This document shows positions 1 to 34,152 of a DNA stretch of 34,152 nt, in pieces. Source of the stretch: Gammaproteobacteria bacterium. Lineage in GTDB: Bacteria; Pseudomonadota; Gammaproteobacteria; Steroidobacterales; GCA-2729495. A program made the position numbers and the translations under genes. The stretch is from assembly GCA_013001905.1 (NCBI GenBank), contig JABDLC010000013.1, forward strand, positions 1 to 34,152, in the 5' to 3' direction. The notes beneath the pieces were generated by a model that saw only the letters and a list, made by a program, of their open reading frames with translations, made no database searches and had not been told where the DNA came from. How positions within the stretch are numbered: position 1 is the stretch's first letter; every line of letters starts with the position of its first letter.

Positions 1-2
1 TG

Positions 3-611
3 CACCCGGTTATCCCGTTTATCAGCGAGGAAATCTGGCAGCGGGTTGCCAAAGTCGCCGGCACTGCGGCGCCCACGATCATGCTGCAACCCTATCCGCA
101 GGCCGATGACTATCCGGCGGATGCGGAGGCAGAGGCCGAACTCGAATGGCTGAAAGGCTTTATTCTGGGCATCCGCCAGATTCGCGGCGAGATGGACATA
201 GCACCCGGCAAACCATTGCCCGTGATCATTCAGGATGCGAGTGATCAGGACCGTGGGCACATGGCGGAACACGAGTTGTACCTGCAGAACATCGCGCGAC
301 TGGAAAGCATCACGATACTTCAGGCCGGCGATGAACCGCCGACCGCCGCAACCGCCCTGCTCGGCGCTATGAAAATTCTGGTTCCGCTCGCCGGGCTGAT
401 TGACGTGGAAGCCGAACGCACGCGTCTGAACAAACGTCGCGATAAAGCCGAACAGGATCTACAAAAAGTGCGCGGCAAACTGGCCAACGAAAAATTTATT
501 GCGCGCGCGCCGGACGATGTCGTCGCGAAAGAAAAAGGCCGGCAACAGGAGCTGGAGCTGGAAATCAGTCAGCTGGACGCGCAGCTCGGAAAACTCACAG
601 AGCTCGACTGA
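3..611 (+). CDS. valS: Valine--tRNA ligase, C-terminal part (5' end outside window)
   Basis: This is the last 202 residues of valyl-tRNA synthetase, the class I enzyme that charges tRNA-Val in the cytoplasm. The reading frame is already open at base 3 and begins with HPVIPFISEEIWQ, a hallmark of the anticodon-binding domain. The last ~65 residues are rich in Lys, Glu and Arg with heptad-like spacing (about 419-600) and match the C-terminal coiled-coil arm of bacterial ValRS, which contacts the tRNA. The catalytic domain, HIGH and KMSKS motifs lie upstream and cannot be seen. The stop codon is one base from the end of the convergent rimI gene, so no terminator fits between them. The family call is confident; the gene is cut by the window edge. 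Confidence 0.95.
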   Translation, partial: HPVIPFISEEIWQRVAKVAGTAAPTIMLQPYPQADDYPADAEAEAELEWLKGFILGIRQIRGEMDIAPGKPLPVIIQDASDQDRGHMAEHELYLQNIARLESITILQAGDEPPTAATALLGAMKILVPLAGLIDVEAERTRLNKRRDKAEQDLQKVRGKLANEKFIARAPDDVVAKEKGRQQELELEISQLDAQLGKLTELD

Positions 612-612
612 A

Positions 613-1101
613 TCACTCCAGATCCGCAGCGCCGGAGACATTCTCCAGCACCAAAACCAGCGCATCCTCACGGCCTTCAGCGGCCCGGTAATACGATTTG
701 CGGATGCCCAGTTGCACAAACCCGGCGTTCTCGTACAGCTGAATCGCCGCATCATTGGAGGGCCGCACCTCCAGAAACATCCGTTCGACGCCTACGGCGT
801 CAGCGTATTCGAGCAGGTGATCGAGCATCTGCTGGCCATAGCCCTGACGCTGACAGTCTGGCTCGATACACAGATTCAGGATGTGCGCTTCGGCAGCCGC
901 GGTAGACAGAATTGAATAACCGATAATCCGGCTGCCCGTATCCAGCACGCTGCTGAGATAACCCGCCATAAGGCAGTCGGAGAAAATCTGCCGGCTCCAG
1001 GGAAACTGATACGCGGCGCCCTCGATCTCCAGCACCGTGTCGATATCCGCATGCTCCATCGGCCGGACTACGGGCCGGAAGTTACCGGGTTCCGCGCTCA
1101 C
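613..1101 (-). CDS. rimI: Ribosomal protein bS18-alanine N-acetyltransferase RimI
   Basis: A 162-residue GNAT-fold acetyltransferase that in this family transfers acetyl from acetyl-CoA to the N-terminal alanine of ribosomal protein S18. The acetyl-CoA binding loop is visible as QRQGYGQQML, matching the GNAT Q/RxxGxG/A motif. The later segment FLEVRPSNDAAIQLYENAGF is the strongly conserved RimI signature, and YYRAAEGREDALVL follows near the end. Length fits the family (about 150-160). The start is GTG at 1101, preceded by a GGAGG-like sequence, and overlaps the stop of the upstream glycosylase gene (GTGA), which implies translational coupling. It is the last gene of a pssA-glycosylase-rimI run and converges on valS. 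Confidence 0.92.
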   Translation of the reverse strand: MSAEPGNFRPVVRPMEHADIDTVLEIEGAAYQFPWSRQIFSDCLMAGYLSSVLDTGSRIIGYSILSTAAAEAHILNLCIEPDCQRQGYGQQMLDHLLEYADAVGVERMFLEVRPSNDAAIQLYENAGFVQLGIRKSYYRAAEGREDALVLVLENVSGAADLE

Positions 1102-1859
1102 TCAGTCCGCCCCTCCATTGCATCAACTGCCAGCAATAAATCTGCCCAGCTTTTGCTTTTCTGCGACGGGCTGCGCAACAAATATGCCGGGTGATACGTA
1201 ACAATCATCGGCACGCCTGCGTACTCGTATCTGTTGCCGCGCAACTTGCCAATCGGCGTAGTCGTCTGCAGCAGCGCATGCGCGGCGATCCTGCCCACTA
1301 CCAAAATAATTTTCGGTTGGAGAAGTGCGATCTGACGTTGCAGATACGGCAAACATGTCGCTATTTCGTCAGGCTCGGGATCACGATTATTCGGTGGTCG
1401 GCATTTTAAAATGTTGGCTATGAACACCTGCTCACGCTGCAACCCGATCGCGCGCAGCATTTCATTAAGCAACTGCCCAGCCCGCCCGACAAAGGGCTCA
1501 CCCTGACGGTCTTCCTCCTGACCGGGCGCCTCGCCGATCACCAGCCAGTCAGCCTGATGATTGCCGACACCGCACACAGCCTGCGTGCGCGAGGCATGCA
1601 ATGTGCAACCGGTGCAGGAGCGGATCGCGTCATTAAGTGGATCCCAGTCGAATCCATGCACGTCGGGCGGCGGCTCGGTCGCAGGTAACGACTCAGCGCC
1701 GGTGGCGACCGGGGCTGCCTGCTCCGCGCCCGCTGACGGTTCGGTCAGCCCGGTTCGATCACGCAGTTCCCAGACATCAATGCCCATTTCGCCCAGCACG
1801 CGCGCCTGCCGACCCGTCAATCCCGCCGGCACCTCAGAGATCCCGCGGTTCACCGGCAT
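1098..1859 (-). CDS. Uracil-DNA glycosylase, family 4 type (Fe-S)
   Basis: A 253-residue protein of the family 4 (UDGa-like) uracil-DNA glycosylases, which excise uracil from deaminated DNA as the first step of base-excision repair. The active-site motif GEAPGQEEDRQGEPFVGRAG is intact, as is the C-terminal HPAYLLR leucine-loop motif. Four cysteines placed as expected for a [4Fe-4S] cluster are visible: CTGC, then KC before RPPNNRDP, then ATC. The N-terminal ~90 residues are poorly conserved and Ala/Pro/Glu-rich, a common variable extension. The ATG at 1859 was chosen; the open frame runs 29 codons further upstream but inside pssA. With this start the gene overlaps pssA by 26 bases. A DNA polymerase-associated domain is not seen. 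Confidence 0.85.
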   Translation of the reverse strand: MPVNRGISEVPAGLTGRQARVLGEMGIDVWELRDRTGLTEPSAGAEQAAPVATGAESLPATEPPPDVHGFDWDPLNDAIRSCTGCTLHASRTQAVCGVGNHQADWLVIGEAPGQEEDRQGEPFVGRAGQLLNEMLRAIGLQREQVFIANILKCRPPNNRDPEPDEIATCLPYLQRQIALLQPKIILVVGRIAAHALLQTTTPIGKLRGNRYEYAGVPMIVTYHPAYLLRSPSQKSKSWADLLLAVDAMEGRTE

Positions 1860-2625
1860 TGCTCGCGGCTCGCCGCGCCCCGCGTCTGTAGCGACGCCAG
1901 CCTGACAGTAGCGGCCCGGACAGCGCATAGGTGTAGGCCAGCCCACACAGGACCAGCGGCGGATTGATAAACACCATGATCAGGATCAATGGCAACGCCA
2001 GCGCATAGCTGAAGGAAATCTTCTCGGTCATTTTGATTTCCTTGAAACTTGTGTAGCTGAACGGCGACACCATCAATGCGCCGGCACAGGCGGTCACCAT
2101 CAGGGCCAGTGCCAGCGTCGCACCGCCGGTCCAGCCCAGTTCCGTGCCAAGCCAGACCATGCCGATGATGAGCGATGCAGCCGGCGGGCTGGGCAAACCC
2201 TGAAACCATGCCTTGTTGTCCTGACCGTGGAGCGTATTAAATCGTGCAAGGCGCATCGCTGCCGCCACTGCGTAGAAGAACGCAACCAGCCAGCCGAGCT
2301 TGCCCCACACCCAACCGTAGTCCACCAACCTCTCCAGCCCCCACTGATACACCACGATCGCAGGCGCAAGACCGAAGGCAACCATATCCGACAGGCTGTC
2401 AAACTCCTTACCGAAATCACTTTCTGTGTTGGTCAGCCGGGCGAGCCGCCCGTCCAACCCGTCGAACATCATCGCTATATAGTGCGCGATGCAGGCCTTG
2501 ACGAAATTACCGTCGATGGCTGCGACGATGGAATAGAACCCGGCAAACAGCGCTGCCGTGGTCATCAGATTTGGCAGGAGGTAAATGCCCCGCCGCCGCA
2601 TCCGGGTAAGTCGCTTATTCGTCAT
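1834..2625 (-). CDS. pssA: CDP-diacylglycerol--serine O-phosphatidyltransferase
   Basis: A 263-residue integral membrane enzyme that makes phosphatidylserine from CDP-diacylglycerol and serine, the precursor of phosphatidylethanolamine. It belongs to the CDP-alcohol phosphatidyltransferase (Bacillus-type PssA) family, not the phospholipase D-like E. coli type. The catalytic signature D-G-x2-A-R-x8-G-x3-D-x3-D is present as DGLDGRLARLTNTESDFGKE followed by FDSLSD. The N-terminal RRRGIYLLPNLMTTAALFAG is typical for the family, and several hydrophobic helices follow. ATG at 2625 was chosen; a TTG two codons upstream is also open, and there is no good Shine-Dalgarno for either. The C-terminus is basic and Arg-rich, extending past the last helix. 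Confidence 0.93.
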   Translation of the reverse strand: MTNKRLTRMRRRGIYLLPNLMTTAALFAGFYSIVAAIDGNFVKACIAHYIAMMFDGLDGRLARLTNTESDFGKEFDSLSDMVAFGLAPAIVVYQWGLERLVDYGWVWGKLGWLVAFFYAVAAAMRLARFNTLHGQDNKAWFQGLPSPPAASLIIGMVWLGTELGWTGGATLALALMVTACAGALMVSPFSYTSFKEIKMTEKISFSYALALPLILIMVFINPPLVLCGLAYTYALSGPLLSGWRRYRRGARRAASNAGEPRDL

Positions 2626-2640
2626 TGGCAAATTTTGCCA
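2626..2640. promoter_or_regulatory. 15-bp inverted repeat abutting the pssA start codon
   Basis: TGGCAAATTTTGCCA is a perfect 7-1-7 inverted repeat in the pssA/proS divergent intergenic region, touching the chosen pssA ATG. It could be an operator or part of a short leader hairpin of the pssA mRNA. It is A/T-rich against GC-rich surroundings. No known regulator site was recognised in it. Confidence 0.3.
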
Positions 2641-2681
2641 CTTAGCGGGGCCTAATTCACGTAGAATGACGCCGGATTTTC

Positions 2682-2709
2682 CTGACTCAGTTTTTCCTTA
2701 CCCTATAAC
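2682..2709 (+). promoter_or_regulatory. Possible sigma70-type promoter of proS
   Basis: CTGACT (2682-2687) and TATAAC (2704-2709) are separated by 16 bases and resemble -35 and -10 boxes. If used, transcription would start at or very near the proS ATG at 2713, giving a leaderless or nearly leaderless mRNA; no Shine-Dalgarno precedes that ATG. An alternative -10, TAGAAT at 2662-2667, lacks a convincing -35. This is pattern matching only. Confidence 0.25.
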
Positions 2710-2712
2710 CAG

Positions 2713-4419
2713 ATGCGCTTATCCAACCTCCCGCTGACCACATTTAAGGAAGTGCCGGCTGAAGCTGAGGTGGCCAGCCATCAGCTGCTGTTGCGAGCAG
2801 GCCTGATTCGTCGCCTCGCATCAGGATTGTTCACCTGGATGCCGATCGGATTGCGCGCTTTGCGCAAGGTCGAACAGGTCATTCGCGAAGAAATGGACAG
2901 GGCCGGTGCGCACGAACTGCTGATGCCGGCGGTGCAGCCAGCCGAGCTGTGGGAGGAATCGGGCCGCTGGGATCGCTACGGCCCACTCCTGTTGCGGATG
3001 CGCGACCGGCACGAACGTGATTTCTGTTTCGGGCCGACACACGAAGAAGTCATCACCGATATCGCGCGACGGGAACTCAAAAGCTACAAGCAATTGCCGG
3101 TCAACTGGTACCAGATACAGACCAAATTCCGTGATGAGATCAGACCGCGCTTCGGGCTGATGCGCGCACGTGAGTTCGTCATGAAAGACGCCTACTCATT
3201 TCACATCGATCAGGATTCGCTACAGGAAACCTATGACCGGATGGCGGACGCGTACCAGTCGATTTTTACGCGACTCGGCCTGTCCTATAAGTCAGTGGAA
3301 GCAGACAGCGGCGAAATCGGCGGCGCACAGTCGCGCGAATTCCACGTACTTGCGGATTCGGGCGAAGATGCGCTGGCCTATGCGGACAACGAAGATTTCG
3401 CCATGAACGTCGAGCTCGCTCCGGCGTCGGCGCCCGAAGGTGAACGCGCGGCGCCCGCAGCATCAATGGAAAAAGTTGCCACACCGGCGGCGAAGAGTAT
3501 CGACCAGGTTTGTCAGCAACTCGCGGTTGACCCGCGTCAGACCGTAAAGACGCTACTGGTTAATGGCGAAGATGACGCCGTCATTGCGCTCGTGCTGCGG
3601 GGTGATCATGCACTGAACCCTCTAAAGGCCGCCAAGCTGGACGGTATTGCCGAGCCTCTGACACTGGCAACAGCGGAGCAGGTCAAAGCCGCTACGGGTG
3701 TGTCGCCCGGCTCCGTCGGCCCGGTTAATACGAAGTTGCGGGTTATCGCTGACCTGAGCGCTGCCCACTGCAGTGATTTTGTCTGCGGCGCAAACGAAGA
3801 GGGTTACCATCTCACCGGCGTTAACTGGGGTCGCGATCTGCCTGAGCCGGAAACGGCCGACCTGCGCAACGTCATTGCCGGTGACCTGACGCCGGCAGGC
3901 AACCCCATCGCGATCGCACGCGGTATTGAAGTGGGTCACATATTCCAGCTCGGCGACAAGTACAGCGCGAGCATGAACGCGACCGTGCTGGACAGTAATG
4001 GCCGCGAAACACCCATGCTCATGGGCTGCTACGGCATCGGCGTATCACGCATTGTCGCCGCGGCGATTGAACAAAATCACGACGAGAAAGGCATCGTCTG
4101 GCCTGCACCGCTGGCGCCCTTTGCGGTTGCGCTGCTGGCCCTCAACAGCAAAAAGTCTGCAGAAGTTCGCAGTTCTGCCGATAACTTATATGAGACCCTT
4201 TCTGATGCGGGTATCGACGTGCTGTACGACGATCGGGATGCCCGCCCGGGTGTGAAGTTTGCGGATGCTGATTTGCTCGGCATTCCGCACGTGGTAGTCG
4301 TCGGTGACCGTGGTCTGCAAAACGGCATTGTCGAATACAGGGATCGTGCAAGCGGCGATTCAAGCGAGGTAAAAATTGCAGATATCGCGAAACATATCGC
4401 GGAGCAGACCGCGGATTGA
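2713..4419 (+). CDS. proS: Proline--tRNA ligase with INS editing domain
   Basis: A 568-residue class II synthetase that charges tRNA-Pro, of the bacterial type carrying the inserted YbaK-like editing domain that clears Ala-tRNA-Pro. Motif 2 is visible as [17 protein letters not shown] and motif 3 as [19 protein letters not shown]. The editing domain runs about residues 240-390 and contains the KTLLVNG segment with the conserved lysine. The C-terminal anticodon-binding domain includes [21 protein letters not shown]. Length matches E. coli ProS (572). The ATG at 2713 gives the usual N-terminus ([19 protein letters not shown]). It diverges from pssA, and its last 44 bases overlap the widest reading of the downstream transglycosylase. 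Confidence 0.97.
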
Positions 4420-4990
4420 GCATGCATTGCTGAGCAGGCTCGGTGGCCTGCTGCTCGCCGGTTGCCTGCTGACGAACACCGCGAGCGCAGCACAGATCGA
4501 CCCGGAACTGAAGGCGCGACTTCAGGAAGCGGTAGCCGACACCAAGAGCTTCGACGATAAATTCACCGCGACCGTGTGGCTGACCGACATGGCGCTGCGC
4601 CTGCAAAAGCGCGTACCGGATTCTGCTGAACGCGTCACTATTCTCCAGGCTGTGCACGAAGAAGCGCAGCGTGCGGACCTGCCGCCGGAACTCGTGTTGG
4701 CTGTCATTGATATCGAGAGTGCGTTCGATCGCTTTGCAATCTCGGTCGCCGGTGCACGCGGCCTCATGCAGGTAATGCCGTTCTGGCTGGACGAACTTGA
4801 TCAGCCCGATGCCAATCTGTTCGACATCCGTACGAACCTGCGTATGGGTTGCACCATTCTCCGCTACTACCTTGACATGGAAGACGGCGAATTGTCTCCG
4901 GCGCTGGCACGGTACAACGGCAGCGTTGGCAAGACCTGGTACCCGGAGCGGGTCCTGGGCCGGCTCAGTAGCCGCTGGTTTCGCTCCTGA
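4376..4990 (+). CDS. Lytic transglycosylase, SLT domain, exported
   Basis: A protein of up to 204 residues with a transglycosylase SLT domain, a family that cleaves peptidoglycan between MurNAc and GlcNAc to form 1,6-anhydroMurNAc in the periplasm. The catalytic Glu sits in [12 protein letters not shown] (residue 114 in this numbering), followed by the family motif [10 protein letters not shown] and later [11 protein letters not shown] hydrophobic leader (about residues 18-38) contains LLAGC, which would fit a lipobox, and also ends in an Ala-x-Ala signal peptidase I-like site, so lipoprotein versus soluble periplasmic is unresolved. No ATG is available: the longest reading starts at TTG 4376 inside proS, and TTG 4427 just past the proS stop is equally possible and still keeps the leader. 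The specific slt/mlt subfamily cannot be named. Confidence 0.85.
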
Positions 4991-5008
4991 TCGCATACTT
5001 AGCGGCTA

Positions 5009-5023
5009 GAATAGGCCCTATTC
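5009..5023. repeat. 15-bp perfect inverted repeat upstream of arsC
   Basis: GAATAGGCCCTATTC is a 7-1-7 palindrome in the 55-base gap between the transglycosylase and arsC. The first arm overlaps TAGAAT (5007-5012), a possible -10 box with no clear -35. Placement 22 bases before the arsC ATG suggests an operator or a small leader hairpin. It is not followed by a T run, so it is not an intrinsic terminator. Confidence 0.3.
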
Positions 5024-5045
5024 CATTGAGGAGCTTTGCTGCGCC

Positions 5046-6338
<1,293 letters not shown>

Positions 6339-6354
6339 TACGCTGCGGGCGCCA

Positions 6355-7053
6355 CTACTCCGCGCCCGATTCTGCGGTCTCCAGCACCGTTCTTAAAAAC
6401 GGGATCGTCAATTTGCGCTGCGCTTCAAGCGCCGCCTTGTCCGCCACGTCGAGCAAATCAAATAACGCCGCGGTAGATCGCCTGACGCGCTTCAACAAAA
6501 ACGCACCTGCCTTGTCCGACAATTCCAGGCCGCGCCATTCCGCACGCAGTTGCAACGCGGCCAGCAAATCTTCGTCATTGCCAGGCTGCAATCGCCACAC
6601 CGGCCCGGAAGCAAGTCGCGACTGCAGATCACGCAGCGTAAAACCTGCCTCGGTCGGCGCGGAGGACGCACTGACAATCAACCTGCCCTGCCCCGATTTG
6701 AGTTCCTCGAAAACACGAAACAACTGACGCTCCCAGTCAGCGTCGCCGGCCACCGCATCGACATCGTCGACGCACAGCAGATCCAGCGCGCCCATGCCCT
6801 CCAGCAGATCAGGCGACAGTGTTGCCGCGTCGGCCAGTGGCAACCATGCGCAACGCCCGTCGGCCGCGGCAACCGCAGCCTGCAGCAAATGCGAGCGGCC
6901 GCTGCCCGGCGTGCCCCACAACCAGTGCACCTGAGGCCCTGGCTCGGTGGCGGCGGCCTTCAATGCAGCAACAACTGCGGCATTCTCACCGGCGTAATAG
7001 GTGCTGAACAGCGCGAAGTCCGCGAGTTTGAGCTCAAGCGCGAGTTGCCGCAT
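6355..7053 (-). CDS. hda: DnaA regulatory inactivator Hda
   Basis: A 232-residue AAA+ protein homologous to the central domain of DnaA. Hda bound to the DNA sliding clamp stimulates ATP hydrolysis by DnaA and so prevents re-initiation. The N-terminal QLALEL is a clamp-binding motif of the QL(S)LPL type. The P-loop is GTPGSGRSHLLQA, with Arg replacing the usual Lys, as is normal in Hda. The Walker B is LLCVDDVDA and the sensor region LIVSASSAP. It sits at the end of a minus-strand run with the CDP-alcohol phosphatidyltransferase 12 bases upstream. The hda-DUF2066-purM-purN neighbourhood is the usual one in Pseudomonas-like bacteria. Confidence 0.92.
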   Translation of the reverse strand: MRQLALELKLADFALFSTYYAGENAAVVAALKAAATEPGPQVHWLWGTPGSGRSHLLQAAVAAADGRCAWLPLADAATLSPDLLEGMGALDLLCVDDVDAVAGDADWERQLFRVFEELKSGQGRLIVSASSAPTEAGFTLRDLQSRLASGPVWRLQPGNDEDLLAALQLRAEWRGLELSDKAGAFLLKRVRRSTAALFDLLDVADKAALEAQRKLTIPFLRTVLETAESGAE

Positions 7054-7065
7054 CAGATCTGGCCG

Positions 7066-7623
7066 TCAGGCCGGGGCGCGCGACTGCATTGCCAGTCGAC
7101 TCCAGGTCAGCACGTAGTCGAGACCACTGACCAGGCTGACCACAAATACACCGGCCCCGGTAATCAACACGCTGACTTCCGGCGGCCAGCCCCATACCTG
7201 TGACGTCATGACAAAGAAGAGATACAAGAGCGCCATGACGGTATTCAGCTTACCGACCTTCGAAGGGTTCGGCTCAACGGGTCCGATCAGAAATTCGTAC
7301 GCGGCCGCGCCGGCGATGATGATGATGTCGCGACCGATGACCACCGCAAATAGCCACAGCGGTATCAGCCCCATGTAGCTCAGCGAGGCAAAAACCGACA
7401 CAAAGAGCAGCTTGTCTGCCAACGGATCGAGCAACCCGCCGATCCGCGACGTCCAGTCATAACGCCGGGCGAGAAAACCGTCGAGGCCGTCAGACACGCC
7501 GGCGATGATAATCAGCCAGAGCGCTTGCAGGTAATTCTGCTCCAGCAGCGACATGACGATCGGCACAACCAGCACGATCCGCATGACACAGATCAGGTTC
7601 GGGATGTGACGGGCCTGGAGCAT
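7066..7623 (-). CDS. CDP-alcohol phosphatidyltransferase (PgsA-like)
   Basis: A 185-residue membrane protein of the CDP-alcohol phosphatidyltransferase family. The catalytic motif is complete as DGLDGFLARRYDWTSRIGG followed by LLDPLADK. The N-terminus HIPNLICVMRI resembles PgsA, which makes phosphatidylglycerophosphate, and length is close to PgsA (about 180-190). Five to six hydrophobic helices are visible. Many gammaproteobacteria carry a separate pgsA near uvrC, so this may be a paralogue with another alcohol acceptor. The gene is four bases downstream of DUF2066 and 12 upstream of hda, so all three are probably co-transcribed. The family is sure; the substrate is not. Confidence 0.85.
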   Translation of the reverse strand: MLQARHIPNLICVMRIVLVVPIVMSLLEQNYLQALWLIIIAGVSDGLDGFLARRYDWTSRIGGLLDPLADKLLFVSVFASLSYMGLIPLWLFAVVIGRDIIIIAGAAAYEFLIGPVEPNPSKVGKLNTVMALLYLFFVMTSQVWGWPPEVSVLITGAGVFVVSLVSGLDYVLTWSRLAMQSRAPA

Positions 7624-7627
7624 CAGG

Positions 7628-8680
7628 TCAGCGGCTGGCCCAGTTGTAGATCAGGTCAGGCCGGCGTGCGCCCGCGGCAACCGGCGCCGCATCGGCTGTC
7701 ACGCGGCTCAGCAGACGGCCATTGTCGAGCGAGCGCTGCAGACGGCTGCTGTCACCCCGCACCTGCAGCTCGAATTCGATACGGTCATCACGCACCTGCA
7801 CGATCTGTGCGCTCTGCACGATATTCAGCGAACGCAGGTATTTTTGCAGCCGGCCCAGGCGGTCGATGCTATTAATATCACCCACCACGAGTCGCACCGC
7901 GCCACCTGTATCGGCAACCGTGGCCAGACGTTGTGACAGCCACGAAGCTGCCTCACCCGGGCCGCCGCTGACACTGCCCTCCCACGCAAATTGCTCGGTG
8001 CGGGTCACGACGGTCCAGCGCACCCTGCGTTCGCCGGTGGACAGCGACCGGGCCCTGCCGATCAACAGCCCGTCAGCACTGTAACGGCGCGATGCCTGCT
8101 GCAGCGGAGCCGTGAAATTACCCCACACGTCAGCAAACGACATTCGACTCAGGTCTTCGGCATCAACCAGCGGAAAAACGACGGGCAACCCCCGCGCATC
8201 CGCGGCCGCCTGCAGCTGCGCGCGCAGCCGGCCCTTGCGCCCGGACGTATCATTGCCGTCGAGAATTGTCCGGTTTCCTGCGCCGTCATCGACCGCATAC
8301 CAGACAGCCAGCAGTGGCCGCTCGATACCCCAGACCGGTTGCCCGGCGGCATCCAGAATTCTTTCCAGCTGCACGCCGTCGAACTCAACCCGGACCCGTC
8401 CGCGCGGGAGCCGGCTATATTGCCGCACGAGTTTGCCCGCATCGGGTACCAGTGACCGGCGCGCCCCGGCATTGCCCAGCGAATCGCGACCGGACACTTT
8501 CACCAGCACCTGTTCGAGCGCCGCATCAAAAGCCTCGCGCAAACCATTGCTGCCGGAGGGCAAGTCGACCTCCGCGGCATAAACACCGGGCACACGGACA
8601 GCCCGTGCCGCGTCCGGTAGCAGCAAAGCTGCGCTCAGCAACAGGGCCAGGGGCAGCCAAAGAATTTTTCTGCATAACAT
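7628..8680 (-). CDS. DUF2066 domain-containing exported protein
   Basis: A 350-residue protein with an N-terminal signal peptide (basic KRK-like start, hydrophobic core to about residue 26, Ala-rich cleavage region) and then a DUF2066-type body: VPGVYAAEVDLPS near the front and repeated short beta-rich segments later. DUF2066 proteins have no established function and typically sit between purM and hda, as here. The ATG at 8680 is given, but a GTG one codon earlier is equally open. The only purine-rich stretch (GGGAG) is too close to either start for normal ribosome binding. Together with a TATAAT box just upstream, this would allow a leaderless mRNA. No catalytic residues can be assigned. Confidence 0.8.
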   Translation of the reverse strand: MLCRKILWLPLALLLSAALLLPDAARAVRVPGVYAAEVDLPSGSNGLREAFDAALEQVLVKVSGRDSLGNAGARRSLVPDAGKLVRQYSRLPRGRVRVEFDGVQLERILDAAGQPVWGIERPLLAVWYAVDDGAGNRTILDGNDTSGRKGRLRAQLQAAADARGLPVVFPLVDAEDLSRMSFADVWGNFTAPLQQASRRYSADGLLIGRARSLSTGERRVRWTVVTRTEQFAWEGSVSGGPGEAASWLSQRLATVADTGGAVRLVVGDINSIDRLGRLQKYLRSLNIVQSAQIVQVRDDRIEFELQVRGDSSRLQRSLDNGRLLSRVTADAAPVAAGARRPDLIYNWASR

Positions 8681-8683
8681 CAC

Positions 8684-8798
8684 TCCCGCATTATAATCAC
8701 CCCTCAGTTCAAAGCCGCACTGTTGATTTGCACGAGGTCGCGATTCCTTGTCGCCTGTTAACCGTTAACGCAACCTACCCAAAATCAGAAAAATCCAG
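8684..8798. promoter_or_regulatory. Divergent promoter region DUF2066 / purM
   Basis: This 115-base region separates two divergent operons. ATTATAAT at 8690-8697 contains TATAAT on both strands; on the minus strand it would place transcription start about at the DUF2066 start codon. GTTAACCGTTAAC at 8757-8769 is a perfect 6-1-6 inverted repeat some 30 bases before the purM ATG and is a candidate operator. I do not recognise a PurR consensus. No Shine-Dalgarno precedes purM. Confidence 0.4.
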
Positions 8799-9839
8799 AT
8801 GACGCCAACCAAATCAGCTACCTACCGCGACGCGGGGGTCGACATCGACGCGGGCAACCGCCTGGTCGAACGCATTAAACCGCTGGTTAAAGCCACCGCA
8901 CGGGAAGGCGTACTGGGCGGAATCGGCGGATTCGGCGGCCTCTTCGAACTGCCGGCGGGCAAATACAAAGAACCGGTGCTGGTATCCGGCACCGACGGCG
9001 TCGGCACCAAGCTACGGCTCGCTATCGATCTCGGCATTCACAACACCGTCGGCATCGATCTCGTCGCGATGTGCGTCAACGATATTGTCGTTTTAGGCGC
9101 TGAACCCCTGTTTTTCCTCGACTATTTTGGCTGCGGCAAGCTGGACGAGGCGGCCGCGACGGAAGTCATCGGCGGCATTGCCGAAGGCTGCCGGCAGGCA
9201 GGCGCTGCGTTGATCGGCGGCGAGACTGCCGAGATGCCGGGGATGTACGCCGCCGACGACTACGATCTCGCCGGTTTTACCGTGGGGGTCGTCGAAAAAA
9301 GCGCCATTATTGATGGCAGTCGCGCCGCACCCGGCGATCGAATTATCGGGCTGGCATCCAGCGGGCCCCACTCCAACGGCTACTCACTTATCCGCAAGAT
9401 TGTGGCGGACAGCGGTGCCGACATTCGCGAGCCGTTCGCCGCAGACCCCGGGCGTTCGCTGGGAGAATCATTGCTGGCTCCGACACGAATTTACGTCAAG
9501 GCTGTTTTGCAATTGATTGAAAGTGTTGATGTAAGTGCCATTGCCCATATTACGGGCGGCGGCATTCCTGAGAATCTGGTCAGGGTGCTGAACGATCAGA
9601 TCGATGCGCACGTGAACATGGGCGCATGGGAGCGTCCGGCGATCTTCAGCTGGCTGCAGGAGCACGGCAACGTAGCGGAGCCGGAGATGCAGCGGACCTT
9701 TAACTGCGGCATGGGGATGATGATTATCGTGTCGGACGCCGTTGCCGGGCAGGCAGTGAGCCTCCTCAATGCAGCCGGCGAGGATGCCCGCATTATCGGT
9801 GAGATCAGCAGCGGCACCGGCCGGGTGCACACCGCCTGA
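8799..9839 (+). CDS. purM: Phosphoribosylformylglycinamidine cyclo-ligase (AIR synthetase)
   Basis: A 346-residue enzyme that closes the imidazole ring with ATP, turning FGAM into AIR, the fifth step of de novo purine synthesis. The PurM fold signatures are clear: [20 protein letters not shown] at the N-terminus, GTDGVGTKL in the nucleotide-binding loop, [21 protein letters not shown], and [11 protein letters not shown] towards the C-terminus. Length matches E. coli PurM (345). The last base of the stop is the first base of the purN ATG, so the two are translationally coupled. No upstream Shine-Dalgarno is visible. Confidence 0.97.
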
Positions 9840-10498
9840 TGACGGAACCACAGCCGTTGCGCGTTGCCGTGCTCGTCTCCGGCAGCGGCACCAATCTGCA
9901 GGCGATTATCGACGCAGCAAGGTCGGACGACCTGCCAGTGCGTATTGCTGCGGTATTGAGTGACAACCCTGACGCGATGGGGCTGGACCGGGCCCGGGAG
10001 TACGGCATCCCGGCCATCGCGATCGATTTTCACGGCTGCACTGATCGTGCAACCTATGACCGGCAGTTGCGGCGGCAGCTTGCTGACCTGAATCCCGACC
10101 TCGTCGTGCTGGCGGGCTACATGCGCATACTCGATGACGACACTGTGAATGACTTTGCGGGGCGAATGCTCAATGTGCACCCCTCGCTGCTGCCCGCCTA
10201 CCCGGGGCTGCACACCCACCGGCGCGTGCTGGAAGCGGGCGAGGACTGGCACGGTACCACCGTGCATTTTGTTATTCCGGAGCTCGATGCAGGGCCGCCT
10301 GTGGTGCAGTACCGGTTAAAAGTTCACCCGGAGGACACGGAACAGAGCCTGCGCGAACGTGTCCAAGCAGGTGAATATCAGATTTATCCGCTGGCGATAG
10401 GCTGGATAGCTGACGGTCGACTCGTATTTGCTGACGGCGGCCCACAGTTTGACGGCAAGCCCCTGACACAGCCGCAGATCATAGATGCAGATTATTGA
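9839..10498 (+). CDS. purN: Phosphoribosylglycinamide formyltransferase
   Basis: A 219-residue formyltransferase that transfers the formyl group of 10-formyl-tetrahydrofolate to GAR, step three of purine synthesis. The phosphate loop GSGTNLQAII is near residue 15. The catalytic triad is visible as Asn112 and His114 in LNVHPSLLPAYPGLHTH and Asp150 in PELDAG. The middle segment NPDLVVLAGYMRIL is typical. Length is near E. coli PurN (212). It overlaps purM by one base and its stop overlaps an ATG for the next frame, but the better start of the DUF3108 gene lies 39 bases on. Confidence 0.96.
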   Translation: MTEPQPLRVAVLVSGSGTNLQAIIDAARSDDLPVRIAAVLSDNPDAMGLDRAREYGIPAIAIDFHGCTDRATYDRQLRRQLADLNPDLVVLAGYMRILDDDTVNDFAGRMLNVHPSLLPAYPGLHTHRRVLEAGEDWHGTTVHFVIPELDAGPPVVQYRLKVHPEDTEQSLRERVQAGEYQIYPLAIGWIADGRLVFADGGPQFDGKPLTQPQIIDADY

Positions 10499-10536
10499 TG
10501 CAGAAATCCCGACAGCAACAGAACGGAGTTCACTCC

Positions 10537-11388
10537 ATGATGATTGACGGCGCCGACCTGACAACCGTGCAGACCCGCCAATGCGGTCTGCTCACCGTGC
10601 TGGCGCTGGCTGCTGTGTTGGCAGCCCCGTCAGTCGCGGCGCAGGATATTGCTGCGGAACCGGCGGCTGAGGGCAGTCGGAATGCCGGGCCGCTGACGCC
10701 ACGTGGCTTTGTGATCAACTACGACGTGCGCTTCGCGGCGTTTCGCGGCGACCTCACGCTCGAGCTGCTGGAGACTTCCGACAACGATTACCGCATACGG
10801 GCAACGACCACTGGCCGGGGGCTCGCACGCATGTTTATGGGCAAAGAGTCTGTTGAAGAAGCGCACTTTACGTTTGCTGACGGCCAGGTCATTTCGCGCA
10901 GTTACGAACTTGAAGACGGTGGCAAATCAGGCGAAAACGATACGGAGATACATTTCGACTGGCCGGAAAATATCGCTCACAGTGTCTACGAGCAGGAACT
11001 GGCTGAATTGCCGCTTGAGGAAGAGGTCTACGACCGCATCAGCGCCGATGTCGTGACAATTATGGATCTGCGCAACGGCAACGAACCGCGCACCCTGAAA
11101 ATTGCGGAAAAAAACTCGATCCGTGAGTACACGTTCGAAGCGCAGGGCGAGGAGCGGATTGAATTGCCGTCGGGAGAAGTGGACACGGTTAAGTTTATGC
11201 GCACCCGCACCGGCTCCAGCCGCAGCGTACTGATCTGGTATGCGCCGGAACTCGATTATCTGCCGGTCCGCATGGAACAGTTCAAGCGCGGCAAGTCACA
11301 GATCACGTTCACGACAGAGAGCTATTCGCTCGCAGAGCCGCTGGCTGCTTCCGACGCGGCCAACGAAACAGCGTCCGCCCAAACCTAG
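10537..11388 (+). CDS. DUF3108 domain-containing exported protein
   Basis: A 283-residue protein with a signal peptide (hydrophobic core about residues 13-30, cleavage near VAAQD) and a DUF3108-type beta-rich body: FVINYDVRFAAFRGDLTLEL, RISADVVTIMDLRNG and LIWYAPELDYLPVRMEQFK are the recognisable segments. DUF3108 proteins are secreted or periplasmic, of unsettled function, and are commonly found after purN in gammaproteobacteria. ATG 10537 was chosen because GGAG lies eight bases upstream; the frame is also open from ATG 10498, which overlaps the purN stop. It is the last gene of the purMN operon and converges on dcd, with nine bases between the stops. Confidence 0.82.
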   Translation: MMIDGADLTTVQTRQCGLLTVLALAAVLAAPSVAAQDIAAEPAAEGSRNAGPLTPRGFVINYDVRFAAFRGDLTLELLETSDNDYRIRATTTGRGLARMFMGKESVEEAHFTFADGQVISRSYELEDGGKSGENDTEIHFDWPENIAHSVYEQELAELPLEEEVYDRISADVVTIMDLRNGNEPRTLKIAEKNSIREYTFEAQGEERIELPSGEVDTVKFMRTRTGSSRSVLIWYAPELDYLPVRMEQFKRGKSQITFTTESYSLAEPLAASDAANETASAQT

Positions 11389-11397
11389 ATCCTGATT

Positions 11398-11964
11398 TCA
11401 GGCTTTCGGCAGGGTAACGCCCGTTTGCCCCTGATACTTGCCTGCCCGATCGGCGTAGGACGTCTCACACACTTCGTCAGATTCAAAAAACAGCATCTGC
11501 GCGACGCCTTCGTTGGCATAAATTTTCGCCGGCAGCGGCGTCGTATTGGAAAACTCCAGCGTCACATGGCCTTCCCATTCGGGCTCCAGCGGGGTCACGT
11601 TCACGATGATCCCGCACCGCGCATAGGTTGATTTGCCGAGACATATCGTGAGCACATTGCGCGGGATACGGAAAAACTCGACGGTGCGCGCGAGTGCGAA
11701 AGAATTGGGCGGAATAATACAAACATCTGTCTGCACGTCGACAAAACTGTTTTCGTCGAACGCCTTCGGGTCGACCACAGCAGAATTGATATTCGTGAAC
11801 ACTTTGAAGTCGGCCGCACATCTGACATCGTAGCCGTAACTCGACGTACCGTATGACACAATTTTATGCTCGCCGTCAGCACGCACCTGCCCTGCTTCGA
11901 AGGGCTCAATCATGCCGTGCTCGCGGGCCATCCGCCGTATCCAGAGATCGGATTTAATTGTCAT
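11398..11964 (-). CDS. dcd: dCTP deaminase
   Basis: A 188-residue enzyme that deaminates dCTP to dUTP, feeding dTMP synthesis. It is full length and nearly textbook: [20 protein letters not shown] and the active-site segment [10 protein letters not shown] (with the catalytic Glu) follow [14 protein letters not shown], and the C-terminal [13 protein letters not shown] that folds over bound nucleotide is complete. AAGGA lies about six bases before the ATG. It is 29 bases downstream of mrp on the same strand, the usual gammaproteobacterial arrangement, so the two are likely one transcript. Confidence 0.97.
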
Positions 11965-11993
11965 CTGTATTCCTTTGCGTCACTGACCGAGTG

Positions 11994-13085
11994 CTAACTG
12001 CTTTCAACTTTGATGCCGCCAAACGCGCCTTTGTAATCCCTGGGCCGCTGCGCAAGCGCCGCGGCGGTCGCCAGCGCAAGATCCCGAAACACGAGCGACT
12101 GCGGTGAGTCCGGCGCGGCCAGCACGGTCGGTTTGCCGGCATCGGTTTCCTCCCGAATCCGCAAGGCGAGCGGGATCTGACCGAGCAGTTTGATGCCGTG
12201 CTCCGCGGCTGTGGCTACACCGCCGCCCTCCCCGAACAATGGCGTCTGTTCACCGCATGAGGGGCAGACAAAGGTGCTCATGTTCTCAACCAGACCGAGC
12301 ACCGGAATGCTGACCTTCTCGAACATCTTCAAACCGCGCACCGCATCGGCAAGCGCGATGTCCTGGGGGGTGGTGACAATGATGGCGCCGCTCACCGGCA
12401 CCTTCTGGCCGAGCGTCAGCTGTATGTCGCCGGTGCCGGGCGGCATATCCACAATCAGGTAATCCAGATCGCGCCAGTTAGTCTGAAACAGTAACTGGTT
12501 CAGTGCCTGAGTCACCATGGGTCCGCGCCAGGCCATCGGCTGCCCCATATCGACAATATTGCCGATAGAAATCATCTGCAGGCCGTGCGCCTCAATCGGC
12601 TCAAATGACTTGCCGTCATTGCTGACAGGTTGCTCGGCGCCTACCCCCAGCATGATTTGCTGACTCGGACCGTAGATATCGGCATCGCAAATGCCCACGC
12701 GGGCCCCTTCGAGCCGCAGCGCGAGCGCCAGATTGACCGCCACGGTCGATTTGCCGACTCCGCCTTTGCCTGAAGACACCGCAATGATGTTTTTCACGCC
12801 ACTGACCGGGGCCAGCGTGCCCTGCACCGCATGCCGTTGCACCTCACCGTCTATACGGAGCGGCACAGCGTCAGGATCGTCGATACCGTCCAGCTCCGCC
12901 GCCAGTAGCGAGCGGATGCGGCTTTCCGACGCCGCAAACGAATAGCCCGGGGCCAGCGTGATCGCAATATCGCCGTTCTCGCCCGGGACCACGGTCGCAC
13001 CCGATTCCGCCAGGGTCTGCCCGGTCCAGGGCAGGGAAACCGCAGATACGGCGTTTTCAAGCTGATTTTGTAAAGTCGCAGGCAT
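11994..13085 (-). CDS. mrp: Mrp/ApbC-type P-loop ATPase, Fe-S cluster carrier
   Basis: A 363-residue ATPase of the Mrp/NBP35/ApbC family that binds and hands over [4Fe-4S] clusters in the cytoplasm. The deviant Walker A is SSGKGGVGKSTVAVNLA, the second nucleotide motif is DADIYGPSQ, and the switch is VDMPPGTGDIQLT. The paired cysteines of the family sit in VCPSCGEQTPLFG. The N-terminal ~90 residues match a divergent MIP18/DUF59-like domain. The ATG at 13085 was preferred; the frame is open to a TTG at 13121, and neither has a clear Shine-Dalgarno. It stands upstream of dcd. In relatives its divergent neighbour is metG, but here that place is taken by the kinase/PilT unit. Confidence 0.94.
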   Translation of the reverse strand: MPATLQNQLENAVSAVSLPWTGQTLAESGATVVPGENGDIAITLAPGYSFAASESRIRSLLAAELDGIDDPDAVPLRIDGEVQRHAVQGTLAPVSGVKNIIAVSSGKGGVGKSTVAVNLALALRLEGARVGICDADIYGPSQQIMLGVGAEQPVSNDGKSFEPIEAHGLQMISIGNIVDMGQPMAWRGPMVTQALNQLLFQTNWRDLDYLIVDMPPGTGDIQLTLGQKVPVSGAIIVTTPQDIALADAVRGLKMFEKVSIPVLGLVENMSTFVCPSCGEQTPLFGEGGGVATAAEHGIKLLGQIPLALRIREETDAGKPTVLAAPDSPQSLVFRDLALATAAALAQRPRDYKGAFGGIKVESS

Positions 13086-13309
13086 TTTCGTGACGCATTT
13101 AACAGTATCGGAGGCGCTCAAAGCGCGACATTGTACCCCATGAAAATCGAGCGGAAGCGGCTGGCTGAACGCCGTTTCCGGACTTAGCGCACGTTATGTG
13201 AGGAAGCATTTGCTTACCCTTGTATCTCGGGAATCGCGTTATGGCGATCGGACGATGTGCGCCGGGTGCGTACACCGGGACAAACCAGGGACGGCCTGAC
13301 TGTTACAAG
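13086..13309. other. Intergenic region between mrp and the HEAT-kinase unit
   Basis: This 224-base region separates divergent genes and should hold promoters for both. It contains one small hairpin, GCGCTCAAAGCGC (13114-13126), near the mrp side. I found no strong -35/-10 pair. The kinase frame is open through 13220-13309, with a TTG at 13220 and an ATG at 13241 that has GGGA about eight bases upstream, so part of this stretch may be coding. Confidence 0.4.
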
Positions 13310-15715
13310 ATGAAATTCTTGACTGCCATGAAAGCTGAACGCTGTGTTTCGCAATTGCTTGCGGAACCGGATGCCAATACGCCCGTGGCGCAGAAAGCAC
13401 TCGCCAGTCTCAAGAACAGCGGTAAAGGCGCGATACCGATTCTTATCGACGCGCTCGGCAGCGCCGACCGCTATCAAACCATCGGCATTGTCGATGCGCT
13501 GACCGCGCAGGTCAGCGACAAGAACTTCAAGGAAATCGCAAAGGGCCTTTGCCATCCCAACGAACGCTGCGTGGCCGGCGTTTCCTGGGCATTGTCTTCA
13601 TCGAATGACTTTCAGATCGATCTGCTGCCTGAGTTGCTGCAGATGGATGACATCTCGACACATGCTGTGCTCGACATCATGCGTGCACACCTCGATCGAC
13701 TCAATGTGCGCAAGCTGTTGCAAGTCGCGTATCAACTCGAGCCACGCGAAAAGTCGGCCGTGTTCAAGATGATCGGTGAACGCGCTACATCGGACATCGT
13801 TCCGGACCTGATTTCCCGCACGGCAGGCAAGGACACGTCAGCCCGTGTCCATATCATCGAGATTCTGGCGAAATTTCCGACGCCGGAAGTCATGAAAACG
13901 ATTCAGTCCATGCTGAAGGATCCCAACAGGCAGGTACGCGGAGCGGCCCTCGATGCGCTGGCTGATTTTCAGTCGGGTCACGATATCGAGCAGATCTGTG
14001 CGCTGCTCATGGACCCCGATCTCGACGTGCAGAGTAAGGCAGTGGATCTGGTCGTCCGCCTGCGTCATCCCGACACGTGCAAGCATCTGGTCAGTGTGCT
14101 GCAGGACGAATCGGAATACACGCGCCGCTCGGCCGTTGAGGTGCTTAACGAGCTGGCCGAACCGTCCAGTATTAAGTACCTGCTGATGGCTATTGGTGAT
14201 GGCGACTGGTGGGTGCGCTCGCGTGCCTGCGACGCACTCGCAAGCATCGGTGGCGACAAAGTGCTCAGCGCGGTTATGGAGCTGATCAATGACAAGGATG
14301 AAAACATCCGCCGCTCGGCTATCGAGATTCTCAACCAGACCAAAGACGAACGCGCAGTCAAACACCTGATCAATGCCACCAAAGACGACGACTGGTGGGT
14401 CAGCGAGCGCGCTGTCGATGCGCTGGCTGAAATCGGCAGCAAAGAAGCCCTCCCCCGACTGAAAGAAATGCTCAGCGGCAATCCGAAAGCACTGCCCGCG
14501 GTGCTTCGTGCGATCGGCAAACTCGGCGACATCGGCGATTCGGACATGCTCAATGACGTGATGGCCATGCTGCAACGGCCTGAGCCTGATGTCATCGTCG
14601 CGACCGTGCAGACACTGGGCCGCTTGACGAATGAAAGCAACGCCGAGTTAGTGAAAGGCACCATCGAGCCACTGCAGCAGGTCGGCAACGAATCAATCGC
14701 CAAAGCCGCGCGCGATGCAGTCGATAAAATCAGTAAGCGCTACACCGACTCGCAAATCATTGGCGACCAGAAAGCCGCCAGGATGGCGGAGCCTGCGCAC
14801 ACGATGCTGATCGACGATGTCGAAATGCAGAAACTGGCAGCGCAGATGGCACCGCAGGCAGCCCAGCAGCTTGATATCAGCTTGCTGAAACCGGGCGAAA
14901 TTATTGAAGACCGCTACAAGTACATCGAGAAGATCGGTAAAGGCGCATTCGGCACGGTGCTGCTGGTCGAAGACACCGTGGTCGACGAACGCCTGATCCT
15001 TAAATTTCTTAATCCGAACGTGGCAGGCGATGAAGAGATGTTGCAGCGCTTTGTGCACGAACTGCGATTCTCACGCAAAATTACGCACAAAAATGTCATC
15101 CGTATCTATGACTTCCTGAATTTGTCGGGCAGCTACGCCATATCAATGGAGTTCTTCCCGTCCCACACGCTGGGCGCCGAAGTCTCCGGCAAGAAGCCGC
15201 TGCCGGTGGAGAAAGCAGCCGGCTGGGCATGTGATATCGCCACCGGCATGGCGGTCGCCCATCAGGTCGGAATTATCCATCGCGACCTCAAGCCGGCGAA
15301 CCTCCTCATCAACGATGAAGGCCTGCTGAAAATCGTGGACTTCGGTGTGGCAGCTGCCGCTGGCGGCGGCGACACCAATCTGACCAAAACGGGTTACGTG
15401 ATCGGCTCGCCGAAATACATGGCGCCGGAGCAGATTCTGGGCAAGAAAGTCGATCATCGTGCAGATATTTACAGCCTCGGTGTCATTTTCTACGAGATGC
15501 TTACCGGCGTGCCCCCTTATACCAAGGGCGATCACATGGCCGTGATGTATCAGCACGTGCAGGGTAAGTGTCTCAAGGTCAACGAAGCGAATCCGGAGAT
15601 TTCTCAGACGCTGGCCGATGTGGTGAACCGCGCAATGTCGGTCGACAAGATGAAACGCTTTGAGTCGATGGACGACATGAGCCAGGCCATTGCGGCCGCA
15701 GTGGAGGCCGGCTGA
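13310..15715 (+). CDS. HEAT-repeat Ser/Thr protein kinase, in operon with two PilT ATPases
   Basis: An 801-residue cytoplasmic protein: residues ~40-500 are tandem HEAT-like helical repeats and ~535-795 a eukaryotic-type (Hanks) Ser/Thr kinase. Two repeats share a DWWV core with Trp pairs at 300/301 and 362/363, a 62-residue period that equals two 31-residue repeats. The kinase looks active: glycine loop GKGAFG, Lys565 in LILKF, HRDLKPAN (catalytic Asp659), DFG with Asp677, and APE in YMAPEQI. No membrane segment or PASTA domain is present, unlike PknB-type receptors. The stop is two bases before the pilT ATG. The inferred role is control of pilus retraction by phosphorylation or scaffolding. 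The start is uncertain: ATG 13310 fits the domain best, and ATG 13241 has the better ribosome site. Confidence 0.88.
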   Translation: MKFLTAMKAERCVSQLLAEPDANTPVAQKALASLKNSGKGAIPILIDALGSADRYQTIGIVDALTAQVSDKNFKEIAKGLCHPNERCVAGVSWALSSSNDFQIDLLPELLQMDDISTHAVLDIMRAHLDRLNVRKLLQVAYQLEPREKSAVFKMIGERATSDIVPDLISRTAGKDTSARVHIIEILAKFPTPEVMKTIQSMLKDPNRQVRGAALDALADFQSGHDIEQICALLMDPDLDVQSKAVDLVVRLRHPDTCKHLVSVLQDESEYTRRSAVEVLNELAEPSSIKYLLMAIGDGDWWVRSRACDALASIGGDKVLSAVMELINDKDENIRRSAIEILNQTKDERAVKHLINATKDDDWWVSERAVDALAEIGSKEALPRLKEMLSGNPKALPAVLRAIGKLGDIGDSDMLNDVMAMLQRPEPDVIVATVQTLGRLTNESNAELVKGTIEPLQQVGNESIAKAARDAVDKISKRYTDSQIIGDQKAARMAEPAHTMLIDDVEMQKLAAQMAPQAAQQLDISLLKPGEIIEDRYKYIEKIGKGAFGTVLLVEDTVVDERLILKFLNPNVAGDEEMLQRFVHELRFSRKITHKNVIRIYDFLNLSGSYAISMEFFPSHTLGAEVSGKKPLPVEKAAGWACDIATGMAVAHQVGIIHRDLKPANLLINDEGLLKIVDFGVAAAAGGGDTNLTKTGYVIGSPKYMAPEQILGKKVDHRADIYSLGVIFYEMLTGVPPYTKGDHMAVMYQHVQGKCLKVNEANPEISQTLADVVNRAMSVDKMKRFESMDDMSQAIAAAVEAG

Positions 15716-15717
15716 CC

Positions 15718-16815
15718 ATGGCACGCATTGACGCATTCCTGAAGCTCGGCCTCACACAGAACTGCTCCGATATCCATCTTGCCGTTGGCGTACCCCCGCT
15801 GCTGCGGATGCACGGCGACCTGCTACCGATCAAATTCCGTGATTTGGGCGCCGAAGAGCTGGATAGCTACGTCAACGAGATCATGACCGAGTCGCAGCGG
15901 GATCGCTTCGACAGCGGCGAGGACCTCGACTTCTCGTACGTATCGGAAGACGATGTCCGCTATCGCGTCAATTTATTCCGCAAGGCGACCGGCGTCGGCG
16001 CCACGTTCCGCTTTATCCCGACCGACGTACCAACCCTTGAGAGCCTCAACCTGCCGCAGGTTTGCAAAGATGTTTGCGACAACCATCAGGGCATGGTTCT
16101 GGTCACGGGCTCGACAGGCACCGGTAAGTCGACCACCCTCGCCGCGATGATCGATTACCTCAATCGCCATCGTAATCTGAACATCATCAGCCTCGAGGAC
16201 CCGATCGAATTCGTCCATCGCAGTGCCAAATCGCAGGTCATTCAGCGCGAACTCGGCACGCACCTCACGAGCTTTGCTGACGGCATTCGTTCGTCACTGC
16301 GCGAAGACCCCGACGTCATACTCGTCGGCGAAATGCGTGATGCCGAAACCATCAGCATGGCGATGACAGCAGCGGAAACCGGCCATCTGGTGTTTGGCAC
16401 GCTGCACACGACCGGCGCAGTCAAAACCATCGACCGCATTATTGATGCCCTGCCGAGTGATCAGCGGGAACAGACCAAGGCATTCCTGTCGCAGAGCCTC
16501 AAAGCCGTCATGACACAGAACCTCATCAAGACACCTGACGGCAAAGGCCGTCATGCCTGCCTCGAGGTAATGGTCATGACCCGGGCAATCGCGAATCTGA
16601 TACAGACGGATCAGAACCATCAGATCTTCAGCCAGCTGCAAACCGGCGGCGACATGGGCATGCAGACCATGGATCAGGCATTGCTGGATGCGGTGCAGGC
16701 CAAACACGCCGATCCCGATCATGCGTTCCGTTTTGCACAGGACAAAACACTGTTTCAGAAATTCGTCACCGACACGGCGATATTGCGGCGCGTCGACCTT
16801 CAGGAACCAGTGTAG
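15718..16815 (+). CDS. PilT/PilU-type pilus retraction ATPase (first copy)
   Basis: A 365-residue hexameric secretion ATPase of the PilT family; these motors pull type IV pilin subunits back into the inner membrane to drive twitching. The N-terminal PAS-like domain carries CSDIHLAVGVPPLLRMHG. Walker A is GSTGTGKSTT (Lys137), the Asp box LEDPIEFVH, Walker B DPDVILVGEMRD, and the His box GHLVFGTLHTT. The PilT C-terminal region AIANLIQTDQNHQIFSQLQ and GMQTMDQALLD is recognisable but diverged. The gene starts two bases after the kinase and ends three bases before the second copy. With 28 acidic or basic C-terminal changes against classic PilT it may play the PilU role, but I cannot separate the two by eye. 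Confidence 0.9.
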   Translation: MARIDAFLKLGLTQNCSDIHLAVGVPPLLRMHGDLLPIKFRDLGAEELDSYVNEIMTESQRDRFDSGEDLDFSYVSEDDVRYRVNLFRKATGVGATFRFIPTDVPTLESLNLPQVCKDVCDNHQGMVLVTGSTGTGKSTTLAAMIDYLNRHRNLNIISLEDPIEFVHRSAKSQVIQRELGTHLTSFADGIRSSLREDPDVILVGEMRDAETISMAMTAAETGHLVFGTLHTTGAVKTIDRIIDALPSDQREQTKAFLSQSLKAVMTQNLIKTPDGKGRHACLEVMVMTRAIANLIQTDQNHQIFSQLQTGGDMGMQTMDQALLDAVQAKHADPDHAFRFAQDKTLFQKFVTDTAILRRVDLQEPV

Positions 16816-16818
16816 GCC

Positions 16819-17883
16819 ATGGCTGATATCAATCAATATCTGCAGATGCTTGTTGAACGCGGCGGGTCAGACCTGCACATGATTGCGGGACTGCCGCCGC
16901 GCATGCGCGTCTTCGGCGATCTGGATGTTTTCGAAAACGAACCACTGACGGCAGCGCGCACGGAAGAATTGCTGCGCGAGATCATGCCGGAAAAAGCGAT
17001 TGCTGAATTCAACGAACACGAGTCAGCAGACTTCGCTTACAACATTGAAGGAATGGCCCGTTTCCGCGTCAATATCATGCGCCATCTCGGCGGTATGGGC
17101 GGCGTATTCCGAGCCATTCCGCGCAGCGCCAAGTCGCTGGATGAACTCAACATGCCGCCGGCGCTGAAAGCACTCTGTCAGCAGACGCAGGGGCTGATAC
17201 TCGTGACCGGTAAAACCGGTTCGGGCAAATCGACAACGCTGGCGGCAATGATCAACGAGATCAACGCCAGTCTTAAAGGCCATATTCTGACGATTGAAGA
17301 CCCGATTGAGTTTGTTCACGATCGCAACAAGTGTCTTATCAGCCAACGTGAAGTCGGCGACCACACACACAATTTCGCCGACGCATTGCATTCGGCATTG
17401 CGCGAAGACCCCGACGTGATTCTGGTGGGCGAAATGCGTGACCTCGAGACCATCAGCATCGCAGTGACTGCTGCAGAGATGGGCATTCTGGTGATGGGCA
17501 CACTGCACACTAACGGCGCCGCGCAGACAGTCGACCGCATCGTAAATGTATTCCCGACTGACAAACAGCCTCACGTCCGGACTATGTTGTCGACCTCGCT
17601 AAAAGGCGTGGTGTCGCAGCAGCTCGTGCCGCGCAAAGAAGGCGACGGCCTGCATGCCGCGCTTGAGATCCTGATCAACAACTCAGCAACCGCCAACCTG
17701 ATCCGGCAGGGCAAACTTGATCAGCTGGAAACGGCTATGCAGTCGGGCCGTAAGAGCGGTATGTGCACGATGGACAGAGCTCTGAGCGACCTGTTCGACC
17801 GCGGCCAGATCACCGGGCGCACGGCATACGATTTCGCGAACGACAAAGAGAAGTTCCGCGAACACAAGGACATTGCTATCTGA
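16819..17883 (+). CDS. PilT-type pilus retraction ATPase (second copy)
   Basis: A 354-residue PilT-family ATPase, clearly related to its neighbour but not a recent duplicate. SDLHMIAGLPPRMRVFGDL opens the N-terminal domain. Walker A is GKTGSGKSTT (Lys137 at the same position as in the first copy), the Asp box IEDPIEFVH, Walker B DPDVILVGEMRDLETI, and the His box MGILVMGTLHTNGA. The segment ATANLIRQGKLDQLETAMQS corresponds to the AIRNLIRE region that is diagnostic of PilT, which makes this copy the more PilT-like of the two. It starts three bases after the first copy. No other pilus gene (pilB, pilC, pilin) is in the window, so the pilus machine is encoded elsewhere. Confidence 0.9.
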   Translation: MADINQYLQMLVERGGSDLHMIAGLPPRMRVFGDLDVFENEPLTAARTEELLREIMPEKAIAEFNEHESADFAYNIEGMARFRVNIMRHLGGMGGVFRAIPRSAKSLDELNMPPALKALCQQTQGLILVTGKTGSGKSTTLAAMINEINASLKGHILTIEDPIEFVHDRNKCLISQREVGDHTHNFADALHSALREDPDVILVGEMRDLETISIAVTAAEMGILVMGTLHTNGAAQTVDRIVNVFPTDKQPHVRTMLSTSLKGVVSQQLVPRKEGDGLHAALEILINNSATANLIRQGKLDQLETAMQSGRKSGMCTMDRALSDLFDRGQITGRTAYDFANDKEKFREHKDIAI

Positions 17884-17914
17884 CAGCGCGACCTTGCTGT
17901 AAACTTGCGCCACC

Positions 17915-19945
17915 ATGTCGCAAGCCGCCCGCAAACTCCTTGTCACCAGTGCACTCCCGTACGCCAACGGCCCGATTCATATCGGTCATCTGGTCGAGTA
18001 CCTGCAAACCGATATCTGGGTGCGTTTTCAAAAGCTTATCGGCAACAACTGCACTTATATATGTGCCAGCGACGCGCACGGCACGCCGATCATGCTGCGC
18101 GCGCGCCAGGAAGACATCAGCCCTGAAATACTGGTTGAGAACTTCAGACTGGAGCATCAGCAGGATTTCGCGGCATTCCACATCGCTTTCGACAACTACC
18201 ATTCGACGCACTCGGAAGAAAATCGCGAGCTGGTAGAGCAGATCTACACAGAGCTGGATGCCAAGGGCCTGATCGAACGGCGCACCATCGAGCAGGCCTA
18301 CGACGAATCAGCGGGCATGTTTTTACCTGACCGCTTTTTGAAAGGAACCTGCCCGCGCTGTCAGGCGGAAGATCAGTACGGTGACAATTGTGAAGTGTGC
18401 GGCGCGACCTACGCTACCAGTGAACTGATTGCGCCACGGTCGATTCTTTCCGATACCGCACCGGTCATGCGTGAGTCTGAGCACTTGTTCTTCCGGCTGG
18501 CCGAGTTTGAATCCATGCTGCAGGAATGGACTCGTGGTGAGGCGGTCGATGATGCCGTGGGTAAGAAACTGCAGGAATGGTTTGATACCGGTCTGCAGGA
18601 CTGGGATATCTCTCGTGATGCGCCGTATTTCGGTTTTCGCATTCCCGGCACCGATGACAAATATTTCTATGTCTGGCTCGATGCGCCGGTGGGCTATCTG
18701 GCAAGCTTCCTGCACCTGTGTGCACGGCGCCCTGACCTCGATTTTGATGAATATTTCGCGAAAGACTCCACGACGGAGCTCTATCACTTCATCGGCAAAG
18801 ATATCGTCTATTTTCACACGCTCTTCTGGCCCGCAGTGCTCGAGGGCGCAAACCTGCGCAAACCAACAGGTGTATTTGCCCACGGCTTCCTGACCGTCAA
18901 CGGGCAAAAGATGTCGAAATCCCGCGGCACCTTTATCGCAGCGCGCACCTATCTGCAGCATCTCGACCCGGAGTACCTGCGCTACTACTACGCCGTCAAG
19001 CTGAGCGCGGGCATTGAGGACATCGACCTCAACCTCGAAGATTTCGTACAGCGCGTCAACTCCGACCTGGTGGGTAAGCTGGTCAACATCGCGAGCCGCT
19101 GCGCCGGGTTCATCGCGCGCGGAGCCGACGGGCGGCTGGCCGCGACGCTCGAGCGACCAGAGCTCTACAACACCTTTGTTGACGCCGGCGACAGCATTGC
19201 CGGGCACTACGCGGCGCGTGACTACTCCCGCGCCGTGCGTGAAATCATGCGCCTGGCTGATATGGCCAATCAGTACATTGATGAACGCAAGCCGTGGGTG
19301 CTCAACAAAGAAGGCAAGACAGACGAAGTGCAGCAGGTCTGCACGCAGGGGCTGAACCTGTTTCGCGTGCTGATGACATATCTGACACCCGTGCTGCCGG
19401 CGATGGCGGACAAAGCCGCCGCATTTCTGCAGTGCGGTTTCGAGCACTGGGATGACCGCAATACGCCGTTGCTCGACACGACCATCGGTCAGTTCACGCC
19501 GCTACTGACACGGGTTGACCCCGACAAGGTGGCACACATGGTGGCTGACTCAAAAGCAGAACCTGCCACCTCCGGTGACAACTCATCCGAAACCACTCCA
19601 TCCGACGACAAGACGACGGATAACAATATGATCAGTATTGATGACTTTCTGAAAGTCGACCTGCGGGTCGCGAAAATCCTGCACGCCGAAGCAGTGGAGG
19701 ATGCGGATAAACTGTTGCGGATTACCGTCGATGACGGCGATGGCGAGCGGCAGGTGCTGGCCGGCATCCGCAAAGCCTATGACCCCGCTACCCTGAAGGG
19801 ACGGCATGTTGTCATTGTGGCGAATCTGAAACCGCGCAAGATGCGTTTTGGCACGTCAGAAGGCATGATACTGGCAGCAGGCGAAGACGATATTTTCCTG
19901 CTGGGCCCCGACGACGGCGCACGTGCCGGCATGCGGGTGCGCTAA
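17915..19945 (+). CDS. metG: Methionine--tRNA ligase
   Basis: A 676-residue class I synthetase charging initiator and elongator tRNA-Met. The signature HIGH is at residues 22-25 and KMSKS starts at Lys332. Two CxxC knuckles, Cys146/Cys149 and Cys159/Cys162, form the zinc site of the MetG1 type. After an acidic Ser/Thr-rich linker (about 545-570) comes a C-terminal tRNA-binding dimerisation domain starting [18 protein letters not shown]. Length matches E. coli MetG (677). The ATG lies 31 bases after the second PilT gene and rnfA follows 25 bases after the stop, so metG may be transcribed with both. Confidence 0.97.
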
Positions 19946-19970
19946 CGCCACACAGGATTGCACCGCCGCC

Positions 19971-20552
19971 ATGACAGATCTGATCCTGATCATACTGGCC
20001 ACGGTACTCGTCAATAACTTTGTCCTGACCAAGTTCCTGGGGCTGTGCCCGTTTCTGGGCGCCGGTTCGCGTTTCGAGACGGCCACCGGTATGGCGCTGG
20101 CGACGACCTTTGTCCTCACGCTGGCATCAGGGCTCAGTTATCTCGTTAATACATGGCTACTCGTGCCCACCGGCACAGGTTATCTGCGGCTCCTCGCATT
20201 TATCGTGATCATTGCCGGCACCGTGCAATTTACCGAATTGATGATTCGCCGGGCGAGCCCTCTCCTGCATCAGGTGCTGGGAATTTTTCTGCCCCTTATT
20301 ACGACTAACTGCGCGGTGCTGGGCATCGCGCTGTTGAACGTGCAACAAAGTACCAGCCTGCCCGAGGCACTGGCTTACGGCCTCGGCGGCGGGCTGGGCT
20401 TCAGCCTGGTCATCGCGCTGTTTGCAGGCTTACGCGAGCGCACCGCGGCGGCCGATGTGCCTGTCGCATTTCGCGGCACAGCCGTGTCGCTGGTGACCGC
20501 CGCTTTTATGGCGCTGGCCTTTATGGGCTTTGCCGGACTGATCAGGGGCTGA
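19971..20552 (+). CDS. rnfA: Electron transport complex subunit RnfA/RsxA
   Basis: A 193-residue inner-membrane subunit of the Rnf complex, which moves electrons between NADH and ferredoxin-like carriers coupled to ion transport, or keeps SoxR reduced (Rsx) in enterics. Six hydrophobic helices are visible. [19 protein letters not shown] near the N-terminus and [13 protein letters not shown] in the middle are the RnfA signatures, each holding a cysteine thought to bind an intramembrane Fe-S centre. RnfA and RnfE are paralogues with opposite orientation. ATG 19971 gives the normal N-terminus. It is the first gene of the rnf run. Confidence 0.96.
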
Positions 20553-20562
20553 TGCAGTTGCT

Positions 20563-21075
20563 ATGACCATCGCGATCATCATCATGAGCAGCATTGCCGC
20601 CTGCATCGGCGCCGCCCTGTGGCTCGCGCGTCGCGGGGTTACCCAGAGCCCGGACTCGCCGGTCGAGAAGATCGACGCATTGCTGCCGCAAACTCAGTGC
20701 GGGCAATGCGGCTACGCGGGTTGCCGTCCCTATGCGGAAGCTATTGCAAATGGCACTGCTGACATCGATCAGTGCGCACCCGGCGGTGATTCAACCGCGA
20801 CCGCGTTGGCGAACCTACTGGGTCGCCCGGTAACTTCGATAAATCCGGCTTTCGGCAATTACGAACCGGCGTCCGTTGCGGTTATCGACGAAGATGCATG
20901 CATCGGCTGCGCGCTGTGCATCGCTGCGTGCCCCGTGGATGCAATTGTAGGCGCACATCGCTATACCCACACTGTGATTCGTTCTGAATGCACGGGCTGC
21001 AAACTGTGTCTGCCGCCCTGCCCGGTCGACTGCATTCGCATCGAACCGTTACGCATGCCGCGCAAGGCTGCCTGA
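20563..21075 (+). CDS. rnfB: Electron transport complex subunit RnfB/RsxB
   Basis: A 170-residue Fe-S protein with an N-terminal membrane anchor (residues ~3-23). The Fe-S cap domain has Cys46, Cys49, Cys54 and Cys71 for one [4Fe-4S] cluster. Two ferredoxin-type clusters follow, CIGCALCIAACP (113-123) and CTGCKLCLPPCP (143-153). This is the short gammaproteobacterial form; clostridial RnfB is much longer with extra clusters. It starts ten bases after rnfA and ends four bases before rnfC. All expected cluster ligands are present. Confidence 0.96.
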   Translation: MTIAIIIMSSIAACIGAALWLARRGVTQSPDSPVEKIDALLPQTQCGQCGYAGCRPYAEAIANGTADIDQCAPGGDSTATALANLLGRPVTSINPAFGNYEPASVAVIDEDACIGCALCIAACPVDAIVGAHRYTHTVIRSECTGCKLCLPPCPVDCIRIEPLRMPRKAA

Positions 21076-21079
21076 CGCC

Positions 21080-22588
21080 ATGCGGGTCGACATTAGTCAC
21101 GCAGTAACACCCGAATGGGGGGTGCCGTTTGCGGCGCAAGAGCGGGTACTCGACCTGCCGGTGCACGCGGCACCGCTGCCGGCCGTAGCTATAGTCCCGC
21201 TGTTGCAGCATTCCGGCGCAGCAGCAGAACCCATCGTTGCGGTCGGCGATGTCGTCCATACGGGACAGCCGATCGGCACCGTCCCGGACAACGCACTCGG
21301 CGCACGTGTCCACGCACCGCTTTCAGGTCGCATCGTTGCGATTGAGAAAGGCCCGGTGCCCGGGCGCCGTGATGCGCTGTGTGTGCATATAGAGAACGAT
21401 GGCAACGATACGCGCTGGCAGGGTTACACCTCGCAACCGCGGCCACTCAGCCTGTCGACATCAGCATTGCGGCATGCGGTGATTGAAGCCGGAATCGTGG
21501 GGCTCGGAGGCGCAACCTTCCCGGCCGGCGTCAAACTGAATCGCGGCAGCGGGGTCAACACGCTGATACTCAACGCGGCGGAATGTGAACCCGTCATCAA
21601 CTGCGACGATGCGCTCATGCGTCAGGACAGCGACATGATGCTGCTGGGTGCACAGATCATGCTGCGCATACTTGAAGCTGATGAATGCATCGTCGCTCTG
21701 AAACAGGGCATGTCGCGGACGCTCGAAATCGTCACCGCAGCGATCGACAGACTGGATGACGACCGGTTTCGCATCGTGCTGGTGCCGTCTGTGTACCCGG
21801 TTGGTGGCGAAGCTCAGCTTATCCAGATGCTGACCGGTGACGAGATCCCGTCGGGCGGCCTGCCGTGGGACAGCGGCGCTATCTGCCAGAATGTCGGGAC
21901 TGCGGCCGCAATCGCGCATTTCCTGACACTGGGCGAACCGCTGATCAGTCGACTTGTTACGGTCTGCGGCGGTGGCATCAGCAAGCCCGGCAACTATGTC
22001 ACACGCATCGGCACCCCTATCCGTGACCTGCTGACCGTGGCGGGCGGACAGCCGACGGGAGCAGCAACCGTGATCATGGGCGGCCCGATGATGGGCATCG
22101 CGCTCGACAGCATCGACATGCCTGTGACCAAAGCCACCAATTGTCTATACGTGCCGACTGATGATGAATTGACAGCACAGCCGGAACCTGTCGCCTGCAT
22201 CCGCTGTGGTGACTGCGCGACGGTGTGCCCTGCCGCGCTGACACCGCAGATTCTTTTGCAGACCCTGCGCACCAATGACTACGACAGCCTGCAGCGCCTG
22301 GGGCTGCCTGACTGTATTGAGTGCGGTTGCTGCGATTACGTATGCCCCAGTCATATACCGCTGACTCGCGAATTCATTCGGGGCAAGCAGCAACTCTGGC
22401 AAATTGGCTTCGAAAAACGCCGGGCTGAACAGGCGGCGAAACGTGTTAACGCCCGCGAACAACGTCTTGCGACGGCTGAGCGCAACGACGCCGATGCGGA
22501 ATTGCATGACGTCAGCGACGGTGACGCAGCGAAAGCCAGACTGGATGAATTGCTGCGTCGGGTCGATGATGAGAACAACGCGCCATGA
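21080..22588 (+). CDS. rnfC: Electron transport complex subunit RnfC/RsxC
   Basis: A 502-residue peripheral subunit that carries the NADH and FMN site of Rnf. The glycine-rich GLGGATFPAGVKL is the NADH/FMN-binding motif shared with NuoF, and LNAAECEPVINCDD follows as usual. Two [4Fe-4S] motifs lie at CIRCGDCATVCPA and CIECGCCDYVCPS, then SHIPLTREFIRGKQQL. The C-terminus is a charged helix rich in Arg, Glu and Ala of about 70 residues, much shorter than the long Ala-rich tail of E. coli RsxC. Its stop overlaps the rnfD start (ATGA). Confidence 0.96.
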   Translation: MRVDISHAVTPEWGVPFAAQERVLDLPVHAAPLPAVAIVPLLQHSGAAAEPIVAVGDVVHTGQPIGTVPDNALGARVHAPLSGRIVAIEKGPVPGRRDALCVHIENDGNDTRWQGYTSQPRPLSLSTSALRHAVIEAGIVGLGGATFPAGVKLNRGSGVNTLILNAAECEPVINCDDALMRQDSDMMLLGAQIMLRILEADECIVALKQGMSRTLEIVTAAIDRLDDDRFRIVLVPSVYPVGGEAQLIQMLTGDEIPSGGLPWDSGAICQNVGTAAAIAHFLTLGEPLISRLVTVCGGGISKPGNYVTRIGTPIRDLLTVAGGQPTGAATVIMGGPMMGIALDSIDMPVTKATNCLYVPTDDELTAQPEPVACIRCGDCATVCPAALTPQILLQTLRTNDYDSLQRLGLPDCIECGCCDYVCPSHIPLTREFIRGKQQLWQIGFEKRRAEQAAKRVNAREQRLATAERNDADAELHDVSDGDAAKARLDELLRRVDDENNAP

Positions 22589-23568
22589 AGACGCCTTCGG
22601 CACCGCATTGGCTGGGCCGCAACAGCGTGCCGCTCATGATGCAGCGTGTACTGCTGGCACTGCTTCCTTTTTACGTGACGTCTACGTTTTTCTTTGGCCT
22701 CGGCGTGCTCAGCAATGCGTTGCTGCTGATTGTTTTTTGCTGCCTGGCTGAAGCGCTTGCGCTGGCAGCACGGGGTCGCGACATTCGCGGCGGCCTGCAG
22801 GATTACAGTGCTGTCGTAGCCGCGCTGCTGATCGCCCCCTGCCTGCCGCCGGGCACAACCTGGTGGGTGCTCGCGGTGGCGGCGGTGTTCGCCATACTGC
22901 TGGCGAAACATGTGTATGGCGGCCTCGGCCACAACGTGTTCAATCCCGCCATGGCGGGATACGTCGCTGTACTGATTGCGTTCCCGCAACACGTCGCCGA
23001 ATGGCCTGCAATGGCGGCAAGCGCCGATGGAATCAGCGATGCAATAGTCGATGCAAGCACCGGCGCCACGCCGCTCGATACTGTGAAAATGCAGTTGGGC
23101 CAGATGCGCACCATGACGGAAATTACCGCGACTGAGCAGTTCGGCCTGCTCGCAGGTTACGGATGGGAATGGATGAACCTGACAGCACTGGCGGGCGGAC
23201 TGTGGCTGCTCAGAAAAGGCGTGATGAGCTGGCACGCGCCGGGCGCCATGTTACTGACGATGGGCTTGCTGTATTTCGGCTTTTACGCATTCTCGCCTGC
23301 GACCCAACCGTCACCGGTGCTCGGCCTGCTTAGCGGCGGGACGATGCTCGCAGCATTTTTTATCGTCACCGATCCGGTGTCCGGTGCCGCGACGCCGCTT
23401 GGCCGCATCATTTTCGGCGCCGGCACTGGCGCACTGTGTTTTGCAATGCGCGCCTGGGGTGCGTATCCGGACGGCATCGCCTTTGCAGTCCTGTTTATGA
23501 ATATGTGCGCGCCGCTGCTCGATCGCTACACCCTGCCGCGGATCTACGGCCATCGGAAACGGCCATAA
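22585..23568 (+). CDS. rnfD: Electron transport complex subunit RnfD/RsxD
   Basis: A 327-residue membrane subunit with about nine or ten hydrophobic helices. STGAT at residues 158-162 lies in the position where RnfD and NqrB carry FMN bound through a phosphoester to threonine (expected Thr162). GHNVFNPAMAGYVAVLIAFP and FFIVTDPVSGAATPLGRIIF are strongly conserved RnfD segments. The flavin transferase ApbE needed to load FMN is not encoded in this window. The gene overlaps rnfC by four bases and is followed by rnfG after 22 bases. Confidence 0.95.
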   Translation: MKTPSAPHWLGRNSVPLMMQRVLLALLPFYVTSTFFFGLGVLSNALLLIVFCCLAEALALAARGRDIRGGLQDYSAVVAALLIAPCLPPGTTWWVLAVAAVFAILLAKHVYGGLGHNVFNPAMAGYVAVLIAFPQHVAEWPAMAASADGISDAIVDASTGATPLDTVKMQLGQMRTMTEITATEQFGLLAGYGWEWMNLTALAGGLWLLRKGVMSWHAPGAMLLTMGLLYFGFYAFSPATQPSPVLGLLSGGTMLAAFFIVTDPVSGAATPLGRIIFGAGTGALCFAMRAWGAYPDGIAFAVLFMNMCAPLLDRYTLPRIYGHRKRP

Positions 23569-23590
23569 GAAACGGACATGAACCAAGATC

Positions 23591-24241
23591 ATGAATGACA
23601 GCCCTGCTGACAAAAGCCCCGGACTCATCGCCGGCATCGTCATACTCGTGGTGCTTGCAGCCGTCGTCACTGCAGTTCTGGCACTGACCAGCGACGCGAC
23701 CGCGGTGCGTCGTGAGCAAAATCAGGCCGTGTATGCAGCGCGATTGCTGCGCGATGTGATTCCTGACGCCGACTACGCGCCGCAACCGGGCGCAATTGTG
23801 TTGCCGATAACGGGTGCGGAAACGCTCGGCACCACGGAGGCACTGCCCGCCTACCCGCTGTACCGGGACGGCAACGCTGTCGGCGTCGTGCTGACCGTCA
23901 TAGCGCCGGACGGCTACGTCGCCCCGCTGACCCTGCTGGTGGGTATCGACCGGGAGGGTAAACTCACCGGCGTGCGGGTCACAGAGCATCGCGAAACGCC
24001 CGGCCTCGGTGATCAGGTTGAGCGCAACAAGTCGGACTGGATCACGACCTTCGACGGCCGCTCACTCGCAGAAACGCCGCGAACGGCGTGGGCGCTCCGC
24101 CTCGACGGCGGTGAATTTGATCACATCAGTGGCGCGACCATTACCAGCCGAGCGGTTGTCAACGCGGTGGGCAATGCACTAAAGCACTACGACAGCAGTC
24201 GCGACCAGTTGCTCACGCCACCGGCAACCACCGACGACTAA
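23591..24241 (+). CDS. rnfG: Electron transport complex subunit RnfG/RsxG
   Basis: A 216-residue subunit anchored by one N-terminal helix (about residues 11-33), with the rest periplasmic. SGATITSRAVVNAV at residues 180-193 is the FMN-attachment motif, with Thr183 the expected flavinylated residue. HRETPGLGDQVE is the other conserved RnfG block. In relatives rnfE follows at once; here the next gene is on the opposite strand and rnfE lies about 9 kb away. A six-codon ATG-to-TGA frame (23578-23598) overlaps the rnfG start and could couple translation. Confidence 0.95.
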   Translation: MNDSPADKSPGLIAGIVILVVLAAVVTAVLALTSDATAVRREQNQAVYAARLLRDVIPDADYAPQPGAIVLPITGAETLGTTEALPAYPLYRDGNAVGVVLTVIAPDGYVAPLTLLVGIDREGKLTGVRVTEHRETPGLGDQVERNKSDWITTFDGRSLAETPRTAWALRLDGGEFDHISGATITSRAVVNAVGNALKHYDSSRDQLLTPPATTDD

Positions 24242-24262
24242 ACCACCGTCCGTTTTTATTCG

Positions 24263-24775
24263 TCAGCGCGTATAAAACTCGTGACTGTAGCGAGCAAGCA
24301 AGGTGCGATCACTGCCGGCCGGCCGGATATCGAAATCGAAATTAATCGTTTCGCGGTTTTCAACATTGACCGTGCCGATGTAATAGATGCTCACATCGTC
24401 ACGTATCTCCTGCAGCTTGAGGGTTTTCAGCTGACCCGTAAGATTGGCGGTGGTGAGTTTCACATCAGCCGTCACGGGCGTGTCGATGCCGGGCTCATCT
24501 GACTTTTTAAGCACTACAAGATTAATCAGCCCCAGATCCTCGCTGCGGGTGATGCCGTAGCTTTGTGCAATATCTGGTGTCAGGCCATCACTGGTCATCG
24601 CGTTGACATGGATAACGTAATCACCGAATTGCGCGTAGCTTTGGCCGGCGTTTAGCCGCTTGCGGCCGTCTTCTGCCTGCGAGGTCGGCACATCGGGCGG
24701 ACTGCAGGCACTCAGCGCCAGCGCACCGGACCCGAGCAACAGCGCGGTGAGCAGTGTTGATTTACGACAATTCAT
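24263..24775 (-). CDS. DUF4426 family lipoprotein
   Basis: A 170-residue exported protein. The N-terminus has a basic start (NCRKS), a hydrophobic stretch, and the lipobox LSAC, so it should be an outer- or inner-membrane lipoprotein; the residues after Cys are Ser-Pro-Pro, not Asp, which favours the outer membrane. The body, with FGDYVIHVNAMTSDGLTPDI and IARSY-like YGITRS, fits the DUF4426 family of unknown function. ATG 24775 was preferred to 24790 because a G-rich stretch sits eight bases upstream. It is co-directional with the SRPBCC-CBS gene, whose stop lies about 20 bases away, and converges on rnfG. Confidence 0.75.
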   Translation of the reverse strand: MNCRKSTLLTALLLGSGALALSACSPPDVPTSQAEDGRKRLNAGQSYAQFGDYVIHVNAMTSDGLTPDIAQSYGITRSEDLGLINLVVLKKSDEPGIDTPVTADVKLTTANLTGQLKTLKLQEIRDDVSIYYIGTVNVENRETINFDFDIRPAGSDRTLLARYSHEFYTR

Positions 24776-24795
24776 TGCAATAACCCCCATTACGG

Positions 24796-25731
24796 TTACG
24801 ACTCTGCGTAGGCCGCAGGGCCGACTTCTTTATACAGCTCGTGCCAGCGACGCGCTTCAATGTAATCAAGCAACGTTTCTGACTCGCCTTCCAATTCTGA
24901 AATACGCGCTTTAATGACGTCACCGATGCTGATCAGCCCGAGCACCTGATCATCTTCAACCACCGGAAGATGCCGGATGCGCCGGTCACTCATACACGCC
25001 ATCACGCTCATCATATTGTCATCCGGGCCCGCCGTAATGACATTGGTCGTCATAATGGCGCTCGCCGGCGAGTTTAAGACATCAACAGATTCTTCGGCCA
25101 GACCTCTGACAACATCGCGCTCGGACAACACGCCGGCAATGTTGCCATGATCATCGAGTACAAGCACGCTGCCAATGCGATGCTCACGCAAGATTTGCAC
25201 GACCTCACTCACAGAGGTTGACGGCGCAACGGCATGCACATGACCACCCTTTTCTTCGATGATACTGCGCGCCGTTACCCGGTACGCCCATTCGCGTGCG
25301 TGAATGATGCGTACCCAGTTGTCGAGCAATTCCATCGCATAGGTCTGCAAGCGGGAACGCCCGCTGAAGCGGTCGAACATGCGGCCCAACACGCCAAACT
25401 TCGGCCGGTAATCGAAATACAGCCTGATCAGCACCGTGCCGGCGTCTTCCGCGACGCTGCAGGTGTAGCGCAGCTGCGCCGCCGGCACCGGAAAATCGCC
25501 CGTGACAGCCATGCTGTAGAGACGCCCTTCTTCCAGACCGACCCGTTCCTCTTCCCAGTGATTCCCGTCACGCCCGGTAAGACGACGCCGCAATGAGCCG
25601 TCAGCCGTCTCCAGCATCTCCATCCGGCGCGCGGCCGGCGGCAAACCAGGGTCGCCCTCAAGGTCCGAAACAATGCTCCAGACCATGCTGATATGCGCCT
25701 TCACGCGACGCCTCACTTCGACCACAGCCAT
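24796..25731 (-). CDS. SRPBCC (START-like) domain fused to a CBS-domain pair
   Basis: A 311-residue soluble protein with two modules. Residues ~1-145 resemble an SRPBCC/polyketide-cyclase-like ligand-binding fold: VRRRVKAHISMVWSIVSDLE at the start and a run of beta strands ending in a long helix with YAMELLDNWVRIIHARE. Residues ~165-290 are a tandem CBS pair, each repeat carrying the usual VxxV…RIGSVLVLDD…GVLSERDV and RRIRHLPVVEDD…GLISIGDV pattern that binds adenine nucleotides. The start at 25731 follows GGAG by about seven bases. The combination suggests a sensor coupling a hydrophobic ligand to energy charge, but this is inference and the function is unknown. It is divergent to the DUF2244-cox operon. 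Confidence 0.82.
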   Translation of the reverse strand: MAVVEVRRRVKAHISMVWSIVSDLEGDPGLPPAARRMEMLETADGSLRRRLTGRDGNHWEEERVGLEEGRLYSMAVTGDFPVPAAQLRYTCSVAEDAGTVLIRLYFDYRPKFGVLGRMFDRFSGRSRLQTYAMELLDNWVRIIHAREWAYRVTARSIIEEKGGHVHAVAPSTSVSEVVQILREHRIGSVLVLDDHGNIAGVLSERDVVRGLAEESVDVLNSPASAIMTTNVITAGPDDNMMSVMACMSDRRIRHLPVVEDDQVLGLISIGDVIKARISELEGESETLLDYIEARRWHELYKEVGPAAYAES

Positions 25732-25895
25732 GCGTGTCTCCGGGTGATTTCCCCCCATCCTACTACCCATCGGGCCGGCTACCGAAGCGCTTTCGCAACA
25801 GGCCGTCGACGACCGCCATTCGAGCAGCGGCCATGCTAGGTTATTGGTATGTTTTATATACTGTTTTTAGCCGTTTTCCGGTTGTGCTGCGCTGC

Positions 25896-25924
25896 TTGCT
25901 ACGCCCATAGCCATACAGTAGTAT
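25896..25924 (+). promoter_or_regulatory. Possible sigma70 promoter of the DUF2244-cox operon
   Basis: TTGCTA (25896-25901) and TAGTAT (25919-25924) are 17 bases apart, each matching four of six consensus positions, and lie 65 bases before the DUF2244 ATG. The surrounding 258-base divergent gap also holds a direct repeat, TCGCAACAGG, at 25793-25802 and 25945-25954. I found no FNR/ANR or FixK-type palindrome here. Confidence 0.3.
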
Positions 25925-25989
25925 CGCGACCGGCAAACGAGGTCTCGCAACAGGTCCGGTGGGGCCTGTAATCACCCGGTTGCAGCAGC

Positions 25990-26481
25990 ATGAATCAATC
26001 GTTCCAAAGCCGCATCGAGGTTCGTCCGAACTGCTCGCTGACGACTCGCGGAACACAGATATTTTTGCTGACTGCCGGGGTCGCGTGCCTCACGCCCGGC
26101 ATCGTGCTGCTGGCCCTGGGATTCTGGCCCGTACTGCCCTTTGCCGGTATGGAATTTTTGGCGCTTGTGTCAGCAACCTGGTGGAGCTTACGCAAGGGAC
26201 GATACCGCGAAGTCATCGAGTTACGGGACGACCGCATCACCATCGAAAAATTCAGCCATTCCGGACACAGTCGGACCGTGGCTCCTGTGCACTGGTGCAC
26301 TGTTCGTCTTGTGACGGGCAAACACCGCTGGAGCCCCCGCAAACTGGTGTTGCGGGCTGGAATGGAGGAATGCGAGGTGGCATCATGTCTCACCGATCCT
26401 GAGCGGGTTCAGTTGTGGCAGCGATTGCACAATCTGATCGGCCCTGTTAACCAGACACCGCGGCCGCGGATGCCGAATTAA
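25990..26481 (+). CDS. DUF2244 integral membrane protein, first gene of the cox operon
   Basis: A 163-residue protein with two adjacent hydrophobic helices (about residues 22-45 and 48-66) followed by a soluble beta-rich domain (YREVIELRDDRITIEKF, HWCTVRLVTG, RKLVLRAGMEE). It fits DUF2244, a family of unknown function found next to cytochrome c oxidase genes in many proteobacteria. The start is 26 bases upstream of coxB's operon neighbour gap, and the gene is co-directional with coxB. Involvement in oxidase assembly is an inference from conserved neighbourhood only. Confidence 0.75.
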   Translation: MNQSFQSRIEVRPNCSLTTRGTQIFLLTAGVACLTPGIVLLALGFWPVLPFAGMEFLALVSATWWSLRKGRYREVIELRDDRITIEKFSHSGHSRTVAPVHWCTVRLVTGKHRWSPRKLVLRAGMEECEVASCLTDPERVQLWQRLHNLIGPVNQTPRPRMPN

Positions 26482-26507
26482 TTCCATGAAATTCAGGAAT
26501 TTAGATT

Positions 26508-27410
26508 ATGAGGTTGGAACGCATGTTCACTAGCATGTTCAAGAGATTGTGTACGCCACTGTCAGTTGCGACTGCCGCTGCGTTCGCTGCACTGATGGCC
26601 ACACCCGCTGCGCTGGCTGCGTGGGAACTCGATATGCCCATCGGCAAATCATCACTGTCCGATGAAATCATGGGTCTGCACCATCTGATACTGATCATTT
26701 GCACGGTTGTCTGCGTCGCCGTGTTTGCGTTCGCCTTCTACACCATGGCCACCTGTCGCCGCTCGCAGGGCGTCAAAGCCGCGCAGTTCAGCCACAGCAC
26801 CCGGGCCGAGATTATCTGGACGCTGATCCCGACGCTGGTGCTCATCGGCATGGCCATCCCGTCTGCCCGCACCATCCTCAAAATCGAGGACACCAGTGGC
26901 GCGGACATCAGTATCAAAGTTACCGGCTATCAGTGGAAATGGAGCTACGACTATCTGGATGAAGACAAATTCTTCTACAGCTCGCTGGATCGTGCCTCTA
27001 ACGCCGCCGCCCAACAGGATTCAGGGATTGACCCCGCGACGGTCAAAAACTACCTGCGCAACGTCGACAACCCGATGGTCGTGCCGGTTAACAAGAAAAT
27101 CCGCATTTTGCTGACCGGAAACGACGTCATCCACTCGTGGTGGGTGCCGGAGCTGTACGTCAAAAAAGACGCCAATCCGGGCTTTATTAATGAAACCTGG
27201 TTCGAGGCCACTGAAACCGGAATTTTCCGCGGTCAGTGCACCGAACTCTGCGGGCGCGGTCATGGCTTTATGCCGATCGTGGTCGTGGTCGTCACCGACG
27301 ACGAATACCAGCAGTGGCTGGACGGAGATCTGGGCTGGAACGAAGAAGCTCAGGAAATGATTGTTACCCGAATTGATGATGCGCCGGCTGATCAGCTGGC
27401 AGCACTGTAA
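26508..27410 (+). CDS. coxB: Cytochrome c oxidase subunit II
   Basis: A 300-residue subunit of the aa3-type oxidase that receives electrons from cytochrome c at its CuA centre. A cleavable leader (to about Ala38) is followed by two membrane helices (about 55-80 and 103-120) and a periplasmic cupredoxin domain. The CuA ligands are all present: His209, Cys244, Glu246, Cys248, His252 and Met255. The aromatic patch YQWKWSYDY that takes electrons from cytochrome c is intact. There is no fused cytochrome c domain. ATG 26508 has AGGA ten bases upstream; ATG 26523 is also possible. An imperfect inverted repeat spans 26480-26501 just before the start. Confidence 0.96.
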   Translation: MRLERMFTSMFKRLCTPLSVATAAAFAALMATPAALAAWELDMPIGKSSLSDEIMGLHHLILIICTVVCVAVFAFAFYTMATCRRSQGVKAAQFSHSTRAEIIWTLIPTLVLIGMAIPSARTILKIEDTSGADISIKVTGYQWKWSYDYLDEDKFFYSSLDRASNAAAQQDSGIDPATVKNYLRNVDNPMVVPVNKKIRILLTGNDVIHSWWVPELYVKKDANPGFINETWFEATETGIFRGQCTELCGRGHGFMPIVVVVVTDDEYQQWLDGDLGWNEEAQEMIVTRIDDAPADQLAAL

Positions 27411-27430
27411 GTTTCAGCAGGAAAGCAGAT

Positions 27431-29014
27431 ATGACTGACCATACCGCCGCAGGTCACGACGACCATCATGACGCGCCGCCCACCAGCTTTGCAGAGCGCT
27501 GGCTGTTTACAACTAACCATAAAGATATCGGTACGCTGTACCTGATTTTCTCGCTGGTCATGTTCTTCGTGGGCGGCTCCATGGCGCTCGTCATCCGCGC
27601 CGAGTTGTTTCAGCCGGGCCTGCAGTTTGTAGACCCGCAGTTCTTTAACAGCATGACCACCGTGCACGCACTGCTGATGGTCTTCGGCGCCGTCATGCCG
27701 GCCTTCGTTGGCCTCGCCAACTGGCTGATTCCCATGATGGTGGGTGCGCCGGACATGGCATTGCCGCGCATGAATAACTGGAGCTTCTGGATTCTACCGT
27801 TTGCCTTCAGCATGCTCATCATGACGCTGTTTTTGCCGGGCGGCGCTCCCGCCGGCGGCTGGACGCTCTACCCGCCTCTGGTCATGCAAACCGGCGACGC
27901 CTTCCCGTTCATGGTGTTTGCGATCCACCTCATGGGCGCGTCATCAATCATGGGCTCGATCAATGTGATCGTGACCATCATGAATATGCGGGCACCCGGC
28001 ATGACGCTGATGAAAATGCCGCTGTTTGTGTGGACCTGGCTGATTACGGCGTACCTGCTAATCGCCGTGATGCCGGTACTCGCCGGTGCAGTGACCATGC
28101 TGCTTACGGACCGTTATTTCGGCACCAGCTTCTTTAATGCAGCGGGTGGCGGTGACCCGGTTCTGTTCCAGCATATCTTCTGGTTCTTCGGCCATCCCGA
28201 GGTTTACATCATGATCCTGCCCGCCTTCGGCGTGGTATCGCAGATCATCCCCACCTTCTCGCGTAAACCGCTGTTTGGTTACTCATCCATGGTGTACGCA
28301 ACCGCATCGATCGCCTTCCTGTCGTTTATTGTGTGGGCGCACCACATGTTCACCACCGGCATGCCGATCGCCGGACAGCTGTTCTTCATGCTGGCGACCA
28401 TGCTCATCGCTATTCCGACGGCGGTAAAAATCTTTAACTGGCTCGCAACGATGTGGAAAGGCGAACTGACCTTTGAGACACCGATGCTGTTCTCGGTTGC
28501 CTTCGTGCTGTTATTCACGATCGGCGGATTCTCGGGGCTGATGCTGGCCATCGCACCGGCCGATTACCAGTACCATGACACCTACTTCGTGGTTGCCCAC
28601 TTCCATTACGTGCTGGTGCCGGGCGCAATCTTTTCACTGATTGCTGCCGCCTACTACTGGCTGCCGAAGTGGACCGGCTATATGTATAACGAAGCGCTCG
28701 GCAAGTGGCACTTCTGGTTATCACTGATCGGCGTCAATGTGCTGTTCTTCCCGCAACACTTTCTGGGTCTGGCGGGCATGCCCCGGCGTATTCCGGATTA
28801 CCCGACCCAGTTTGCCGACTTCAACGCAGTCTCGTCGGTTGGCGCCTTCATCTTCGGCTTCAGTCAGCTGCTGTTCGTGGCAGCCATCTGGAGCAGCGTG
28901 AAAGGCAAAGACAAGGCTACTGATCAGGTCTGGGACGGCGCCAAAGGGCTGGAATGGACGCTCCCGTCACCGGCTCCGTACCATAGCTTCAGCGAGCCGC
29001 CGAAGATCGACTGA
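27431..29014 (+). CDS. coxA: Cytochrome c oxidase subunit I
   Basis: A 527-residue, twelve-helix catalytic subunit that reduces O2 to water at a haem a3-CuB site and pumps protons. Haem and copper ligands are visible: His in TTVHALLMVFG, the CuB His and cross-linked Tyr in GHPEVYIMILPAFG, the CuB pair in VWAHHMFTTG, and the haem a3 and haem a histidines in FVVAHFHYVL. The Glu in GHPEV marks the A1 (mitochondrial-like) haem-copper oxidase class, and the D-channel Asp is in GAPDMALPRMNNWSFW. It starts 20 bases after coxB. Confidence 0.97.
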   Translation: MTDHTAAGHDDHHDAPPTSFAERWLFTTNHKDIGTLYLIFSLVMFFVGGSMALVIRAELFQPGLQFVDPQFFNSMTTVHALLMVFGAVMPAFVGLANWLIPMMVGAPDMALPRMNNWSFWILPFAFSMLIMTLFLPGGAPAGGWTLYPPLVMQTGDAFPFMVFAIHLMGASSIMGSINVIVTIMNMRAPGMTLMKMPLFVWTWLITAYLLIAVMPVLAGAVTMLLTDRYFGTSFFNAAGGGDPVLFQHIFWFFGHPEVYIMILPAFGVVSQIIPTFSRKPLFGYSSMVYATASIAFLSFIVWAHHMFTTGMPIAGQLFFMLATMLIAIPTAVKIFNWLATMWKGELTFETPMLFSVAFVLLFTIGGFSGLMLAIAPADYQYHDTYFVVAHFHYVLVPGAIFSLIAAAYYWLPKWTGYMYNEALGKWHFWLSLIGVNVLFFPQHFLGLAGMPRRIPDYPTQFADFNAVSSVGAFIFGFSQLLFVAAIWSSVKGKDKATDQVWDGAKGLEWTLPSPAPYHSFSEPPKID

Positions 29015-29032
29015 CTCATCCAGTACGGCTGA

Positions 29033-29182
29033 ATGGACATGACAACCGCAAATAACTCCACCGACAATACACCTGCGAACCGGCCGCTGACCCGGCCTGC
29101 GCGTCGCATGGTCATCGGTCTGGTGCTGCTGGCGCTGGGCTTTTATGTGGGCTTCATACTGATGGCGGCTTTCGGTCGTTAA
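29033..29182 (+). CDS. 49-residue single-helix membrane protein between coxA and ctaG
   Basis: A short frame from ATG 29033 (or ATG 29039, two codons on) to TAA. The first 25 residues are polar, Asn/Thr/Pro-rich, ending in RPARR, and residues 26-46 form one membrane helix (MVIGLVLLALGFYVGFILMA). By the positive-inside rule the N-terminus faces the cytoplasm. Small proteins of this size and place are known between coxA and ctaG in other proteobacteria and are sometimes called cytochrome oxidase small assembly proteins. The gene ends nine bases before ctaG. It has no recognisable catalytic motif; a role in oxidase assembly is inferred from position. Confidence 0.75.
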   Translation: MDMTTANNSTDNTPANRPLTRPARRMVIGLVLLALGFYVGFILMAAFGR

Positions 29183-29191
29183 TTTATCGGC

Positions 29192-29779
29192 ATGAATACG
29201 CAGCAGCCACCGGTAACGACACGCAATCTGGCCCTGCGGCTCGGCGGCGCAGCTGTGCTCATGTTCGGCTTCGGGTTCGCACTGGTGCCGCTGTACGATA
29301 TTTTCTGTGAAGTTACCGGGATCCGGTTTGAGCTGCGCGCGAGTGACGAAGCCCGGATCACCGAGCAGCCTGCGCTGTCCCGCGCAGTGACGCTTGAGCT
29401 GCTCGCGAGCACGGGCAATGGCGCACCGTGGGAGTTTCGCCCGGTGGCGGACAGCATCGAAGTGCAAACCGGTCTGATGCAGGAAACCGCATACTTTGCC
29501 AAAAACCTGTCCGGGCGCGATATTGTCGGCACGGCGACACCTGATGTGGCACCACGCGAAGCGGGTCGCTATCTGAAGAAGGTTGAATGCTTCTGTTTCA
29601 CCGAGCAACCGTTCGCGGAAGGCGAAGCGCGGAATATGCCGGTGCGCTTTTACATTGAACCGGATCTGCCTGCGCACATCGATACCATCACGCTGGCATA
29701 CACTTTTCACGAGAAGCCGTCCGCGGCTGACAATGCGCAGGTTGCGGCAGACGACGCAACACACGCAGCACAACTTTAG
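29192..29779 (+). CDS. ctaG: Cytochrome c oxidase assembly protein CtaG/Cox11
   Basis: A 195-residue copper chaperone anchored by one N-terminal helix (about 17-35), with a periplasmic beta-sandwich, that delivers Cu to the CuB site of subunit I. The copper-binding motif is VECFCFTEQ with Cys133 and Cys135, and the third conserved cysteine, Cys39, follows the helix in LYDIFCEVTG. NMPVRFYIEPDLP and TITLAYTFHE are typical C-terminal segments. It lies between coxA and coxC as in most proteobacteria. A C-terminal Ala/Asp-rich tail of about 15 residues is not conserved. Confidence 0.95.
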   Translation: MNTQQPPVTTRNLALRLGGAAVLMFGFGFALVPLYDIFCEVTGIRFELRASDEARITEQPALSRAVTLELLASTGNGAPWEFRPVADSIEVQTGLMQETAYFAKNLSGRDIVGTATPDVAPREAGRYLKKVECFCFTEQPFAEGEARNMPVRFYIEPDLPAHIDTITLAYTFHEKPSAADNAQVAADDATHAAQL

Positions 29780-29802
29780 GCCTATACATACAAGGGTTTC
29801 CC

Positions 29803-30678
29803 ATGGCTAACGCATCTCCTGACAGCTATTACGTTCCCCACGGCAGCCACTGGCCGATGACCGGCTCTATCGGGCTGTTCGGGATCATGATCGGCGCCTC
29901 AATGTGGCTGAACGGCGTCGATATCGGCCCGTTCGTATTTGCGATCGGCTTCTCGATATTGATCTACATGGTGTTCGGCTGGTTCGGCACCGTGATCCGC
30001 GAGAGCGAAGGCGGCATCTACAACAAAGATGTTGATAAGTCGTTCCGCATGGGTATGGGCTGGTTCATTTTCTCCGAGGTGATGTTTTTCGCCGCATTCT
30101 TCGGCACGCTGTTTTATGCGCGGGGCATTTCACTGCCCTGGCTCGGCGGCGACAGCAATAACTTTTTCACCAATGCTCTGCTCTGGGAAAATTACACACC
30201 GGTATGGCCGTCAGCGGCCAACGGCCCGGGCGGTCTCGGCGGTGCATTCGAAACAATGGGCGCCTGGGGCATCCCGGCGCTCAATACCGCTCTGCTGCTG
30301 GCGTCGGGCGTGACACTGACGATCGCTCACCACGCGATTCAGGAAGGCAACCGCAAGGTACTGAATATCTTTCTGGCAGCGACCTTTATCCTCGGCTTCA
30401 TCTTTATGGGCTTTCAGGCTTACGAGTACATTCACGCCTACAATGATCTGAACCTGAAACTGACCACCGGCATCTACGGCACAACATTCTTCATGCTGAC
30501 GGGCTTTCACGGCCTGCACGTGACGCTGGGCGCCATCATGCTGCTTGTGATCTGGCTACGGTGCCTGAAGGGGCATTTCACAGAAGAAAATCACTTCGCC
30601 TTTGAGGCTGTGGCCTGGTACTGGCACTTTGTGGACGTCGTTTGGTTATTCCTGTTCGTTTTCGTCTACTGGATCTGA
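29803..30678 (+). CDS. coxC: Cytochrome c oxidase subunit III
   Basis: A 291-residue membrane subunit that stabilises the aa3 oxidase. The seven-helix layout and key segments are present: YYVPHGSHWPMTGSIGLF at the N-terminus, FIFSEVMFFAAFFGTLFYAR, the GFHGLHVTLG segment, and the C-terminal FAFEAVAWYWHFVDVVWLFL that is nearly invariant in the family. AAGGG lies about eight bases before the ATG. It is the last gene of the oxidase operon and a strong terminator follows 25 bases after the stop. Genes for haem A synthesis (ctaA, ctaB), SURF1 and Sco do not follow. Confidence 0.96.
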   Translation: MANASPDSYYVPHGSHWPMTGSIGLFGIMIGASMWLNGVDIGPFVFAIGFSILIYMVFGWFGTVIRESEGGIYNKDVDKSFRMGMGWFIFSEVMFFAAFFGTLFYARGISLPWLGGDSNNFFTNALLWENYTPVWPSAANGPGGLGGAFETMGAWGIPALNTALLLASGVTLTIAHHAIQEGNRKVLNIFLAATFILGFIFMGFQAYEYIHAYNDLNLKLTTGIYGTTFFMLTGFHGLHVTLGAIMLLVIWLRCLKGHFTEENHFAFEAVAWYWHFVDVVWLFLFVFVYWI

Positions 30679-30702
30679 TTTCTGACAGTTTGAGCACGAC
30701 CA

Positions 30703-30736
30703 ACAAAAACCCGCCATCCGTGCGGGTTTTTGTTTT
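30703..30736 (+). terminator. Intrinsic terminator after coxC
   Basis: ACAAAAACCCGC (30703-30714) pairs with GCGGGTTTTTGT (30722-30733) across a seven-base loop to form a perfect 12-bp stem, with T-rich sequence to 30736. It is a textbook rho-independent terminator. It ends only 11 bases before the FixL-type kinase start codon. The A/T symmetry means it could also work on the opposite strand. Confidence 0.92.
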
Positions 30737-30747
30737 AATAACCCGCT

Positions 30748-31896
30748 ATGACAGAGACGCCTGACACCCCACAGGGCAGCAGTGACGATGTGCAGCTGGA
30801 CCCGGTGCTCGACGCGATGATCGAGTCACTGATCGTAATCGATGCTGATGGCGTCATCGAGCGCGTCAACAAGGCGACCACCGACATGTTCGGCTACAGT
30901 CCGGGCGAGCTGCTGGGCCAGAATATCAGCCTGCTGATGTACGGCACTGACAAGGCACGGCACGACAAATACCTGGATCGCTACCATCGCACCGGCAAAA
31001 AACGGATCATCGGGATCGGTCGTGAAGTCCTTGCCGCACGCAAAGACGGATCAACGTTTCCTGCGGATATTGCCGTCGGCGAGATCAAGCGGGGCGAGTT
31101 TATCCGCTACGTCGGTCTGATTCGCGATCTGACCGAGCAACGGCAGACCGAAGAGGTCGCCCTGAAACAGCGCGAAGAGATGATCAATGTCAGTCGCCTC
31201 AGCATGATGGGCGAGATGGCGGCGGCGATGGCCCATGAGCTGAACCAACCGCTCACCGCGATCGCTAACTTCGCAGCCGCGAGCGACCGGCTGCTGCAGA
31301 ACACAACTGATGGCAACGTGGCGCGCGTTCAGGAAGCGCTTCGCGACATTCAGGATCAGGCGCATCGAGCGGGCGAAGTTATCCGGCGCACGCGCTCCTT
31401 CACGCGATCAGGCGATGCAGAACGCGTGGTAACCACCGTCAATCAGATGTACCACCCGATTGTGCCGCTGACCGAGCTGGACGCGAAGGCGAGCAATATC
31501 CGGCTGGTCAGCGAAATCCCGGCAGATCTGCCGGAAGTGTCGGCGGATCCGGTGCAGATACAGCAGGTCATGCTCAATCTGATTCGCAACGCCGTTGATG
31601 CCATGCAGAACACCGCGCCCGACCGGCGGCAGATACTGATCAGCGCCAAGCTCACAGCGCCGCACGAAATTCGCGTCGAGGTGCGCGATCACGGCTCTGG
31701 CGTCAGTGCATCGGATGCCGCGGATATCTTTAACGCCTTTTACACGACCAAATCAGCCGGAATGGGCATGGGTCTGGCAATTTGCCGGACGATCATTCGC
31801 AATCACGGGGGCGAGCTGGGCTTCCGCAACAACACCCCGAATGCGCCGCAAGACGGGGCAACGTTCTTTTTTACACTGCCGACGAGGACAGACTAA
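30748..31896 (+). CDS. fixL: FixL-type oxygen-sensing PAS histidine kinase
   Basis: A 382-residue soluble two-component sensor kinase: PAS domain (about 16-130), dimerisation/phosphoacceptor helix with H box MAHELNQPLT (His163), and HATPase domain with N box NLIRNAVDAM, DHGSG and GMGMGL. The PAS domain matches haem-binding FixL. RHDKYLDRYH holds His72, aligning with the proximal haem His200 of Bradyrhizobium FixL, Arg78 with Arg206, Ile87 with Ile215, and Arg92 in GIGR with the distal Arg220. No membrane segment or second PAS is seen. It should autophosphorylate when O2 leaves the haem and pass phosphate to the adjacent FixJ. No Shine-Dalgarno precedes ATG 30748, and an in-frame stop lies three codons before it. 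Confidence 0.9.
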   Translation: MTETPDTPQGSSDDVQLDPVLDAMIESLIVIDADGVIERVNKATTDMFGYSPGELLGQNISLLMYGTDKARHDKYLDRYHRTGKKRIIGIGREVLAARKDGSTFPADIAVGEIKRGEFIRYVGLIRDLTEQRQTEEVALKQREEMINVSRLSMMGEMAAAMAHELNQPLTAIANFAAASDRLLQNTTDGNVARVQEALRDIQDQAHRAGEVIRRTRSFTRSGDAERVVTTVNQMYHPIVPLTELDAKASNIRLVSEIPADLPEVSADPVQIQQVMLNLIRNAVDAMQNTAPDRRQILISAKLTAPHEIRVEVRDHGSGVSASDAADIFNAFYTTKSAGMGMGLAICRTIIRNHGGELGFRNNTPNAPQDGATFFFTLPTRTD

Positions 31897-31900
31897 ACCC

Positions 31901-32512
31901 ATGAGCACAGATCACAACATAGTGCATATCGTCGACGACGACGATGCGGTGCGCAAATCGTTACAGATGTTATTCGAGTCAGTCGGTGTGGGTACATCAC
32001 TCTACGAGTCAGGTGACGACTTTCTTGCGCAGCTGGATGAGTCTGCTGAAGGCTGCATCCTGCTGGATATACGCATGCCCGGCACCAGCGGTCTTGAAGT
32101 GCAAAAGCAGCTGATTGAGCGTGGCAATCGTATGCCGGTTATATTCATCACCGGTCACGGAGATGTGCCGATGGCCGTCGAAGCCATGCAAATCGGCGCA
32201 TTCGACTTTGTGCAGAAGCCGTTCCGCGATCAGGACCTCATGGAGCGCGTGTCGCAGGCATTGTCCCAGTGCGAAGAGCAGCGCGAGGAGAACGAACACC
32301 GGCAGGAAGTTCAGCAACGCTTCGACACACTGACGCCGCGCGAAAAGGAAATCATGTCCTGCGTGGTGATGGGTCAGGCGAATAAAGTCATCGCAATTGA
32401 CCGCAATGTCAGTCAGCGCACGGTGGAAATTCACCGCGCACGGGTCATGGAAAAAATGGCCGCTCGCTCGCTGGCCGATCTTGTCCGTATGTCGATCCAG
32501 CTCGGGCTGTAG
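31901..32512 (+). CDS. fixJ: FixJ-type response regulator
   Basis: A 203-residue NarL/FixJ-family regulator: a receiver domain (about 6-120) and a LuxR-type helix-turn-helix (about 140-203). Phosphoacceptor Asp56 sits in ILLDIRMPGTSG, the acidic pocket in HIVDDDDAV, the switch Thr84 in FITGHGDVPMAVEAM, and Lys106 in QKPFRD. The DNA-binding part begins LTPREKEIMSCVVMGQ and includes SQRTVEIHRARVMEKM, the recognition helix region. It starts four bases after the kinase stop, so the pair is translated together. Its targets are unknown; the neighbouring oxidase and cytochrome genes are obvious candidates. No fixK-type gene is in the window. Confidence 0.92.
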   Translation: MSTDHNIVHIVDDDDAVRKSLQMLFESVGVGTSLYESGDDFLAQLDESAEGCILLDIRMPGTSGLEVQKQLIERGNRMPVIFITGHGDVPMAVEAMQIGAFDFVQKPFRDQDLMERVSQALSQCEEQREENEHRQEVQQRFDTLTPREKEIMSCVVMGQANKVIAIDRNVSQRTVEIHRARVMEKMAARSLADLVRMSIQLGL

Positions 32513-32527
32513 ACCGACACTGCCGAT

Positions 32528-33154
32528 CTAGTCCATCGGCACGGCGCTCAGACCATCCTGTCGCGAATAATATTCTGCGATCACGTCCAGCTCCGCATCG
32601 CTGAGCGCCATAATATTGGCCTGCATGACAGTGGCGTTGACACCCTGACGCGCGCCATTCTTATAGTCATACAGCGCCTGCAGCAGGTAGTCCTTATGCT
32701 GTCCGGCCAGATACGGGTAGATCGAAATCTGGCCGATACCTGTTTCGCCGTGACAGGCTTTGCAGGTGGTGGCTGCATCCGGCGCGGTGCCCACCGGTTG
32801 GGCCGCTTCCAATGGCGGGACGACACTGGTCAGGTAGGCGGCAATATCCGCGATCTCCTGATCGTCATACGAAGCAGCCTGAGCCGTCATCGTCTGATGA
32901 TCACGCTTGCCATCACGATACAGCTTGAGCGCCTCAATCAGATAGTCAGCTGATTGCCCGCCGATGCGCGGCACGTGGTAAGTCGGGTAAACGTTGTTGT
33001 AACTGTCGACTGCGTGACAACCCTTACAGGTGTCCGCCAGCACGCGACCGCGCTCTATATCACCTTCAGCATGGGCGATCTGCGCGCTAAAGAAAGCAAT
33101 GACGGCAACAGCGCGAACTGCGCTTACCGCGACTCTGCTGTACGTAGACAACAT
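32528..33154 (-). CDS. Dihaem cytochrome c4-type protein
   Basis: A 208-residue periplasmic c-type cytochrome with two similar domains. The signal peptide ends near AHAEG (residue ~29). Haem-binding sites are CKGCH (Cys43, Cys46, His47) and CKACH (Cys131, Cys134, His135); candidate axial methionines are Met89 in HQTMTAQ and those in ATVMQANIMALSD. The repeated layout with GGQ…DYL and AGQHKDYL…ALYDYKNG is that of cytochrome c4. Such proteins donate electrons to terminal oxidases, so placement near coxBAC is consistent with service to that enzyme. ATG 33154 has AGGA upstream and gives a proper leader. It converges on fixJ with 15 bases between stops. Confidence 0.9.
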   Translation of the reverse strand: MLSTYSRVAVSAVRAVAVIAFFSAQIAHAEGDIERGRVLADTCKGCHAVDSYNNVYPTYHVPRIGGQSADYLIEALKLYRDGKRDHQTMTAQAASYDDQEIADIAAYLTSVVPPLEAAQPVGTAPDAATTCKACHGETGIGQISIYPYLAGQHKDYLLQALYDYKNGARQGVNATVMQANIMALSDAELDVIAEYYSRQDGLSAVPMD

Positions 33155-33249
33155 GTTGTAGTCCTGTCCTTGTGAATACTGCCAGGCCCGGCCGGGCAAG
33201 GTCGGGCGTAATGTTAGTCAGTTGAGGGGGAAAATTCCAGCAAAAACTG

Positions 33250-33264
33250 GCCTCCGCCGGAGGC
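33250..33264. repeat. Short GC-rich hairpin upstream of rnfE
   Basis: GCCTCCGCCGGAGGC folds into a 6-bp stem with a 3-base loop in the 146-base divergent gap between the c4 cytochrome and rnfE. It has no T run on the plus strand; on the minus strand a TTTTT follows three bases after the stem, so it could stop transcription running leftwards out of rnfE/nth. TACAAT at 33271-33276 is a possible -10 for rnfE without a good -35. Confidence 0.35.
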
Positions 33265-33289
33265 TTCCCCTACAATTTTGGAGTAGCTC

Positions 33290-33303
33290 AGGATGACCAA
33301 TTG
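33290..33303 (+). promoter_or_regulatory. Ribosome binding site fixing a TTG start for rnfE
   Basis: AGGA at 33290-33293 is seven bases upstream of TTG 33301, which gives the normal RnfE N-terminus. The nearby ATG at 33293 is in another frame and stops after three codons at 33302-33304, overlapping the TTG. So rnfE has no in-frame ATG at the expected place, and TTG is the likely initiator. Confidence 0.7.
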
Positions 33304-33969
33304 ACTCAGTACAAACAAATACTTACCGATGGCCTTTGGACACAGAATCCGGGGCTGATCCAGTTCCTCGGCATCTGCCCTCTGCTGGCAGTCAGCAATT
33401 CGCTGGTTAACGGGCTCGGGCTGGGGCTGGCAACGCTGTTCGTACTCATCGGCAGTAATTTTATCGTGGCACTGCTGCGACCGGTGCTGAATCGCGACGT
33501 ACGCCTGCCGATATTCGTGCTGATCATTGCAACGCTGGTCACACTCGTTGAACTGGTCGCAGAAGCCTGGTTTTTTGATCTGTGGCTGAGCCTCGGGATT
33601 TTTCTGCCGCTGATCGTCACCAACTGCGTCATCCTTGCAAGAGCCGAAAGTTTTGCCTCACGACAACCGGTCTCGGCCGCCGTCGTTGACGGCATCGCCC
33701 ACGGGCTCGGTTTCGCTGCGGTTCTCATTTTGCTGGGCGGAATGCGTGAACTGATCGGCAACGGCACCTTGTTTGCAGGCGCCGAGATGCTGTTTGGCCC
33801 TGCCGCGACAGGTATGGAACTGCGTTTTTATGACGGCGGCTTCCTGCTGGCACTGCTGCCGCCGGGCGCGTTTCTGGGCCTCGCCTTGCTCGTTGCGGTA
33901 CGTAACATCATCGAGCAGCGCAGCAGCAGTGCTGACAGTCGTAGCGATGTCACAACAGACACCGCATGA
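33301..33969 (+). CDS. rnfE: Electron transport complex subunit RnfE/RsxE, separated from the rnf operon
   Basis: A 222-residue membrane subunit of Rnf, paralogous to RnfA with inverted topology. The N-terminus ILTDGLWTQNPGLIQFLGIC followed by PLLAVSNSLVNGLGLGLAT is diagnostic, and FLPLIVTNCVILARAESFAS in the middle and GGMRELIGNGTLF are further RnfE hallmarks; the paired cysteines for the membrane Fe-S centre are kept. Six helices are visible. It is intact, so the split from rnfG 9,059 bases upstream need not abolish the complex, but it must be expressed from its own or a distant promoter. The stop overlaps the nth ATG, the usual rnfE-nth junction. Confidence 0.95.
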   Translation: MTQYKQILTDGLWTQNPGLIQFLGICPLLAVSNSLVNGLGLGLATLFVLIGSNFIVALLRPVLNRDVRLPIFVLIIATLVTLVELVAEAWFFDLWLSLGIFLPLIVTNCVILARAESFASRQPVSAAVVDGIAHGLGFAAVLILLGGMRELIGNGTLFAGAEMLFGPAATGMELRFYDGGFLLALLPPGAFLGLALLVAVRNIIEQRSSSADSRSDVTTDTA

Positions 33970-34152
33970 ACAAGATCAAACGCGCGGAGATTTTCCGCCG
34001 GCTTGCAGAGCATATCGACAAACCCGAAACCGAGCTCAACTACAGCAGCGCTTTTGAGCTTCTGATTGCGGTCATCCTGTCGGCGCAGGCCACTGACGTC
34101 GGCGTGAACAAGGCCACCGCCAAACTCTACCCGGTAGCCAACACACCGGAGG
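33966..34152 (+). CDS. nth: Endonuclease III, N-terminal part (3' end outside window)
   Basis: The first 62 residues of a helix-hairpin-helix DNA glycosylase/AP lyase that removes oxidised pyrimidines. MNKIKRAEIFRRLAEHI and FELLIAVILSAQATDVGVNKAT are near-invariant Nth sequences; the latter is the start of the HhH-GPD fold. The catalytic Lys and Asp and the [4Fe-4S] cysteines lie beyond the window. It overlaps rnfE by four bases, as in E. coli and Pseudomonas where nth ends the rnf/rsx operon. Confidence 0.95.
   Translation, partial: MNKIKRAEIFRRLAEHIDKPETELNYSSAFELLIAVILSAQATDVGVNKATAKLYPVANTPE

Follow-up and report, generated by a model that had tools for sequence, protein, structure and literature searches.

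Many bacteria possess additional PilT-like ATPases for reasons that are largely open, as is the matter of what selects among these proteins. The locus described here raises both questions by setting a Ser/Thr kinase gene directly ahead of two genes for PilT-family ATPases. The locus lies in a 34,152-nucleotide stretch of gammaproteobacterial DNA that was analysed as a whole and is referred to below as the window. All three genes are on the plus strand: K (13310..15715) encodes a cytoplasmic HEAT-repeat Hanks-type kinase of 801 aa, TA (15718..16815) a PilT-family ATPase of 365 aa, and TB (16819..17883) a second such ATPase of 354 aa. The original prediction had spaced these genes 2 and 3 bases apart, and its coordinates, strand and gaps are all correct. 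An in-frame TTG is found at 13220, upstream of the K ATG at 13310; the ATG is where the alignment starts in most homologues. The predicted lack of pilus genes nearby also holds for the genes scanned in the rest of the window, which are housekeeping or respiratory. Rnf complex genes occupy 19923-24241 and a further Rnf-Nqr subunit gene lies about 9 kb off at 33301-33969, with cytochrome oxidase genes and a PAS histidine kinase in between, while a gene on the minus strand at 24796-25770 encodes one protein with Polyketide_cyc2 (START-like) and CBS domains.

The architecture first proposed for K, a Hanks-type kinase behind about 14 HEAT repeats, is borne out by 14 predicted helix pairs and an intact kinase domain, with Pfam matches to HEAT_2 (6e-48) and Pkinase (2.9e-51). 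The AF2 model (mean pLDDT 84, pTM 0.50) comprises a HEAT solenoid of 14 two-helix repeats (residues 25-457; 13382..14680, plus strand), a cap helix, a disordered linker (480-517), and a kinase domain of PknB-like fold (residues ~530-800; 14900..15709, plus strand) whose activation loop is disordered. The low pTM fits a flexible linker, and the relative placement of the two halves of K is therefore not fixed by the model. The kinase domain has the Lys, HRD, DFG and activation-loop Thr of the Hanks type, and alignment places the catalytic Asp at residue 659 (15284-15286, plus strand), as had been claimed. Because eight kinase residues (K565, H657, R658, D659, K661, N664, D677 and T692) do not vary among all 90 homologues aligned, K is predicted to be active, and very probably functions as a kinase. 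Its kinase domain is nearest by sequence to Stk1, StkP and PknB and by fold to PknB, PknA and Stk1. K is nonetheless not a member of the PASTA kinase equivalog NF033483, against which it scores 266 bits (cut-off 450), and it has no PASTA domain. Conservation of the solenoid, in alignments of both 49 and 90 sequences, is concentrated in residues 272-376 (14123..14437, plus strand), where a pattern is duplicated as RRxAVEVLN...DxDWWVRxR and RRxAxEILN...DxDWWVxER. This duplicated RRxAxEILN/DxDWWV stretch is likely, as we infer from its conservation, to be a partner-binding face. In one relative (G209, L159:2585-4071), K is represented by two adjacent open frames, which could be due to a frameshift, to misassembly or to a genuine separation of scaffold and kinase.

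The association of K with TA extends well beyond this genome. Across 274 Gammaproteobacteria genomes drawn evenly from the class, K and TA occur together in 35 (23 families), 239 have neither, and no genome has only one of the pair. The first class search had returned K in 33 genomes and TA in 35; the two apparent cases of TA without K (G197 and G209) were rejected, as K lies directly upstream in both and had merely missed the E-value limit. The Fisher p for this co-occurrence is ~5e-45, a value that ignores shared ancestry. K and TA are linked in 33 of the 35 carriers. In G186 the contig breaks off at K, with TA on another contig, and G163 is the only genome in which K and TA-TB are truly separate, on different contigs with other surroundings (L130 and L169). 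A search of a GTDB collection gave 73 K loci, 70 of them testable once L106 and L108, whose match is confined to the kinase domain, and L062, whose contig ends at K, had been left out. TA lies directly downstream of K on the same strand in all 70, and TB then follows in nearly all loci with a long enough flank, L064 being without it. The K-TA-TB order is kept in relatives whose kinase identity is as low as 37%, and it recurs in three or more genomic contexts. The genes of the window's lineage lie between mrp/apbC and metG, and those of distant carriers (37-46% kinase identity) are located elsewhere in the genome. The intergenic gap in relatives has a median of 13 bp at both junctions, with several overlaps, and such tight junctions suggest coupled expression.

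A neighbourhood unique to this genome would have told against the original prediction; K-TA-TB is instead widely conserved and, as judged from these comparisons, the arrangement is old. A chance neighbourhood is ruled out by the co-occurrence of K with TA together with their changing contexts, and the evidence for a functional link between K and TA/TB is strong. Within the window's own order, K is present in 83 of the 117 genomes sampled (71%). A phylum-wide sample of 398 genomes, with the top two candidates per genome scored, returned K only from the window's own genome; since this sample and its scoring differ from those of the class sample, it bounds the range of K weakly. A plasmid origin was also considered and rejected, as the tblastn plasmid matches listed cover the kinase domain only and none covers 80% of K.

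TA and TB score 423 and 451 bits, respectively, against the PilT/PilU family profile TIGR01420 (pilT_fam; cut-off 319.1 bits), and the residues of Walker A, Walker B, the Asp box and the His box are kept in the consensus of each. In a tree of 79 sequences, TA forms one clade (97/100) and TB another (100/97), and the two clades stand together beside PilT with moderate support (91/82), away from PilU. Both fall outside the PilT clade and outside the PilU clade, and neither is thus an orthologue of canonical PilT or PilU. The AIRNLIRE motif is needed for retraction by PilT; TB keeps A..NliR.Gk, and TA keeps only AI..Li, so that the label of retraction motor is not secure for TA. The two ATPases had been called retraction motors, of which the assignment to the PilT/PilU family stands and the strict functional label is not yet supported, given the separate clades and the divergence of TA at AIRNLIRE.

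Canonical pilT is present in 12 of 12 carriers of a first set and in six of seven of a second, with one genome (G043) common to both; the copy in G085 has only 61% identity, and the sole carrier in which none was found (G273) has a contig that starts inside a pilU-like gene. The presence of canonical pilT in nearly every carrier examined indicates that TA and TB are extra motors, and the idea that they are the cell's only PilT/PilU was rejected on the same grounds. The type IVa pilus gene pilM likewise accompanies pilT in most carriers examined, although its co-occurrence with K is not discriminating, since most of the class has a PilM match. The window's own genome has pilM and, on contig C68, a pilB-like gene. 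Its contig C80 has a canonical pilT next to genes resembling yggS and proC, together with pilU and one more gene of pilU type, these C80 genes being named by sequence recognition. This third, PilU-like gene follows pilT-pilU at L110:4356-5411 (G000:C80); such a gene is found in nine of the 13 carrier genomes of the tree, and its copies do not form one clean clade.

The genes that flank K-TA-TB in relatives point to phosphorylation signalling. Among 32 loci with long flanks, an FHA protein follows TB in 12, and a divergent PP2C phosphatase lies upstream in eight. PP2C and FHA proteins are usual parts of Ser/Thr phosphorylation circuits, in which a writer is accompanied by an eraser and readers. 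A divergent FHA-GAF-HD protein occurs in five loci and an FHA-class III cyclase beyond TB in six, and together these four kinds of neighbour lend independent support to the earlier idea of a kinase system coupled to motors. In a class-wide search, nearly all FHA copies of highest similarity to the query (45-100% identity) lie beside K-TA-TB. Paralogues at 35-46% identity are widespread, also in genomes without K, and the FHA family as a whole therefore does not track K. Directly upstream of K in 23 of the 32 loci is UP6 (L124:3779-4264 and homologues), a protein of 150-200 aa with only a weak, below-cut-off match to DUF6812. UP6 was not detected in the window's genome, whose lineage also shows no linkage of FHA and PP2C genes to K-TA-TB. 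An operon on contig C52 of the window's genome (L197:5107-9170, G000) encodes a CHASE2-Ser/Thr kinase, a PP2C phosphatase and an FHA protein. Its PP2C (37% identity) and FHA (33%) are homologues of the genes that flank K-TA-TB in other lineages, and an FHA-cyclase is encoded on contig C143; by homology, a phosphatase and reader shared with K are possible.

Taken together, these comparisons support a kinase-controlled accessory motor module. This reading draws on the co-occurrence of K and TA, the tight junctions, the persistence of the triad in varied contexts and the phospho-signalling neighbours, as well as on the invariant kinase residues, the kept ATPase motifs and the canonical pilT of carriers; against it stand the unlinked FHA and PP2C genes and missing UP6 of the window's lineage, and the separation in G163. 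In such a module, TA and TB would be accessory PilT-type ATPases, hexameric as is usual for their family, operating alongside the canonical PilT and PilU, presumably those of the cell's type IVa pilus. K would be a soluble scaffold kinase whose HEAT arm may bind the motors or the pilus base, probably via its RRxAxEILN/DxDWWV face, and whose kinase domain may phosphorylate the motors or an adjacent partner. Phosphorylation would then set, in one direction or the other, whether the accessory motors engage; PP2C phosphatases could reverse the mark and FHA proteins could read it, with both encoded beside the triad in some lineages and candidates elsewhere in the window's genome. We put the chance that K, by binding and phosphorylation, sets the engagement of the accessory motors at somewhat below even. 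More tentative is the specific form in which K binds TA/TB hexamers by its HEAT arm and phosphorylation chooses them over PilT/PilU at the pilus base, which we regard as plausible and rather less than probable.

The main rival reverses the direction of information flow. TA and TB would sense pilus load or engagement, and bound K would phosphorylate FHA proteins and second-messenger enzymes, namely an HD-domain phosphodiesterase and a class III cyclase. This proposal is consistent with the neighbours in several lineages, which encode an FHA-GAF-HD protein and an FHA-cyclase instead of components of the pilus, and with the loss from TA of most of the PilT AIRNLIRE. Also in its favour, a review lists cytoplasmic retraction machineries among the proposed sources of input to the Pil-Chp system (PMC11656802). 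However, only 11 of 32 loci, a minority of lineages, have second-messenger genes linked to K-TA-TB, and the kept ATPase motifs indicate that TA and TB are probably active motors rather than sensors only. We consider a reversed flow unlikely, though a serious competitor.

TA and TB could also, under the control of K, act in a secretion system or pilus-like machine other than the type IVa pilus, or not act as motors at all. Either role would accord with the absence of pilus genes linked to the cassette, both in the window and among recurrent neighbours, with the pilT and pilU that carriers already have, and with the divergence of TA at the PilT C-terminal motif. Yet the nearest relatives of TA and TB are PilT proteins rather than GspE, DotB or TraJ, and the carriers examined have the type IVa genes pilT and, mostly, pilM, leaving this alternative improbable. 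That the operon is shared for expression only, with K acting on unrelated targets apart from TA/TB, is very improbable: there is no known biochemical link between K and the ATPases, and K is unlinked from TA-TB in G163, but K and TA have been gained or lost together across 23 families of the sample and are adjacent in differing contexts, and both are still present even in G163.

Returning to the module of kinase and accessory motors, the finding that K and TA were never seen one without the other in the genomes sampled, with K placed ahead of the same motors, suggests a phosphorylation switch on pilus motors that has not been described. A survey of the open-access literature returned no description of PilT phosphorylation, nor of PilT paralogues associated with a HEAT kinase, and in a 2024 review on how pilus assembly is controlled the words threonine and HEAT do not appear. 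A switch acting directly on the motors would give many Gammaproteobacteria families a means of pilus control distinct from Chp/Pil, cyclic di-GMP and FimX. If correct, the module would bring Ser/Thr signalling of the eukaryote-like kind into the regulation of pilus dynamics, and would predict a substrate class for an orphan kinase family that 71% of the genomes sampled from the window's order carry. With two extra PilT paralogue families that have a constant partner kinase, selection among motors becomes testable.

Each component of the module has known counterparts. The kinase domain of K is closest, in sequence and fold, to those of the PASTA-type Hanks kinases PknB, StkP and Stk1, but K differs from these in having an N-terminal HEAT solenoid and no PASTA match, and in scoring well under the NF033483 cut-off. 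In type VI secretion, the kinase PpkA, the PP2C phosphatase PppA and the FHA protein Fha are tied to a contractile or motor machine, and the same three kinds of component accompany the motors in some relatives; the ATPases with K are instead PilT-type, and no type VI secretion genes were found among recurrent neighbours within several kb. The archaellum regulatory network likewise has FHA and phosphatase partners and, to our knowledge, no paired PilT-type motors. Its kinases ArnC and ArnD, which influence archaellum motility (PMC5300886), resemble K as Ser/Thr kinases controlling a type IV pilus-like machine, but they are archaeal and their network governs archaellum expression. Paired retraction ATPases are known from type IVa pili as PilT/PilU (PMC6821130), which share with TA/TB the family, the Walker A/B, Asp and His boxes and the tandem arrangement of paralogous ATPases, and multiple PilT paralogues are known in Geobacter (PMC5065972). 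TA and TB differ from PilT/PilU in forming separate clades, in being encoded at a distance from the yggS-proC pilT locus, in having a kinase gene at the head of their operon, and in including a member divergent at AIRNLIRE. In Acinetobacter baylyi, the accessory extension motor TfpB and the PilB inhibitor CpiA (PMC8213720, PMC11656802) involve extension motors and a binding inhibitor rather than retraction-type motors and a kinase; the parallel with K-TA-TB lies in an additional motor alongside the canonical one and in a regulator specific to one motor, as proposed for K.
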